Of a stretch of 64,000 nt of DNA, positions 1 to 64,000 are shown piece after piece. Position 1 is the stretch's first letter. Every line of letters starts with the position of its first letter. The translations under genes and the position numbers were made by a program. Under the pieces are notes generated by a model that saw nothing but the letters and a program-made list of their open reading frames with translations, made no database searches and was not told the DNA's origin. Source of the stretch: Paracoccaceae bacterium (GTDB lineage: Bacteria > Pseudomonadota > Alphaproteobacteria > Rhodobacterales > Rhodobacteraceae). The DNA lies in the NCBI GenBank assembly GCA_017854585.1, contig JAFMHK010000002.1, positions 1 to 64,000 of the forward strand. Direction: 5' to 3'.

Positions 1-393
1 CAACATGGCCACAGTGGCAAGAAAACCGGCGAACCAGATGACCGAACGCCATGGGGTCAGGCCGAAATAATAGGCGGGGATGTAGACGACGCGGGCGACA
101 AGATAGACCCAGCCGCACGCAGCGGTAAACCCGGTGCCCTTGTCGCCCAACGTAATGACGACGACCGCAATGGTGAACAGGATCAGCGCCTCGAAATGGT
201 TGTTGAGCGCGCGGAACAGGCGGCCCGTTTTCGCGCTGACCTGTTCGATCAGCGGCTTCCCAAGGCGGTCAGGGTCGCGCGGCCCGGCGGTCTTACCAAC
301 GCCGAGTTCAAGGTTGGCGGGGACGGACATCAAGGCGAATTGCACGCATTGAAGCAGCGCCGCAAGGGCGAGGGCGGTGAGTTCGGGGGTCAT
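1..393 (-). CDS. MAPEG-family membrane protein (3' part beyond window)
   Basis: An open reading frame runs from an ATG at 393 off the left edge of the window without a stop, giving at least 131 residues. The product starts MTPELTALALAALLQ and is almost entirely hydrophobic helices with short polar loops, including the patterns GKTAGPRDP and ARVVYIPAYYFG, which are typical of the MAPEG superfamily (small four-helix membrane proteins related to glutathione S-transferases of eicosanoid metabolism). It lies 3 bp after the stop of a second gene of the same family (397-783), so the two look like a tandem duplication in one transcript downstream of sucB. The bacterial function is not known. The C-terminus is cut by the window edge. 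Confidence 0.8.
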   Translation of the reverse strand, partial: MTPELTALALAALLQCVQFALMSVPANLELGVGKTAGPRDPDRLGKPLIEQVSAKTGRLFRALNNHFEALILFTIAVVVITLGDKGTGFTAACGWVYLVARVVYIPAYYFGLTPWRSVIWFAGFLATVAML

Positions 394-396
394 GGA

Positions 397-783
397 TCAG
401 AACAGCGGCAAAAGCATCATCACCAGACCCACCACAGAGGCAAACCATGCGGCGGATCGGACCAAAGGGACGCCGGATGCATAGACAGGGATATAAGCCA
501 CCCGCGCCCAGAACCAGATAGCAGCGCCAAACGCCGACGTGCCGTTGCCCTGTTCGGTCACGGCAAGGGTCAGGGCAAGGGCGATGAAGGCAGGAAAGGT
601 TTCCAGATAATTGCGCAAGGACCGCTCTATACGGGCCGCCACCACGGTCTGTTCGCGGGACTCATCCTGCGGTCCAACTGCCCAGCCGAGGCCCTTGCTG
701 AGGTCACTGAAGGTGGCCTGAACCAGCACGTGCACGATCAGAAGGATAACGCCGTAGACGAGGTATTGGAGTTCTGGGGTCAT
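397..783 (-). CDS. MAPEG-family membrane protein
   Basis: 128 residues with four hydrophobic segments and the MAPEG-like stretches GWAVGPQDE, ARIERSLRNYLETFPAF and ARVAYIPVYASGVP. The reading frame could begin at 804, but an AAGGATAT Shine-Dalgarno-like stretch sits just before the ATG at 783, and the resulting MTPELQ start matches the MTPEL start of the neighbouring paralogue, so 783 is preferred. The gene follows sucB on the same strand after about 137 bp and precedes another MAPEG gene by 3 bp. Family members elsewhere act on glutathione or lipid hydroperoxides at the membrane; no substrate can be inferred here. Confidence 0.8.
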   Translation of the reverse strand: MTPELQYLVYGVILLIVHVLVQATFSDLSKGLGWAVGPQDESREQTVVAARIERSLRNYLETFPAFIALALTLAVTEQGNGTSAFGAAIWFWARVAYIPVYASGVPLVRSAAWFASVVGLVMMLLPLF

Positions 784-920
784 GAGATATCCTTTGGTAA
801 ACAATATGGAAGACGAAAATCAATCGCCCTTGGGGCCCGACTTGCAGAGCCGCGCCCGACCCTTCCCCCTAGGCAGGGCGCCTTGCACCCACCCAGTGTC
901 GGGCACCGCCGTTTTTGCCC

Positions 921-2438
921 TCACAAATCCATCAACAACCGCCGTGGATCCTCCAGTGCCTCTTTTACGCGCACAAGGAACGTGACCGCGCCTTTGCCGT
1001 CGACGATACGGTGGTCGTAGGACAGCGCCAGATACATCATCGGGCGGATCACGACCTGACCGTTGATCGCCATCGGGCGGTCCTGAATCTTGTGCATGCC
1101 AAGGATGCCCGATTGCGGCGGGTTCAGGATGGGCGAGGACATCAGCGAGCCATAGACGCCACCATTGGAGATGGTGAAAGTGCCACCCTGCATCTCGGCC
1201 ATCGACAGTTTGCCATCGCGGGCGCGACGGCCCTTTTCGGCGATGGCCTTTTCGATCTCGGCAAAGCTGAGGCGGTCGGCATCGCGGATCACCGGGACCA
1301 CAAGGCCGGAGGGCGTGCCCGCAGCGATGCCCATATGCACGAAGTTCTTATAGACGACATCGGTGCCGTCGATCTCGGCGTTGACCTCGGGGACTTCGCG
1401 CAGCGCATGGCAGCAGGCCTTGGTGAAGAAGGACATGAAGCCAAGCTTCACACCGTGCTTCTTCTCGAACAGGTCTTTGTATTCGTTCCGCAGGGCCATC
1501 ACCTCGGTCATGTCGACCTCGTTATAGGTGGTCAGCATCGCGGCGGTGTTCTGGCTGTCTTTCAGGCGTCTGGCGATGGTCTGGCGCAGACGGGTCATCT
1601 TGACCCGTTCTTCGCGCGCGGCATCGTCGGCGGGCACCGGGGCACGCGGGGCTGCGGCGGTCGCCACCGGGGCCGCAACTGCGGCGGCGGCTGCGGGCGC
1701 GGTTGCGGCCTTCATCACATCTTCCTTCATGATCCGGCCATCGCGGCCAGTGCCCTGAACCTGATCGGGGCTAAGGCCTTTTTCAGCCATCAGTTTCTTG
1801 GCGGACGGCGCATCTTCGCCGGTGTGGCCTGTCGCAGCGGACGGTGCTGCGGCGGCGGTTGGCGCCGCTTGTTCCGCCGGGGCGGAGGCTGCAACGCTGC
1901 CACCGATCACAGCCAGCGTTGCGCTGGCATCGACCGTTGTCCCTTCGGGCGCGAGGATTTCGCTCAGCACGCCGGCGGCGGGGGCGGGAACCTCGACGCT
2001 GACCTTGTCAGTCTCAAGTTCGCACAGCATTTCGTCCTGCGCGACGGTATCGCCAACCTTCTTGAACCAAGTGGAGACGGTGGCCTCGGTCACGCTTTCG
2101 CCAAGGGTGGGAACCATCACATTCACGACGTCGCCGCCGGTGCTTTTGGCGGGAGCCGCCGGGCTTGCCGCCTTGGAGGCGGCGGGCGCCGCCGATGCGG
2201 CCCCTGCGGTCAGCGTGGCCAGCAATGCATCGACACCGACGGTTTCACCTTCGGCGGCGACGATTTCGCCCAAGGTGCCAGCGGCGGGCGACGGCACTTC
2301 GACGGTGACCTTGTCGGTCTCCAACTCACACAGCATTTCATCGACCGCGACGGCGTCACCGGGTTTCTTGAACCATGTTGCGACCGTCGCCTCGGTGACG
2401 CTTTCGCCCAATGTGGGAACGCGAACTTCTACAGACAT
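921..2438 (-). CDS. sucB: Dihydrolipoyl succinyltransferase, E2 of 2-oxoglutarate dehydrogenase, with two lipoyl domains
   Basis: 505 residues. E2 core of the 2-oxoglutarate dehydrogenase complex, transferring the succinyl group from the E1-bound intermediate to CoA. Two lipoyl domains are visible in tandem (about residues 2-77 and 104-179), each with ELETDKV around the lipoylated lysine (Lys43 and Lys145), joined by Ala/Pro/Ser-rich linkers. An E1/E3-binding segment ([10 protein letters not shown] to GRIMKEDV) and a C-terminal catalytic domain ending in DHRIVDG (His476, Asp480) follow. E. coli SucB has only one lipoyl domain. The ATG at 2438 is preceded by GAAGGA formed by the last codons of sucA; an upstream in-frame start at 2453 would overlap sucA and lacks a better ribosome site. 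The E3 gene is not in the window. Confidence 0.97.
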
Positions 2439-2442
2439 TGTA

Positions 2443-5406
2443 TTATCCTTCAATCGTCAGCGCGTCGTTCACGAGCGCGGCTTGTTGTGCTTTGTGCTGG
2501 CTGGCAAGGCCCGTCGCAGGCGAAGCCGAAGCAGGCCGCCCAACGTAGGACGGGCGTTTCCGCTTTGCCTTGAGGCGGGTCAGAACCCATTCGATATTGG
2601 GCTCGATAAAGGTCCACCCACCTTGGTTCTTGGGCTCTTCCTGACACCAGACCATGTCGGCCTGCTTGAACCGCTCCAATTCCTTGGTGAGGCTCAATGC
2701 GGGGAATGGATAGAACTGTTCGACCCGCAGGATGTAGATGTCGTCGATCCCCCGCGCATCGCGTTCTTCGAGAAGATCGAAATAGACCTTGCCGGAACAC
2801 ATGACGACCCGCTTGATCTTTTCATCGGCCACCAGCGTCGTGTCGGAATTACCCTTTTGCGCATCATCCCACAGCACCCGGTGGAAGCTTGAGCCGGGCA
2901 GGAAATCGGCCGCTTCGGATACCGCAAGCTTGTGTCGCAACAAGGACTTGGGTGTCATCAAGATCAGCGGTTTGCGGAAGCTGCGGTGAATCTGACGGCG
3001 CAGGATGTGGAAGTAGTTGGCCGGTGTGGTGCAGTTCGCAACGATCCAGTTATCTTGCCCGCACTGCTGCAAGAAGCGCTCAAGCCGGGCGCTGGAATGC
3101 TCGGGGCCCTGCCCCTCATAGCCATGCGGCAGGAGGCAAACCAGACCCGACATACGCAGCCATTTCGACTCGCCCGAACTGACGAATTGGTCGAACATGA
3201 TCTGCGCGCCGTTGGCAAAATCGCCGAACTGCGCCTCCCACAGGGTCAATGCGTTGGGCTCGGCCAGCGAATATCCGTATTCGAAACCCAGCACCGCATA
3301 TTCCGACAGCATCGAATCGATGACCTCGTATTGCGCCTGCCCCTCGCGGACACTGTTCAGCGGGTAATACCGATCCTCGGTCTCCTGATTGACAAGAGCG
3401 GAATGGCGCTGACTGAAGGTGCCGCGGGTGCTGTCCTGACCGGACAGCCGCACCGGATATCCTTCGGTCAAAAGGCTGCCAAAAGCCATCGCCTCGCCGG
3501 TTGCCCAATCGAATCCCTTGCCGGTCGCGAACATCTCGGCCTTGGTTTCCAGCAGGCGCGCGACGGTCTTGTGCAGCGGAAAGCCTTCCGGTGCAGTGGT
3601 CAGGGCGCGCCGCAGATCATCCATCGTCTCGCGTTTGATCGAGGTCTTGCCACGCTGGTATTTCGACTGATCGCGGCGGTCCAGATGGCTCCACCGGCCA
3701 TCCAGCCAATCAGCCTTGTTGGGGCGGTATTCCTTTCCGGCCTCGAACTCGGCATTCAAATGGGCCTGGAAGGCGGCCTTCATGTCCTCGATCTCGCCCT
3801 CGGGGATAAGACCGTCCTTGACCAACCGTTCGGTGTAAAGCTGAAGCGTCGTCTTCTGCTTCTTGATCTTGTTATACATGATTGGGTTGGTGAACATGGG
3901 CTCGTCGCCCTCGTTGTGGCCAAACCGACGATAGCAGAAGATATCCAGCACGACGTCCTTGCCGAACTTCTGGCGGAACTCGGTCGCAACCTTGGCGGCA
4001 TGCACCACCGCTTCGGGGTCATCGCCGTTCACGTGGAAGATCGGCGCCTCGACCATCAAGGCGATATCCGTGGGATAGGGGCTGGACCGGCTGAAGTGCG
4101 GGGCCGTGGTGAACCCGATCTGGTTATTCACGATGATGTGCATCGTGCCACCTGTGCGGTGTCCGCGCAAACCCGACAGGCCGAAACCCTCGGCAACGAC
4201 GCCCTGACCGGCAAACGCGGCATCGCCATGCAGCAAGATCGCCATCACCTGCTGGCGCTGACGATCGCCGTATTGGTCTTGCTTGGCGCGCACTTTGCCA
4301 AGCACCACGGGGTTGACCGCCTCAAGGTGCGAAGGATTCGCCGTAAGCGAAAGGTGCACGGTATTGCCGTCAAATTCCCGGTCCGACGATGCGCCGAGGT
4401 GGTATTTCACGTCGCCCGAACCATCCACGTCTTCCGGCTTGAAGCTTCCGCCCTGAAATTCGTTGAAGATCGCGCGATAGGGTTTGGACATCACGTTTGC
4501 CAAGACCGACAGGCGGCCCCGATGCGGCATCCCGATCACGATTTCCCGCATGCCCAGCGCGCCACCGCGCTTGATGATCTGTTCCATCGCTGGGATCAGC
4601 GCCTCGCCACCATCAAGGCCGAACCGCTTGGTCCCCATATACTTGACGTGAAGGAATTTTTCGAAGCCTTCGGCCTCGACCAGCTTGTTCAGGATCGCCT
4701 TGCGCCCTTCGCGCGTGAACTGGATTTCCTTGCCATACCCCTCGATCCGCTCTTTCAGCCACGATGCCTCGTCGGGGTTGGAGATATGCATGTATTGCAA
4801 GGCGAACGTGCCGCAATACGTGCGCTGCACGATCTCCATGATCTGCCGCATGGAGGCCATTTGCAGCCCCAGAACATTATCGATGAATATCGGGCGGTCC
4901 ATGTCGGCATCGGTGAAGCCATAGGATTTCGGATCAAGCTCAGGGTGCACGGTCTGATCGCGCATCCCCAGCGGGTCCAGATCGGCCACCAGATGGCCCC
5001 GGATCCGGTAGGCGCGAATGATCATCAGCGCGCGGATGCTGTCCAGAACCGCGCGCTTCACCTGCGCATCGGTGATCTCCACGCCCTTCTCGGCGGCCTT
5101 GTCCTTGATCTTGCGTCCCGCGCCGTCGATCTCGGCGGCGGCTGCGGGCCATTCACCCGTCAGCGCATTGGTCAGGTCATCGTGCGGAACGGGCGGCCAA
5201 TCGGCCCGTGCCCACGAAGGGCCCGCAGCTTCGGCCTGCGCATCGCCGGGGGCGTCGCCGAGGGCCGCGAAGAAATCGCGCCACGCTTGGTCGACCGCGT
5301 TCGGGTCCTTGGCATACTGGGCATAGAGTTGCTCCAGATATTCCGCATTATGCCCCTGCATGAAGCTCGAGGCGTGGAACTGATCGTTCGGGCTCTGGTC
5401 GGTCAT
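2443..5406 (-). CDS. sucA: 2-oxoglutarate dehydrogenase E1 component
   Basis: 987 residues, the usual length for OdhA/SucA. It decarboxylates 2-oxoglutarate with thiamine diphosphate and passes succinyl to the lipoyl groups of SucB. The N-terminus has the peripheral E1 segment ([16 protein letters not shown]); the thiamine-binding motif is [10 protein letters not shown] followed by [10 protein letters not shown]; the transketolase-like pyrimidine domain contains FEYGYS and [13 protein letters not shown]; and the C-terminus has [12 protein letters not shown]. The start at 5406 has AAGGACC upstream. It lies 4 bp before sucB and 57 bp after an unknown secreted-protein gene, as part of the mdh-suc cluster on the minus strand. 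Confidence 0.98.
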
Positions 5407-5430
5407 GTCATCGGTCCTTAGGCTACAACA

Positions 5431-5447
5431 AGACCTGCGAGAGGTCT
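5431..5447 (-). other. Small hairpin between the secreted protein gene and sucA
   Basis: AGACCT and AGGTCT pair around the 5-base loop GCGAG in the short gap upstream of sucA. There is no T run, so it is unlikely to be a full terminator; it could be a processing or stabilising hairpin within the suc transcript. Confidence 0.35.
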
Positions 5448-5463
5448 GGCTTGCGGCAAGAAG

Positions 5464-6072
5464 TCATTGTTGAGCGGTCTCAAGTCGTTCGTAACGGAAG
5501 CTGTCGGTCAGCGGCGTGAGCGCAGTCGGAACTCGCGACCAGACCATGTTTTCGGAATACGTGATGTCGTCGGCGATGTTGCTGACGGATCCTTGAAACA
5601 GCAGCACTTCGCGCCCCATCAGGGGCGTCACTTGCTGCCCGCCGAAGTCCTGCCAATAACCCGCGATCTCATCGGTCGGGGGGGCGGCGACCAGACAGGT
5701 CAGATGTTCAAGATCAGTGCCCGGCTGCAGGTTGACACCGACCAGAAGGATGGCGGCCCCCTGCACATACATCTGCAAAACGTCGCCCGTGACGGCATCG
5801 GCCAAAGCCGCGCCGATTTGCGGCAACAACGCCTGCATATCCGTCGCGGCCATGTCGGCGTTAAAGCCCGGGCCGATGCTACCCGCAATCAGGGCGATCT
5901 GACCTGCGTCAGGATTCTCTACCGGGGTCCAGCCGCTGAGCGGCAGCAGGTCGAGTTTTTCTAGTCCGGTCGTCATCGGGTCGTTGCACAGGTCGACAGC
6001 GGACGTCAGCGATTGCGCCGACGCCACCATCGGAAGGCCAATCAGGGCCACGGTTGCAATGAGCCGGAGCAT
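5464..6072 (-). CDS. Secreted protein of unknown function between sucD and sucA
   Basis: 202 residues starting [20 protein letters not shown], a clear signal peptide with cleavage near residue 19, so the mature protein is expected in the periplasm. The mature part contains two cysteines (VDLCNDP and LTCLVAAP), compatible with a disulfide. I recognise no enzyme motif. The ATG at 6072 overlaps the sucD stop by one base (TGATG), so translation is coupled to sucD, and the gene is followed by sucA. An upstream in-frame extension to 6264 exists but lies inside sucD and would bury the signal peptide. A conserved place inside a TCA operon suggests only co-expression; the role is unknown. Confidence 0.85.
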   Translation of the reverse strand: MLRLIATVALIGLPMVASAQSLTSAVDLCNDPMTTGLEKLDLLPLSGWTPVENPDAGQIALIAGSIGPGFNADMAATDMQALLPQIGAALADAVTGDVLQMYVQGAAILLVGVNLQPGTDLEHLTCLVAAPPTDEIAGYWQDFGGQQVTPLMGREVLLFQGSVSNIADDITYSENMVWSRVPTALTPLTDSFRYERLETAQQ

Positions 6073-6953
6073 CAGCCGATTGCCTTCAACACTGCCTCGC
6101 CCAGACCTGCGGGGCTTTCGGCAACCACGATGCCTGCGGCCTTCATCGCTTCGATCTTCGATTCCGCGTCGCCTTTGCCGCCCGCAACAATTGCACCGGC
6201 ATGGCCCATACGGCGGCCCGGAGGTGCGGTGCGCCCTGCAATGAAGCCGGCGGTGGGCTTCCAACGTCCGCGCTTTTTCTCATCGGCAAGGAATTGTGCG
6301 GCCTCTTCTTCGGCAGAGCCGCCGATTTCGCCGATCATGATGATTGAATGTGTTTCGTCATCGGCCAGAAACCATTCCAGCACGTCGATATGTTCGGTGC
6401 CTTTGATCGGGTCGCCGCCGATACCGACGCAGGTCGATTGGCCCAGACCAACGTCCGATGTCTGTTTCACCGCTTCGTAGGTGAGCGTACCCGAGCGGGA
6501 CACGACGCCGACCGAGCCGCGACGGTGGATATGGCCCGGCATGATGCCGATCTTGCAGGCGTCGGGCGTGATGACACCGGGGCAGTTCGGCCCGATCAGG
6601 GTGGACTTGGACCCTTCCAGCGCCCGCTTGACCTTCATCATGTCCAGCACCGGGATACCTTCGGTGATGCACACGATCAGTTCCATCTCGGCGTCGATCG
6701 CCTCGAGGATGCTGTCGGCGGCGAAGGGTGGCGGCACATAGATGACGGTCGCGTTCGCTTCGGTCACATGTTTCGCCTCGTGGACCGAGTTGAATACCGG
6801 CAGGTCCAGATGGGTCATTCCGCCCTTGCCCGGCGTCACACCGCCAACCATCTTGGTGCCATAGGCGATGGCCTGTTCCGAATGGAACGTGCCCTGCGAG
6901 CCGGTGAAGCCCTGACAGATCACCTTGGTGTTTTCGTTCACGAGTACGGCCAT
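6072..6953 (-). CDS. sucD: Succinyl-CoA ligase (ADP-forming) alpha subunit
   Basis: 293 residues. Catalyses, with SucC, succinyl-CoA + ADP + Pi = succinate + ATP + CoA. Visible features are the CoA-binding Rossmann start [18 protein letters not shown], the loop GGVTPGKGG, the conserved PNCPGVITP and the active-site phosphohistidine loop [15 protein letters not shown] near the C-terminus. Length and motifs are those of the family. Unusually, sucC and sucD are separated by an unrelated gene (6978-7574), while the downstream secreted protein overlaps its stop codon. Confidence 0.98.
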
Positions 6954-6977
6954 TTTGCCTGTCCCTCTGCTATGGTT

Positions 6978-7574
6978 TTAGTTGGCGGGCGGCGGCAGCC
7001 GCTCCACGTTGATGAATGTCTCAAGACCGCGGGCCCCGGTGCGGGTCCCCACATGCACCACGGCGCGCGTGCCGCGCGCGTTGAGCAGGCGTGCCTGAAT
7101 GAAGGCGGTGCCATCCGTGGCGGCAAAGCCTTCGGGCATGTCGGTCGGCGTGCCGAAAACAGGCGGGCCTTGCATGGCCGTCAGCAGGGTTTGCACGGCG
7201 GCGGCGGTGTCATTGCCGGGCCACGAAACCGCGCACCGGCGATTGGTGCCGGGGGTGATGGCCGCGCCCGTGGCCTCAAGCGTGGTATCGTAGAAATCGA
7301 CCGTGAAAGGCAGCCCCGAACCGTTCTGCGCGACCACATGCGCCGTCATGTTCCGCATGACATCCGCGTGGGTCTGGCCCGGGTTGGTACAAACGGCCGC
7401 AAACGCAGATTGCGCCAACGCCGAGGTGGAGGGCGTTTGCGCGGCCGTTGCACGTGTTGCGACAGCGATCAGGAAAAACACGAAAATCAGGACGCCGACC
7501 AGATACGGGAGCTGCCGAAGCAATAGCCCCCACCCGGTGCGGGAAAGCACGATCTTGAGTCCGGGATCGATCAT
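6978..7574 (-). CDS. Membrane-anchored protein of unknown function between sucC and sucD
   Basis: 198 residues from the ATG at 7574 (AAGGATGAG lies about 10 bp upstream); a GTG at 7610 would add 12 residues ([12 protein letters not shown]) and cannot be excluded. A single hydrophobic helix near the N-terminus ([15 protein letters not shown]) is followed by a polar domain with two cysteines (AAVCTNPGQ and RRCAVSWPG), suggesting a membrane anchor or uncleaved signal and an exported domain. No known family was recognised. It sits between sucC (gap 18 bp from the GTG) and sucD (gap 24 bp) and must be transcribed with them. Confidence 0.8.
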
Positions 7575-7628
7575 TCGGATCTCATCCTTGGTGCAGACCT
7601 CGGTTTCCACTTTGCGGCGTCCCGTTCC

Positions 7629-8822
7629 TCAGCCCCTGACCGCCGCCACGATCTTCTCGGCGCCGTCCTTGAGGTCGTCGGCGGCGATCACGTCGAGGCC
7701 AGAGTTGCGGATGATCTCTTTGCCCTTTTCCACGTTCGTGCCTTCCAGCCGCACGACCAGCGGCACTTTCAGCCCGACTTCCTTGACGGCCTCGATCACG
7801 CCTTCGGCGATGATGTCGCAGCGCATGATGCCACCGAAGATGTTGACGAGGATGCCCTTCACCTGCGGGTCGCTGGTGATGATCTTGAAGGCTTCGGTCA
7901 CCTTTTCCTTAGTCGCGCCACCGCCCACGTCCAGAAAGTTGGCAGGCTCGGACCCATAGAGCTTGATGATGTCCATTGTCGCCATCGCCAGACCGGCACC
8001 ATTGACCATGCAGCCGATCTCACCATCCAGCGCGATGTAGTTCAGGTCATACTTCGATGCGGCCAGTTCCTTGGGGTCTTCCTCGGTCTCGTCGCGCAGG
8101 GCGGCAATATCGGCGTGGCGGTAGATGGCGTTGCCGTCAAAGCTGACCTTGGCATCCAGCACTTTCAGATCACCGCTGTCGGTCACGATCAGCGGATTGA
8201 TCTCCAGCATCTCCATGTCCTTGTCGGTGAACGCCTGAAAAAGCTGCCCCATCAACTTGACGCATTGCTTGACCTGCGGGCCTTCAAGCCCCAGCGCAAA
8301 GGCAACGCGGCGACCGTGAAAGCCCTGATAGCCGGTGGCGGGATCCACGCTGAATGACAGGATCTTTTCGGGGGTAGCGGCGGCGACCTCTTCGATGTCC
8401 ATGCCGCCCTCGGTCGAGCAGACAAAGGAAATGCGGCTGGTCTGGCGATCAACCAGAAGTGCCAGATACATTTCTGTCCGGATGCCGCTGCCATCCTCGA
8501 TGTAGATCCGGTTGACCTGCTTGCCCGCTGGCCCGGTCTGGTGGGTCACAAGCGTGCGGCCTAGCATCTTCTTGGCTTCGGTCGCGGCCTCTTCCACCGA
8601 TTTGGTCAGGCGCACACCGCCCTTGTCGCCGGCGTCGGCCTCCTTGAAATGACCTTTGCCGCGCCCGCCGGCGTGGATCTGTGCCTTCACGACCCAAAGC
8701 GGCCCGTCCATCTCGCTGGCGGCTGTCTTGGCGTCTTCGGCCTTCATGACCACCCGGCCATCGCTGACCGGCGCCCCGTACTGACGAAGCAATGCCTTGG
8801 CCTGATACTCATGAATGTTCAT
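7629..8822 (-). CDS. sucC: Succinyl-CoA ligase (ADP-forming) beta subunit
   Basis: 397 residues, family-typical. An N-terminal ATP-grasp domain begins [16 protein letters not shown] and includes [14 protein letters not shown] and MEINPLIVT with downstream LDAKVSFD; the C-terminal ligase domain contains NFLDVGGGA and [14 protein letters not shown]. It binds the nucleotide and succinate for the SucCD enzyme. It is the first suc gene after a 200-bp gap holding the paired TGTGATCACA palindromes (8929-8965), so it is the likely promoter-proximal gene of the suc transcript. Confidence 0.98.
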
Positions 8823-8885
8823 GAAACTGTCCCGTCTCTTGGTGGTGTTTCATCTCTCAAAGCACAACAAGAGGGTCCAATAAAA

Positions 8886-8905
8886 CGGTATTCTGCCGCA
8901 TACCG
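8886..8905 (-). promoter_or_regulatory. CGGTAT-N8-ATACCG inverted repeat upstream of sucC
   Basis: Perfect 6-bp arms (8886-8891 and 8900-8905) in the gap between the paired palindromes and the sucC start, 64 bp upstream of sucC. It could be a second operator or chance; no regulator is proposed. Confidence 0.3.
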
Positions 8906-8928
8906 GAGTGTTAGCGCAAAAAAGCGAC

Positions 8929-8965
8929 ATTTGTGATCACAGTCCAAAAAAGTGTGATCACAAAT
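8929..8965 (-). promoter_or_regulatory. Paired TGTGATCACA palindromes upstream of the suc operon
   Basis: Two identical self-complementary boxes TGTGATCACA at 8932-8941 and 8953-8962, centres 21 bp apart (two helical turns); the flanks extend the symmetry to ATTTGTGATCACA and its complement. The near edge is 110 bp from the sucC start. An equivalent pair with the same 21-bp spacing stands upstream of sdhC (14600-14630). The box resembles GntR-family operators more than CRP sites, which need a 6-bp spacer. The R. sphaeroides GntR regulator AkgR is reported to activate TCA-cycle genes and is the obvious candidate, but I could not compare with its published motif. Confidence 0.75.
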
Positions 8966-9020
8966 TTATGCAACTGCGTCATGACTCAGTGATCATTCGC
9001 AGAAGCGCGGGTCTGAGTCG

Positions 9021-10265
9021 CTAGTCCGGCTGCTTTGCCGCCCGCTGCACCAACCCAAGGCACAGGTCCGTCGCCACGGCCATATCCTGAACCGAGATCC
9101 ATTCCAGCGGTCCGTGGATGTTTTGCATGCCTGTGAAGATGTTCGGGCACGGCACGCCCATTTCCGTCAGACGCGACCCATCGGTTCCCCCACGGATCGG
9201 CACCGACACCGGTTCGATCCCCAGTTCGCGGGCCGCATCGCGGGCCAGATCGACCGGGGTCATGTCGTTTTCCAGCCAATAGCGCATATTGCGATATTGC
9301 GGGGTGATCGTGCAGGTGATGGTCGCGCGCGGTTCGGTCGCCTGCACCGCCGCGCAGACCTGTTCCAGCATCGCGCCCTTTGCGGCAAGCCCGTCCCGCT
9401 CGAAATCACGCAAGATGAACCGCAAGTGGGCATGTGCCGCGCTGCCGGTCAGGTTGGTGATGTGCACGAACCCGTCCCGATCATCGGTGGTTTCGGGTGT
9501 CATGGTCGCTTGGGGCATGGTTTCCACGATCCGCGCCGCCAGATGCAGCGCGTTGACCAGCCGCCCCTTGGCCAGACCGGGATGAATCGATACGCCCGCA
9601 ATTTCCACGACCGCACCATCGGCCGAGAAGCTTTCGTATTCGATTTCGCCCAAAGCACCGCCGTCGAAGGTATAGGCGAAATCGGCCCCCAGATCCTTGG
9701 GCAGGCGGGGGTCAACGCCGCGCCCGATCTCTTCATCGGGGGTAAAGGCGATCCGGATCGGGCCGTGGGCGATGTCGATATTGGCCAGCAGATGCCGGGC
9801 CGCCGTCATGATGATGGCCACCCCCGCCTTGTCATCCGACCCCAACAAGGTGGTTCCCGAGGCGGTGATGATATCGTGCCCCTGCTTGTCCGCCAAATAG
9901 GGGAAATCTTCCGGCGTCAGGGCCAGATCGGGCGCGTCGGGATAGGTGATCGCGCCGCCGTTATAGCCCCGGATCACGCGGGGTTTGACCCCGGTTGCAT
10001 TGAATTGAGGCGCGGTATCCACATGGGCCACCAGCCCGATCGTGGGGCCCGCCGCCGTGCCCGGAATGGTCGCCAGCACCGTACCGTAATCCGTCAGCCG
10101 CACATCTGCGGCCCCGATCTCGGTCAGTTCGGCCAGCAGCAGGCGCTGCATGTCCAACTGGATGGCGGTCGAGGGGGCGGTTGCGGACCCCTCATCGCTC
10201 TGGCTGTCGATCGCGACATACCGCACCAGACGCATTTCCAGTTCGGCATCAAACGGACGGGACAT
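9021..10265 (-). CDS. pepT: Peptidase T (tripeptidase)
   Basis: 414 residues, the normal PepT length. M20B zinc aminopeptidase that removes the N-terminal residue of tripeptides in the cytoplasm. Metal and catalytic motifs are visible: HVDTAP (His81, Asp83), LGSDDKAG, TPDEEIGRG and the C-terminal GGTDGSRLTEMG. The ATG at 10265 has GGAGTTG upstream. It lies 24 bp downstream of a small conserved gene on the same strand. The 3' end is about 90 bp from the suc operator region. Confidence 0.95.
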   Translation of the reverse strand: MSRPFDAELEMRLVRYVAIDSQSDEGSATAPSTAIQLDMQRLLLAELTEIGAADVRLTDYGTVLATIPGTAAGPTIGLVAHVDTAPQFNATGVKPRVIRGYNGGAITYPDAPDLALTPEDFPYLADKQGHDIITASGTTLLGSDDKAGVAIIMTAARHLLANIDIAHGPIRIAFTPDEEIGRGVDPRLPKDLGADFAYTFDGGALGEIEYESFSADGAVVEIAGVSIHPGLAKGRLVNALHLAARIVETMPQATMTPETTDDRDGFVHITNLTGSAAHAHLRFILRDFERDGLAAKGAMLEQVCAAVQATEPRATITCTITPQYRNMRYWLENDMTPVDLARDAARELGIEPVSVPIRGGTDGSRLTEMGVPCPNIFTGMQNIHGPLEWISVQDMAVATDLCLGLVQRAAKQPD

Positions 10266-10289
10266 GGGGCAACTCCAGTCTGGGTGGGC

Positions 10290-10448
10290 TCAATCGTCTT
10301 TCTTGGCGGCAGCCTTCATACGCGCCAGCAGTTCAGCCTTTTTCGCAGCCTTTGCCGCATCGGGTTTGGGTGCGCCACGGGGCGGCACATCATGCGCCTT
10401 GTGGCTGTCTTTTGCACCTTTGGGATTACCGGATTTTCCATAGTCCAT
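10290..10448 (-). CDS. Small basic conserved protein (52 residues)
   Basis: Begins MDYGKSGNPKGAKDSHK and ends in a lysine/alanine-rich helix KKAELLARMKAAAKKDD; no signal peptide or membrane helix. The start at 10448 has a strong Shine-Dalgarno GAAGGAGA eight bases upstream, which makes it a convincing gene in spite of its size. Proteins with this kind of sequence are, from memory, widespread as hypothetical proteins in Rhodobacteraceae. The function is unknown. It is upstream of pepT by 24 bp and may share its transcript. Confidence 0.75.
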   Translation of the reverse strand: MDYGKSGNPKGAKDSHKAHDVPPRGAPKPDAAKAAKKAELLARMKAAAKKDD

Positions 10449-10530
10449 GGGCGTCTCCTTCGCATGATGACATGGTGGATGCCCGAAAGCCGCGGGCGGG
10501 GCAAGGGCCCCTTGCAGCGGGGGCCGGAAC

Positions 10531-10560
10531 GAAGAACGCGCGCCCGTTGCCGGGCGCGCG
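10531..10560 (-). terminator. Terminator after mdh
   Basis: Perfect 10-bp stem (10537-10546 with 10551-10560, TTGC loop) followed on the minus strand by TTCTTC, 60 bp beyond the mdh stop. It separates mdh from the small protein/pepT unit. Confidence 0.75.
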
Positions 10561-10619
10561 ATCGTTATCGGATGGTCGCAGCAGTGCGCGGGGTCAACCG
10601 ACCAACGCGCATGCGCAGT

Positions 10620-11928
<1,309 letters not shown>

Positions 11929-12795
11929 ATGGATCATCGCGCGCATCCCTACCGCTCAGTGCTGTATATTCCCGGTTCGAAGGAACGGGCGCTGGACAAG
12001 GCGAAAACCCTGCCCGTCGATGCCATCATCTTTGATCTGGAAGATGCGGTCACCCCCGAGGAAAAGCCCGCTGCGCGCGCCCTGCTGGCGCAAACCCTGA
12101 TTGCCGGGGGATTTGGCGCGCGCGCCCGGATCGTGCGGATCAACGGGTTTGACACCCCTTGGGGTGATGATGATCTGGCCGCGATTGCCGCTGCGCACCC
12201 GCAGGCGATCTTGCTGCCAAAAGTCAATGATGCCGCCGATATCGCAGGTCTGGCCGCCAAGCTGGACACCCTGCCCGGCTGCGCCGACACCACGATCTGG
12301 GCCATGATGGAAACGCCGATCGGCATCCTGAACGCAGCCCAGATCGCCGCCGCGCCGCGCATGGCGGGCTTTGTGATGGGCACCAACGATCTGGCCAAGG
12401 ATCTGGGCAGCCGCAATCGCACGGCGATGATCACGTCCCTGCAACTGTGCCTGCTTGCGGCCCGCGCGCATGGGCTGGTCTGCGTCGATGGCGTTTATAA
12501 CGCCTTCAAGGACGATGACGGCCTGACAGCGGAATGCGCCGAGGGCCGCGATATGGGCATGGACGGGAAAACCCTGATCCACCCTGCCCAGATTGCCATC
12601 GCCAATGCCGCCTTTGCCCCCTCGGACGCCGATGTCGATCTGGCCCGCCGTCAGATCGAAGCCTTTGACGCCGCCGTGGCCGACGGGCAGGGTGTTGCCG
12701 TCGTGGACGGAAAGATTGTTGAAAACCTGCATGTCGAAACGGCCCGGGCAACGCTTGCCAAAGCCGACGCCATCGCAAAGCTGGAGGTCGCCTGA
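11929..12795 (+). CDS. mcl2: HpcH/HpaI-family lyase, probable (3S)-malyl-CoA thioesterase
   Basis: 288 residues, a TIM-barrel protein of the citrate lyase beta/malyl-CoA lyase family. Motifs: SVLYIPGSKERALDKA at the start, IIFDLEDAV, the Mg-binding MMETPIGI glutamate, MGTNDLAKDLG and DGKTLIHPAQI. Length and sequence are closer to the R. sphaeroides Mcl2 thioesterase, which hydrolyses malyl-CoA to malate in the ethylmalonyl-CoA pathway, than to the longer Mcl1 lyase; this is from memory. The operon partner mesaconyl-CoA hydratase supports that pathway. The ATG at 11929 is preceded by AGAGG; an upstream GTG at 11887 looks spurious. The stop abuts the nnrU start. Confidence 0.85.
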   Translation: MDHRAHPYRSVLYIPGSKERALDKAKTLPVDAIIFDLEDAVTPEEKPAARALLAQTLIAGGFGARARIVRINGFDTPWGDDDLAAIAAAHPQAILLPKVNDAADIAGLAAKLDTLPGCADTTIWAMMETPIGILNAAQIAAAPRMAGFVMGTNDLAKDLGSRNRTAMITSLQLCLLAARAHGLVCVDGVYNAFKDDDGLTAECAEGRDMGMDGKTLIHPAQIAIANAAFAPSDADVDLARRQIEAFDAAVADGQGVAVVDGKIVENLHVETARATLAKADAIAKLEVA

Positions 12796-13353
12796 ATGGG
12801 CTTTGTCATCCTTATCCTTGGCGTGGCCCTGTGGGCCGGCGCGCATCTGTTCAAGCGACTGGCCCCCGGCCCGCGCGGCAAGCTGGGAAATGCCGGCAAG
12901 GGGCTGGTGGCGCTGGCGCTGGTGGCATCGATCGTCTTGATGGTCATCGGCTACCGCGCTGCGCCCTTCATCAACGTCTGGATGCCCCCAGCGTGGACCG
13001 TGCATATAAACAACCTGCTGATGCTGATCGCGCTGTGGCTGATGAGCCCGGCGCCAAAGCGCGGCAAATTGGTTGCGGGCATGCGCCATCCGATGCTGAC
13101 GGGTTTCAAGCTTTGGGCCGTGGCGCACCTTCTGGTGAACGGTGATCTGTCGTCGATCCTTCTGTTCGGTGGCCTGTTGGCATGGTCGGTCGCGGCGGTG
13201 ATCACGATCAATCGGGCCGACAGGGCATGGGTCAAGCCCCAGACCAACGGCAGTTATGTGATGGATGCGGCGTTCCTTGCCGCATCGGTCGTGCTGCTGG
13301 GCATCATCGGGTTCATCCATAACTGGCTGGGCGTCTGGCCGTTCCCATCATGA
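12796..13353 (+). CDS. nnrU: NnrU-family membrane protein
   Basis: 185 residues with five to six membrane helices and the NnrU signatures MGFVILILGVALWAGAHLFK, MRHPMLTGFKLWAVAHL and WSVAAVITINRADR. NnrU was first noted near nitric oxide and nitrite reduction genes and is probably a haem- or quinone-related membrane protein; the activity is not established. Here it starts immediately after the mcl2 stop and overlaps the DUF1737 gene by an ATGA, with no denitrification genes nearby, so its context is carbon metabolism. Confidence 0.88.
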   Translation: MGFVILILGVALWAGAHLFKRLAPGPRGKLGNAGKGLVALALVASIVLMVIGYRAAPFINVWMPPAWTVHINNLLMLIALWLMSPAPKRGKLVAGMRHPMLTGFKLWAVAHLLVNGDLSSILLFGGLLAWSVAAVITINRADRAWVKPQTNGSYVMDAAFLAASVVLLGIIGFIHNWLGVWPFPS

Positions 13354-13553
13354 AGCTGTATCGCCTGTTGACCGAGGAAGACACCTCGGCCTTTTGCCAC
13401 AAAGTTACCGATGCGCTGAACAAGGGCTGGGTGCTTTATGGCTCACCGCAATACACGTTTGACCCGGCGGCCAACGTGATGCGCTGTGCGCAGGCCGTAA
13501 CCAAGGACGCGCCCGGCACCTATACGCCCGGCATCAAACTTGGGGCGCAATGA
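13350..13553 (+). CDS. DUF1737 protein
   Basis: 67 residues starting MKLYRLLTEEDTSAFC with the family pattern KVTDALNKGWVLYGSP and MRCAQAVTK. It is a small soluble domain of unknown function common in alphaproteobacteria. ATGA overlaps link it to nnrU (upstream) and to mch (downstream), so it is translated as part of the mcl2-nnrU-DUF1737-mch operon. Confidence 0.88.
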   Translation: MKLYRLLTEEDTSAFCHKVTDALNKGWVLYGSPQYTFDPAANVMRCAQAVTKDAPGTYTPGIKLGAQ

Positions 13554-14590
13554 TGGCGGCCAAGACGAACGCGGGCCGTTTCTTCGAAGACTACGCCATG
13601 GGTCAGGTGATCGACCACGCGGTGCCGCGCACGATTTCCGGCGGCGAACGCGCCCTTTATCACGCGCTTTACCCTGCGCGGCATGCGCTGTCTTCGTCTG
13701 ACGCATTCGCCCGGTCCTGCGGCCTGCCCGCCAGCCCGGTCGACGACCTTATCGCGTTCCACGTGGTGTTTGGTAAGACCGTTCCGGATATTTCCCTGAA
13801 CGCCGTGGCCAACCTTGGCTATGCGGAGGGGCGGTTTCATCTGTCCGTCTACCCCGGCGACACCTTGCGCAGTCGGTCCGAGGTGATCGGCCTGAAGCAG
13901 AATTCCAACGGAAAATCCGGCGTGGTCTACGTGCGCACCACCGGGCTTAATCAACGTGACGAAACGGTGCTGGATTACGTGCGCTGGGTGATGGTGCGCA
14001 AGGCGGATCCTGACGCCCCCGCCCCCGAAACCACGATCCCCGATCTTGGCAATGTGGTGCAGCCAGATACCTTGCCGGTGCCGCGCGGCCTTGATTTCAC
14101 CAATTATGATTTCACACTTGCAGGCGAACCGCACCGCTTTGCGGATTACAGCACCGGCGAGGTTATCGACCATGTCGATGGGGTGACCATCGAAGAAGCC
14201 GAACACATGCTGGCAACGCGGCTTTGGCAAAACACGGCCAAGGTGCATTTCGACGCCACCAACCGCCCCGATGGGCAACGCCTGATCTATGGCGGCCATG
14301 TCATCAGCATGGCACGGGCCCTGTCGTTCAATGGGCTTGCCAATGCGCAGATGATCGCCGCCATCAACGCGGGCGCCCACGCCAACCCGTGTTTCGCGGG
14401 TGATACCGTGCGCGCTTGGTCAGAGGTGCTGGACAAGGCCCCGACATCCGCCCCCGGCGTCGGGGCGCTGCGCCTGCGGCTGGTTGCGATGAAAACGGGC
14501 GGCAGCGTCGGCGCGATCAGGGGTGATGACGGCAAATACCTGCCCGAGGTCCTGCTTGATCTGGATTATTGGGCCTTGGTCCCGCTTTAG
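13550..14590 (+). CDS. mch: Mesaconyl-CoA hydratase (double MaoC domain)
   Basis: 346 residues, matching the about 343-residue Mch of R. sphaeroides. Interconverts mesaconyl-CoA and beta-methylmalyl-CoA in the ethylmalonyl-CoA pathway. Two hot-dog (MaoC-like) domains are visible: the first with FFEDYAMGQVIDHAVPRTI and SPVDDLIAFHVVFGKTVPDIS, the second with DYSTGEVIDHVDGVTIEE and LIYGGHVISMARALSFNG. Start at ATG 13550 overlapping the DUF1737 stop; a second ATG at 13553 is equally possible. Co-operon with mcl2 supports the assignment. The gene ends 10 bp before the operator pair of the sdh operon. Confidence 0.9.
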   Translation: MMAAKTNAGRFFEDYAMGQVIDHAVPRTISGGERALYHALYPARHALSSSDAFARSCGLPASPVDDLIAFHVVFGKTVPDISLNAVANLGYAEGRFHLSVYPGDTLRSRSEVIGLKQNSNGKSGVVYVRTTGLNQRDETVLDYVRWVMVRKADPDAPAPETTIPDLGNVVQPDTLPVPRGLDFTNYDFTLAGEPHRFADYSTGEVIDHVDGVTIEEAEHMLATRLWQNTAKVHFDATNRPDGQRLIYGGHVISMARALSFNGLANAQMIAAINAGAHANPCFAGDTVRAWSEVLDKAPTSAPGVGALRLRLVAMKTGGSVGAIRGDDGKYLPEVLLDLDYWALVPL

Positions 14591-14599
14591 GTTCGATTT

Positions 14600-14630
14600 C
14601 GTGATCACAGCCTGAAATCATGTGATCACA
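14600..14630 (+). promoter_or_regulatory. Paired palindromes upstream of the sdh operon
   Basis: Boxes CGTGATCACA (14600-14609) and TGTGATCACA (14621-14630), centres exactly 21 bp apart, the same arrangement as upstream of sucC. The pair starts 10 bp after the mch stop and ends 135 bp before sdhC. A weak promoter GTGACA (14688-14693) / TATTCA (14710-14715), 16-bp spacer, lies downstream; if it is real, the boxes would sit near -95 and -116, an activator-compatible place. Confidence 0.75.
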
Positions 14631-14764
14631 AGCGGCGATCTGCGGCGTTAAGACCCACGATTTCCCGGTTTTTCGCACCTGAACCCCGTGACAGCGCCGC
14701 AAAACCCGCTATTCATTATCCCCAACACTGACCAGACAAAGCGAAAGCCGAAAGGGTGTCCGCA

Positions 14765-15148
14765 ATGGCCGACGTGAACCGGGGCAACCGGCCCCTCTCG
14801 CCGCATCTGCAGATTTATCGTCCGCAGCTCAATTCGATCACATCGATCCTCAACCGCATTACCGGCAACGCCTTGTTGCTGGGGGCCTTGCTGATTGTCT
14901 GGTGGCTGATCGCCGCCGCGACCGGCCCGGAATACTTTGCAATGGCCGATGGCATGCTGACCTCGGTCCTTGGCGATCTGGTCATGCTGGGATCGCTTTG
15001 GGCGCTTTGGTATCATGCGCTTGGCGGCATCCGGCACCTGATCTGGGATACCGGGCGCGGCCTTGACGCGGACACAGCCGACAAGATGGGCTGGGGAATC
15101 ATCATCGGGTCGGTCGCACTGACCTTCCTGACCGTGATCGCAATTTAG
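14765..15148 (+). CDS. sdhC: Succinate dehydrogenase cytochrome b556 subunit
   Basis: 127 residues, three membrane helices. Membrane anchor of complex II that binds haem b and quinone. Family signatures are RPLSPHLQIYRPQLNSITS near the N-terminus (quinone site Ser) and WYHALGGIRHLIWD with the haem-ligand histidine. The ATG at 14765 follows AAAGGG; a GTG at 14756 would add three residues. First gene of the sdh operon, 11 bp before sdhD. Confidence 0.96.
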   Translation: MADVNRGNRPLSPHLQIYRPQLNSITSILNRITGNALLLGALLIVWWLIAAATGPEYFAMADGMLTSVLGDLVMLGSLWALWYHALGGIRHLIWDTGRGLDADTADKMGWGIIIGSVALTFLTVIAI

Positions 15149-15159
15149 GGGGCACGACG

Positions 15160-15531
15160 ATGGCATATCTGACCGACCGCAAACGCGTCGAAGGGCTGGG
15201 TTCCGCGAAATCCGGCACCCATCACTTCTGGTCCATGACCGTGACATCCGCGGCGCTTCTGATCCTGACGCCGCTGTTCGTATTCAGCTTTGGCCCCTTG
15301 TTGGGCGAACCGCATGCTGACGTGGTCGCGGCGCTGTCGCATCCGCTCCGCGCCATCATCGCCGCGCTGATGATCGTGGTCAGCTTTCACCATTTCCGCT
15401 TGGGCGTGACGACCCTGATCGAGGATTACGTCGGCGGCCAGGCACGCAAGATAGCAATCATCGCAATGATCATCGTCAGCTATGGATTGATGGCCGCCGG
15501 CCTCATCGCTCTCGCCCAAATCGCGCTATAA
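15160..15531 (+). CDS. sdhD: Succinate dehydrogenase membrane anchor subunit
   Basis: 123 residues with three membrane helices; begins MAYLTDRKRVEGLGSAKSGT and carries SFHHFRLGVTTLIEDYV, the conserved helix-II histidine region that with SdhC holds haem b. Partner of SdhC in complex II. It lies between sdhC (11 bp) and sdhA (14 bp). Confidence 0.95.
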   Translation: MAYLTDRKRVEGLGSAKSGTHHFWSMTVTSAALLILTPLFVFSFGPLLGEPHADVVAALSHPLRAIIAALMIVVSFHHFRLGVTTLIEDYVGGQARKIAIIAMIIVSYGLMAAGLIALAQIAL

Positions 15532-15545
15532 GGTAGGTTACCCCG

Positions 15546-17369
15546 ATGAAAGACATGACCAATTCCAACGCTTATGACATCACCTATCACACCTATGACG
15601 TGGTGGTTGTGGGCGCTGGCGGCTCGGGCCTGCGCGCGACGCTTGGCATGGCCGAACAGGGGCTCAAGACCGCCTGCGTGACCAAGGTGTTCCCGACGCG
15701 GTCGCATACCGTTGCGGCGCAAGGCGGCATCGCGGCCAGCCTTGGCAACATGGGGCCGGATCACTGGCACTGGCACATGTATGACACGGTCAAGGGTTCT
15801 GACTGGCTGGGCGATACCGACGCGATGGAATATCTGGCCCGCGAGGCCCCCAAGGCGGTCTACGAACTGGAACATTACGGGGTTCCGTTTTCCCGGACGG
15901 AAGATGGCAACATCTATCAGCGTCCTTTTGGCGGTCACACGACGCAGTTTGGCGAAGGCCCCCCCGTGCAGCGCACCTGCGCCGCCGCAGACCGGACCGG
16001 CCATGCCATCCTGCACACGCTTTATGGCCAGTCGCTGAAGCATAACGCGGAATTCTACATCGAATATTTCGCGACCGACCTGATCATGTCCGATGATGGC
16101 CAGTGTCAGGGCGTGGTGGCATGGAAGCTGGATGACGGCACCATGCATGTGTTCAACGCCAAGATGGTCGTGCTGGCCACCGGCGGCTATGGCCGGGCCT
16201 ATTTCTCGGCCACGTCGGCCCATACCTGCACCGGTGACGGCGGCGGCATGGTCGCACGGCAGGGCCTGCCCCTGCAGGATATGGAATTCGTGCAATTCCA
16301 CCCGACCGGCATCTACGGCGCGGGCTGCCTGATCACCGAAGGGGCGCGTGGCGAAGGCGGATACCTGACCAATTCCGAAGGCGAGCGGTTCATGGAACGC
16401 TACGCGCCGACCTACAAGGATCTTGCGTCTCGCGATGTGGTGTCGCGCTGCATGACGATGGAGATCCGCGAAGGCCGCGGCGTTGGTCCGAACAAGGACC
16501 ATATCCACCTGCACCTGAACCACCTGCCACCAGAGACGTTGAACCTGCGCCTGCCGGGCATCAGCGAAAGCGCCCGGATCTTCGCCGGCGTCGACCTGAC
16601 CAAGGAACCCATCCCGGTTCTGCCGACGGTGCATTACAACATGGGCGGCATCCCCACGAACTATTGGGGCGAAGTCTTGAACCCCACCGCCAAGAACCCC
16701 GATGCGACCGTGCCGGGCCTGATGGCCGTGGGCGAGGCTGGGTGTGCATCGGTGCACGGGGCCAACCGCCTTGGCTCCAACAGCCTGATCGACCTTGTGG
16801 TGTTCGGTCGCGCCGCCGCCATCAAGGCTGGCAAGATCGTCGACCCCGACAGCGCGAACCCCGCCCTGAACCAAGCCAGCCTCGACATGGCGATCAGCCG
16901 GTTTGACGCGATTCGGTATGCCAATGGCGGCACCCCCACCGCTGAGTTGCGGCTGGAGATGCAACAGACCATGCAGGCCGATGCTGCCGTCTTCCGCACC
17001 GACAAGACCTTGGCGGAAGGCGCGGAAAAGATGGCGAACGTGGCCAGCAAGATCAGCGATCTGCACGTGACCGATCGCAGCCTGATCTGGAACAGCGACC
17101 TGATGGAAACGCTGGAACTGACCAACCTGATGCCCAATGCACTGGCCACCATCGTCGCAGCCGAGGCGCGCAAGGAAAGCCGTGGCGCCCACGCGCACGA
17201 AGATTACCCGGATCGGGACGACGTGAACTGGCGCAAGCACAGCCTTGCCACCGTCGATGGCCACAAGACCGACCTGTCGTATCGCCCCGTCCACCTGAAC
17301 CCGTTGATGGGCCACAACGAGGGTGGCATCGACATGGACAGGATCAAGCCGAAGGCGCGCGTCTATTGA
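15546..17369 (+). CDS. sdhA: Succinate dehydrogenase flavoprotein subunit
   Basis: 607 residues. Oxidises succinate to fumarate using covalent FAD. Visible: Rossmann [13 protein letters not shown], the FAD-linking SHTVAAQGG (His54), HPTGIYGAG, the catalytic arginine region and the C-terminal R-rich [12 protein letters not shown] segment. AAGGTAGG precedes the ATG at 15546. The TGA stop overlaps the TTG start of the first operon lipoprotein, so sdhA and sdhB are separated by two small lipoprotein genes instead of being adjacent. Confidence 0.98.
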
Positions 17370-17689
17370 TCCGCATCGCCACCATAGCCTTGTGCCTTCT
17401 GTCCCTTGCCGGATGCAACATCGTGCAAGGTGTTGCAGACGGGTTGGCACAGGACCGGGCGCGCGGTGTGGTCAATGGCATCGTGGCGGAACGCTTTCCG
17501 GGCGCGCAGGTCACGCCGATCACCGATTGCGTCATCAACAGCGCCTCGGCGCAGGAATTGATTTTGATTGGGTCGGCCGCGGCGACCGGCGTGACTCAGG
17601 GCACGATCAACACGGTCACGGGCATCCTGCAACGCCCCGAAACGCTGCGCTGCGTCACGCAAACCTCGACGCTGGCGGGGCTGCTTTGA
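17366..17689 (+). CDS. Small lipoprotein in the sdh operon (I)
   Basis: 107 residues read from a TTG at 17366 that overlaps the sdhA TGA by three bases. The product [17 protein letters not shown] has a lipobox with Cys17 as the predicted lipidated residue, then a small Ala/Thr-rich domain with two cysteines (ITDCVIN, LRCVTQT). No known function. There is no ATG in a suitable place, so translation probably depends on coupling to sdhA. It is directly followed by a second lipoprotein gene with the same start arrangement. Confidence 0.75.
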
Positions 17690-17970
17690 TCCGCGTGGCG
17701 CTCATATCGGCCCTGCTGGCGATCATGGGTCTTACGGCCTGTGGCCCGACCAGCCCGCGGCGCGCCTACGAGGAATGCTCGGAACGCGCGCGGCTGGCTG
17801 CGGGGCCGCGCGGCACCGTCGCCGCCGGCATCAGCAACGAGGGTCCGCGCGGCGGGCTGTCGCTTGAAATCAGTTCCGACTACTTGCTCGGTCGCGACCC
17901 ATACACCGTTTACGATACCTGCTTCCGCAATCTGACGGGCGCCGGCCCGACCCGCCCGCTTGTCCTGTGA
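17686..17970 (+). CDS. Small lipoprotein in the sdh operon (II)
   Basis: 94 residues from a TTG at 17686 overlapping the stop of the previous lipoprotein gene. [19 protein letters not shown] shows a signal helix and lipobox (Cys19); the mature part has two further cysteines (YEECSERA and YDTCFRN). The MIR(I/V)A start and the identical TTGATCCGC start context are shared with its neighbour, though the mature domains look different. Sits 36 bp before sdhB. Function unknown. Confidence 0.7.
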   Translation: MIRVALISALLAIMGLTACGPTSPRRAYEECSERARLAAGPRGTVAAGISNEGPRGGLSLEISSDYLLGRDPYTVYDTCFRNLTGAGPTRPLVL

Positions 17971-18006
17971 ACGGACGCGGCGACCCTAGACTGGAGAACG
18001 AGACCC

Positions 18007-18786
18007 ATGGTTGAACTTGCCCTGCCGAAAAACTCCCGCATGAAGACGGGGAAAAGCTGGCCGAAACCCGACGGCGCCACCAACCTGCGCAAGTTTCAGG
18101 TCTATCGCTGGAACCCCGACGATGGTGAGAACCCGCGCGTCGATACCTATTGGGTCGATATGGACACCTGCGGCCCAATGGTTCTGGACGCCCTGATCAA
18201 GATCAAGAACGAGATTGATCCGACCCTGACCTTCCGCCGGTCCTGCCGCGAGGGGATCTGCGGATCGTGCGCCATGAATATCGACGGCATCAACACGCTG
18301 GCCTGCATCTACGGCATGGATGAAGTGAAGGGCGACGTCAAAATCTACCCCCTGCCCCACATGCCTGTGGTCAAGGATCTGATCCCCGATCTGACCCATT
18401 TCTATGCGCAGCACGCCTCCATCATGCCGTGGCTGGAAACCAAGACCCAAAAGCCGGAACATGAGTGGAAGCAATCCATCGATGACCGTGAAAAGCTGGA
18501 TGGTCTCTACGAATGCGTGATGTGCGCGTGTTGTTCCACGTCCTGCCCGTCCTACTGGTGGAACGGCGATCGCTACCTTGGGCCCGCCGCCCTGCTACAC
18601 GCCTACCGCTGGATCATCGACAGCCGCGATGAAGCGACAGGCGAGCGTCTGGACGAGCTGGAAGATCCCTTCAAGCTTTACCGCTGCCACACCATCATGA
18701 ACTGCACCAAGACCTGCCCCAAGGGTCTGAACCCGGCCAAGGCGATCGCGTCGATCAAGAAGATGATGGTCGAACGGCAGGTTTGA
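18007..18786 (+). CDS. sdhB: Succinate dehydrogenase iron-sulfur subunit
   Basis: 259 residues. Carries electrons from SdhA to quinone. All three clusters are visible: the 2Fe-2S ligands in [16 protein letters not shown] with a later LAC, the 4Fe-4S set [16 protein letters not shown], and the 3Fe-4S set [17 protein letters not shown]. Start ATG 18007 with GGAGAACGAG upstream. Last gene of the sdh operon. Confidence 0.98.
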
Positions 18787-19175
18787 TCGCACACAGCGGC
18801 TTGATGTCCGTTCCGATGCGCAAGGCGATGATCGTCGTGGTGTCGGGGCGGGCGCTGTTGTCTATGCAACGGTCCGCAAAGCGGGCCGAGGCCACGGTAT
18901 CGCCCTGAAGACCCTCCGATGCGCAAAACCGCGGGCTCTGGCACGGCCATGTCGACACCCCGGTCTTTCACATCGATGGCCGCCGCGCCGCCGGGTTGCC
19001 CCAAATCCATCCCGCGTGGCGCGGGCCCGCAATGCACGCTGTGCGCGCCCGCTTCATCTTGGCGAAAAACTCCGGGGGAGGCCGCAGGCCGGGGGCAGCG
19101 CCCCCGCCCCATCACGGGCTTGACGGCGCCCGCGCACATATGCACGGGTTGCGCATGCCACACGCAAAACACCCC
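18787..19175. other. Intergenic region after sdhB, no confident gene
   Basis: 389 bp. The plus strand carries an open frame from about 18909 that runs into the DUF1989 gene but starts after an in-frame stop and has no plausible start; the minus strand has a 67-codon frame (18755-18958) running into sdhB. Neither has ribosome-site support. The far part holds a GC-rich hairpin repeat (19068-19105). It could contain a decayed gene. Confidence 0.4.
19068..19105. repeat. GC-rich double hairpin of a Rhodobacteraceae intergenic repeat type
   Basis: GGCC-GCA-GGCC (19080-19090) is directly followed by GGGGGC-AGC-GCCCCC (19091-19105), after a stretch reading GGCGAAAAACTCCGGGGG. Such clusters of short GC hairpins recur between genes in Rhodobacteraceae (recollection, not searched). 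It may help end the sdh transcript, but no T run follows. Confidence 0.4.
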
Positions 19176-20012
19176 ATGATGACCCAACCCGCCGATGCTG
19201 ATGCGCGCCGTGCCGCTCCCCCGGTGATCTGCTACCCGGTCCACGATCTGCCCCTTGAGGATGTGGCCAATCTGCCGCTGGAACCTGACGATCTGACGAA
19301 ACGGTCCGAGGTGCTGGTGCCCCCGCGCGAGGCGCGCACCTTCCACGTCGCAGCAGGACAGATGTTCCGCATCACCTCGGTCGAGGGGCCACAGGTTGGC
19401 GATCTGAACCTTTGGAACGCCCATGACCTGACGGAACGGTTCTTTTCCGGTAAGACACGGGCGTTGCACGGCACCCACGTGACCACGGGCGACAGGCTCT
19501 GGTCCTGCCTTCCGCATCTGCGCCCGATGGCAAGCGTCGTGCATGACACGCTTGGCTGGTATGGCATCGACCAATATGGCGGCAGCGTTCATGACGTGAT
19601 CGGCACCCGCTGTGACCCATACACGCATAACCTTTTGTCCGGCGGTCAGTATCACCATTGCTGCCATTCCAACCTGACGCGTGCGCTGGCGGGTGAAACC
19701 GGCCTGTCGCTGCATGATGCCGAGGCCCATATCCATGACGTCCTCAACGTCTTCATGTGCACCGGATTCACCCGCGATACAGGGCAGTATTTCATGAAGG
19801 CCAGCCCGGTCCGCCCCGGAGATTACATTGATTTCATCGCGCAGATCGACTTGCTGGGCGCGTTGTCAGCCTGCCCCGGCGGCGACTGCAGTGCCGAACA
19901 TTCCTCGGACGAGGCGACCTGCCATCCGCTCTTGATCGAGGTGTTCGACACCCCCCTGACTGGCCAATCGCCCGCGCCCGTCAATGGATATGACCGCAGC
20001 CACGGCCGATAA
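19176..20012 (+). CDS. DUF1989 (urea carboxylase-associated) family protein
   Basis: 278 residues. The core REARTFHVAAGQMFRITSVEGPQVGDLNLWNAHD and the cysteine/histidine-rich GQYHHCCHSNLTRAL and SACPGGDCS match the DUF1989 family. Some DUF1989 pairs (CgaA/CgaB) are carboxyguanidine deiminases working with guanidine carboxylase; this is a lone gene with no urea or guanidine carboxylase in the window, so only the family can be named. The Cys/His residues suggest a metal site. Start at one of two consecutive ATGs (19176 or 19179) without a clear ribosome site; upstream in-frame sequence is not protein-like. Confidence 0.8.
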   Translation: MMTQPADADARRAAPPVICYPVHDLPLEDVANLPLEPDDLTKRSEVLVPPREARTFHVAAGQMFRITSVEGPQVGDLNLWNAHDLTERFFSGKTRALHGTHVTTGDRLWSCLPHLRPMASVVHDTLGWYGIDQYGGSVHDVIGTRCDPYTHNLLSGGQYHHCCHSNLTRALAGETGLSLHDAEAHIHDVLNVFMCTGFTRDTGQYFMKASPVRPGDYIDFIAQIDLLGALSACPGGDCSAEHSSDEATCHPLLIEVFDTPLTGQSPAPVNGYDRSHGR

Positions 20013-20237
20013 CGGCCGCCGCAGCCAATCACACATGCCCGCGCTCGCACGCCATGGTAGAACATCATCCGGTGTGGTGGGGTTGCGACATGCTCCCGGT
20101 TCAGGATGCCGGAACAATCGGGGATAGCCGTGGGCATCGCCAACATCACTCTTGGTGATGCCACGATGTGTCTGGCCGAATTTCGGCCCCTTGGTGCAAA
20201 CAGGCGATGCCGTCCGCGCCCGCAGCGCCAATCTAGC

Positions 20238-20275
20238 GCGTGCGGCCAAGATCGATGGCCGCACGCTATTTCTTT
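20238..20275 (+). terminator. Terminator between the DUF1989 gene and deoD
   Basis: Perfect 11-bp stem GCGTGCGGCCA / TGGCCGCACGC (20238-20248 with 20256-20266) and a 7-base loop, followed by TATTTCTTT on the plus strand. It may stop both converging transcripts. The remaining 225 bp of this gap (20013-20237) holds no gene that I can support. Confidence 0.75.
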
Positions 20276-20294
20276 GCCAATACCTGCCGTGTCG

Positions 20295-20999
20295 TCAGGC
20301 GAATGCCGCTTCCAGCGCGATTTCCACCATATCGGAAAAACTTGACTGCCGTTGATCCGATGGCATCGCCTCTCCGGTGACCAGATGGTCGGACACCGTC
20401 AGCGCGGCCAATGCGCGACACCCGTGGCGCGCCGCCAGAATGTACAGTTCAGCCGCTTCCATTTCGACGGCAAGCACGCCGTGGCGGGTCATCTGTTCAT
20501 TCAGATCGGGGCGTTCATCATAAAACACGTCCGAGGAATAGATCCCCCCGACGTGCACGCTGGACCCCTTGGCTTGGGCTGCCTGATAAGCCGCCTGAAG
20601 CAATCCGAAATCGGCACACGGAGCGAAATTCAATTCCTTGAAGATACCCCGTGATGGAGTCGACATGCTGCTGGCCGTCATTGCCAACACCACGTCGCGC
20701 AACCCGATGTGCGATTGCATCGCCCCGGTTGATCCGATCCGGATCAGCGTTTTCACACCATAGTCGCGGATCAACTCATTTGCGTAGATCGACAGGCTGG
20801 GCATTCCCATCCCCGAGCCATGGATCGTCACGCGGTTGCCGCGCCACATGCCGGTATAACCCAGCATGCCACGCACCTCGTTGACGCAAACAGGATTGTC
20901 CAGAAAACGTTCCGCCGCCCATTTGGCACGCAACGGATCTCCGGGCATCAGAACGGTCTCAGCGATTTCGCCCGGCTTTGCACCGATGTGAATTGTCAT
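20295..20999 (-). CDS. deoD: Purine-nucleoside phosphorylase, DeoD type
   Basis: 234 residues, the size of hexameric bacterial PNP. Phosphorolyses purine (deoxy)nucleosides to base and (deoxy)ribose 1-phosphate. Visible: [26 protein letters not shown] (phosphate loop GDP), [16 protein letters not shown] and the base-contacting SDH (VSDHLVTGE). It starts 3 bp after the stop of the H-NS-like gene on the same strand. Its product feeds the same route as DeoC at 29554, although the genes are 9 kb apart. Confidence 0.95.
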
Positions 21000-21002
21000 T
21001 CC

Positions 21003-21311
21003 CTAGATTGCCACGTCATCCAGTGATTTCCCGCTTCCAAGCAGGTCCTTGATCCACTGTGGCTGACGGCCACGGCCGGTCCAGGTCTTGCTGGGATCTG
21101 CCGGATTGGCATATTTGGGTGCGGACTTGGGGCCGCCCGTCTTGCCGCCCATGATCTCATCCAGCGAGAAGCCATGCTCTTGCGCCGCTTTTTGGGCAGC
21201 AATCAAAGCTTCTTTCTTCTTTCGCTTTTCGAAAGTCGCAATTGCCGCGTCGACGTCCTTGCGCAGCTCCCGCAGTTCATTCAAGTTCATATTTTGCAGA
21301 TCGATTGCCAT
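21003..21311 (-). CDS. H-NS/HvrA-family nucleoid protein
   Basis: 102 residues: an N-terminal coiled-coil segment (LNELRELRKDVDAAIATFEKRKKKE) for oligomerisation and the C-terminal H-NS DNA-binding motif KYANPADPSKTWTGRGRQPQW. HvrA of Rhodobacter capsulatus, of similar size, modulates photosynthesis and other genes; whether this one does so is unknown. The start at 21311 has AAGGACAG upstream. Located upstream of deoD with a 3-bp gap and downstream of no other gene, so it is probably the first gene of a two-gene transcript. Confidence 0.9.
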   Translation of the reverse strand: MAIDLQNMNLNELRELRKDVDAAIATFEKRKKKEALIAAQKAAQEHGFSLDEIMGGKTGGPKSAPKYANPADPSKTWTGRGRQPQWIKDLLGSGKSLDDVAI

Positions 21312-21446
21312 CGTTCGCTGTCCTTCTTTGTATGACGCGAGTTTCCCATTAATCTCGGTGCACGAATAAAATCATTGCGCCAAAAAATGAGCGGCTTCAA
21401 GTGGAGTGTAATAAACTCGCCTAAAAAGACAGCTTTTCGCCGATCC

Positions 21447-23414
21447 CTACTGGGCGGCAATTGCCGTGGTGTCGGCCAGCGCCACGATGTCCATCATGAT
21501 CCTATTCAATTCGAAATCCTTGGGCGTATATACCTTTTTGACACCAAAGCTCAGCAATTGGCGCGCGTCGTCATCTGGAATAATCCCGCCTACCATCACC
21601 GGAATATGATCCAATCCTTCGGCCCGCAGGCGGTTCATCATATCTTCGATCAATGGCACATGGCTGCCCGACAGGATCGAAAGGCCAATCACATGGGCCC
21701 CTTCGCTTCTGGCGGCGGCGATGATTTCCTCAGGCGTCAGGCGAATACCTTCATAGGCGATATCCATCCCGCAGTCGCGTGCGCGAAAGGCAATCTGTTC
21801 GGCACCATTGGAATGACCATCAAGCCCCGGTTTGCCCACCAGAAACTTCAAGCGCCGCCCCAACCGATCCGACACGGCGTCCACGGCGGCGCGGATATCC
21901 TCCAGCCCCTCGGTCTTGTTCGAGACGGACTTGGACACGCCCGTCGGCCCTCGGTATTCACCGTGCACCGCGCGCATCACGCCCGCCCATTCCCCCGTGG
22001 TTACCCCGGCCTTCGCCGCAATCACCGACGCGGGCATCACGTTGCGACCCGCGGCTGCGGCTGCGCGCAGATCTTCCAGCGCGGCCTTGACCGCGTCGGC
22101 GTCGCGCGTCGCGCGCCACGCGTCCAACCGGGCGATCTGTTCGGCCTCCACTGCCGGATCGACCGTCATGATGCCGCCGTCCACATCCATCAGGGGGCTT
22201 GGTTCGGTCTGGGTGTATTTGTTCACGCCGACGACGACCGTGTCCCCCCGTTCGATCGCGTTGACGCGGTCGGCATTACTTTCGACCAATCGGCCCTTCA
22301 TGTAATCAATGGCGGCAATCGCGCCGCCCATGCTGTCCAGATTGGCCAATTCGGCGCGAGCGCCCTGCTTCAATTCCTCGACCTTGGCATCCACCACCGG
22401 GTTCCCGTCAAACAGGTCGCCATATTCCAGAAGGTCGGTTTCAAACGCCATGATCTGCTGCATCCGCATCGACCACTGCTGATCCCACGGGCGCGGCAGG
22501 CCCAACGCCTCGTTCCACGCCGGCAATTGCACCGCACGCGCGCGGGCATTCTTGCTCAGGGTCACGGCCAGCATCTCGATCAAGATCCGGTAGACGTTAT
22601 TTTCGGGCTGCTGTTCGGTCAGGCCAAGCGAGTTCACCTGCACGCCATACCGAAACCGCCGGAATTTCGGGTCTTGGACGCCATAACGCTCGGCGCAGAT
22701 CTCATCCCACAGGTCGACGAAGGCGCGCATCTTGCACATCTCGGTCACGAACCGGATACCTGCGTTCACAAAGAAACTGATCCGCCCCACAAGCGCCGGA
22801 AAATCGGCCGGGTCGACACGCGGCTTCAACGCGTCAAGCACCGCAGTGGCCGTCGCCAACGCAAAGGCCAGTTCCTGTTCGGGTGTCGCGCCGGCCTCTT
22901 GCAGATGATAGGAGCACACGTTCATCGGGTTCCATTTTGGCACTTTGGCATAGCAATACTCGGCCACATCCGCGATCATCTTCAGGCTGGGCGCGGGCGG
23001 GCAGATATACGTGCCACGGCTCAGGTATTCCTTGATCAGATCATTTTGCACGGTGCCCTGCAAACCGGCGATATCGGCGCCCTGTTCCTCGGCCACCGCG
23101 ATATACAACGCCAACAACCAAGGCGCCGTGGCGTTGATCGTCATCGACGTGTTCATCTGATCCAGCGGGATATCGGCGAACAACGCCCGCATATCGCCCA
23201 GATGGGCGACCGGCACGCCTACTTTGCCAACCTCGCCCCGCGCGAGCACATGATCACTGTCGTATCCGGTCTGCGTCGGCAGATCGAAAGCAACCGACAA
23301 TCCGGTCTGCCCCTTCGCCAGATTGCTCCGGTAAAGCGCGTTCGAGGCCTTGGCCGTCGAGTGGCCTGCATATGTGCGGATCAGCCAAGGCTTGTCTTTT
23401 TGCGCTGCGGTCAT
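21447..23414 (-). CDS. ecm: Ethylmalonyl-CoA mutase
   Basis: 655 residues, close to the 657-residue Ecm of R. sphaeroides. Coenzyme-B12 enzyme converting ethylmalonyl-CoA to methylsuccinyl-CoA. The N-terminal TIM barrel has WLIRTYAGHSTAKASNALYR and FDLPTQTGYDSDH; the C-terminal cobalamin domain has the DxHxxG motif in LDGHSNGAE (His534) and GLSILSGSH. It is distinguished from methylmalonyl-CoA mutase by length (about 650 rather than 710) and by context with ccr, mch and mcl2. It is a single-gene unit with a 100-bp upstream region that shares the 11-mer GCATTGCGGCA with the ccr upstream region. Confidence 0.95.
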   Translation of the reverse strand: MTAAQKDKPWLIRTYAGHSTAKASNALYRSNLAKGQTGLSVAFDLPTQTGYDSDHVLARGEVGKVGVPVAHLGDMRALFADIPLDQMNTSMTINATAPWLLALYIAVAEEQGADIAGLQGTVQNDLIKEYLSRGTYICPPAPSLKMIADVAEYCYAKVPKWNPMNVCSYHLQEAGATPEQELAFALATATAVLDALKPRVDPADFPALVGRISFFVNAGIRFVTEMCKMRAFVDLWDEICAERYGVQDPKFRRFRYGVQVNSLGLTEQQPENNVYRILIEMLAVTLSKNARARAVQLPAWNEALGLPRPWDQQWSMRMQQIMAFETDLLEYGDLFDGNPVVDAKVEELKQGARAELANLDSMGGAIAAIDYMKGRLVESNADRVNAIERGDTVVVGVNKYTQTEPSPLMDVDGGIMTVDPAVEAEQIARLDAWRATRDADAVKAALEDLRAAAAAGRNVMPASVIAAKAGVTTGEWAGVMRAVHGEYRGPTGVSKSVSNKTEGLEDIRAAVDAVSDRLGRRLKFLVGKPGLDGHSNGAEQIAFRARDCGMDIAYEGIRLTPEEIIAAARSEGAHVIGLSILSGSHVPLIEDMMNRLRAEGLDHIPVMVGGIIPDDDARQLLSFGVKKVYTPKDFELNRIMMDIVALADTTAIAAQ

Positions 23415-23499
23415 CGGGGTCTCCGGGTCAAGTCAATCTCGGCAATAATATTCCGTTCGTTGGGGTATATGTAAAACAATCTGTCTTTGTCAATTCGCT

Positions 23500-23510
23500 G
23501 CATTGCGGCA
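23500..23510. promoter_or_regulatory. ATTGCGGCAAT palindrome upstream of ecm (shared 11-mer with ccr)
   Basis: GCATTGCGGCA at 23500-23510, extended to the palindrome ATTGC-G-GCAAT (23502-23512), lies about 90 bp upstream of the ecm start. The same 11-mer occurs at 25657-25667 just upstream of ccr. Both genes belong to the ethylmalonyl-CoA pathway, so a common regulator is possible. Confidence 0.4.
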
Positions 23511-23514
23511 ATTG

Positions 23515-24123
23515 CTACAGCACCGCCTCCATCCGGGTGGCGCTGCGAAATCCGAAAACATGGCGCATGGGGCCCAGCCGTTCCACGTTGACGGCCACAA
23601 AACCCTGCCGCTCATACAGCGCCCGCGCCCGGGGGTTGGTTTCGATTACGTCAAGCTGCACCCGCGACATCCCGCGCGCCCGCGCTTCGGCGAAAACCGC
23701 CTGCAACAATGCCGTGCCGACGCCCTGACCGCGTGCTGTTGCACTGACAAAAATTCCGTCCATCAAAAGGCAATCGGGCGGCAGGTCCCGCTCCAAAAAC
23801 GACAACAGCGGCCCGCGCCAAAGCGCCTGCGGCCACCCGTATACCGCGGCAAGATCGCGCAAACCCCCTCCCACCAGTCCGCCGGTCGCAGTCTTGATCC
23901 CCGCAACCCCCAGCACCTCGCCATCGTGATTCTGGGCCGATATGGCAAATCGCGGTTGCAGCACGCGCGCCACGAATGCCTGCCCCCTGACGGGCGGTCC
24001 CAAGACGCGGCCAAGCTTGCCGCCGAACGCAGCCCAGAACAACGCGGCCACCACATCGCGCTGCGCCTCGGGGAAACCGTGCCGTATTACCACGCCGTGC
24101 CCGGGCTCGTTGCGCTTGTTCAT
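23515..24123 (-). CDS. GNAT-family N-acetyltransferase
   Basis: 202 residues with the acetyl-CoA-binding motif VSATARGQGVGTALLQAVFAE and the following RVQLDVIETNPRARALYERQGF, the standard GNAT motifs A and B. Substrate not predictable. The ATG at 24123 has GAGGCGGGAC upstream; an in-frame extension to 24219 runs into the divergent gene. Transcribed divergently from the acyltransferase gene with only 34 bp between the starts. Confidence 0.88.
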   Translation of the reverse strand: MNKRNEPGHGVVIRHGFPEAQRDVVAALFWAAFGGKLGRVLGPPVRGQAFVARVLQPRFAISAQNHDGEVLGVAGIKTATGGLVGGGLRDLAAVYGWPQALWRGPLLSFLERDLPPDCLLMDGIFVSATARGQGVGTALLQAVFAEARARGMSRVQLDVIETNPRARALYERQGFVAVNVERLGPMRHVFGFRSATRMEAVL

Positions 24124-24157
24124 TGTCCCGCCTCTGCTTTCCTGCCTACATGCCCCA

Positions 24158-25576
24158 ATGTGGAACACCGTCACACTGCCAGTATGGGCATTGGTCCTGA
24201 TCTTGCTGTTCGCAGCCATCGCTGCATTGGATAAACTGCTTTTCCCCTCGGTGCGGTGGTTCCTGCGGCGCCGCCTTGAAAACGCGGTCGCCCAGCTGAA
24301 TCAACGCCTGACACGGCCCATTCAACCCTTCAAGCTGGCCCGCCGCAACGATACCGTGCTGCGCTTGATCTATGATCCACAGGTCGCGCAGGCAATCGTC
24401 GATCATGCTCGCAGCACCGGCATCCGCGAAGACGTCGCCTTTCAGACCGCCGAACGCTATGCCCGCGAAATCGTGCCCGGCTTCTCGGCCTTCACCTATT
24501 TCGGCTTTGCCATCCGGGTGGCGCGGGTTCTGTCGCAATCGCTGTACCGGGTGCGGCTGGCGCAGGGCAACGATGACGCACTGGGTGAAATTGACCCCGA
24601 CGCGACTGTTATTTTCGTGATGAACCACCGCTCGAACATGGATTACGTGTTGGTGACATGGCTGGTCGCGGAACGGTCGGCGCTGGCTTATGCGGTCGGC
24701 GAATGGGCACGGGTCTGGCCGCTGAGGCAGCTTGTCCGCGCGCTTGGCGGTTATTTCATCCGCCGTCGTCACAACAATCCGCTCTATCGCAAGGTGCTGG
24801 CCCGCTATGTGCAAATGGCAACCGAGGCGGGCGTCACCCAAGCGGTGTTTCCCGAAGGTGGCTTGTCGCTGACCGGCGCGATGGGTGAACCGAAGCTGGG
24901 CCTGATTTCATACATCCTTGATGGTTTCACCCCCGGCAAATCGCGCGACGTGGTGTTCGTGCCCGTTGCCCTCAACTATGACCGGGTGATGGAAGACCGG
25001 AACCTGATCGCCGCACATGCTTCCGGCACACGGCGGTTTCGCTTCTCCATGACGCCAATCCTGCGATACATGCGGCGCCAGATCTGGCAGCGGGTCACCG
25101 GCAAGTTCCATCGCTACGGATATGCCGCCGTAAGCTTTGGCGACCCTCTCAGCCTGACGGAATACCTGACGGACACGCATGGGGATACCTCGGCCGAATT
25201 AGGTGCGGAACTGATGGGTCGCATCGGTCGCGTCATGCCCGTGACACCTGTTCCCTTGGTCGCCAGCGCCCTGAACAGCGGTGTCCGCGACCGCAAGGCC
25301 TTGACCGTGCTTGTGCAGTCCCGCGTGGCCGATGCCCGTGCGCAGGGCACCGCAGTTCACATCCCCCGTGACGATCTGGACTACATGATCGAGGCTGGCC
25401 TCCGCGCCCTGATCGAACGCAAGTTGCTGATCGAGACGGTTGATGGCAGCTTTACGTTGACCGCTGAAGGCACCCCGTTGATCGCCTTTTATGCTGCGTC
25501 GGTTGATCACCTGTTTGACGGCTCGGGCGGGGAAAGCCCCGGGAAAACCGCCCATCCGGCAACGCCTGCGACATAA
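24158..25576 (+). CDS. Glycerol-3-phosphate acyltransferase-like membrane protein
   Basis: 472 residues with an N-terminal membrane helix (VTLPVWALVLILLFAAI). The acyltransferase core shows the HX4D motif in MNHRSNMDYVL, GGYFIRRRHNNPLYR, the substrate motif FPEGGLSLTGAMGEPKLG and FVPVALNYDRV, the order expected for PlsB-type glycerol-3-phosphate or 1-acylglycerol-3-phosphate acyltransferases that begin phospholipid synthesis at the inner membrane. E. coli PlsB is about 800 residues, so this is a shorter form. It is upstream of ccr (113 bp gap) but probably transcribed separately. Confidence 0.82.
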   Translation: MWNTVTLPVWALVLILLFAAIAALDKLLFPSVRWFLRRRLENAVAQLNQRLTRPIQPFKLARRNDTVLRLIYDPQVAQAIVDHARSTGIREDVAFQTAERYAREIVPGFSAFTYFGFAIRVARVLSQSLYRVRLAQGNDDALGEIDPDATVIFVMNHRSNMDYVLVTWLVAERSALAYAVGEWARVWPLRQLVRALGGYFIRRRHNNPLYRKVLARYVQMATEAGVTQAVFPEGGLSLTGAMGEPKLGLISYILDGFTPGKSRDVVFVPVALNYDRVMEDRNLIAAHASGTRRFRFSMTPILRYMRRQIWQRVTGKFHRYGYAAVSFGDPLSLTEYLTDTHGDTSAELGAELMGRIGRVMPVTPVPLVASALNSGVRDRKALTVLVQSRVADARAQGTAVHIPRDDLDYMIEAGLRALIERKLLIETVDGSFTLTAEGTPLIAFYAASVDHLFDGSGGESPGKTAHPATPAT

Positions 25577-25644
25577 TATTTCCCAAAATACCATTTTTCT
25601 ATTTCCATTATTGCGCGGAGGTTTTATCTCTCGCTGCAACAGCA

Positions 25645-25667
25645 CGGAATCATTCCGCATTGCGGCA
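25645..25667 (+). promoter_or_regulatory. Palindrome CGGAATCATTCCG plus shared 11-mer upstream of ccr
   Basis: A perfect 13-bp palindrome (25645-25657) overlaps the start of GCATTGCGGCA (25657-25667), the 11-mer also found upstream of ecm. The element ends 21 bp before the ccr start, in an AT-rich gap (25577-25640) likely to hold the promoter. Regulators of this pathway of the RamB/ScfR type are known in related bacteria; assignment here is a guess. Confidence 0.45.
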
Positions 25668-25688
25668 TGACCAGACAATGGAGGCCCC

Positions 25689-26984
25689 ATGGCTTTGGAT
25701 ACCACGCCGACGATCGCCGAATACGATGCCCCGAAAAAGAACCTCTACGAGATGGGCGAGATGCCCCCGTTGGGCCATGTCCCCGCGCAAATGTATGCCT
25801 GGACCATCCGCCGTGAACGCCACGGCGCACCCGACAAGGCGTTCGAGGTAGAGGTTGTGGACACCCACACGATCGACAGCAACGAAGTGCTGGTTCTGGT
25901 GATGGCCGCAGGCATCAACTACAACGGCGTCTGGGCCGGTCTGGGACAACCGATTTCACCCTTTGACGGCCACGGTGCGCCCTACCACATCGCGGGTTCG
26001 GATGCGTCGGGCATCGTCTGGGCCGTGGGCGACAAGGTGAAACGCTGGAAAGTCGGCGACGAAGTCGTGGTGCACTGCAATCAGGACGACGGCGATGACG
26101 AGGAATGCAACGGCGGCGACCCGATGTTTTCCACAAGTCAGCGGATCTGGGGTTATGAAACGCCCGACGGCAGCTTCAGCCAGTTCACGCGCGTTCAGGC
26201 GCAGCAACTCATGCCGCGCCCCAAGCACCTGACTTGGGAAGAAAGCGCGTGCTACACGCTGACGCTGGCCACCGCCTATAGGATGCTGTTCGGTCATGAA
26301 CCGCATGACCTGAAACCGGGGCAGAACGTGCTGGTGTGGGGGGCGTCCGGCGGTCTTGGGTCTTATGCGATCCAGTTGATCAACACGGCCGGCGCCAACG
26401 CCATCGGCGTGATCTCGGAGGAAGACAAACGCCAGTTCGTCATGGACCTTGGCGCCAAGGGCGTCATCAACCGCAAGGATTTCAACTGCTGGGGCCAGAT
26501 GCCCAAGGTCGGATCCGATGAATACAAAGCCTGGTTCACCGAAGCGCGGAAATTCGGCAAGGCGATCTGGGACATCACCGGCAAGGGCAACAACGTCGAC
26601 ATGGTGTTCGAACACCCCGGCGAGGCGACCTTTCCCGTCTCGACGCTGGTCTGCAAGAAGGGCGGCATGGTCGTGATCTGCGCAGGCACCACAGGGTTCA
26701 ACTGCACCTTCGACGTGCGTTACATGTGGATGCACCAAAAGCGCCTGCAGGGCAGCCATTTCGCCCACCTGAAACAGGCCTCGGCCGCCAACAACCTGAT
26801 GGTGGAACGCCGGCTTGACCCCTGCATGTCCGAGGTGTTCCCTTGGGCCGAGCTGCCTGCGGCGCATACAAAGATGTACCGTAACGAGCACAAACCGGGG
26901 AACATGGCCGTTCTGGTGCAGGCACCACGCACCGGCCTGCGCACTATTGAAGACGTGCTAGAAGCCGGGCCAACAGCCAGCTGA
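25689..26984 (+). CDS. ccr: Crotonyl-CoA carboxylase/reductase
   Basis: 431 residues, a medium-chain dehydrogenase/reductase. Reductive carboxylation of crotonyl-CoA with NADPH and CO2 to ethylmalonyl-CoA, the defining step of the ethylmalonyl-CoA pathway for acetate and C1 assimilation. Visible: MAAGINYNGVWAGLGQPISP, the insertion HCNQDDGDDEECNGGDPMFS characteristic of Ccr, WGYETPDGSFSQF and the NADPH loop GASGGLGS (218-225). TGGAGG precedes the ATG. Ends 17 bp from a convergent flavoprotein gene. Confidence 0.97.
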   Translation: MALDTTPTIAEYDAPKKNLYEMGEMPPLGHVPAQMYAWTIRRERHGAPDKAFEVEVVDTHTIDSNEVLVLVMAAGINYNGVWAGLGQPISPFDGHGAPYHIAGSDASGIVWAVGDKVKRWKVGDEVVVHCNQDDGDDEECNGGDPMFSTSQRIWGYETPDGSFSQFTRVQAQQLMPRPKHLTWEESACYTLTLATAYRMLFGHEPHDLKPGQNVLVWGASGGLGSYAIQLINTAGANAIGVISEEDKRQFVMDLGAKGVINRKDFNCWGQMPKVGSDEYKAWFTEARKFGKAIWDITGKGNNVDMVFEHPGEATFPVSTLVCKKGGMVVICAGTTGFNCTFDVRYMWMHQKRLQGSHFAHLKQASAANNLMVERRLDPCMSEVFPWAELPAAHTKMYRNEHKPGNMAVLVQAPRTGLRTIEDVLEAGPTAS

Positions 26985-26992
26985 CCCGCGCA

Positions 26993-27026
26993 CCGACCGG
27001 GTCACCCGTGGGGGTGATCCGGTCGG
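26993..27026. terminator. Bidirectional hairpin between ccr and the flavoprotein gene
   Basis: 15-bp stem with one mismatch (26993-27007 with 27012-27026, loop GTGG) placed between the converging stops and overlapping the last codons of the minus-strand gene. No U run on either side, so termination would be atypical. Confidence 0.55.
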
Positions 27027-28474
27027 GCGGCGATCGGCCCACAGATGACGGCGTGGTCCACGCGCACCCGGTCCAACGCGTCGCGACAATGGGCGGCATA
27101 GCGCCGCCCGTTCATCTTCACGTCGATCAGGGCCGCCAACCGGCGATGCATGGGAAACCAGCGGTCCAGATCCAGCGCACAGCGATCCAGCACCTGAAAC
27201 GGCAACATGTCGATCAAGACCAGCGTGTTCAGGTAGGTGTGCGTGACGGCCGTGATATGCAGCAACTTGCGGTCGATCTGACGGAGCGCATCCATATCAA
27301 GCTCATAAAGCGGCGCATCGCGCAGGCGATCGGTCAGAAAAAGATGGGTCAGGAAATAGCTCGCCACGGAACTCAGGAAATTCACTGCTGACCGGGACGT
27401 GATGCGCAGTGTCGTACCCTTGGGCGAAAGATACGGCTCGTATGCGCGGTCGTGGCGCAGCACGTGGCCGGTACAGTTCACGAAGATGCTGCCGGGCGGA
27501 ACCGCATGACGCGCACCCGACCGCAACACCATCTCTGACCCGGCAGCGCCATCCACGACATCAACCAGATAATCCCCGATGAAGGCGTCGACCCCGTCCG
27601 CGATCGTCTCGCTTTCCGCCTCGGACAGGATACCGAACATAAACTGGTCGCCGCCGCCCGTCGGGCTGATCGCATATTTATCTCGATAATGGGCGAACAC
27701 CGCATCGGCATTGGTGCCATCGAACAACATCGCCAATTCGCGAAAGGCGGGCAGCACCAGATGCCCACGCCAATATCGCGCAGCACCCGTCGGCAAGGTC
27801 TTGTCCCGGTTGGCAAAGATCGTCCCGCGCCCGGTCAACATGGTGACAGACCTGCCGCTGCCCCGACTGATCAAGCTGTGCGCCGTGTCCATGCCGGTTT
27901 TGCCACCGCCCACGATATAGACGGGGGCATCGCCCTCGGAGTCCATGGTTCTCGGGGTTGCCGACACGACCTGATCCGATGACAGGTTCAGCGCCGCGAT
28001 CTGTGGCACATCGAAACCGCGCGCGTCGATCAGGCGCAGCGCCCGGATTGTTTCGCCGCCCCCATCGACCGCCTGCAGCCGCAATTCGGCCATGGGACCG
28101 TCAGGCGTGGTGATCTCCGCAATATCGACGCAGGTCTGGCCATACATCTCGGTCAAGGCCAGCTTGTCGCGCAGCCTTGCAAGACAATCCGAAAGATGCG
28201 CCGCGACCTCGGCCCCGGTGGCCAGATAGCCGGCGGGCCGGGTCCAACCCCAAGGTAGATCGCCGACGGTGAACATGGCGTGCGGCTGATGCAGCCGGAC
28301 ATAGGGATAGGTTTGGGTCCACATCCCGCCGCAGGTCGCATTACGATCAACTAGCAGCACGCGCGCCGTGGCGGGTAGGTGTTCGCATGCAACGAACAGG
28401 GCGTTCAACCCTGCAATCCCCGCGCCTAGGATACAAAGATCATACGGCGCCGTGGCGCGGTCGGGATCGGACAT
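27002..28474 (-). CDS. FAD/NAD(P)-binding flavoprotein, monooxygenase-like
   Basis: 490 residues. An N-terminal FAD-binding Rossmann motif (LCILGAGIAGLNALFV), then CGGMWTQTYPYVRLHQPH resembling flavin monooxygenases, and a second dinucleotide motif VYIVGGGKTGMDTAHSL near residue 195. The C-terminal part is not recognised. It may oxidise a lipophilic or aromatic substrate; there is no neighbouring pathway to decide. Convergent with ccr; its upstream region contains nothing specific up to rpe. Confidence 0.8.
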   Translation of the reverse strand: MSDPDRATAPYDLCILGAGIAGLNALFVACEHLPATARVLLVDRNATCGGMWTQTYPYVRLHQPHAMFTVGDLPWGWTRPAGYLATGAEVAAHLSDCLARLRDKLALTEMYGQTCVDIAEITTPDGPMAELRLQAVDGGGETIRALRLIDARGFDVPQIAALNLSSDQVVSATPRTMDSEGDAPVYIVGGGKTGMDTAHSLISRGSGRSVTMLTGRGTIFANRDKTLPTGAARYWRGHLVLPAFRELAMLFDGTNADAVFAHYRDKYAISPTGGGDQFMFGILSEAESETIADGVDAFIGDYLVDVVDGAAGSEMVLRSGARHAVPPGSIFVNCTGHVLRHDRAYEPYLSPKGTTLRITSRSAVNFLSSVASYFLTHLFLTDRLRDAPLYELDMDALRQIDRKLLHITAVTHTYLNTLVLIDMLPFQVLDRCALDLDRWFPMHRRLAALIDVKMNGRRYAAHCRDALDRVRVDHAVICGPIAARPDHPHG

Positions 28475-28610
28475 GACTGTCTACCTTGCTCGTGTCGGGT
28501 TGCTGCCCGACACTAGCAAGGTTTTCGGCCCTGAACAGGCCGTGTCGTCAGGGGACTTGAGCGGGCAAGGCACCTGATCATTGAACATGGGCCGGGTGCG
28601 GCACGGCAGG

Positions 28611-28655
28611 ATGCCTCCGGCGGGAGTGCTTGGACCAAGAAAAAGGGCCGCGGTG
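28611..28655. repeat. Half copy of a GCCTCCGGCGG-type intergenic repeat
   Basis: GCCTCCGGCGGGAG followed by CTTGGACCAAG and a run GAAAAAGGG lies just beyond the rpe stop. The GCCTCCGGC core is the same as the arms of the long inverted repeat at 32930-33016. On the minus strand this gives CCCTTTTTC directly after rpe, which may act as a weak terminator. Confidence 0.4.
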
Positions 28656-28659
28656 CCGT

Positions 28660-29337
28660 TCAGATTGCGGCGCGGATGGCCATCATGTTTTCCCCGTAGG
28701 GCGCGGGATTCGTGACCGATCCGCCTTTGAACACCGCGGAACCCGCGACCAGCACATCGGCCCCCGCAGCCACCACAAGTGGCGCGGTTTCAGGCGTTAC
28801 ACCGCCATCAATCTCGATATGGATTGGCCGGTTGCCGATCATCGCCCGCAGTTTCGCGGTCTGCGCCACTTGGCTATGGATGAATTTCTGCCCGCCGAAA
28901 CCGGGGTTCACTGTCATTAGGCAAACCAGATCGACCATGTCCAGCAGGGGGATCACCGCCTCGACCGGCGTGCCGGGGTTCAAGGCGAGCCCCGCCTTGC
29001 ATCCCGCCGCGCGGATCGCCTGCAGCGTCCGGTGGGTATGGGGGCCCGCCTCCAGATGCGCGGTCAGGATATCTGCGCCGGCATCGGCGAATGCCGCGAT
29101 GTAGGGATCGACCGGTGCAATCATCAGATGCACGTCCATCACGGTCGTGACGTGTTTGCGAATGGCCTTCACCAAGGGGGGGCCAAAGGTCAGGTTGGGC
29201 ACGAAATGCCCGTCCATCACATCCACATGGATCCAGTCCGCCCCCTGCGCCTCGACGGCCGCAATCTCGCGGCCGAAATCGGCGAAATCCGCAGACAGGA
29301 TCGACGGGGCGATTTTCACGGAACGGTCAAACGACAT
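28660..29337 (-). CDS. rpe: Ribulose-phosphate 3-epimerase
   Basis: 225 residues, family-typical TIM barrel converting ribulose 5-phosphate to xylulose 5-phosphate. Motifs: [34 protein letters not shown] with the metal ligands, [12 protein letters not shown] and [11 protein letters not shown]. The ATG at 29337 has AGGAG upstream; the frame continues to 29451 but without a ribosome site. Divergent from deoC across 216 bp. Confidence 0.97.
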
Positions 29338-29475
29338 CGGCGCACTCCTGCTGAGGGTCGCGCCCCCCTTACCGCGCCGCTTGCGCCATGTCACGCCCCT
29401 TGGCGGCGGCGGCGTGCCACCGGGGCGCATGCCCACTGTCGCGCACGCCACGACCGGATTTGGTCACTTCACAGA

Positions 29476-29493
29476 TTTGACCGCACGGTCAAA
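29476..29493. promoter_or_regulatory. TTTGACCG-CA-CGGTCAAA operator-like palindrome
   Basis: A perfect 18-bp palindrome between the divergent rpe and deoC genes, 60 bp upstream of deoC. Its form is close to the E. coli RutR consensus (TTGACCA-N2-TGGTCAA) and to other TetR-family sites. A half-site ACGGTCAAAC also occurs at about 29324-29333 in the first codons of rpe. A TetR-type regulator of pentose or nucleoside genes is suggested; none is encoded in the window. Confidence 0.55.
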
Positions 29494-29553
29494 CTTGCAA
29501 AGCGCCTTCGGGCATGAGACGCTTTTTGGATCATTCCCAACCCCGGCCCCGCC

Positions 29554-30537
29554 ATGTCCCAGACCGTTACCACCCTGACCCCCGCCACGCATCTGCTGGC
29601 CCGCAATCCCGGCATGGCGCTTGATATGGATTGGGTGGCGCGGGTTCAGGCCAACACCTCGGCGATTGAACGGCGGGCGGCGACATTGCCGGGCCGGCGC
29701 TCGGTGAAGAAAGCCTATCAGGCCGCATGGCTTGCCAAGGCCATCACCCTGATCGACCTGACAACGCTGGCCGGGGATGATACGCCGGGGCGCGTCCGCC
29801 GGTTGTGTTCCAAGGCGCGAAATCCGCTGCGCCCTGACATCCTTGCGGCGCTGGACTTGCCGCCGCTGACCACGGGCGCCGTCTGCGTCTATCACGAGAT
29901 GGTGCCAACGGCGGTCGCCGCGTTGCAGGGCACGGGCATTCCCGTGGCCGCCGTCTCTACCGGTTTTCCGGCGGGCCTGTCCCCTTTCCACCTCCGCGTC
30001 GCGGAGATTCGCGAAAGCGTCAAGGCAGGGGCCGCCGAGATCGATATCGTCATATCCCGCCGCCATGTGCTGACCGGCAATTGGCAGGCACTTTACGATG
30101 AAATGTGTGAATTCCGCGCGGCCTGCGGCGAAGCCCATGTCAAGGCGATCCTTGCGACCGGGGAACTGGGGACGTTGCGCAATGTCGCCCGCGCCAGCCT
30201 GATTTGCATGATGGCCGGGGCCGATTTCATCAAGACCTCGACCGGCAAGGAACCCGTCAACGCCACCCTGCCCGTCACCCTCACCATGGTGCGCGCGATC
30301 CGCGCCTATCACACGGCCACCGGCATCAAGGTCGGCTACAAACCCGCCGGCGGCATCTCCAAGGCGAAGGATGCGCTGGTTTATCTCAGCATGATCAAGG
30401 AGGAACTGGGCAATCGCTGGCTGCAGCCCGACCTGTTCCGTTTTGGCGCATCATCATTGCTGGGGGATATCGAACGCCAGCTGGAACACCACGTAACCGG
30501 CGACTATTCGGCGGGCTACAGGCATGCGATTGGATAG
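29554..30537 (+). CDS. deoC: Deoxyribose-phosphate aldolase
   Basis: 327 residues, the longer DeoC form. Splits 2-deoxyribose 5-phosphate into glyceraldehyde 3-phosphate and acetaldehyde. Motifs: LIDLTTLAGDDT, AVSTGFPAG, GAAEIDIVI, the Schiff-base lysine in ADFIKTSTGK (Lys227) and the partner lysine in VGYKPAGGI (Lys263). The acetaldehyde product fits the downstream aldehyde dehydrogenase, which follows within a few bases. There is no strong ribosome site before the ATG. Confidence 0.96.
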   Translation: MSQTVTTLTPATHLLARNPGMALDMDWVARVQANTSAIERRAATLPGRRSVKKAYQAAWLAKAITLIDLTTLAGDDTPGRVRRLCSKARNPLRPDILAALDLPPLTTGAVCVYHEMVPTAVAALQGTGIPVAAVSTGFPAGLSPFHLRVAEIRESVKAGAAEIDIVISRRHVLTGNWQALYDEMCEFRAACGEAHVKAILATGELGTLRNVARASLICMMAGADFIKTSTGKEPVNATLPVTLTMVRAIRAYHTATGIKVGYKPAGGISKAKDALVYLSMIKEELGNRWLQPDLFRFGASSLLGDIERQLEHHVTGDYSAGYRHAIG

Positions 30538-30541
30538 CCCC

Positions 30542-32896
30542 ATGACCACCCGCGAAATATTCGACACCATGGACTATGGCCCCGCCCCCGAAAGCGATGC
30601 CGAGGCCCACGCATGGATCGCCGCCAAGGGCCCCGCCTTCGGCCATTACATCAACGGCAGCTTCACGGCGCCGGGAGAGACCTTCGCCACCAAGAACCCC
30701 GCCACAGGGGTCGAACTGGCCCGCATCACCCAAGGCACCGCCGATGATGTGGACAGCGCCGTCAAGGCCGCCCGCGCGGCCTTGCCCGGATGGTCCGGGC
30801 TTTCGGGCCACAAGCGCGCCAAATACCTTTACGCCCTTGCGCGGCTGCTGCAAAAGCACAGCCGCCTTTTCGCGGTGTTGGAGACCCTCGACAACGGCAA
30901 GCCGATCCGCGAGTCCCGCGACATCGACGTGCCGCTTGCGCAGCGGCATTTCTATTATCACGCGGGCCTTGCCCAACTTCTTTCAGAAGAACTTCCCGGC
31001 CATGCGCCCCTTGGTGTCTGCGGGCAGATCATCCCGTGGAACTTTCCCTTGCTGATGCTGTCATGGAAGATCGCCCCGGCGCTGGCCGCCGGAAACACCG
31101 TCGTCCTCAAACCCGCCGAATACACCTCGCTGACAGCACTTCTGTTCGCCGATATCTGCGCCGAGGCGGGTCTGCCAAAAGGCGTCGTCAACATCGTCAC
31201 CGGCGACGGCAAGACCGGCGAGGCCATCACCGCCCACCCCGGCATCGCCAAGATCGCCTTTACCGGATCGACCGAAGTCGGGCGCAGGATCCGGCAGGCG
31301 ACAACGGGGCAGGGCAAGGCTCTGACGTTGGAACTGGGCGGCAAATCCCCCTACATCGTGTTCGATGACGCCGATATCGATTCAGCCATCGAAGGGCTGG
31401 TCGATGCCATCTGGTTCAATCAGGGGCAGGTCTGCTGCGCCGGTTCCCGCCTGCTGGTCCACGAAAGCATCGCCGATGACTTTCACACCCGCCTCCGCGC
31501 GCGGATGGACAAACTTCGCATTGGCGACCCCTTGGACAAATGTATCGATGTCGGCGCCGTGGTGGACCCCATCCAGCACGCCACGATCACCCGGCTGGTC
31601 GATGCCAATACCGAAGGCGAGACCTACCGCGCCGATACACCTTTGCCGACCTCGGGCTGTTTCTATCCGCCCACGCTGATTTCGGGCCTGTCCCCCGCGG
31701 CCCCCCTGATGCAGGAGGAAATCTTCGGCCCCGTCCTTGTCTCCACCACCTTCCGCACCCCCTCCGAGGCGGTCGAGATCGCCAATAACACGCGCTATGG
31801 CCTTGCCGCGACGGTCTGGACGGAAAACCTGAACCTTGCGCTCGATATCGGGCCGAAACTTGCCGCGGGCGTGGTCTGGGTGAACGCCACAAACCTGTTC
31901 GACGCCGCCGCCGGTTTCGGCGGCGTCCGCGAAAGCGGCTTTGGCCGCGAAGGCGGGTGGGAGGGGTTGCTGAGCTACCTGAAGCCCACCGCGAAAACCG
32001 TCCAATCCAGACCGATCGACCCGACGCCCGCCCCGAAACACGTGCAGGCACCCGACCTCGACCGCACCGCGAAGATGTATGTCGGCGGCAAGCAAACCCG
32101 CCCCGATGGCGGATATTCGCAGCCGGTCTGGTCAACCAAGGGCGCGCTTCTGGGTCATGCAGGCCTTGGAAACCGCAAGGATATCCGCAACGCGGTCGAG
32201 GCCGCGCGCGCCGCAACGGGTTGGGCCAAAACCACTGGCCATCTGCGGGCGCAGATCTTGTTCTACGTGGCCGAAAACCTCTCTGCCCGCGCCGAGGAAT
32301 TCGCGACGCGCATCCGCCACCTGACCGGGGCCAACGCCAAGACCGCCGAGACCGAGGTCGCCATCTCCATCGACCGTCTCTTCACTTATGCAGCCTGGGC
32401 TGACAAGTTCGACGGTGCGGCAAAGTCCGTTCCGATCCGTGGCGTGGCGCTGGCAATGAATGAGCCGGTGGGGATCATCGGCGCCTTCGCACCCGATGAA
32501 GCGCCGCTGCTGGGAGCGATCAGCCTGATCGCTCCTGCGATCGCGATGGGCAACAGGATCGTGCTGGTGCCCAGTCACGCCGCTCCGCTTGCCGCGACGG
32601 ACCTCTATCAGGTCCTCGATACCTCCGACCTTCCGGCTGGCGTCGTGAACATCATCACCGGGGACCCTGCCGAACTGGCCAAACCCCTTGCCGGGCACAT
32701 GGATGTGGACGCCGTCTGGAGCTTCTGTGCCCGCGCGCCCGCCATCGTGATCGAAGCGGCATCGGCCAGCAACCTCAAACGCACTTGGGCCACGGATGGG
32801 GCAAACCCCGATTGGCTGGGCGCCGACGGGCAAGGCAAGCGGTTCTTGCGTGCCGCGACCGAGGTCAAGACAATCTGGATACCATACGGAGAGTAG
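30542..32896 (+). CDS. ALDH16-type two-domain aldehyde dehydrogenase
   Basis: 784 residues, about 300 longer than an ordinary ALDH. The first domain has a full active site: PWNFPLLML, FTGSTEVGR, the general base in TLELGGKSP (Glu264) and the nucleophile in GQVCCAGSR (Cys298). The second, from about residue 505, is an ALDH-like repeat (VGGKQTRPDGGYSQPV, MNEPVGIIGAFAPDE) without a catalytic cysteine. This is the architecture of bacterial ALDH16, structurally studied in a Loktanella, a relative. Start at ATG 30542; an overlapping ATG at 30524 inside deoC is possible. Coupling with deoC suggests oxidation of acetaldehyde, which is an inference. Confidence 0.88.
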   Translation: MTTREIFDTMDYGPAPESDAEAHAWIAAKGPAFGHYINGSFTAPGETFATKNPATGVELARITQGTADDVDSAVKAARAALPGWSGLSGHKRAKYLYALARLLQKHSRLFAVLETLDNGKPIRESRDIDVPLAQRHFYYHAGLAQLLSEELPGHAPLGVCGQIIPWNFPLLMLSWKIAPALAAGNTVVLKPAEYTSLTALLFADICAEAGLPKGVVNIVTGDGKTGEAITAHPGIAKIAFTGSTEVGRRIRQATTGQGKALTLELGGKSPYIVFDDADIDSAIEGLVDAIWFNQGQVCCAGSRLLVHESIADDFHTRLRARMDKLRIGDPLDKCIDVGAVVDPIQHATITRLVDANTEGETYRADTPLPTSGCFYPPTLISGLSPAAPLMQEEIFGPVLVSTTFRTPSEAVEIANNTRYGLAATVWTENLNLALDIGPKLAAGVVWVNATNLFDAAAGFGGVRESGFGREGGWEGLLSYLKPTAKTVQSRPIDPTPAPKHVQAPDLDRTAKMYVGGKQTRPDGGYSQPVWSTKGALLGHAGLGNRKDIRNAVEAARAATGWAKTTGHLRAQILFYVAENLSARAEEFATRIRHLTGANAKTAETEVAISIDRLFTYAAWADKFDGAAKSVPIRGVALAMNEPVGIIGAFAPDEAPLLGAISLIAPAIAMGNRIVLVPSHAAPLAATDLYQVLDTSDLPAGVVNIITGDPAELAKPLAGHMDVDAVWSFCARAPAIVIEAASASNLKRTWATDGANPDWLGADGQGKRFLRAATEVKTIWIPYGE

Positions 32897-32929
32897 ACCG
32901 GGCCATCGCGCCCGTCGCTGATGGCGGGC

Positions 32930-33016
32930 GCCTCCGGCAGACATACTTAAGAAGCAAAGATGCGAAAATTTGAACTAAATTGCGGTCTTTGCTTTTCAAA
33001 TATGTCCGCCGGAGGC
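32930..33016. repeat. Long imperfect inverted repeat between convergent genes
   Basis: Arms begin GCCTCCGGCAGACATACTT (32930) and end with AAATATGTCCGCCGGAGGC (33016), and pair over about 34 positions with four mismatches, through the inner GAAGCAAAGA / TCTTTGCTTTTC. All four differences are transitions, and three of them become G-U pairs in minus-strand RNA. It sits between the ALDH16 gene (plus) and a DUF1523 gene (minus) and probably works as a bidirectional terminator as well as being a dispersed repeat; a half copy is at 28611-28655. Confidence 0.7.
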
Positions 33017-33042
33017 ATCCGGCAGAGGCCGCGCATTACCGC

Positions 33043-33648
33043 CTAGCGACGGCCCGACAACCAGTCGCGGGTCTTGGCCCAGCGCACGGCGGCGCGGTCC
33101 CGCAACGGGTCGATAACCCGGTCCTCGAACCGTTCCCAGATACGCCATGCCATGAACACCAAGACGGCCATGAACAGCAAGATCGCGATGTTCAGCCACG
33201 GGATCAACCTGACGTCAGGGCCATCGACCGCGCGCATGCTGACCGCATTGGGATAGGTGCTGAGCAACCTAGACCGCCAGCCATAATGGGTGACCGCCAC
33301 CCACTGCGGGTCTGCGGCGGTGGATATGAAATTCGCCGCCTCGGCCTGCACATCGGCGCTGTTGAGCTTGAAATACGGCGGCCAGCCGAAGCCTGTATCC
33401 TCGTTGCGATAAACCAGCACCTCGCCGTTCCGCATCACGGTGTTGATCAACCGCAGATCGCGGTTGTCCGTCGCGGCATTGCCGCTATCGCCTTGGGCAT
33501 AGAATATCCGGTTCAGACCCGAAAAATCCTGCCGGATAATCTCGGTATCCGTCACCCGCACGATATCGCGCTGTGGCAGCGTGTAGTGCAGGAATGCCCC
33601 GACAATCAGGAACACGATGCTCAGAAAGATAATCCGTGGCCAGCGCAT
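33043..33648 (-). CDS. DUF1523 membrane protein
   Basis: 201 residues. N-terminal helix (RIIFLSIVFLIVGAFLHYTL) followed by PQRDIVRVTDTE, a hallmark of DUF1523, an extracytoplasmic domain of about 110 residues, a second helix (WLNIAILLFMAVLVFMAW) and a basic cytoplasmic tail. Function unknown. It lies downstream of another small membrane protein gene on the same strand with a 17-bp gap. Confidence 0.85.
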   Translation of the reverse strand: MRWPRIIFLSIVFLIVGAFLHYTLPQRDIVRVTDTEIIRQDFSGLNRIFYAQGDSGNAATDNRDLRLINTVMRNGEVLVYRNEDTGFGWPPYFKLNSADVQAEAANFISTAADPQWVAVTHYGWRSRLLSTYPNAVSMRAVDGPDVRLIPWLNIAILLFMAVLVFMAWRIWERFEDRVIDPLRDRAAVRWAKTRDWLSGRR

Positions 33649-33665
33649 CGGCTTGCCCCTTTCGT

Positions 33666-33908
33666 TCAGTTCGTGACGTAGACAACCACGCTCAGTCCCA
33701 CGATGGGAAGAACGTAGACCAACCCGATCAACCAGCGACGCACCCGCGCGGCATGGGGCGCGATGCGTTCATCCACCCAATCCTCGCGGTTTCCGGGCCG
33801 CCCCGCGTGCACCCAATCTTCTTCAAGCCGCATCTTCACACCCGAACGCCAATAGAAATACAGGCAGACATACACGACCGTCAGGCAGATCAGCAGCAAG
33901 ATGGCCAT
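33666..33908 (-). CDS. Small two-helix membrane protein
   Basis: About 80 residues: a helix (ILLLICLTVVYVCLYFYW), a polar segment RLEEDWVHAGRPGNREDWVDERI and a second helix (LIGLVYVLPIVGLSVVVYV). The R-L-E-E-D-W ... GRPG pattern is one I associate with small conserved Rhodobacteraceae membrane proteins. The start is uncertain: 33908 is preferred because it begins just before the helix, with 33929 or 34001 as alternatives. Probably co-transcribed with the DUF1523 gene. Function unknown. Confidence 0.7.
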   Translation of the reverse strand: MAILLLICLTVVYVCLYFYWRSGVKMRLEEDWVHAGRPGNREDWVDERIAPHAARVRRWLIGLVYVLPIVGLSVVVYVTN

Positions 33909-34046
33909 GCGGCCAAAGGCAAAGAACATTACGCCGGTCCCCACGCTGGCCCCAGAAACAAAGCCAAGTCTTATCCTGATATAGGGATGTCCGAAACCCA
34001 TTAGCAGGGCTTGCAACCGACCTTCGCACATCGCACCGTGTTGCAC

Positions 34047-35321
34047 ATGACGCAGAGCACCCTCATGGACCTGATAATCGCGCGCCGGGACGACCTGATC
34101 GTACTGACGCAGGATCTGATACGCATTCCCACGCTGAACCCGCCGGGCCGCAATTACCGGGAGGTGTGCGATTACCTTGCCGCGCGTTTGGCCGCGTCGG
34201 GCTTCACGGTCGAACTGATCCGCGCCCAAGGGGCGCTTGCCGACAGTGACCGCTATCCGCGCTGGAACCTTCTGGCCCGCCATACCGGCGCGCGCGCCGG
34301 TGATTGCGTTCATTTCAACAGCCACCATGACGTGGTGGAGGTGGGCCATGGCTGGACCGTAGACCCCTTTGGCGGTGAATTGCGCGACGGCCGCATCTAT
34401 GGGCGCGGCGCGTGCGACATGAAGGGGGGGCTTGCCACCTCGATCATCGCAGCCGAGGCGTTCATCGCCGCGCATCCCGATTATGCCGGGGCAATTGAAA
34501 TCAGCGCCACGGCAGACGAGGAATCCGGCGGTTACGGCGGCGTCGCCTATCTGGCGGAACGGGGATATTTCTCACCCGACCGCGTCCAGCACGTGATCAT
34601 TCCCGAACCGCTCAACAAGGATCGGATCTGCCTTGGCCATCGCGGTGTCTGGTGGGCCGAGATCGAAACCCACGGCCGCATCGCGCATGGGTCCATGCCA
34701 TTTCTGGGCGATAGCGCGATCCGTCACATGGGCGCGGTGCTTGAGGAGATGGAGCGCTATCTTTACCCGCTGCTCGCCACCAAGCACACCACCATGCCCG
34801 TCGTGCCCGAAGGCGCGCGGCAATCCACGCTCAACATCAACTCCATCCATGGCGGCGAGGCGGAGCAGGAGACGGGTTACACCGGCCTGCCCGCGCCTTG
34901 CGTTGCCGACCGCTGCCGCATCATTCTGGATCGGCGGTTCCTCATCGAGGAAGACATCGCCGAGGTGAAATCAGAAGTCACCACAATGCTAGAGAGAATT
35001 CGCGCCGAGCGCCCGAATTTTACCTATGAAATAAAGGACTTGTTCGAAGTTCAGCCAACGATGACAGACCGCGACGCCCCCGTGGTCAAGACGGTGCAGG
35101 CGGCCATCGAAAAGGTGTTGTCGACACAGGCGCAATTCGTTGTATCGCCCGGCACCTATGATCAAAAACACATTGACCGCATTGGAAAGCTGCACAATTG
35201 CATCGCGTATGGCCCCGGCATCCTTGAACTGGCGCACCAGCCAGACGAATGGATCGGTGTCGACGACATGATCGACAGCGCCAAGGTCATGGCCCTGACC
35301 CTGCAGGAATTGCTTGCGTGA
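34047..35321 (+). CDS. M20-family deacylase (ArgE/DapE type)
   Basis: 424 residues. Zinc-dependent amidohydrolase with the M20 ligand set in order: FNSHHDVV, YGRGACDMKGG, SATADEESGG (catalytic Glu then ligand) and a late H in GTYDQKHIDRIG. The lid segment HGRIAHGSMPF is also present. Family members remove acyl groups from amino acids (acetylornithine, succinyl-diaminopimelate, N-formyl or carbamoyl substrates). The position just upstream of a peptide-type ABC binding protein suggests use of an imported N-acyl amino compound. Start at 34047; a second ATG at 34065 is possible and neither has a strong ribosome site. Confidence 0.85.
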   Translation: MTQSTLMDLIIARRDDLIVLTQDLIRIPTLNPPGRNYREVCDYLAARLAASGFTVELIRAQGALADSDRYPRWNLLARHTGARAGDCVHFNSHHDVVEVGHGWTVDPFGGELRDGRIYGRGACDMKGGLATSIIAAEAFIAAHPDYAGAIEISATADEESGGYGGVAYLAERGYFSPDRVQHVIIPEPLNKDRICLGHRGVWWAEIETHGRIAHGSMPFLGDSAIRHMGAVLEEMERYLYPLLATKHTTMPVVPEGARQSTLNINSIHGGEAEQETGYTGLPAPCVADRCRIILDRRFLIEEDIAEVKSEVTTMLERIRAERPNFTYEIKDLFEVQPTMTDRDAPVVKTVQAAIEKVLSTQAQFVVSPGTYDQKHIDRIGKLHNCIAYGPGILELAHQPDEWIGVDDMIDSAKVMALTLQELLA

Positions 35322-35327
35322 ACGCCG

Positions 35328-35525
35328 TCAGGCGTAAATCGGAAAACCGAGGTGTTCCAGCGCCCGCCCGGCCTTGATGCGCATTTCTTCATCCGTCGAA
35401 GAAAGCTGGATGTTGAGTTGGGTCATCACACGATGCAACGTCTTGGATGACGTTTGATCGCAGATGAAATCGGCAATCGCTTCGGCGGAAAGGGACAGGA
35501 TGTCCTCGGCACTTGGCAGCGGCAT
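35328..35525 (-). CDS. Small conserved hypothetical protein (65 residues)
   Basis: MPLPSAEDILSLSAEAIADF continues into a helical sequence with no membrane segment. GGAG lies seven bases before the ATG at 35525; a longer frame to 35567 has no such signal. It stands on the opposite strand between the M20 gene (7 bp) and the ABC binding-protein gene. Function unknown. Confidence 0.65.
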   Translation of the reverse strand: MPLPSAEDILSLSAEAIADFICDQTSSKTLHRVMTQLNIQLSSTDEEMRIKAGRALEHLGFPIYA

Positions 35526-35722
35526 CTGGAGCTCCGGTTTGGTTTCACATCTCGGTCGTGCGGGCAAAGGTTAACTTGCCAAGGCGATTCGGAGGACTCC
35601 AAATTCACCTTATCCACCGATCAAATCGTGGATGCCGGCTTCAGGCGCAAGCGGTTTGACTTGCATGGACATGGCCTTGGCCAATACCATCGCCGCAAGA
35701 CGACCCAAAGGGAGAGACTGGG

Positions 35723-37195
35723 ATGTTCAATCGCCTGCTGATCGGCGTTGCCGCCGGTGCACTGATGGCCTCGGCCGCCTTCGCACAACAAACAAGCATT
35801 ACCATCGGTATGGTGCTGGAGCCGCCAAACCTTGACCCCACCGCAGGCGCCGCCGCCGCGATTGACGAGGTCGTCTACGCCAACCTGTTCGAAGGCCTGA
35901 CGCGCTTTGCCTCGGATGGCTCGGTCATTCCCGCGCTGGCCGAAAGCTGGGTCATTTCCGACGATGGGCTGACCTATACCTTCACGCTGCATGATGGCGT
36001 CACGTTCCACGATGGCACCGCCATGACCGCCGACGACGTTGTGTTCAGCCTTGATCGCGCCCGCGCCGAGGATACGACCAACGCGCAGGCGGCTCTGTTC
36101 ACCGGCATCGCCAGTGTCACTGCCGTGGATGATACCACCGTGGAAATCGCCCTGTCGGAACCGAACGGGGCGCTGTTGTTCAACCTTGCGTGGGGCGACG
36201 CCGTCATCGTGGCCCCTGAGACGGCCGACACCAACGCCACCAATCCCGTCGGGACGGGCCCGTTCATGTTTGCCAACTGGGCGCAGGGCGACTCGGTCAC
36301 ATTGACCGCCTATCCGGATTACTGGGGCGAAAGACCCGCCCTGACCGAGGCGACATTCCGCTTCATCTCGGACCCCAACGCCGCCTTTGCGGCAATGATG
36401 GCCGGCGATGTGGACGCGTTCCCCAACTTCCCCGCACCCGAAACGCTGGCTCAGTTCGCGGCCGACCCACGCTTTTCCGTCATCGTCGGCTCAACCGAGG
36501 GCGAGACAATCCTCGCCATGAACAACCAGCAACCGCCGCTGAATGACATCCGCGTGCGGCAGGCCATCACCCACGCCATCAACCGTCAAGATATCATCGA
36601 CGGTGCGATGTTCGGCTACGGGACTCCCATCGGCACCCACTTTGCGCCGCACAACCCCGATTATATCGACCTTGCCGCGCAATCGGCCTTTGACCCGGAT
36701 ACCGCCCGCGCCCTGCTGGCCGAAGCCGGGGCCGAAGGCGCGACGCTGCGGCTTGCGCTGCCGCCGCCATCCTATGCCCGCCGTGGAGGAGAGATCATCG
36801 CCAGCCAGTTGCGCGACGTCGGCCTCAACATCGAGATCTCCAATCTTGAATGGGCCCAGTGGCTGGAACAGGTGTTTCGCGGCTATGATTTTGACCTGAC
36901 CATCGTCAGCCACACGGAACCGGCCGACATCAACATCTACGCCCGGCCGGAATATTACTTCCAATATGACAATCCCGAATTCCAGGCGCTGATGGAAACC
37001 CTGACCGCTACCACCGACCCGGCGGAACGCACCGCAATCAACCAGCAGGCCCAACGGATCATCGCGGATGATTACGTGAACGTCTATCTGTTCCAACTGG
37101 CCAAGACCGGTGTGGCGAACGCGAATATCGAAGGTCTGTGGGAAAATTCGCCCACGCAGGCCAATGACCTCACCGCCGTTCGCTGGACTGAATAA
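35723..37195 (+). CDS. ABC transporter substrate-binding protein (peptide/opine type)
   Basis: 490 residues. Signal peptide MFNRLLIGVAAGALMASAAFA with cleavage after Ala21, then an SBP_bac_5 fold: YANLFEGLTRF, LAESWVISDDGLTYTFTLHDGVTFHDG, FSLDRA and VRQAITHAINRQDI. It binds an oligopeptide or related solute in the periplasm. A strong ribosome site AAAGGGAGAG precedes the ATG. The matching permease and ATPase genes are 2.8 kb downstream, separated by cupin, GYD and creatinase genes. A stable hairpin lies just after the stop. Confidence 0.92.
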   Translation: MFNRLLIGVAAGALMASAAFAQQTSITIGMVLEPPNLDPTAGAAAAIDEVVYANLFEGLTRFASDGSVIPALAESWVISDDGLTYTFTLHDGVTFHDGTAMTADDVVFSLDRARAEDTTNAQAALFTGIASVTAVDDTTVEIALSEPNGALLFNLAWGDAVIVAPETADTNATNPVGTGPFMFANWAQGDSVTLTAYPDYWGERPALTEATFRFISDPNAAFAAMMAGDVDAFPNFPAPETLAQFAADPRFSVIVGSTEGETILAMNNQQPPLNDIRVRQAITHAINRQDIIDGAMFGYGTPIGTHFAPHNPDYIDLAAQSAFDPDTARALLAEAGAEGATLRLALPPPSYARRGGEIIASQLRDVGLNIEISNLEWAQWLEQVFRGYDFDLTIVSHTEPADINIYARPEYYFQYDNPEFQALMETLTATTDPAERTAINQQAQRIIADDYVNVYLFQLAKTGVANANIEGLWENSPTQANDLTAVRWTE

Positions 37196-37204
37196 ACCCA
37201 AGGC

Positions 37205-37229
37205 GCGCGTGGCCCGGTGGGCCACGCGC
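37205..37229 (+). other. Hairpin directly after the binding-protein gene
   Basis: Perfect 11-bp GC-rich stem (37205-37215 with 37219-37229) and a 3-base loop, 9 bp after the stop and without a T run. It resembles the mRNA-stabilising hairpins that raise the level of binding-protein transcripts over downstream genes. Confidence 0.6.
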
Positions 37230-37246
37230 CACTTCGAAAGCGCCCC

Positions 37247-37543
37247 ATGACACCGAAACAGAACAAATACGAATGGCACGCCATCATCGCGGTAAGCTGG
37301 CTTTTGCCGGGCCTTGTCGCGCTCAGCCTGATGGCGCCGCGCCCTGATGGCGCCGCAGCGGGGGCCAGTGCATTCAACCTGCTGATCAACGTCGCGATCG
37401 TGGGTATTCTTGTGCGCAGCGTCCTGCGCCTCGACACGCTGCTTGAAGGCCGCGAAAACATGCGCCTCCTGACCATCGTGTCGTTGATCGTTGGTATCGT
37501 GGCGGGCGCTGTGCTGCTTTATTCCGATCTCAGGGCGTTCTGA
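37247..37543 (+). CDS. Small membrane protein of unknown function
   Basis: 98 residues with three hydrophobic helices (IIAVSWLLPGLVALSLM, ASAFNLLINVAIVGILV, LLTIVSLIVGIVAGAVLL). The ATG at 37247 gives MTPKQNKYEWHA; a frame start at 37217 is inside the hairpin. The TGA is directly followed by the ATG of the cupin gene. Not recognised; possibly an accessory of the transporter. Confidence 0.65.
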   Translation: MTPKQNKYEWHAIIAVSWLLPGLVALSLMAPRPDGAAAGASAFNLLINVAIVGILVRSVLRLDTLLEGRENMRLLTIVSLIVGIVAGAVLLYSDLRAF

Positions 37544-37888
37544 ATGACGACACCGCTGTTGCGCGTCACAACCACCACGGTCCCGCCCGAGGTCTCGCGC
37601 CCCGATCCCGCCAAACTTGTCGCAGGCGACCCCGTCCATACCACATGGAACCTCGAGGACCGGGACGGTCTTTATTGCGGCATCTGGGAAAGCACGCCGG
37701 GCATCTGGCGCATCTCGTATGATGAATGGGAATATTGCCGCATCTTGTCGGGCGTCTCGGTCATCACCGACGCGGATGGCACCGCGACCACCCTGCGCGC
37801 GGGCGACAGCTTTGTCCTTGCGCCCGGATTTTCCGGCACATGGGAGGTGGTGGAAACAACCCGCAAGGATTACGTGATCCGCGTCTGA
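37544..37888 (+). CDS. Cupin-domain protein (DUF861 / EutQ-like)
   Basis: 114 residues forming one small beta barrel: TTWNLEDRDGLYCGIWESTPG, YDEWEYCRILSGVSVITDADG and LRAGDSFVLAPGFSGTWEVVE, the cupin_3 pattern seen next to many Roseobacter amino-acid and ureide catabolic genes. Enzymatic role unknown. The start is adjacent to the preceding stop. A strong terminator follows. Confidence 0.82.
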   Translation: MTTPLLRVTTTTVPPEVSRPDPAKLVAGDPVHTTWNLEDRDGLYCGIWESTPGIWRISYDEWEYCRILSGVSVITDADGTATTLRAGDSFVLAPGFSGTWEVVETTRKDYVIRV

Positions 37889-38031
37889 TCCGCCCCCCTG
37901 CGAAATCCACACAAGGTCCGCAAGGACACGACGATAGCGACGCTGGCGTTGATCCCCTCGCATGCTGGCTTTGAGGGGGGGCGCACCTGACATCGGGCAA
38001 CCATTGCGCGGGCCAACAAACCCGCAGACAC

Positions 38032-38071
38032 AAAAAGCCCGGGCCGCCAAGACATGCGATCCGGGCTTTTT
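38032..38071. terminator. Bidirectional terminator after the cupin and GYD genes
   Basis: AAAAAGCCCGG (38032-38042) pairs with CCGGGCTTTTT (38061-38071) across an 18-base loop; T runs are present on both strands. It separates the plus-strand cupin gene from the minus-strand GYD gene. Confidence 0.85.
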
Positions 38072-38106
38072 GCACCGCGACGCGCACGCGCGCGCCGCCT
38101 CGTGTC

Positions 38107-38448
38107 TTAGCTTGCGTTCGGTGCTTTGAACTTGGCCACCATCGCGCCCGCGCGCTTCTGCGCGGCCATGAATTCATGTGACGTGAATGCCTGCACGGTC
38201 TTGAGGTTGCTCACCCCACCCGATGCGCCCGCCACGATCAACGCGGCCATAAGGCCCTCCATGTCTGCGGACTCCACCGACACATGCATGCAAAAATCCG
38301 AATCGCCCAGCGTGACATGATAGGATTCCATCTTGCCGCCGCTCGCCTCAACCAGCGGCTTGACCGCCGCCTCCCGGTCGGACGGGCTGGCCAACATTCC
38401 GCGAATGCCGTCGGTCGAATAATTACCGGTAATAATATATCTCGCCAT
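38107..38448 (-). CDS. GYD-domain protein
   Basis: 113 residues, a dimeric ferredoxin-like (GYD) fold: MARYIITGNYSTDGIRGML, EASGGKMESYHVTLGDSDFC and the C-terminal AFTSHEFMAAQKRAG. The start at 38448 has GGGGGAT upstream. The family is of unknown function, often near amino-acid or ureide metabolism. It is downstream of creatinase on the same strand with a 163-bp gap. Confidence 0.82.
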   Translation of the reverse strand: MARYIITGNYSTDGIRGMLASPSDREAAVKPLVEASGGKMESYHVTLGDSDFCMHVSVESADMEGLMAALIVAGASGGVSNLKTVQAFTSHEFMAAQKRAGAMVAKFKAPNAS

Positions 38449-38611
38449 CGGAGATCCCCCCAGAATTGTGAAAAGAATTATACCCGCAGAGCAGGCGGTA
38501 ACGGCAGCGCACGCGCGCTGCAGTCGGCATAATAACAGAACCGCCCGATTCCCCCTACGGAAAGCCATGAAGGTATCCGGCGCGCGCCATGGGACGCGCC
38601 GGATGCCCGTT

Positions 38612-39814
38612 TCACACCACGTTGAACCCCGGACCATAGGGATAGCCGGTGATGTTTTCCGCGCCATCTTCGGTGATGATCAAAATGTCATGTTCCCGGT
38701 AACCACCTGCGCCCGGCTGCCCCTCGGGGATGGTCAGCATCGGTTCCATGCTGATCACCATGCCCGGCGCCAGCACCGTGTCGATATCCTCGCGCAGCTC
38801 CAGCCCCGCCTCGCGGCCATAGTAATGCGACAGCACGCCGAACGAATGGCCATAGCCGAAACTGCGGTATTGCAGCAGGTCCTGCCCGGCAAAGAAATCG
38901 TTGATCCCATGGGTGATCTCGGCACAGCTTACGCCGGGCTTCATCAGCGACATGCCCAGTTCATGGGCCGCCACATTGGCCTGCCAATACGCAAGGCTGG
39001 CGTCATCCACCTCGCCCACGAACAAGGTCCGCTCCAACGCGGTGTAATAGCCGCTGATCATCGGAAAGGTGTTGAGACTCAGGATATCGCCGCGCTGCAA
39101 CACCCGCCCCGTCACCGGGTTATGTGCACCGTCGGTGTTCAGCCCGCTCTGGAACCAGACCCACGTGTCGCGGTATTCCGCATCTGGAAAGCGGGCTGCA
39201 ATCTCCGCCTCCATCGCGTCACGGCCCGCCATCGCCACGTCGATTTCCCGGATCCCTTCCTTGATGGCATCCTTGATCGCATAGCCGCCCACATCCGCAA
39301 CCTGCGCCCCCGCGCGGATCAAGGCACGTTCCGCAGGCGACTTGACCATCCGCTGCTGTGCCGTGCTGGCCGCGATATCCACGGTCTTTTCCGTCGTCAG
39401 AAATGTCTGAAGCTTATGCAATCCCGCAAGGTTCAGGTGATCGGACTCAATCGCCACAACCCGCCCCGGACCCGTCACATGCGCCACCGCGCGCCAATAG
39501 TTGTCGCGCTGCCAATCGGTGTAGGTAATGCCATCGCAGGCACAGCGCCGCCATGGCTGCCCCGCGTCGATGCCAGCCGAGATCACGACCGCCTCGGTGG
39601 CCGTCACGACCAACCCATAGGGTCGCCCGAACGCGCAATACAAGAACCCCGAATAATACGCGATATTGTGCATCGAGGTCAGCACAGCCACCTCAGCGCC
39701 TTGTGCGTCCATGATCGAACGCAGCCCCATCAGGCGGGCGTCATACTCGGCCTGACTGAACGGCAAAACGGCCTTTTCGCCATTGTGGAAACGGAAGAAA
39801 TCAGGGCGCTCCAT
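38612..39814 (-). CDS. Creatinase (creatine amidinohydrolase), M24 family
   Basis: 400 residues against 403 for Pseudomonas creatinase. Creatine + water gives sarcosine + urea. Pita-bread fold without metal ligands; the active-site histidine lies in NTDGAHNPVTGR (His231) and the conserved glutamate in GYYTALERTLF (Glu261). FLYCAFGRPYGLVV, DAGQPWRRC, FGYGHSFGVLSHYYGREAG and EPMLTIPEGQPGAGGYREHD closely follow the creatinase sequence as I remember it. It could act on a related guanidino compound. Divergent from the ABC permease gene (144 bp between starts). No creatininase or sarcosine oxidase gene is in the window. Confidence 0.88.
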   Translation of the reverse strand: MERPDFFRFHNGEKAVLPFSQAEYDARLMGLRSIMDAQGAEVAVLTSMHNIAYYSGFLYCAFGRPYGLVVTATEAVVISAGIDAGQPWRRCACDGITYTDWQRDNYWRAVAHVTGPGRVVAIESDHLNLAGLHKLQTFLTTEKTVDIAASTAQQRMVKSPAERALIRAGAQVADVGGYAIKDAIKEGIREIDVAMAGRDAMEAEIAARFPDAEYRDTWVWFQSGLNTDGAHNPVTGRVLQRGDILSLNTFPMISGYYTALERTLFVGEVDDASLAYWQANVAAHELGMSLMKPGVSCAEITHGINDFFAGQDLLQYRSFGYGHSFGVLSHYYGREAGLELREDIDTVLAPGMVISMEPMLTIPEGQPGAGGYREHDILIITEDGAENITGYPYGPGFNVV

Positions 39815-39958
39815 CGCGGACCCTCCTTTGCAGAAGGCCCCGGCGTTCAGGGCAAATCGGGGCGCAGCCCGGCGACGCCATCGCCGGACCCCTGTTGGCG
39901 ATCTAGCCCCACAAAGACCGCGCTGGCAAGTCTCATCATGGGCGTCTAACCTTCGCTT

Positions 39959-40900
39959 ATGCTGCGCTATATCCTTTCACGTCTGCTGTCGCTCTGCCTC
40001 AGCCTGATCGCCGCCAGCGTGGTGATTTTCGGCGTGATCGAAGTTATCCCCGGCGACCCCGCGGCCTTCATGCTGGGCCTGAATGCGACCGATGCAAACA
40101 TTGCCGCGCTGCGGGCTGAACTGGGCCTCGATGGCACCGTGGTCGCGCGTTACTGGGGCTGGGTCAGTGGCATGATGACGGGTGATTTCGGCATCTCGTA
40201 CACCTATCGCGTGTCGGTGTCGGACCTGATCCTTGATCGCATCTGGATATCGCTGCCGCTGGCCATCTACGCGCTGATCTTGTCGACGCTGATCGCCTTT
40301 CCCATCGGCCTCATCGCGGCATCCGCGCGCGGCACGCTGGCCGATTACGGCATCATGGGCGGCACGCAACTGGGCATCGCGGTGCCGAATTTCTGGTTCG
40401 CGATGCTGCTGGTGCTGCTCTTCGCGGTCAACCTGCGCTGGTTTTCGGCTGGCGGCTTCGCCGGTTGGGACAACCCCGCCGCCGCCGTGAAATCTCTGAC
40501 GCTCCCGGCTATCGCGCTGGCTTTGCCGCAAGCCTCCATTCTGGCGCGCGTCATGCGATCGGCGCTTCTGGACACGCTGGGGCAGGATTATATCCGCACC
40601 GCCCGCGCCAAGGGCCTGACCCGGCGCCAAGCCGTCCTTCGCCACGCGCTTCGCAACGCGATGATCCCCGTGCTGACGATCATCGGCCTGCAATTCTCGT
40701 TCCTTCTGGCCGGTGCCATCATCATCGAAAACGTGTTCTTCCTGCCGGGTCTTGGCCGCCTGATCTTTCAGGGCATCACGCAGCGCGACCTGATTGTCGT
40801 GGAAAGCGTGACCATGCTGCTGGTCTTTGCCGTCATCTTGGTCACCTTCCTTGTCGATATCGCCTATGCTGCAGTCGACCCAAGGTTGCGCCGCAGATGA
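39959..40900 (+). CDS. ABC transporter permease (DppB type)
   Basis: 313 residues, six membrane helices. Starts MLRYILSRLLSLCLSL, has GDPAAFMLGLNA, the periplasmic loop GDFGISYTYRVSV and the coupling motif ARAKGLTRRQAVLRHALRNAMIP (EAA-type loop). Forms the inner-membrane channel with the next permease. The stop overlaps the next start by ATGA. No clear ribosome site precedes the ATG. Confidence 0.92.
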   Translation: MLRYILSRLLSLCLSLIAASVVIFGVIEVIPGDPAAFMLGLNATDANIAALRAELGLDGTVVARYWGWVSGMMTGDFGISYTYRVSVSDLILDRIWISLPLAIYALILSTLIAFPIGLIAASARGTLADYGIMGGTQLGIAVPNFWFAMLLVLLFAVNLRWFSAGGFAGWDNPAAAVKSLTLPAIALALPQASILARVMRSALLDTLGQDYIRTARAKGLTRRQAVLRHALRNAMIPVLTIIGLQFSFLLAGAIIIENVFFLPGLGRLIFQGITQRDLIVVESVTMLLVFAVILVTFLVDIAYAAVDPRLRRR

Positions 40901-41721
40901 ACCGCGTTCCCACGTCCTTCTTGATCGGTGCGGCGCTCTCGGTGGTCTTTGTTGCCGCCGCGGCCCTGTCCTTCCTCTGGACCCCGCATGACGTCACGTC
41001 CCTTGTCATCGCCAACCGCCTGCAACCGGCGGGTGGGGATTTCGTGCTTGGCACGGACCAATTCGGGCGCGACCTGCTTTCGATGCTGATGGTGGGGGCG
41101 CGCACCTCCATCGCCGTCGCCCTCGTGGCCGTGGGCATCGGGATTACGCTTGGCGTGCCTTTGGGCCTTGCCGCTGCCGCCGCGCGGGGGTCGCTGCTGG
41201 ATGAGGTCATCATGCGCGGCAACGACCTGATCTTTGCCTTCCCCTCGCTGGTCATCGCCATCTTGATCACGGCGGTCTACGGCCCCTCCGCCACCAACGC
41301 GATCATCGCCATCGGTATCTTCAACATCCCCGTTTTCGCCCGCGTCGCGCGCGGCGGCGCCCTGTCGCTCTGGACGCTGGATTACGTGCTGGCCGCGCGC
41401 ACCGCCGGCAAGGGCCGCCTGCGCATCAGCGCGGAACACATCTTGCCCAATATCGCCAACCTGCTGATCGTGCAGGCCACGATCCAGTTCAGCCTTGGGG
41501 TGCTGGCCGAGGCCGCGTTGTCCTACGTCGGTCTTGGTGCGCAGCCCCCGCTGCCAAGTTGGGGCCGCATGCTGTCGGACGCGCAAACCATGATCTATTC
41601 GCACCCCATGCTGGCGATCTTGCCCGGCATGGCGATCGTGATGATGGTGCTGGGCCTCAACCTGATGGGCGACGGCTTGCGCGACATGCTTGACCCGCGC
41701 CTGCGCAGGCGCCGCCAATGA
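40897..41721 (+). CDS. ABC transporter permease (DppC type)
   Basis: 274 residues, six helices. FVLGTDQFGRDLLSMLMVGARTSI near the N-terminus and the EAA-type loop LAARTAGKGRLRISAEHILPN are typical of DppC. The ATG at 40897 overlaps the stop of the first permease; the stop overlaps the ATPase start. Second half of the membrane channel. Confidence 0.92.
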   Translation: MNRVPTSFLIGAALSVVFVAAAALSFLWTPHDVTSLVIANRLQPAGGDFVLGTDQFGRDLLSMLMVGARTSIAVALVAVGIGITLGVPLGLAAAAARGSLLDEVIMRGNDLIFAFPSLVIAILITAVYGPSATNAIIAIGIFNIPVFARVARGGALSLWTLDYVLAARTAGKGRLRISAEHILPNIANLLIVQATIQFSLGVLAEAALSYVGLGAQPPLPSWGRMLSDAQTMIYSHPMLAILPGMAIVMMVLGLNLMGDGLRDMLDPRLRRRRQ

Positions 41722-43301
41722 TCCGGGTCGACCGCCTGTCGCTTGCCATCCACGGCACGCCGATCCTGCGCGACGTGTCGCTGTCGATACCCAAGGGGCA
41801 GATCTTCGGGCTGGTCGGGGAAAGCGGCTCGGGCAAATCCATGACCGCGCTCAGCCTCATGCAATTGCTGCCCGCCGGGGCCAAGGCCACCGGGCACGCG
41901 CTGCTGGATGACACCGACCTGTTGACCCGGACCGAGGCGCAGATGTGCGGGCTGCGCGGCAATGACCTTGGCATGATCTTTCAGGAACCGATGACCGCAC
42001 TGAACCCCGTTCAGACCATCGGCGATCAGGTCGCCGAGACGCTGCTGATCCATGGCGAAAGCAGCCGCGCCGCTGCCCGCAAAATCGCCCGCGACCGGCT
42101 GGACCGAGTCGGCCTGCAACACGTCGCGATGGACCGCTACCCGCACGAGTTGTCGGGCGGCCAACGCCAACGGGTCTGCATTGCCGCCGCCGTCGCCCTG
42201 TCGCCCCGGCTGCTCATCGCCGATGAACCCACGACCGCACTTGATGTGACCACGCAGGCGCAAATCCTTGATCTGCTGCGCGATCTGGTGGCCCGCGACG
42301 GGATGTCCCTTCTCCTCATCACCCATGATCTTGCCGTGGTGGCCAACATGGCCGACCACGTCGCAGTGATGCAGCGCGGCGAAATTGTGGAACAGGGGCC
42401 AACTGCGGATGTGCTGCGCCTCCAACGCCACCCCTACACCCGCGGCCTGTTCGCCGCCTCCGCGCATCAGCCAGACCGTGTCACCACCCCCCGGCCCGAT
42501 GTTCTCTTGTCCGTTGAAAACGTCATCCGCACCTACCCCGGCCCGCGAACCGGTTTCACCCGCGCCGCCCCCATCGCCGCCGTCGACGATGTCAGTTTCC
42601 AACTGCACAAGGGCGAAAGCCTCGGCCTCGTGGGCGAAAGCGGTTGTGGCAAATCCACCCTCACCCGCGCGATCCTTGGTCTTGATCCAATCCAGTCAGG
42701 CGCAATCTCGGCCTTTGGCCACCCCGTCACGCCGCAGATGCCCAACACCGTGCGCGCCGGTATTCAGGTCGTGTTCCAAGACCCCTACGGCAGCTTCAAC
42801 CCCCGCTGGCGGGTCGAAAAGCTGGTGGCTGAACCGTTCCACCTGCTCCCAGAACGGCCCCGGGATGCGCGCGACCGCGTGGCCGATGCCCTTGCCGCCG
42901 TCGGTCTCTCTGCCGATGACATGCACAAATACCCGCACGAATTTTCCGGCGGTCAGCGTCAGCGCATCGCGATCGCCCGCGCCCTCATCACGCATCCCCG
43001 GATTCTGGTCCTTGATGAGGCGGTCTCGGCGCTTGATGTCTCCATCCGCGCGCAGATCCTTGATCTCCTTGCCGATCTGCAAAACCGGCTGCACCTCAGC
43101 TATCTCTTCATTTCCCATGACCTGACCGTGGTCCGGTCCATCACCGACAGGGTGCTGGTGATGCAGGCCGGAAAGATCGTGGAACAGGGCGAAACGGAAC
43201 AGGTGTTCACCGCGCCCGCACACCCCTACACTCAATCCTTGCTGGCCGCAGCGCCCAGCCTCGACACCATCATGGAGCGTTCCGATGCAACTTTGGTTTG
43301 A
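41718..43301 (+). CDS. Fused ABC transporter ATPase (DppD-DppF fusion)
   Basis: 527 residues with two complete nucleotide-binding domains. First: Walker [11 protein letters not shown], signature LSGGQRQRV, Walker [14 protein letters not shown]. Second (from about residue 260): Walker [11 protein letters not shown], signature FSGGQRQRI, Walker [13 protein letters not shown]. Oligopeptide systems usually use two separate ATPases; fused forms are common in alphaproteobacteria. Note the second Walker B ends DEAVSALD rather than DEPTSALD, still with the catalytic Glu. The 3' end overlaps the aldehyde dehydrogenase start by 17 bp. Confidence 0.93.
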
Positions 43302-44727
43302 CCCCTCGCTGGTGTTTGTCGGCGGCGCGTGGCGCAGCGCAAAGGGGGGCACCCTGCCCGTCCAAGACCCCTCGAACGGCGACACCATCGCGCAAATCGC
43401 ACGCGGCAACGCCGATGATATCGCCGATGCCGTTGTCGCGGCCGAAACCGCCCTGCAAGGCGACTGGGGCCGGATGACCGCCACAGAACGCGGCCGCATC
43501 CTGACCCGCATCGGTCAATTGGTGGCTGAACGGGTCGATGACCTTGCCCTGATCGAGGCAACGGATGTCGGCAAGCCCCTGACACAGGCCCGCGCCGATG
43601 CCGTGGCACTGGCGCGTTATATGGAATTCTATGGCGGCGCGGCGGACAAGGTGATGGGCGAAACGCTGCCCTATCTCGATGGCTTCACGGTCTACACCCT
43701 GCGCCAGCCGCATGGGGTGACCGGCCATATCGTGCCGTGGAATTACCCGATGCAGATCATCGGCCGCTCGGTCGGTGCGGCGCTTGCCATGGGCAATGCC
43801 TGCGTTCTCAAACCAGCGGAAGAGGCCTGCCTGACCGCACTCGCCTTTGCGGATCTGGCGCGGCAGGCGGGCCTGCCCGATGGCGCGCTGAACGTCGTAC
43901 CCGGCTTGGGGGCCGAGGCCGGCGCCGCCCTGACCACCCATCCCGGCATCCACCACATCTCCTTTACAGGCTCCGTCGCCACCGGTCGGATGGTGCAGAC
44001 CGCCGCCGCGCAAAATGTCGTTCCCGTCACGCTGGAACTTGGCGGCAAATCCCCACAACTGGTTTTCGCCGACGCCGATCTGGACCGCGCGCTGCCGTTT
44101 CTGGTGAACGCAGGCATCCAGAACGCAGGCCAGACCTGTTCGGCCTCGTCCCGTATCCTTGTTGAACAATCCATCTTCGATCAGGTCGCAGACCGCATGG
44201 CCACCGCCTACCGCGCCCTGCGTGTCGGTCCGGCCAAGGATGACCTGAACCTCGGCCCCCTGATTTCGGCCCGCCAAAAGCAGATCGTCTCGGGCTTTCT
44301 GAACCTTGCCAGCGCGGATCAGGTCATCGCCCAAGGCACCATCGCGCCGGACGCACCTGCGGGCGGGCACTACATCGCGCCCACCCTCATCTCGGGCCTC
44401 GGACCCGACCATCGTCTGGCGCAGGATGAAATCTTCGGGCCGGTTCAGGTGCTGATCCCCTTCAAGGACGAAGCCGACGCCCTGCGCATCGCCAACGGCA
44501 CCGCCTATGGCCTTGTGGCCTCTGTCTGGTCCGCCGATGGTGGCCGCCAGATGCGGCTGGCCAAGGGGCTGCGCGCGGGGCAGGTCTTCCTCAACAACTA
44601 TGGCGCAGGCGGCGGGGTCGAACTTCCGTTTGGCGGCGTCGGTCACTCCGGCCATGGGCGTGAAAAAGGCTTCGCGGCGCTCTACGGCTTCTCGACGCTC
44701 AAGACCGTGGCGGCATGGCATGGATAG
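43285..44727 (+). CDS. NAD(P)-dependent aldehyde dehydrogenase
   Basis: 480 residues, complete ALDH fold: GHIVPWNYPMQ, FTGSVATGRM, LELGGKSPQ (Glu251) and AGQTCSASSR (Cys285), with the C-terminal FGGVGHSGHGREKG. Closest in style to betaine-aldehyde or aminoaldehyde dehydrogenases. The start at 43285 lies in the end of the ATPase gene with GGAGCG upstream, so it is translationally coupled to the transporter and likely oxidises an aldehyde made from the imported substrate; the substrate is not known. Confidence 0.93.
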   Translation: MQLWFDPSLVFVGGAWRSAKGGTLPVQDPSNGDTIAQIARGNADDIADAVVAAETALQGDWGRMTATERGRILTRIGQLVAERVDDLALIEATDVGKPLTQARADAVALARYMEFYGGAADKVMGETLPYLDGFTVYTLRQPHGVTGHIVPWNYPMQIIGRSVGAALAMGNACVLKPAEEACLTALAFADLARQAGLPDGALNVVPGLGAEAGAALTTHPGIHHISFTGSVATGRMVQTAAAQNVVPVTLELGGKSPQLVFADADLDRALPFLVNAGIQNAGQTCSASSRILVEQSIFDQVADRMATAYRALRVGPAKDDLNLGPLISARQKQIVSGFLNLASADQVIAQGTIAPDAPAGGHYIAPTLISGLGPDHRLAQDEIFGPVQVLIPFKDEADALRIANGTAYGLVASVWSADGGRQMRLAKGLRAGQVFLNNYGAGGGVELPFGGVGHSGHGREKGFAALYGFSTLKTVAAWHG

Positions 44728-44809
44728 GCGCGCAACCCATCTGCCGGGTGCCTTCTTGCCCACACCGGACACAACGACCATTCCACGCCCCGAACCCGAG
44801 TAGACCCAC

Positions 44810-45364
44810 ATGACAAACCTTGGAAAATTTCCCGTCTTCTTCGTGCTGGTGATCTTGGCTGCAATCTCTGCCGCCGTTTTCGGTGCCCTGCACAACCAGC
44901 TTAGTTATTCGGTCGGGCCAGACTATTTTCACGTGATCAAGTTCCCCCAATTCAATCTCGCTCCCGACGTATCCCCAAGGGTGGGCGCGGCCATCGTCGG
45001 GGTGCAGGCAAGTTGGTGGATGGGGGTCATCGTGGGCATTCCCGCCTTTCTCTATGGTCTTTTTCGCGTGCCGACGGCCCGCACCTATCTTGCTGCAGGT
45101 ATTGGGGCGATCGGGGCGGTTGTGCTGTTGTCGGCCTTCGCCGCCCTGCTTGGTTTGATAGCCGGTATCGCGCTGGCTGGCTCCGGGTGGTTCGCTGATC
45201 TCATCGCGATCCCTGCAGGTCTGGACCGTGCCGAATTTCTGCGTGCGGGCATGATGCACGACGCAAGCTATCTGGGTGGCGCCTTGGGCGCGCTTGTGGC
45301 TTTCTGGCCCATGCACCGCGCCGTCGCCATCGACCGCGCCCGCTTGACCGGAGGCCAGCCATGA
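44810..45364 (+). CDS. Membrane protein of unknown function
   Basis: 184 residues with four hydrophobic helices. The first helix is followed by ALHNQLSYSVGPDYFHVIKF and PQFNL, a pattern found in a family of uncharacterised membrane proteins. Polar residues cluster in the loop at residues 28-50. It follows the aldehyde dehydrogenase after 82 bp and overlaps the SDR gene by 4 bp (ATGA). No function can be assigned. Confidence 0.75.
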   Translation: MTNLGKFPVFFVLVILAAISAAVFGALHNQLSYSVGPDYFHVIKFPQFNLAPDVSPRVGAAIVGVQASWWMGVIVGIPAFLYGLFRVPTARTYLAAGIGAIGAVVLLSAFAALLGLIAGIALAGSGWFADLIAIPAGLDRAEFLRAGMMHDASYLGGALGALVAFWPMHRAVAIDRARLTGGQP

Positions 45365-46101
45365 TACTGCAAACGAAAACCGCCATCGTCACCGGTGCCG
45401 CATCAGGGTTTGGCGCAGGTATAGCGCGCGCCTTTGCCGCTGCGGGCGCAACCGTTCTGGTCGCCGATATCAACACCGCCGCCGCCCAAGCCATCGCTGC
45501 CGAAATCGGCGGCATCCCCTGCACGGTCGACGTTGCAAATGGCGCGTCGGTCGCCGCCATGACGCAAACGGCAATTGCGGCGTGGGGCCGGATCGACATC
45601 TTGGTGAACAACGCCGGCATCACCCATCTTCCGGCAAACATGGAGGACGTGTCTGAGGATGATTTCGACCGCGTCTTTGCGGTCAATGCGAAATCCGTCT
45701 ACCTGACCGCGCGCGAGATCATTCCCCATATGAAAGCCGCCCGCGCTGGTGCGGTGCTCAACATCGCCTCCACTGCGGGTGTCTCTCCGCGTCCGCGGCT
45801 GAACTGGTATAACGCATCCAAGGGCTGGATGATCACGGCGACCAAGGCGATGGCGGTGGAACTTGCCCCCCACGGCATCCGCGTCAACGCGCTCAATCCC
45901 GTCGCGGGGGAAACGCCTTTGCTGAAATCCTTCATGGGTGAAGATACCCCCGAAATCCGCGCAAAATTCCTGTCCACGATCCCGCTTGGCCGTTTCTCCA
46001 CACCCGAGGACATGGGCAATGCGGCCACCTTTCTGTGCTCGGACGCCGCCAGCATGATCACGGGCGTCGCCATGGAAGTCGACGGTGGGCGCTGCATATG
46101 A
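45361..46101 (+). CDS. Short-chain dehydrogenase/reductase
   Basis: 246 residues. Cofactor motif TGAASGFGAGIA, VADINTA, NNAG (LVNNAGITH), catalytic Ser in NIASTAG and YNASK (Tyr and Lys) about 155 residues in, and the C-terminal GVAMEVDGGRCI. A classical SDR, probably NAD-linked (acidic residue after the second strand in VADI). Coupled by ATGA overlaps to the membrane protein before and the Imm22-like gene after. Substrate unknown. Confidence 0.92.
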   Translation: MILQTKTAIVTGAASGFGAGIARAFAAAGATVLVADINTAAAQAIAAEIGGIPCTVDVANGASVAAMTQTAIAAWGRIDILVNNAGITHLPANMEDVSEDDFDRVFAVNAKSVYLTAREIIPHMKAARAGAVLNIASTAGVSPRPRLNWYNASKGWMITATKAMAVELAPHGIRVNALNPVAGETPLLKSFMGEDTPEIRAKFLSTIPLGRFSTPEDMGNAATFLCSDAASMITGVAMEVDGGRCI

Positions 46102-46571
46102 CCAGCGTTCTGGCCGCGATTTTCATTCTGGCAGTGCTGTTGCTGCTGTACGATCTGCGCCGCCGCTGGTCGGATCGCCGTATGGGGGCCTCCTCCGACG
46201 GGCAGGCGTTGCCACCGGGTTTCACCCGTGTGCACATCTTTTCCGGTGTGTTCGACACCGAGGCCGACCTGTTCGCGTATTGCTTCACCCCGATCACCGA
46301 CAATGGACCCGAACCCCTCAACCTTGATCTGCCCGAGGCGTCCGTGAACACCCGCTTCGTGGAAGCCGCCTTCGACGATCAGATCCAAGATGTGTTGTCG
46401 CAATACCTCCCGTCCGCCGCCCGCGCCCGGTTCAGCGCCTTGATGCGCGATGACAACGCGCTTCTCCTCATCTTCGAGGCGGCCTTTGACGGCCTTGACT
46501 ACCGCCTTCATAACACGCCGCGTCTGCGGCATCTGGGGTTTGAAACCCTTGCCCTTCCAGCGCAGGATTGA
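46098..46571 (+). CDS. Imm22-like protein with N-terminal membrane anchor
   Basis: 157 residues: an N-terminal helix (SVLAAIFILAVLLLLYDL), a basic stretch and a domain VHIFSGVFDTEADLFAYCF ... ALLLIFEAAFDGLDYRLHNT. The domain pattern (hydrophobic strand then F-x-G-x-F, a long acidic middle, a late LxxIFxxAF) resembles the Imm22 immunity-protein family as I remember it; this is a resemblance only. The following gene encodes a related domain without the membrane anchor. It overlaps the SDR gene by 4 bp. Confidence 0.7.
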   Translation: MTSVLAAIFILAVLLLLYDLRRRWSDRRMGASSDGQALPPGFTRVHIFSGVFDTEADLFAYCFTPITDNGPEPLNLDLPEASVNTRFVEAAFDDQIQDVLSQYLPSAARARFSALMRDDNALLLIFEAAFDGLDYRLHNTPRLRHLGFETLALPAQD

Positions 46572-46578
46572 ACCGACC

Positions 46579-46935
46579 GTGCCCAGCTTCACCCGCCATA
46601 CCCTGCCCGTGGAAATTGCCGTCTTCGCAGGTGATTTCGCCAGCCAACCGCTGGCCTTCGCGCATCTGATGGACGCCGCGCCAGCGCTTGATCTGACCCA
46701 TGTGGAGGTGATCCAGAGCCGCGATCCCGTCACCCGCCTGTCGCAATATTTCCCCGCCCCGGTGGTTGGCGCGCTGATCGCCGCCAGCACCGGGCACAAC
46801 ACGCTCATCCTTATCTTACCCGCCGCCTTCGATGGGCTCGCGTGCCCGCTTGGCGAAACCGAACTGGTCTGGCCGCTTGGCGAACAACGCGGCGTCATCA
46901 CCCGGATGATCGCCAATCACGAGGTTCCCGAATGA
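46579..46935 (+). CDS. Imm22-like protein, paralogue of the preceding gene
   Basis: 118 residues from a GTG at 46579, with AGGA 11 bases upstream. It aligns along its length with the previous protein: VFAGDFASQPLAFAHL matches IFSGVFDTEADLFAYC, RLSQYFPAPVVGALI matches VLSQYLPSAARARFS, and LILILPAAFDG matches LLLIFEAAFDG. There is no membrane helix, so one member of the pair is anchored and the other soluble. It overlaps the P1 peptidase start by 4 bp. No toxin gene is visible nearby. Confidence 0.65.
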   Translation: MPSFTRHTLPVEIAVFAGDFASQPLAFAHLMDAAPALDLTHVEVIQSRDPVTRLSQYFPAPVVGALIAASTGHNTLILILPAAFDGLACPLGETELVWPLGEQRGVITRMIANHEVPE

Positions 46936-47930
46936 TGCGTCCCGGCCCCCGGAACCTGATCACCGACGTGGCTGGCCTGCGGGTGGGCAATGCGCAGGAC
47001 GACGGGATCAAGACCGGCTGCACCGTCTTGGTGGCCGACGCACCGTTCACCGCCGCCGTTCACGTCATGGGCGGCGCCCCCGGCACGCGGGAAACCGACC
47101 TGCTGGCGCCCGACAAGACCGTGCAGCAGGCCGATGCGCTCGTGCTTTCGGGCGGCTCTGCCTTTGGCCTTGATGCGGCCTCCGGCGTCGCCGATGCGCT
47201 GCGGGCGCAGGGGCGCGGGTTCCGCGTCGGCGATCAGACCGTGCCCATCGTGCCCGCCGCGATCTTGTTTGACCTGATCAACGGCGGCGACAAGAACTGG
47301 GCCACCAACCCCTACAAGACGCTTGGCGCGACGGCGCTGGCCAATGCTTCGGAAACCTTCGCCCTTGGGTCGCGGGGGGCGGGCACCGGCGCGCTTATCG
47401 CGGACCTCAAGGGCGGGCTTGGCTCTGCATCAGTGACGGTTGGGCCCTACTCGGTCGGCGCCCTTGTCGCCGTGAACGCGCTTGGCCGGGTCACAATGGG
47501 TGACACGGCTTGCTTCTGGGCCGCACCGTTTGAAATGGGGGCGGAATTTGGGGGCCACGGCGCGGCGCGCACGTTCGACCCCTCTGCGCCGATCCCGGTC
47601 AAAGGCGGCCATCAGGCCACCACCATCGCAATCGTCGCCACCAACGCAACGCTGACTCAGGCGCAGGCGACGCGCATGGCCACAGCCGCTCATGACGGGA
47701 TGGCGCGCGCGATCTATCCCAGCCACACCCCGATGGATGGCGATATCGTCTTTGCCGCCGCCACGGGAACAGTCCCCGCCGACAACGCCGCCCTTCTCAT
47801 GCTGGGCAACGCCGCCGCCCTGTGCCTTGCGCGGGCCATTGCGCGCGGCGTCTACAATGCCACGCCCGCACCGGGCGATCCGCACCCGACATGGTCAACG
47901 CGCTTTGGGCCGTCCTTTTCTGCGTCCTGA
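46932..47930 (+). CDS. P1-family self-processing aminopeptidase/amidase (DmpA/NylC type)
   Basis: 332 residues, N-terminal-nucleophile hydrolase of family S58. Conserved features are ITDVAGLRVGNAQDDG, a Gly-rich VLSGGSAFGLDAASGV, NPYKTLGATALANA, GAGTGALIADLKGGLGSAS and the cleavage region KGGHQATTIAIVAT, where Thr230 or Thr231 would become the new N-terminal nucleophile. Family members act on N-terminal residues of peptides and esters, on beta-peptides, or on nylon oligomers. The last gene of the operon (ATGA overlap upstream); a strong terminator follows. Confidence 0.88.
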   Translation: MMRPGPRNLITDVAGLRVGNAQDDGIKTGCTVLVADAPFTAAVHVMGGAPGTRETDLLAPDKTVQQADALVLSGGSAFGLDAASGVADALRAQGRGFRVGDQTVPIVPAAILFDLINGGDKNWATNPYKTLGATALANASETFALGSRGAGTGALIADLKGGLGSASVTVGPYSVGALVAVNALGRVTMGDTACFWAAPFEMGAEFGGHGAARTFDPSAPIPVKGGHQATTIAIVATNATLTQAQATRMATAAHDGMARAIYPSHTPMDGDIVFAAATGTVPADNAALLMLGNAAALCLARAIARGVYNATPAPGDPHPTWSTRFGPSFSAS

Positions 47931-47948
47931 AGTGTCCCCGCACGCAAC

Positions 47949-47990
47949 GCAAAAGGCCCCGGTGTTTCCACCGGGGCCTTTTGCATTTTT
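47949..47990. terminator. Strong bidirectional terminator
   Basis: Perfect 16-bp stem (47949-47964 with 47969-47984), TTTC loop, followed by ATTTTT on the plus strand; on the minus strand the stem itself ends in TTTTGC. It separates the P1 peptidase operon from the converging ATP synthase operon. Confidence 0.9.
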
Positions 47991-48004
47991 CGTTCTGAAC
48001 GACT

Positions 48005-48592
48005 TCAGTGCAGCAGTTGCTCGACATCGGTGATCGACCGGTCGATCAGGCTGTTCGCTTCGCTGGCTGTCGTGCCGCTGGCGATGACCTTGGCCGCTGC
48101 GGCAATCGCCACCTCGACCGCCCGATCGCGCACTTCACGCACGGCCTTCTTCTCGGCGCTCGCAATCTGCTCTTCGGCTGCCTGCAACCGGCGGGCGATG
48201 CTGGCCTTCAGATCGGCCTTGGCCTGCTGTGCAGCCGCTGCCGCATCGGCCTTGGCCGCGACAACGATCCGCTCGGACTGCTCGGCCACTTCACGCTGCT
48301 TGCGCTCAAAGCTGGCAAGGATCGTCTGCGCCTCTTCACGCAGGGCGCGGGCCTCATCCAACTCGCTCTGGATACCTTCGGCCCGCTTGTCCAGCAGACC
48401 CATCAGCATCGAGGGCACGTTGAAATAGAACAGCACCGCAAGGAACAGCAGGAAACCGATCAGCACCACGAAGTTGGTGTTGAACAGCGACGACCAACCA
48501 TAACCGGGGCTATAGCCGCCGGCTTCGCCTGCGGCAAACGCCGGACCGGCCAAAAGGATCAGCGCAATACTCAAACGGTTCATCGCGTTCAT
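48005..48592 (-). CDS. atpF: ATP synthase F0 subunit b
   Basis: 195 residues. An N-terminal hydrophobic stretch, a membrane helix ([17 protein letters not shown]) and a long charged coiled coil ([17 protein letters not shown] onward), the usual stator stalk. Forms a heterodimer with b'. The ATG at 48592 overlaps the b' stop (ATGA). Last gene of the operon. Confidence 0.93.
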
Positions 48593-49185
48593 CCCTTCAT
48601 CCGCTCGGCCACGGCGGCGGAAATCGCATCCGCATCCGTCGCAGCCCCCGACCCGAACGCCGCCGCAATCTCGGTGGCTGTATCGCGCGCAATCTCTTCG
48701 ATCATTGCCATCGATCCCGCTCGGATCTCGTCGATCCGCGCAGCACTTTCGGCCGATTGCGCCGCAATCTCGGCATTTGCACGGGCTGTCGCCTCGGCAA
48801 GGTCTGCCTGAATCTCGGCACGTGCCGCCTCAACGATCGCATGCGCTTCGGTGCGGGCATCAGCCAGCGCCTTCGCATATGCATCTTCCGCCGCTTCCGC
48901 CTGCCGCTTCAGATCTTCGGCTGCAGCCAGATCATTCGTGATCGTGCCCTGACGCTCGGCCAGAACCGCCCCGATCCGGGGCAATGCGATCTTGGTCAGG
49001 ATCAGGTAGATAGCGACCAGCGTGATGATCAACCAGAAAACCTGGTTGTCGAACGTGCCGATATCCAACTGCGGCATGCCGGGTGCATCAGCGGCATGGT
49101 CAACCACGGCCCCGTGGTCGGCGCCAATGGCAACCTCAGCCGCCGATTCTAAACCGTTATGGACTGTGGTTTCTTCTTTTTCCAT
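48589..49185 (-). CDS. ATP synthase F0 subunit b'
   Basis: 198 residues: a polar N-terminal extension (about 45 residues, acidic and histidine-containing), a membrane helix ([21 protein letters not shown]) and [18 protein letters not shown] leading into an alanine/glutamate-rich coiled coil. The duplicated b/b' stator is typical of photosynthetic alphaproteobacteria and their relatives. It lies between the c-subunit and b-subunit genes. Confidence 0.93.
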
Positions 49186-49263
49186 CTGGGGGCTCCCTCA
49201 AACCGGGTTACACCGGGACGGCCACATTGGCCGCCCCTGACGTAAGGATGGTTTTCGAAAGTC

Positions 49264-49500
49264 TCAGACGGCGAACATCAGCAGCAGGGCAACGAGGAAC
49301 GCGAAGATCCCCAGCGCTTCTGCGAATGCGATGCCGATGAACAGGGTCGCGGTCTGACCGGCGGCCGCCGACGGATTGCGCAGTGCGCCCGCCAGGAAGT
49401 TGCCAGCAACATGGCCCACACCGATAGCAGCGGCACCCGAACCGATGGCTGCCAGGCCTGCGCCGATGAATTGACCCATTTGTGCGATATCGCCTTCCAT
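49264..49500 (-). CDS. atpE: ATP synthase F0 subunit c
   Basis: 78 residues, two-helix hairpin with the glycine-rich first helix ([15 protein letters not shown]), the polar loop ARNP-type at Arg41-Pro43 and the ion-binding carboxylate Glu61 in [10 protein letters not shown]. Forms the proton-driven ring. GGAGAG lies just before the ATG. About 60-80 bp gaps on both sides, as usual for this highly expressed gene. Confidence 0.97.
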
Positions 49501-49561
49501 GATTTCTCTCCTTAAGATGGAATTGGATGATGAGGGTGAACGTCGGGCAATGCGCCCGGCG

Positions 49562-50413
49562 TCAATGATGCGGATGCAGCGCGTCCTTCAGGTACACGCA
49601 TGTCAGAATGGTAAACACGTAGGCTTGGATCGCTGACACCAGCACCTCCAACCCGTAGATGGCGATGATCCCGATGATCGGTGCCACCGAAGCCGCCCCA
49701 AGCGCGCCGGCGAAACCCGCGAACACTTTCAAGACCGCGTGGCCCGCCATGACGTTGCCCGCCAGACGAATGGAGTGGCTGACCGGACGCACGAAATACG
49801 AGATGATCTCGATGATCGCCAGAATGGGACGCAGCACCAGAGGCGCCGAAGACACCCAGAACAGGCTCAGGAATCCCGCGCCGTTCTTGACAAATCCAAG
49901 GATCGTCACGGTGAAGAACACCGCGAATGCCAGAATGGCGGTGACCGCGATATGGCTGGTGGTCGTGAAGCTTCCGGGGATCAGGCCAAGGAAGTTCGCG
50001 AACAGGATGAAAAGGAACAGCGTGAAGATATAGGGAAAATACGGCAGCGCGTCCTTGCCCGCCACATCCTCGACCATCTTGCGCACAAATCCATACGCCA
50101 GTTCGGCCATCGATTGCCCGCGCGACGGAACCACGGCCCGTCCGCGCGTGCCCAGCACCATCAGCGCGGCAATCGCCGCGACAGCCAGACCGAACCACAC
50201 GGTCGCGTTCGTCACCGTGTACCAATGCACGTCGGTGCCACCGAACAGCGGCGAGATGATGAACTGATCCATCGGGTGGATCGACAGACCGCTTTCATAA
50301 TCGTCGGTCACGCCCAGAATGAACAAGACCACCGCAATCGCAATCAGGACATAGGCGATGATGCGCCCGTTGCCCTTGTTGCCCTGACCCGAATTTGTTG
50401 TCTCCGATGCCAC
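49562..50413 (-). CDS. atpB: ATP synthase F0 subunit a
   Basis: 283 residues with five to six membrane helices. The proton-channel arginine is in [14 protein letters not shown] (Arg216), and [15 protein letters not shown] and the C-terminal [18 protein letters not shown] are conserved. An N-terminal polar extension precedes the first helix. Lies 3 bp after atpI. Confidence 0.97.
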
Positions 50414-50416
50414 GTC

Positions 50417-50755
50417 CTATTTCCCTTCATCCGCAGCGTCTTTCGCTGCCTGATCATTCTCTGCCTGTCGCTGCAACTCGTGGGCCGATCGGATCATCGT
50501 CTTGACCCCGGCCACAAAGCCCAACAGCACAAACACCACCATCAACCAAGGCGTGGTCCCCAACAGGGTGTCCAGCCCAAATCCTATTCCGAACCCAATG
50601 CCCAATCCGGCCACCAGTTCGATCACCATCCGCCAAGCCATCTGTGCCTGCGAATAATGCTCCTCCTGATGGGGCTTGGGCGCCTGCGCTGCCTTGGCCT
50701 GTTTCAGTCGCGCCTCAAGCGCTTTCAGACGCTCGGTTTGCTGCGGATCCGTCAT
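50417..50755 (-). CDS. atpI: ATP synthase accessory protein AtpI
   Basis: 112 residues: a charged, helical N-terminus ([20 protein letters not shown]) and two membrane helices with glycine motifs ([17 protein letters not shown] and [19 protein letters not shown]). The AtpI family helps to assemble the c-ring or bring Mg to it. Start at 50755 ([10 protein letters not shown]) rather than 50770. First gene of the F0 operon; the F1 genes are elsewhere. Confidence 0.88.
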
Positions 50756-50937
50756 TGCCAGACACCCCATCGGAAGTCGGGCGGAAGCTAGGCACAGATG
50801 CGCCCGGAGTCAACGCAAGCCTTGGCGCCGCAATAACCGAACAACCTATTGATTTATTTTATATATCTCACCCTGCGACAAACACGCCGCACCGGCACCG
50901 GCACCCCAAACCGCCTGCTTGCGGCCATTCTTCATAT

Positions 50938-50979
50938 TCAACCATCTGGTTGACGATTGCGCGCCCGCGTCCCTAATAC
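50938..50979 (+). promoter_or_regulatory. Promoter and operator palindrome of the arsR-type gene
   Basis: A perfect palindrome TCAACCA-TC-TGGTTGA (50938-50953) overlaps a -35 element TTGACG (50950-50955); the -10 TAATAC follows at 50974-50979 with an 18-bp spacer. An operator across -35 fits autorepression by the ArsR protein. The -10 ends only 4 bp before the ATG, so the transcript would be leaderless or begin within the first codons. The AT-rich block 50850-50872 is likely the atp promoter on the other strand. Confidence 0.6.
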
Positions 50980-50983
50980 ATCC

Positions 50984-51310
50984 ATGACCCAACGTCTTGA
51001 TCACGTCTTTGCCGCCCTCGCCGATCCGACACGGCGGCAGATCCTGTCGATGCTGCTTGAGGATGACATGGCCGTCACCGATGTGGCCGAACCGTTCGTC
51101 ATGTCGCTGGCCGCCATCTCCAAGCACCTCGCGATTCTGGCGAATGCGGGCCTCATTACGCAAGAAAAGCGGGGGCGGGTGAAATGGTGCAAGCTGGAAC
51201 CGGACGCGATGAAGGATGCCTCGGTCTGGATGCAAGGCTTTGGGCAATTCGAGCCGGTCAACCTCGATGCGTTCGAAGCGTTCCTGGCCGAGCAATTCCC
51301 CCCGGATTGA
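50984..51310 (+). CDS. ArsR-family transcriptional regulator
   Basis: 108 residues, a single winged helix-turn-helix: VFAALADPTRRQILSMLLEDD, DVAEPFVMSLAAISKHLAIL and GLITQEKRGRVKWCKLEPD. No cysteine metal site is seen (one Cys, in KWCKLE), so it belongs to the metal-independent SdpR/YgaV-like subgroup. It represses its own promoter in most cases; a suitable palindrome lies upstream. The start at 50984 gives MTQRLDHVFAALADPTRR. Confidence 0.92.
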   Translation: MTQRLDHVFAALADPTRRQILSMLLEDDMAVTDVAEPFVMSLAAISKHLAILANAGLITQEKRGRVKWCKLEPDAMKDASVWMQGFGQFEPVNLDAFEAFLAEQFPPD

Positions 51311-51334
51311 TCCTTTCGCCGCGCGCGCCGCGCC

Positions 51335-52228
51335 TCACCCCTCGTCTTTCAACAGCAGCGACAGCGCAATCAGCGTCAGGACCAGCCCCCCCAGAACAAG
51401 CGCTGGCGGCACGCCCTGCCCAAACCCGATTTCCCACAAGATCACCCAACTGGGCGTCAGATAGGTATAGGCCATGACCTTGGATGCCGGCAGGCGCATC
51501 GCGGCGAACTGCACCAGAAACACGGTCGTCGAACTGGCCACCACCGCCACGTAGAATAACGTCACCCAGACCAAGGGACGCAAACCCGCCCAATCGGTCG
51601 CCAGAATATCGCGCCAGCCCCAGATCAGCAGAACCACCGCGCATGCCGTCAGTGTGCCAAGCGTAAAGCCCAATACCGGCTCTCCCCGGTGCAGCAGGCG
51701 AACCGCCGGTGTATAAATGGCGTGCGCCAGACAGCCCCAAAAGAAAATCCATTCCCCCCGGCCCAGATCGAATGCCGCCAGTGCCGCAAGATCGCCGCGA
51801 AAAATCACCCAAAGCGCACCTGCCGCGCCAATCACCAAGGCCGCCGCCGCCCGCAGGCTGACCACTTGGCGCAGCAACACCCAACCGAAACAGGCAGACA
51901 TCACAGGGGTCAGTGTAAAGACCGCCGCCGATGACACCGGCGGCGCGGTCTTCAAGCCTTCGAACATCGTCACGAAATAGATCGCGAACAGACCCCCCAA
52001 AATCAGGTATCGCCAAGGTGCCCGCCCCACGCCGGGCGGCAGCCCGCCCCGCGCCAGCACCACGCCCGCCACAACCAGCGCCGCAATCACGAACCGGATC
52101 GCGTTCAGCGCCGTGGGCGCGATTTCGTTGGCAATCTGCCCGCCCAACGAAAACGATCCCGCCACCAGCGCCGAGAACAGCAGCATCGCCAGATGCCCCT
52201 GCCGGGCCGGGCTGATGCCAAGGCTCAC
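51335..52228 (-). CDS. EamA-family (DMT) transporter
   Basis: 297 residues with ten hydrophobic helices in two EamA repeats (SALVAGSFSLGGQIANEIAP ... and WIFFWGCLAHAIYTPAV ...), the RhaT/YdcZ-type metabolite exporter fold of the inner membrane. The GTG at 52228 overlaps the LysR stop (GTGA), so the two are co-translated; a later ATG (MLLFSALVAG) is an alternative. Substrate unknown; it may export what the LysR senses. Confidence 0.87.
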   Translation of the reverse strand: MSLGISPARQGHLAMLLFSALVAGSFSLGGQIANEIAPTALNAIRFVIAALVVAGVVLARGGLPPGVGRAPWRYLILGGLFAIYFVTMFEGLKTAPPVSSAAVFTLTPVMSACFGWVLLRQVVSLRAAAALVIGAAGALWVIFRGDLAALAAFDLGRGEWIFFWGCLAHAIYTPAVRLLHRGEPVLGFTLGTLTACAVVLLIWGWRDILATDWAGLRPLVWVTLFYVAVVASSTTVFLVQFAAMRLPASKVMAYTYLTPSWVILWEIGFGQGVPPALVLGGLVLTLIALSLLLKDEG

Positions 52229-53109
52229 TCCACGGGCCAGGTCTTCACCTGTTCTTTCAGGAAGCTCAGGAAGGTCTGCACCTTTGCAGTCCGATGCAGA
52301 TCCATATGGGTGACCAGCCAGACCTTGGCTGACCATTCCTCCATGCTGGGCAACATCTCGACCAGATCATCGGTGCGGTCTTTGTCCCATCCGGCAATGA
52401 ACCCGATGCCGACACCGGCAATCACCGCCTCTTTCATCGCTGACATTTCGGTGGCGCGGAAAAAGATTGCCTGATCCGGGATCGTCGCCTTCAGCCACCG
52501 GAAAAACGGGGCGCGCGGCGGCTCAAGCGTGGACCCGATGAAACGGTGGTTCTGCACATTGGTGTCATCCAGCGCCCCGAACTCCGCCACGTAGGATTTG
52601 CTGGCGCACAGCCTGATACGCTGCGTGAAGAACGGCTGCACCACGTTGTCCGGCTGTTCCGGCAACTGACCCGCCCGAATGGCCACATGCGCCTCGCCGT
52701 ATTCAAGACGAAACAGGCGGTCATCGGTTTCCAACCTGACGCGCAGGTCGGGGTGGGTCTTTTGGAAGGTGGCAATCGCGGGCACGAACAAGGCCGTCAG
52801 GCTTTCCAGCGAGGTAACGGTCAACTCGCCCGTAACCTCGTCGCCGCGGCCTTTGATCCGCCCCGCCAACTGGGTGAACTGATCGTCGGCGGCGCTGGCC
52901 ACCTTCAACAGATCGTCACCCGCTTCCGTCGCGGTATAACCACGGGCGTGACGCTGGAACAGCTTGGCCCCCAAGCGTCCCTCCAAGGCGTCGATATGCC
53001 GGATCACCGTGGCATGGTGGACGCCCAGAACCTCCGCCGCACCGCTGACCGTTCCCAACCGCGCGACCTGATAGGCGGTGCGAATCTCATCCCAATGATC
53101 AAACGACAT
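52225..53109 (-). CDS. LysR-family transcriptional regulator
   Basis: 294 residues. N-terminal helix-turn-helix GTVSGAAEVLGVHHATVIRH and LEGRLGAKLFQRHARGYTAT; the C-terminal effector domain includes VIAGVGIGFIAGW. The start at 53109 has AGGAGCG upstream. Transcribed divergently from the azoreductase gene, the classic LysR arrangement, and overlaps the EamA gene downstream. Inverted repeats in the shared upstream region are probable binding sites. Confidence 0.9.
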   Translation of the reverse strand: MSFDHWDEIRTAYQVARLGTVSGAAEVLGVHHATVIRHIDALEGRLGAKLFQRHARGYTATEAGDDLLKVASAADDQFTQLAGRIKGRGDEVTGELTVTSLESLTALFVPAIATFQKTHPDLRVRLETDDRLFRLEYGEAHVAIRAGQLPEQPDNVVQPFFTQRIRLCASKSYVAEFGALDDTNVQNHRFIGSTLEPPRAPFFRWLKATIPDQAIFFRATEMSAMKEAVIAGVGIGFIAGWDKDRTDDLVEMLPSMEEWSAKVWLVTHMDLHRTAKVQTFLSFLKEQVKTWPVE

Positions 53110-53130
53110 TTCTGTGCGCTCCTGAACATA

Positions 53131-53189
53131 CTTGTCCAATTTTGGGCAGATTGCGTTTGTTTTCGCAAGGTCTAATTGATTTGGACAAG
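53131..53189. promoter_or_regulatory. Nested inverted repeats between lysR and azoreductase genes
   Basis: Outer arms CTTGTCCAA (53131-53139) and TTGGACAAG (53181-53189) are perfect complements 41 bp apart; between them TTGCG (53151-53155) and CGCAA (53164-53168) form a second pair. The symmetrical layout in a divergent promoter fits a LysR tetramer binding two outer half-sites with bending. Confidence 0.6.
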
Positions 53190-53218
53190 CGACATCATGT
53201 CCCGAAAGGATCAGCACA

Positions 53219-53806
53219 ATGGCCAACCGAATTTTGCGCATCGACGCCTCCGCACGCCGCACAGGCTCTGTTTCCCGTGACCTCGCGGACCGTATCATCG
53301 CCCGCTTCGAAGGCGCTCAGGTGACCACCCGCGATCTGGCCACCCCCCTGCCCCTGATTGACGAGGCTTGGGTTGGCGCGAACTTCACCCCCGCGGATGA
53401 CCGCACCGACGATCAGCGCGCGCGCCTTGCCCTGTCCGATGAATTGATCGCCGAACTGATCGCCGCCGACACCATCGTGATCGGCCTGCCGATCTACAAC
53501 TTCGGCGTCCCCGCCGGGCTCAAGGCTTGGATCGATCTGGTCGCGCGCGCCGGCGTCACCTTCCGATATTCCGAAACCGGCCCCAAGGGCCTGCTGGAAG
53601 GCAAGCGCGCCATCATCGCCGTCGCCTCTGGCGGCACCCAGACGGGGTCCGACTTCGACTTCGCCACCGGTTATCTGCGCCACGTCCTTGGCTTCATCGG
53701 GATCACGGATGTTACTCTCGTCAATGCCGACCGCATGATGATCGACGCGGAAAGCACCCTGAAATCGGCCCATGCGCAGATCGACGCGCTGGCGATCGCC
53801 GCCTGA
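53219..53806 (+). CDS. azoR: FMN-dependent NADH-azoreductase/quinone reductase
   Basis: 195 residues, flavodoxin-like. Conserved segments RILRIDASARRTGSVSRDLAD, the FMN-binding LPIYNFGVPAGLKAWIDL and ASGGTQTGSDFDFATGYLRHVLGFIG match AzoR. It reduces quinones or azo compounds with NADH in the cytoplasm, usually under quinone or electrophile stress. AAAGGATC lies before the ATG. Divergent from the LysR gene that probably controls it. Confidence 0.93.
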   Translation: MANRILRIDASARRTGSVSRDLADRIIARFEGAQVTTRDLATPLPLIDEAWVGANFTPADDRTDDQRARLALSDELIAELIAADTIVIGLPIYNFGVPAGLKAWIDLVARAGVTFRYSETGPKGLLEGKRAIIAVASGGTQTGSDFDFATGYLRHVLGFIGITDVTLVNADRMMIDAESTLKSAHAQIDALAIAA

Positions 53807-53829
53807 CGCGCCCCACGGGTCCAAACCAA

Positions 53830-53869
53830 CGTCGGCGCGCGGGGCATACGCTCGCCCCACGCGCCGACG
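53830..53869. terminator. Hairpin terminator after azoR
   Basis: 16-bp GC-rich stem with one mismatch (53830-53845 with 53854-53869, 8-base loop) 24 bp past the azoR stop. No T run follows on the plus strand. Confidence 0.6.
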
Positions 53870-53966
53870 AAAGCCTGCCAGCCATCCCCGTTCCGCCCCG
53901 CCGGCTTGCGCGCGCGCCCATGCGATCGCTTTTGCATGCACGCGGGACTCGTGATAATTCCGGCTG

Positions 53967-54482
53967 ATGTTGAAATACGTCCTGATTGCCCTTGCGATGT
54001 GTCTGCCCGGTCTTGCATCGGCCCAGACCTGCAATCTCGTGTTCACGATCCAAGTCACCCAAGGCGTGGGCGCGATCCTTCCGGGCACCGAGCTGCAGGG
54101 CCGCGCCGTATACACCTTCCTTGGCCAAAGCTTCCGGCAGGAAGGTGGATCGACCGCGCATCTGGCATCCGGCGAAATGGTCCTTGGTGACAGCATCTCG
54201 GGGCCGATCTGGACGCTGATCACCACCGCGCGCGGGTCTGCGGCCGATCTGGTCGGGGTCTACGCCCATCACGTGCAGGGCCTGAACGTGGCGGGCGTGG
54301 CTTTTCAGGGGCCCATGGCGCTGACCCTGTTCGGTCCGCCGGGCACCCGCACCGACACCGCCCTGCCGCTGGCGCAGGAAGACTGGGACAGCATGACACT
54401 GCGCCGCGCCTTCGCGCTCCATGCCCACGGGCAAGACATGCTGGCCGGTGATGTGACGATGCTGACGGTGGACTGCAGCTAG
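53967..54482 (+). CDS. Secreted protein of unknown function
   Basis: 171 residues. Signal peptide MLKYVLIALAMCLPGLASAQ with cleavage near residue 19, then a beta-rich mature domain with cysteines near both ends (QTCNLVF and LTVDCS), which could form one disulfide closing the domain. No family recognised. It stands alone between the azoR terminator and the ffh leader. Confidence 0.8.
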   Translation: MLKYVLIALAMCLPGLASAQTCNLVFTIQVTQGVGAILPGTELQGRAVYTFLGQSFRQEGGSTAHLASGEMVLGDSISGPIWTLITTARGSAADLVGVYAHHVQGLNVAGVAFQGPMALTLFGPPGTRTDTALPLAQEDWDSMTLRRAFALHAHGQDMLAGDVTMLTVDCS

Positions 54483-54574
54483 CAGCACTTGACTCCCGCC
54501 ATGCCCGCCGCGTAAACGCTCCTCAAATACCCGGATAGCGCCAGCTTTCCGGTCTTGTGGCCACACAAGATCGC

Positions 54575-54684
54575 CCCCCGTCAGCGAGGTTTCGCCCACG
54601 GGGGTAAATGCCGTTTTCCCTTGTTCGGCTTTGGACAAGGGGGCTGGCACTTGGTGCACGTCCGGCGGCCCCTTACCTTAGGGG
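54575..54684 (+). other. Three consecutive short hairpins upstream of ffh
   Basis: CCCCCGT/ACGGGGG (54575-54604), CCCTTGT/ACAAGGG (54618-54641) and CCCCT/AGGGG (54669-54684) follow one another in the 230-bp gap before ffh. The first two may end the preceding transcript; together they could form a structured leader. It does not contain the conserved 4.5S RNA apical sequence, so it is not the SRP RNA. Confidence 0.4.
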
Positions 54685-54712
54685 CATCCGAAACGAAAAA
54701 GGGGCTGCGCCC

Positions 54713-56215
54713 ATGTTTGAGAATCTCTCGGAACGCCTGTCCGGCGTCTTTGACCGCCTCACCAAGCAAGGTGCGCTGTCCGAGGATGACGTGCGCACCG
54801 CCATGCGAGAGGTCCGCGTCGCCCTGCTTGAGGCCGACGTTTCCCTGCCTGTCGCGCGCGACTTCATCAAAGCCGTCGAAAAGAAAGCCACCGGCGCCGC
54901 TGTCACCAAATCCGTGACGCCCGGCCAGCAGGTCATCAAGATCGTCCATGACGAGCTGATCGCCACGCTTACCGGCGACACCGATCCCGGCGTCCTGAAA
55001 ATTGACAACCCGCCCGCCCCGATCCTGATGGTCGGTCTGCAGGGGTCGGGCAAGACCACCACCACCGCCAAGCTGGCCAAGCGCCTCAAGGAGCGTGACG
55101 GCAAGCGCGTGCTGATGGCGTCGCTTGACACCAACCGCCCCGCGGCCATGGAACAGTTGGCCATTCTGGGTGCGCAGATCGGGGTCGACACCCTGCCGAT
55201 CGTCAAGGGCGAAGACCCGGTTCAGATCGCGCGGCGCGCCAAGACGCAGGCCAGCCTCGGTGGCTATGACGTCTACATGTTGGATACGGCCGGCCGCCTG
55301 CATATCGATGCCGACCTGATCGCGCAGGCCGCCGCCGTGCGTGACATCGCCAACCCCCGTGAAATCCTGCTGGTGGTCGATGGCCTGACGGGTCAGGACG
55401 CCGTGAACGTCGCGCAAGAATTCGATGACAAGATCGGCGTGACCGGCGTTGTGCTGACCCGCATGGACGGCGACGGTCGCGGCGGCGCGGCCCTGTCGAT
55501 GCGTGCCATCACCGGCAAACCCATCCGCTTCGTCGGCCTTGGCGAAAAGATGGACGCGCTGGAAACGTTCGAACCGTCGCGCGTCGCCGGTCGTATTCTT
55601 GGCATGGGCGATATCGTGGCCCTTGTCGAACGCGCGCAGGAAACGCTGGAGGCTGAACAGGCCGAGCGCATGATGAAGCGCTTCCAGAAGGGTCAGTTCA
55701 ACATGAACGACCTCAAGGGCCAGCTTGACCAGATGATGAAGATGGGCGGCATGCAGGGCATGATGTCGATGATGCCCGGCATGGCCAAGATGCAAAAGCA
55801 GCTTGATGATGCAGGGTTCGACGACAAGGTGATCAAACGCCAGATTGCGCTGATCCAGTCGATGACCAAAAAGGAACGCGCCAACCCCGCGCTTCTGCAG
55901 GCGTCGCGCAAGAAACGGATCGCTGCGGGCGCGGGGCAAGACGTGTCCGACCTCAACAAGCTGATCAAGATGCACCGCCAGATGGCGGATGCGATGAAGA
56001 AAATGGGCAAGATGGGCGCAAAGGGCATGATGCGCGGCGGCCTTGGCGCCCTGATGGGCAAAGGCGGCGGCATGCCGCCCGGCATGGGTGGCGCTGGCAT
56101 GGATGCCAAGGCGCTCGAGGCAGCGGCCCGCCAGATGGGCGGCCCCGGCGGCATGCCCGGCATGGGCGCCGCAGAGCTTCCCCCCGGTCTTGCAGGGTTC
56201 GGGAAGAAGAAATGA
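54713..56215 (+). CDS. ffh: Signal recognition particle protein Ffh
   Basis: 500 residues. N domain (MFENLSERLSGVFDRLTKQG), GTPase G domain with P-loop GLQGSGKTTT (108-117), DTNRPAA, DTAGRLH and TRMDGDGRGG, and a methionine-rich M domain (MMKMGGMQGMMSMMPGMAKM) with RKKRIAAGAGQDVSDLNKL for 4.5S RNA binding. Guides nascent membrane proteins to the translocon with FtsY. A Gly/Met-rich C-terminal tail is present. The stop overlaps the next gene by ATGA. Confidence 0.98.
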   Translation: MFENLSERLSGVFDRLTKQGALSEDDVRTAMREVRVALLEADVSLPVARDFIKAVEKKATGAAVTKSVTPGQQVIKIVHDELIATLTGDTDPGVLKIDNPPAPILMVGLQGSGKTTTTAKLAKRLKERDGKRVLMASLDTNRPAAMEQLAILGAQIGVDTLPIVKGEDPVQIARRAKTQASLGGYDVYMLDTAGRLHIDADLIAQAAAVRDIANPREILLVVDGLTGQDAVNVAQEFDDKIGVTGVVLTRMDGDGRGGAALSMRAITGKPIRFVGLGEKMDALETFEPSRVAGRILGMGDIVALVERAQETLEAEQAERMMKRFQKGQFNMNDLKGQLDQMMKMGGMQGMMSMMPGMAKMQKQLDDAGFDDKVIKRQIALIQSMTKKERANPALLQASRKKRIAAGAGQDVSDLNKLIKMHRQMADAMKKMGKMGAKGMMRGGLGALMGKGGGMPPGMGGAGMDAKALEAAARQMGGPGGMPGMGAAELPPGLAGFGKKK

Positions 56216-56730
56216 CCCAGACCTCCGCTATCCCGGTGATCGAAACCTCCCGCCTCCTCCTTCGTGGTCCGCTCGAATCCGACCTCCCCGCAATGGTTGC
56301 GTTCGGCCTGTCCGACCGGATGGTCTATATCGGAGGAACGATAACCGAAGCCGAGACGCACGAGATATTTGAGGGCACCCTTAAAGGTTGGGCGACGCGC
56401 GGCTATAGCCGCTGGAACATCGAGCTTCGCGAAACCGGTGAGGTCATCGGGCGCTGCGGCATGAACCATCCCTTCGATTATCCCGAACCTGAACTCGGCT
56501 GGGTCCTTTTCGAGGGCTATGAGGGGCATGGCTATGCCCATGAGGCGGCAGTTGCCGCACTCGCCTACGGGCAGTCCAGGCTGGGTCTCAAAGGGATCGT
56601 CTCGTTGATCCACCCTGAGAATATGCGCTCCAAGCACTTGGCCACGAAGCTCGGCGCGCGGTTCGAGAAGATGGGCGAGATCGTGGGCATTACCGTGGAA
56701 ATCTGGTGCTACCCAGAGGCCGCCGCATGA
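56212..56730 (+). CDS. GNAT acetyltransferase, RimJ/RimL type (first of a tandem pair)
   Basis: 172 residues. ETSRLLLRGPLESDLPAMVAF at the start, GWVLFEGYEGHGYAHEAAVA as acetyl-CoA motif A and HPENMRSKHLATKLGARF. The RimJ/RimL-like subgroup acetylates protein N-termini or small molecules. It overlaps ffh by 4 bp and the next GNAT by 4 bp. The two neighbours have the same length and parallel motifs. Confidence 0.85.
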   Translation: MTQTSAIPVIETSRLLLRGPLESDLPAMVAFGLSDRMVYIGGTITEAETHEIFEGTLKGWATRGYSRWNIELRETGEVIGRCGMNHPFDYPEPELGWVLFEGYEGHGYAHEAAVAALAYGQSRLGLKGIVSLIHPENMRSKHLATKLGARFEKMGEIVGITVEIWCYPEAAA

Positions 56731-57245
56731 CCGATATCCCCACCCTCACGACCGACCGGCTGACGCTGCGCGGCCCGAAATTGTCGGACCTTGACGCCTA
56801 CGCCGGGTTCCGCGCGTCGGACCGCGCGAAGTTCGTCGGTGGCCCGAATACGCGTGGCGAGGCATTCCTACAGCTAAGCGCGATGATCGGGCATTGGGAA
56901 TTTCGCGGCTACGGTCGCTGGATCGTCACCGCCACCGGCGACGATACGCCCCTCGGCGTGGTCGGCCTGCTCTACCCCGAGGGTTGGCCCGAACCTGAAA
57001 TCGGCTGGTCCGTGTTCGAAGCGGGCGAAGGCAAAGGCTATGCACACGAAGCCGCGCTTGCCGCGCGCGCATACGCCTATGGCACCGCCGATTGGACCAC
57101 TGCAATCAGCTTGGTTGACCCCGCCAACACCCGCTCGCTCGCGTTGGCGCAGCGCATGGGCTGCCAACCCGATGGCACGTTCGAACACGCCACCTTCGGG
57201 ACGATGCATATTCAGCGCCACCCGTCACCCGAGGCGCTGACATGA
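56727..57245 (+). CDS. GNAT acetyltransferase, RimJ/RimL type (second of a tandem pair)
   Basis: 172 residues. TTDRLTLRGPKLSDLDAYAGF, GWSVFEAGEGKGYAHEAALA and DPANTRSLALAQRMGCQ correspond position by position to motifs of the preceding protein, so the pair arose by duplication. Start at 56727 (ATGA overlap). Substrate unknown; the setting between ffh and ribosomal genes suggests a translation-linked target, which is an inference. Confidence 0.85.
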   Translation: MTDIPTLTTDRLTLRGPKLSDLDAYAGFRASDRAKFVGGPNTRGEAFLQLSAMIGHWEFRGYGRWIVTATGDDTPLGVVGLLYPEGWPEPEIGWSVFEAGEGKGYAHEAALAARAYAYGTADWTTAISLVDPANTRSLALAQRMGCQPDGTFEHATFGTMHIQRHPSPEALT

Positions 57246-57323
57246 TCGTCGGCGTCTGCATCACTTGTGTATCGGTTGTGCATGGTTTGTGCATGCCACG
57301 TTTCGCCGATTTCGGAGGCCCCA

Positions 57324-57620
57324 ATGTCTGACGACACCACCCGAGCCGCCGCGCTTCTGCGCGGCCATCGCGCCTCGATCGACCGGCTTGACGCGATCCT
57401 CGTCTATACATTGGGCGAACGGTTCAAGCACACGCAGGCCGTGGGCAAGCTCAAGGCAGAACACGACCTTCCCCCGTCCGATCCCGCGCGCGAAGCCGCC
57501 CAGATCGCACGGCTAGAAGACCTGGCGAATGAGGCCGATCTGGACCCTGAATTCGCCAAGAAGTTTCTCAACTTCATCATCGCCGAAGTCATCCGGCATC
57601 ATCATCAACACCAATCGTAG
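57324..57620 (+). CDS. Chorismate mutase (AroQ type)
   Basis: 98 residues, all helical. LLRGHRASIDRLDAILVYTLGERFKHTQAVGKLKAEHDLPPSDPAREAAQ follows the AroQ pattern: the Arg of helix 1, the Lys of the VGKLK segment and the DP-REA segment; it ends with a helix and HHHQHQ tail. Converts chorismate to prephenate. CGGAGG lies before the ATG at 57324. A conserved passenger in the ffh-rpsP operon of this group, with a 48-bp gap to rpsP. Confidence 0.88.
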   Translation: MSDDTTRAAALLRGHRASIDRLDAILVYTLGERFKHTQAVGKLKAEHDLPPSDPAREAAQIARLEDLANEADLDPEFAKKFLNFIIAEVIRHHHQHQS

Positions 57621-57668
57621 GGCGGGCAGTATCCCCCCTAACTAACCCAATCCAAAGGAGAATATCTC

Positions 57669-58085
57669 ATGGCTATGAAAATCCGGCTCGCCCGTGGCGG
57701 CTCCAAGAAGCGCCCCCACTATGCCATCGTCGCCACAGACAGCCGCATGCCCCGTGACGGCCGCTTCATCGAGAAGCTGGGCACCTACAACCCGCTGCTT
57801 GCCAAGGACAGCGAAGAGCGCGTGAAGATGGACGTGGAGCGTGTGACCTACTGGCTGGGTCAGGGCGCCAAGCCGACCGACCGCGTCGCCCGCATGCTGG
57901 AAGCCGCTGGCGTTCAGGAAAAGACCGAGCGCAACAACCCCAAGAAGGCGGAACCCGGCAAGAAGGCCAAAGAACGCGCTCAGGAAAAGGCCGACAAAGC
58001 CGCCGCAGCCGCCGAAGCCGCAGCAGCCCCCGCCGTTGAAGAAGTCGCGGTCGAGGAAGTCGCAGCTGAAGAAACGACTGAGTAA
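57669..58085 (+). CDS. rpsP: 30S ribosomal protein S16 with C-terminal extension
   Basis: 138 residues. The first 80 ([53 protein letters not shown]) are canonical S16. The remaining 55 or so are an Ala/Glu/Lys-rich low-complexity tail ([20 protein letters not shown]), longer than in E. coli S16 (82 residues). AAAGGAG precedes the ATG. A hairpin follows the stop. Confidence 0.97.
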
Positions 58086-58095
58086 TCAACAGGTT

Positions 58096-58122
58096 CGGCC
58101 CATCTTGTCACAAGGTGGGCCG
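58096..58122 (+). other. Hairpin between rpsP and rimM
   Basis: CGGCCCATCTT pairs with AAGGTGGGCCG (one G-U pair) around a 5-base loop, 10 bp past the rpsP stop and with no T run. It is likely a partial terminator or processing site that makes rpsP more abundant than rimM-trmD. The 150 bp from here to rimM hold no supported gene. Confidence 0.55.
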
Positions 58123-58274
58123 ATCATCAGCGGGCCAGTGATGTTTGTCGTGGCCCGTGGCGCCGCGGTCTTTGTGGCCGAAATGGCCATGGGGCGCGGT
58201 CACACCAGATGGGCCTGAGTGCAGGCGCGGGTGAGGAATGGACGCGCACGAGAGTGTGCGGTGGTGCAGGTGAA

Positions 58275-58787
58275 ATGACTGAACGGATCTGTGTCGGAGC
58301 GATCATGGGCGCCTTTGGCGTCAAGGGTGAGGTGCGGATAAAATCCTTCACCGCAGACCCGTCCGCCATCGGCGATTACGGTCCGCTGTCCACCGAAGAT
58401 GGCGGCCGCACCTTTGCGTTGAAAATCACACGCCCGGTGAAAACCGGGTATGCCGCCCAGCTATCGGGCATTACCGACAAAGATCAGGCAGATGCCCTGA
58501 AAGGCACACGGTTGTACGCCCCCCGCGCCGCCCTGCCCGGGTTGCCGGATGATGAATATTACTATGCCGACCTGATCGGACTGACGGTCATGGATACCGG
58601 CGGGGTGGAGCTGGGCGTGATCCACGACGTTCAGAACCATGGCGCCTCGGACCTGCTGGAAGTGCGCGCACACGGCCAATCGGCAACGGTGCTGGTTCCT
58701 TTCACACGCGACGTTGTCCCGACCGTCGATCTGGGGGCTGGACGCGTCATCGTCGATCCGCCCGAAGGCTTGTTTGATGGCGACTAA
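58275..58787 (+). CDS. rimM: Ribosome maturation factor RimM
   Basis: 170 residues. N-terminal beta barrel ([21 protein letters not shown]) and C-terminal PRC-like barrel ([47 protein letters not shown]). Helps the 30S head mature. AGGTG is upstream of the ATG at 58275; an in-frame earlier start at 58209 is not family-like. Overlaps trmD by 11 bp. Confidence 0.95.
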
Positions 58788-59595
58788 TCCCACCAGATCT
58801 CATGGCCGCCTGTCCGCTGCTGCAAATCTGACCCCACGGGAACTGATGACGCCGACACCGCGCCTGAAAGGTGCGTGGACGGCAAAGGTGCTGACCCTTT
58901 TTCCCGATGCCTTTCCCGGTGTGCTTGGTCAGTCCTTGACCGGAAAAGCCCTGCAAGAGGGTCTTTGGGCGCTTGAAGCGATGGATCTGCGCCTTTTTGG
59001 CGAAGGCAAGCACCGCAACGTCGATGATACGCCCGCAGGCGGCGGCGCCGGGTTGGTGATGCGCGCCGATGTGCTGGGCCGCGCATTGACGATGGCCGCA
59101 AAAGGCACACCTGATGACGCCGCGCGCTGGCCACGTGTCTATCTCAGCCCACGGGGAAAACCCTTTACCCAAGCCCACGCACAACGTTTTTCGCAGGCCG
59201 AAGGAATGACCCTGCTGTGCGGTCGGTTCGAGGGCGTGGATCAACGCGTGATCGACCATTTCGCGCTGGAAGAGGTCTCGATCGGTGACTTTGTCCTGAC
59301 TGGCGGAGAGATTGCGGCGCAGGCCCTGATCGACGCGACCGTCCGCCTGATCCCGCGCGTTCTTGGCAACGCCGCCTCAACCGAGGATGAAAGCTTTTCC
59401 GCCGGCCTGCTTGAACATCCGCAATACACCAAGCCCGCCGAATGGAACGGCCACAGCATCCCCGATGTTCTGCTGTCCGGCCACCATGGTGAAATCGCCA
59501 GATGGCGCCGTGCCGAGGCCGAACGCCTGACGCAAGAGCGCCGCCCGGATTTGTGGGCCGTATATCAGGCCGCTCGGAACACGCCCAAGGATTAG
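58777..59595 (+). CDS. trmD: tRNA (guanine-N1)-methyltransferase
   Basis: 272 residues. Methylates G37 of tRNAs with S-adenosylmethionine held in a trefoil knot. Visible: [46 protein letters not shown] and [10 protein letters not shown]. The ATG at 58777 inside the end of rimM gives an N-terminal segment [18 protein letters not shown] that I recall as usual in Rhodobacteraceae TrmD; the internal ATG at 58846 would give the E. coli-like length. Confidence 0.95.
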
Positions 59596-59959
59596 CGCCG
59601 GAGGCGTCGATTTGCGGAACTCTGGCTGGTTTGCGGGCGTTGGCGCACCCATGATGCCACCCCGACCCGGTCGGCGCATGTTCACGCGCCCGGCGACCCG
59701 AAAATGGCTTGATCCGACATGCCAACAGGCCTATACGCCGCCTGTCTGCGGTCGGAATCGGCCTGTGGGCTCTGTTCTATTTGCCACACGCGAAGTTTCG
59801 GCGCGGACGGGTCGGTCGGACAGATACAAGAACCAGACATTGCATGACCCTCTGGCGGGCGCCCCCAATCGGGATACAAGGCGGACCCGGTCGAAAACCA
59901 GAGTTCTCGCGCGACGGAAAATCAGCGGGCGAACCGCGCAGATATAGGAGATCGGTCAA
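59596..59959 (+). other. Leader of rplS-rpmE, no gene supported
   Basis: 364 bp. A promoter-like pair TTGATC (59709-59714) and TATACG (59732-59737), spaced 17 bp, would start transcription near 59744 and leave about 215 nt of untranslated leader before rplS. The leader could be structured, but I recognise no known ribosomal-protein leader. A short open frame (59709-59963) lacks a ribosome site. Confidence 0.45.
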
Positions 59960-60343
59960 ATGAACCTGATCGCACAACTGGAAGCCGAGCAGATCGCTGC
60001 GCTTGGCAAGACAATTCCCGACTTCAAGGCGGGCGACACCGTTCGTGTCGGTTACAAAGTAACCGAAGGCACACGTTCGCGCGTGCAGAACTACGAAGGC
60101 GTATGCATCGCACGCAAGAACGGCGCTGGCATTGCCGGATCGTTCACGGTGCGCAAGATTTCCTTTGGTGAAGGCGTGGAGCGTGTATTCCCGCTGCATT
60201 CCACCAACATCGACTCGATCGAAGTGGTTCGTCGTGGCCGTGTACGCCGCGCCAAGCTGTACTTCCTGCGCGAACGTCGCGGCAAGTCGGCCCGTATCGC
60301 AGAGGTCACCAACTACAAGCCCGCCTCGGGCGCAAACGCGTAA
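59960..60343 (+). CDS. rplS: 50S ribosomal protein L19
   Basis: 127 residues. [48 protein letters not shown] and [20 protein letters not shown] are canonical L19. AGGAGATC precedes the ATG. Followed 11 bp later by rpmE. Confidence 0.98.
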
Positions 60344-60354
60344 GGAGCGGCGAG

Positions 60355-60576
60355 ATGAGAAAAGACATCCACCCCGATTACCACGTAATCGACGTCAAGA
60401 TGACCAACGGCGACATCGTGCAGATGAAATCGACTTGGGGTTCCGAGGGCGACACGCTTGCGCTCGACATTGACCCCTCGGTGCATCCTGCATGGACCGG
60501 CGGGAACTCCCGTTTGATGGATACCGGTGGCCGCGTATCCAAGTTCAAGAAGAAATACGAAGGCCTCGGCTTCTAA
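60355..60576 (+). CDS. rpmE: 50S ribosomal protein L31
   Basis: 73 residues starting [20 protein letters not shown], with HPAWTGG and [13 protein letters not shown] at the C-terminus. No CxxC zinc motif, so it is the cysteine-free (C-minus) form. AAGGAG precedes the ATG. Last gene before a terminator. Confidence 0.96.
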
Positions 60577-60601
60577 GCTGCCTGTCGTTGCTTGTATCGA
60601 G

Positions 60602-60628
60602 ACGCCGTCCTTCGGGGCGGCGTTTTGC
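60602..60628 (+). terminator. Terminator after rpmE
   Basis: 9-bp stem ACGCCGTCC / GGGCGGCGT (one G-U pair) with a UUCG tetraloop and TTTT following, 26 bp after the rpmE stop. Confidence 0.88.
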
Positions 60629-60773
60629 ATTCAGGGGGTCGCCCAATTGCAACGCTACCCATGCAATCGTCGGTTTCACGCTTAACAGTATCGACAGCCT
60701 TCCGTATATTGCGGCAACAAACGCACACCCCACCAAATGAGGGTTGGCATAGCGAATTCCGGGGGATCGGGCC

Positions 60774-61583
60774 GTGGCGCATATTATCGTTCTGGGGAAT
60801 GAAAAGGGCGGGTCGGGCAAGTCCACCACGGCCATGCACGTCGCGACCGCCCTGTCGCGGCTTGGGCAGATCGTCGGAGGGCTGGACCTTGACCTGCGGC
60901 AGCGGAGTTTCGGCCGCTATATCGAGAACCGCCAGAACACCATTTCCAAGCGCAGTCTGGATCTGCCCTGCCCCCTGCTGATGGAATTGCCGAACATCGA
61001 TCCCGCTGATGTGGGCCCCGACGAGAACATCTATGACCTTCGGCTGTCTGCGGCCGTGGCCGAGTTGGAGGCGCGCTGCGATTTCATCGTCATCGACTGT
61101 CCGGGCAGCCACACGCGCCTTAGTCAGGTCGCTCATTCCCTTGCAGATACGCTGATCACGCCGATGAACGACAGTTTCGTCGATTTCGACCTGTTGGGCC
61201 GCGTGGACGCCGAAACAAACGAGGTCAAAGGCCCGTCGGTCTATTCCGAGATGGTCTGGCATGCGCGGCAATTACGGGCGCGCGCGGGCCTGAACCCGAT
61301 TGACTGGATCGTTGTCCGCAACCGCCTTGGCGCGCAGGAAATGCACAACAAGCGCAAGGTGGGCCAAGCACTGCAGGCCCTGTCCGAACGCATCGGTTTT
61401 CGCGTTGCGCCCGGCTTCTCCGAGAGGGTGATCTTTCGCGAACTCTTCCCCACGGGCATGACCTTGCTGGACCTGCGTGAATTGGGCGTCGATCGCCTGA
61501 ACGTCTCCAATCTGGCAGCCCGGCAGGAGTTGCGGGAATTGATGCGCAGCCTCAACCTGCCGGGGGTGAGTGTCGACTTCTAA
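60774..61583 (+). CDS. mipZ: MipZ, ParA-like division-site ATPase
   Basis: 269 residues from a GTG at 60774. Deviant Walker A GNEKGGSGKSTT with signature Lys11, DLDLRQRSFGRYIENR and VIDCPGSHTRL match MipZ of Caulobacter, which binds ParB near the origin at the poles and inhibits FtsZ, so division occurs at mid-cell. No ATG is available at this place. Tail to tail with cydB, the stops overlapping by 4 bp. Confidence 0.93.
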   Translation: MAHIIVLGNEKGGSGKSTTAMHVATALSRLGQIVGGLDLDLRQRSFGRYIENRQNTISKRSLDLPCPLLMELPNIDPADVGPDENIYDLRLSAAVAELEARCDFIVIDCPGSHTRLSQVAHSLADTLITPMNDSFVDFDLLGRVDAETNEVKGPSVYSEMVWHARQLRARAGLNPIDWIVVRNRLGAQEMHNKRKVGQALQALSERIGFRVAPGFSERVIFRELFPTGMTLLDLRELGVDRLNVSNLAARQELRELMRSLNLPGVSVDF

Positions 61584-62593
61584 TCATACCGCAAATCCGT
61601 CGCCTTGCCCCGAAAGATGGCGTAGGCAAAGATTGAATAGGCGATGATGACGGGCACCACGAAACATGCGCCCACAAGGATGATAAGCAGGCTCTCAGGC
61701 GCCGATGCGGCTTCATAAATCGTCAAGCGTTCCGGCACGACATACGGATAAAAGCTGTAGGCGAGGCCACCAAAGGCCAGCGTGAACAGCGTGGTTGCCA
61801 GTGTGAAGGGCACCCACGCCTTGCGATCCCCGGGAAAGGGCATGCGGCGCAACAATACCCAAAGCGCCACGACCAATCCGCCGGACACCAACGGCAGCGG
61901 GCTGAGCCACAGCGCCTCGGGCCAACTGAACCATTTGTCGAAGATGCGGGTGCTGACAAAGGGTGATGCCAGCGATACCGCCCCCATCCCCAGAATGACG
62001 CCCCATAGGCTTTCACGGCCCCACCTGACGGCCTTGCGCTGCAACGCGCCCTCGGTCTTGAAGATCAGCCAGCAGGCCCCGATAAAGCTGTATCCGACCG
62101 CAAGAAACACCGCCGTCAACGTCGCGAAGGCCAGCGTTTCGGGCGTCTGGTCCAACCCCATGATGTAAAGGCCCAGCATGAACCCCTGCGCCAGCGCGGT
62201 TGCAAGCGACCCCCCAAAGAACAAGGCGTTCCATAGCCGCTTGTGTTCGGACCGTGCCTTGGCCCGAAACTCGAACGCCACCCCCCGCAGGATCAACCCG
62301 ATCAACATGATGAAGACGGGCAGATAAAGGGTAGACAAGATCATGCCATGCGCCGTTGGAAATGCCACCAGCAACAGGCCCACGGCCAATACCAGCCACG
62401 TCTCGTTTGCATCCCAGAACGGGCCGATTGACCCTATCATGCGGTCTTGTTCCACGCGGCTAGCCATGGGGAACAAGATGCCGACACCCAGATCAAAGCC
62501 ATCCAGAACGACATAGATCAGGATGGACAGGCCCATCAGTGCCGCGAAGGCAAAGGGCAGCCAGATGGCGGGGTCTCCGAACAGGTCAATCAT
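61580..62593 (-). CDS. cydB: Cytochrome bd-type quinol oxidase subunit II
   Basis: 337 residues with eight or nine membrane helices: LIYVVLDGFDLGVGILFP, GPFWDANETWLVLAVG and FEFRAKA are CydB signatures; the length is that of the cyanide-insensitive (CioB) subgroup. Supports the two-haem subunit CydA in quinol oxidation and oxygen reduction without proton pumping. Starts 3 bp after the cydA stop. Confidence 0.95.
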   Translation of the reverse strand: MIDLFGDPAIWLPFAFAALMGLSILIYVVLDGFDLGVGILFPMASRVEQDRMIGSIGPFWDANETWLVLAVGLLLVAFPTAHGMILSTLYLPVFIMLIGLILRGVAFEFRAKARSEHKRLWNALFFGGSLATALAQGFMLGLYIMGLDQTPETLAFATLTAVFLAVGYSFIGACWLIFKTEGALQRKAVRWGRESLWGVILGMGAVSLASPFVSTRIFDKWFSWPEALWLSPLPLVSGGLVVALWVLLRRMPFPGDRKAWVPFTLATTLFTLAFGGLAYSFYPYVVPERLTIYEAASAPESLLIILVGACFVVPVIIAYSIFAYAIFRGKATDLRYD

Positions 62594-62596
62594 GGG

Positions 62597-64000
62597 CTAC
62601 TCTCCGGGTTGCAGGGCAGGCACGATCGCCTTGGGCGACTGCGGGGTTTCGGGAAAAGATGGCGTGTCGCCGATGACGGCCTTGCGCGCGAGGTAGACGA
62701 CCACACCGATGTAGGCAAAGATCAAACCGGCGTAGATCGCGAGATAGGTCAGCAAGGTCCCCAGAACCATGGGCGCGGGCACATCCGCCACGGCTTGGGC
62801 GGTGGTCATCACCCCCTGAACCAGCCATGGCTGGCGACCAATCTCGGTGGTGTACCACCCCGCCAAGGTTGCCAGCCAACCGGAAAATGCCATTGCCACC
62901 AAGGCGTAGAGGACAAGTTTGGGCAATCCTTCAACCGCCAGCCAATGGCCGGCGATCTGCCCCTGATGCAGGTGCCGCCGCCGCCACATCAAGAACACCG
63001 CCACCCACGACAGGGACAGCATTGCCAGACCCGTGCCGACCATAATCCGGAAGGACCAGAACACAGGTGCGACTGGCGGATGCATCACGGTGCCATCCTC
63101 GGCCACGAAATCATTCAGCCCCGGCACCTCACCATCCGCATGGTGCGTCAGGATCCATGACGCAAGGTTGGGAATGCCCACCTCGAACCGGTTTTCGCGG
63201 GCCTCCTCATCAGGGATCGCAAACAGCAAGAGCGGCACGTTGGTCGAGGTTTCCCAGTTACCCTCCATCGCCGCCACCTTTTGCGGCTGGTTTTCCAACG
63301 TGTTCAGCCCATGGATGTCCCCGATGAATATCTGCACCGGGATCAGCACCGCGGCCATCGCGACACCGACCTTGAGTGTCATCCGCACGTCGCGCTTGCG
63401 GTCACCCAAAAGCCACCGGAACGCCGAGACACCTGCGATCAGGAATGCAACCGTCAAGCCGCTTGCAATGATCATGTGGGCAAAGCGGTAAGGCATCGAC
63501 GGATTGAAGATGATGGCCCCCCAATCGGTGGCATGGGCCACGCCATCAATCATCTCGAACCCTTGGGGCGTATGCATCCAGCTATTCAGGACAATGATCC
63601 AGAACGCCGAAAGCATCGTCCCAAAAGCCACCAAAAAGGTCGCCAGCGTGTGCAACCACCCCGGCACGCGCGAAAAACCGAACAACATGATGCCGATGAA
63701 CGCCGCTTCGAGAAAAAAGGCCGTCAAAACTTCATAGGCCAGCAACGGTCCCGCGATGTTGCCGACCGTCTCCATGAAACCGGGCCAGTTGGTGCCAAAC
63801 TGGAACGACATGGTTATGCCGCTGACCACGCCCATGGCGAAAGACAAGGCAAAGATTTTCACCCAGAACCGATAGGCGTCCATCCATTTCATGTCGCCCG
63901 TTTGCCCATACCGCACGCGAAAGAACAAAAGCACCCAGCCAAGGGCGATCGTGATGGTTGGAAAAAGAATGTGGAAAGAGATATTCGCACCAAACTGGAT
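62597..64000 (-). CDS. cydA: Cytochrome bd-type quinol oxidase subunit I (5' end beyond window)
   Basis: 468 codons are visible, open to the right edge; the first in-window residues, IQFGANISFHILFPTITIAL, are close to the usual N-terminus, so only about 10-20 residues are missing. Signatures: the haem b595/d ligand helix in SFHILF, GTNWPGFM, a short Q-loop (GWLHTLATFLVAFGTM and the segment around residues 240-280) and GRQPWLVQGVMTT. The short Q-loop suggests the cyanide-insensitive CIO type. Forms an operon with cydB. Confidence 0.95.
   Translation of the reverse strand: MQFGANISFHILFPTITIALGWVLLFFRVRYGQTGDMKWMDAYRFWVKIFALSFAMGVVSGITMSFQFGTNWPGFMETVGNIAGPLLAYEVLTAFFLEAAFIGIMLFGFSRVPGWLHTLATFLVAFGTMLSAFWIIVLNSWMHTPQGFEMIDGVAHATDWGAIIFNPSMPYRFAHMIIASGLTVAFLIAGVSAFRWLLGDRKRDVRMTLKVGVAMAAVLIPVQIFIGDIHGLNTLENQPQKVAAMEGNWETSTNVPLLLFAIPDEEARENRFEVGIPNLASWILTHHADGEVPGLNDFVAEDGTVMHPPVAPVFWSFRIMVGTGLAMLSLSWVAVFLMWRRRHLHQGQIAGHWLAVEGLPKLVLYALVAMAFSGWLATLAGWYTTEIGRQPWLVQGVMTTAQAVADVPAPMVLGTLLTYLAIYAGLIFAYIGVVVYLARKAVIGDTPSFPETPQSPKAIVPALQPGE

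Follow-up and report, generated by a model that had tools for sequence, protein, structure and literature searches.

Which protein reads the paired palindromes that lie upstream of the suc and sdh operons of this Paracoccaceae genome, and does the arrangement belong to a regulatory system that is already known? The window, by which the whole 64,000-nucleotide stretch under study is meant, holds two tandem pairs of TGTGATCACA, one ahead of sucCDAB and the other ahead of sdhCDAB. When the coordinates were re-read, all four boxes reported in a preliminary description of this DNA were confirmed, together with the single changed base (C-for-T) by which the box at 14600 differs from TGTGATCACA. The boxes are as follows.

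8932..8941, no strand assigned: putative AkgR box, promoter-proximal member of the suc pair, TGTGATCACA, conserved in relatives
8953..8962, no strand assigned: putative AkgR box, distal member of the suc pair, TGTGATCACA, its centre 21 bp from that of the 8932 box
14600..14609, no strand assigned: putative AkgR box, distal member of the sdh pair, CGTGATCACA with a single changed base
14621..14630, no strand assigned: putative AkgR box, promoter-proximal member of the sdh pair, TGTGATCACA

Paired boxes and their gene context

The suc pair is intergenic, upstream of sucC and 109 bp from its start codon, and the sdh pair starts nine bases past the stop codon of a MaoC-like gene, with the sdhC start codon approximately 134 bp downstream. 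The genes of the two operons are listed below; the names of sucC, sucD, sucA, sucB, sdhC, sdhA, and sdhB are each assigned from a match above the curated NCBIfam cut-off.

7629..8822, minus strand: sucC, first gene of the suc operon (NCBIfam NF001913)
6072..6953, minus strand: sucD (NCBIfam TIGR01019)
2443..5406, minus strand: sucA, 2-oxoglutarate dehydrogenase E1 (NCBIfam NF006914)
921..2453, minus strand: sucB, 2-oxoglutarate dehydrogenase E2 (NCBIfam NF004309)
14765..15148, plus strand: sdhC, first gene of the sdh operon (NCBIfam TIGR02970)
15160..15531, plus strand: sdhD, named by its position between sdhC and sdhA and by its length only
15546..17369, plus strand: sdhA (NCBIfam TIGR01816)
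18007..18786, plus strand: sdhB (NCBIfam NF004616)

The suc promoters also carry a second conserved stretch, roughly AAAAACCGTTT, approximately 38-49 bp downstream of the pair (8822-8931 of the window and relatives), and a similar CAAAAAACCGC is found approximately 27-37 bp downstream of the pair in sdh promoters. These stretches may be promoter elements, or another regulator may bind there; when -35/-10 elements were sought at the suc and sdh promoters, no consistent position emerged.

The exact 10-mer TGTGATCACA occurs four times in the 3.37-Mb source genome, three times in the suc and sdh pairs and once inside a coding sequence on contig C51. A search for the pair at up to three mismatches gave one extra match (contig C26, three mismatches, inside an ORF) and no further convincing pair in the 3.37 Mb, and the reversed-pattern control had no matches in the source genome. 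The C26 match and the exact box on C51, both within ORFs, were considered as operators and rejected as chance. Other TGTGATCAC sites examined in the genome, in a survey that left out four listed sites (C61, C62 twice, and C63), were mostly within ORFs, and two of them (L190 and L210) had no covering ORF by the filter used. The preliminary description had seen no intergenic copy of the box beyond the two pairs, which holds within the window but not for the genome, where a single box precedes a GntR gene on contig C34 and a further one lies in the gap between this gene and lpd.

It had also proposed a scan of the genome and of related Rhodobacteraceae for boxes at 21 bp, and the outcome favours its reading. 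The pair, at up to one mismatch, is present in 236 of 296 family genomes, normally once or twice per genome, while the reversed-pattern control is present in none of the 296; outside the family but within the class, the pair was found in 1 of 285 genomes. For all 58 pair matches whose flanking genes were identified (46 distinct suc/sdh pair sequences and one before sucA, with some loci overlapping), the pair precedes sucC or sdhC, or sucA in a single genome. The distance from pair to sucC is nearly constant in relatives, mostly 107-113 bp. Across pairs, the sequence of the 11-bp spacer is not conserved and the outer flanks TT...AA are favoured, so that the whole site tends to TTTGTGATCACA-N11-TGTGATCACAAA.

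A GntR/FCD protein and the AkgR regulon

The source genome contains 14 GntR-domain genes above the Pfam cut-off. One of these, on the minus strand of contig C34 (1658-2308), encodes the putative AkgR, a 217-residue GntR/FCD protein that matches PF00392 and PF07729 and scores below the NCBIfam cut-offs of named families. McbR of Escherichia coli and other GntR/FCD proteins have targets that differ from those of AkgR. They share the domain plan of the C34 protein at low similarity, and McbR (PDB 4p9f) is its best match by sequence among solved structures, with an E of 3.7e-22. A CGTGATCACA box is centred 13 bp before the start codon of the C34 gene; in the 300 bp upstream of the other 13 GntR genes, nothing comes closer to the box than two mismatches. 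In a list of 80 named orthologues that includes none from R. sphaeroides, the box is likewise found upstream of 69, mostly 12-14 bp before the start. The closest named orthologues, those of Roseibacterium/Roseicyclus (L074-L077; 90-92% identity), are without the box before their own gene; the source genome keeps it.

Relatives of the C34 protein lie near the suc/sdh cluster in other genomes. Among the 80 listed named relatives, lpd is convergent to the putative akgR in 17, with the suc genes beyond lpd in most of these. In the source assembly, lpd and the putative akgR stand close to the beginning of C34, and base 1 of the window is also base 1 of its own contig, C38; the two contig ends therefore probably belong next to each other. 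With this join, the start of C34 would adjoin the first base of the window, and the putative akgR would probably lie a few kilobases to its left. A second single CGTGATCACA box is located between the convergent lpd and putative akgR on C34 (L050:961-970).

Co-occurrence of the pair and the regulator was assessed in 80 genomes chosen by pair status, in which "with pair" denotes a strict N11 match or an N10 match with up to three mismatches. An orthologue of the C34 protein (66-81% identity) is present in 52 of 52 genomes with the pair compared to 12 of 28 without it (Fisher p ~1e-9, kinship ignored). Ten of these 12 have an N11 pair at up to three mismatches (eight with two and two with three), another (G061) has two exact boxes spaced at 22 bp, and in the last (G200) no pair was detected even at up to three mismatches N11. 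With mismatches relaxed in this manner, the pair is found in 63 of 64 genomes with the orthologue and in at most 1 of 16 without it, kinship being ignored; three-mismatch matches can be chance, as C26 in the source genome shows, and the one single match of this kind in the 16 genomes looks like chance. Approximately 16 largely complete family genomes (G004, G014, G017, G029, G048, G083, G100, and others) have neither the orthologue nor a convincing pair, which suggests joint loss.

The lone pair outside the family belongs to a different alphaproteobacterial family (L184, approximately 960-1025) and is flanked on one side by a TonB-receptor-like gene and on the other by a GntR/FCD-like gene, after which comes a short-chain-dehydrogenase-like gene (the receptor and dehydrogenase names were read from translations). 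Two clear boxes and a third, weaker one stand at about 20-21 bp spacing, and the GntR/FCD-like protein is 30% identical to the C34 protein over 216 amino acids. These boxes are likely a related but separate regulon, and as this pair lies beside another GntR/FCD-like gene, this GntR branch may read the palindrome more generally.

AkgR of Rhodobacter sphaeroides had been named in the preliminary description as a candidate regulator. Imam, Noguera and Donohue, in mBio in 2015, reportedly gave this name to RSP_0981 and are said to have shown that it directly activates TCA genes. The GntR protein RSP_0981 is predicted to control succinyl-CoA synthetase, succinate dehydrogenase, and 2-oxoglutarate dehydrogenase, which are the same targets as here (PMC4344238). 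According to a second source, GTGATCAC occurs among AkgR binding sites (PMC6365646); the same core motif is common to the boxes in this genome, and both regulators are of the GntR family. The comparison with the published motif, as the preliminary description had wished, therefore ends in agreement on the core (PMC6365646). Its suggestion of a common regulator for 2-oxoglutarate dehydrogenase, succinyl-CoA ligase, and succinate dehydrogenase gains support from the predicted targets (PMC4344238) and from the pair before suc and sdh, and its candidate is well supported by the GTGATCAC match, by a pair that tracks one GntR/FCD protein and by the box at that protein's own gene. In this genome, boxes with the GTGATCAC core precede both sucCD/2-oxoglutarate dehydrogenase and sdh, and a GntR regulator is linked to these sites; the assignment of the C34 protein as a putative AkgR, matched to RSP_0981 by targets, motif, and GntR family, is well supported. 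Given the published AkgR targets and the motif match, this is the known AkgR regulon in another genome, a real and well-conserved feature and not a new system.

Compared to the regulon of R. sphaeroides, the arrangement described here has a two-turn tandem pair, family-wide, and one box before the putative akgR. The added detail is the fixed pairing at the targets and the single box before the regulator's gene: in the literature searched, outside which the primary AkgR paper (mBio 2015) fell, no description of a tandem two-turn pair at the targets as against a single akgR box was found. A literature search for TGTGATCACA gave nothing bearing on this motif, and one for GTGATCAC with GntR gave PMC6365646 as the sole relevant item. 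In that source, PS417_07240, a GntR-like regulator of Pseudomonas simiae reported to be 32% identical to AkgR, has the palindrome GTGATCAC conserved 40-47 bp before the start codon; its proposed role is the control of deoxyribonate oxidation in contrast to the TCA cycle here, and the passage on it reports no tandem pairs, unlike the present sites (PMC6365646).

A different regulator, for example one of the CRP/FNR type, could instead read the boxes, with the GntR association being incidental, as the TGTGA/TCACA in the boxes resemble CRP half-sites and RSP_1663 and NtrC are also predicted to act on sdh (PMC4344238). However, the half-sites are not separated by a 6-bp spacer, and no CRP analogue is predicted for R. 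sphaeroides (PMC4344238). Moreover, the box stands before 69 of the 80 listed akgR orthologues, the pair tracks akgR across genomes, and the outlier pair outside the family sits before another GntR, all of which renders this explanation highly improbable compared to AkgR.

Spacing of the boxes and a proposed mode of action

Among exact-box pairs with spacers of 0-42 in 149 genomes, N11 accounts for 101 sites, N10 for 14 sites and all other spacers for 6 sites, so that 115 of the 121 pairs are spaced at 20 or 21 bp. Three of the 6 off-spacing sites are one cluster in one genome, and in one off-spacing pair the centres are 31 bp, or about three turns, apart. The spacing of exactly 21 bp given in the preliminary description is correct for both window pairs and too strict for relatives, in which 20 bp also occurs, though less often than 21 bp. 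The arrangement is that of a tandem operator, with two palindromes integral helical turns apart and a conserved spacing. Two proteins bound to one face of the helix would be expected to hold the spacing at two turns while leaving the spacer sequence free to vary, and the dimer-of-dimers element of the preliminary description would fit these spacing data.

Very probably, AkgR, a GntR-family protein whose effector domain is of the FCD type, has an operator in each pair; cooperating dimers there would activate suc and sdh, and the single box at akgR would serve autorepression. One AkgR dimer would read each 10-bp palindrome and, with the boxes 20-21 bp apart, two dimers would lie on the same face of the DNA. 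These would bind, probably cooperatively, upstream of the suc and sdh promoters and switch both operons on together (activation here being taken from the literature), perhaps in response to a metabolite. By reading the single box approximately 13 bp before its own start codon, AkgR would in turn block its own expression.

Alternatively, the pair could be an RNA hairpin or terminator in which the boxes pair as a 10-bp stem with an 11-nt loop. A hairpin is predicted in both the suc and sdh leaders, the sdh pair comes directly past the stop codon of the upstream gene, and symmetrical double changes occur in some diverged genomes. Yet each box is itself a palindrome, which is needless for a hairpin, and the spacing is fixed at 20/21 bp, whereas a loop length should drift. 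Among single changes, G-U and A-C are equally frequent (6 vs 6), with no strand preference; the akgR box, being single, has no partner for a stem; and no terminator-like site includes the pair. An RNA structure is therefore an extremely improbable explanation of the boxes.

It is unlikely, though less so, that AkgR binds the boxes as independent dimers and that the fixed spacing reflects shared ancestry and not cooperation. The suc and sdh operons are close together and their operators could share a history, but the length of the spacer is 10 or 11 bp across many genera although its sequence is not conserved, and the variant at about three turns also speaks for cooperating dimers.

For cooperating AkgR dimers, the two kinds of site could amount to a counting code, in which a two-turn pair recruits interacting dimers and activates suc and sdh, while at a single box by the start codon one dimer would repress akgR. 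This proposal is tentative, and we would give it somewhat less than an even chance. If true, the amounts of three adjacent TCA enzymes would depend on a single, self-limiting regulator in most of the family. The results indicate that the AkgR circuit, which has been investigated in a single model species, is near-universal in this large family, with an operator geometry that is precise and testable. The GntR/FCD family is best known for repressors, and the system offers a test of how a protein of this kind can activate. In addition, new genomes can be searched for the regulon by means of the box pair, which is a simple pattern. At one locus upstream of sucC (L056:17557-17608), three boxes are present at 21-bp steps, the third with two changes.
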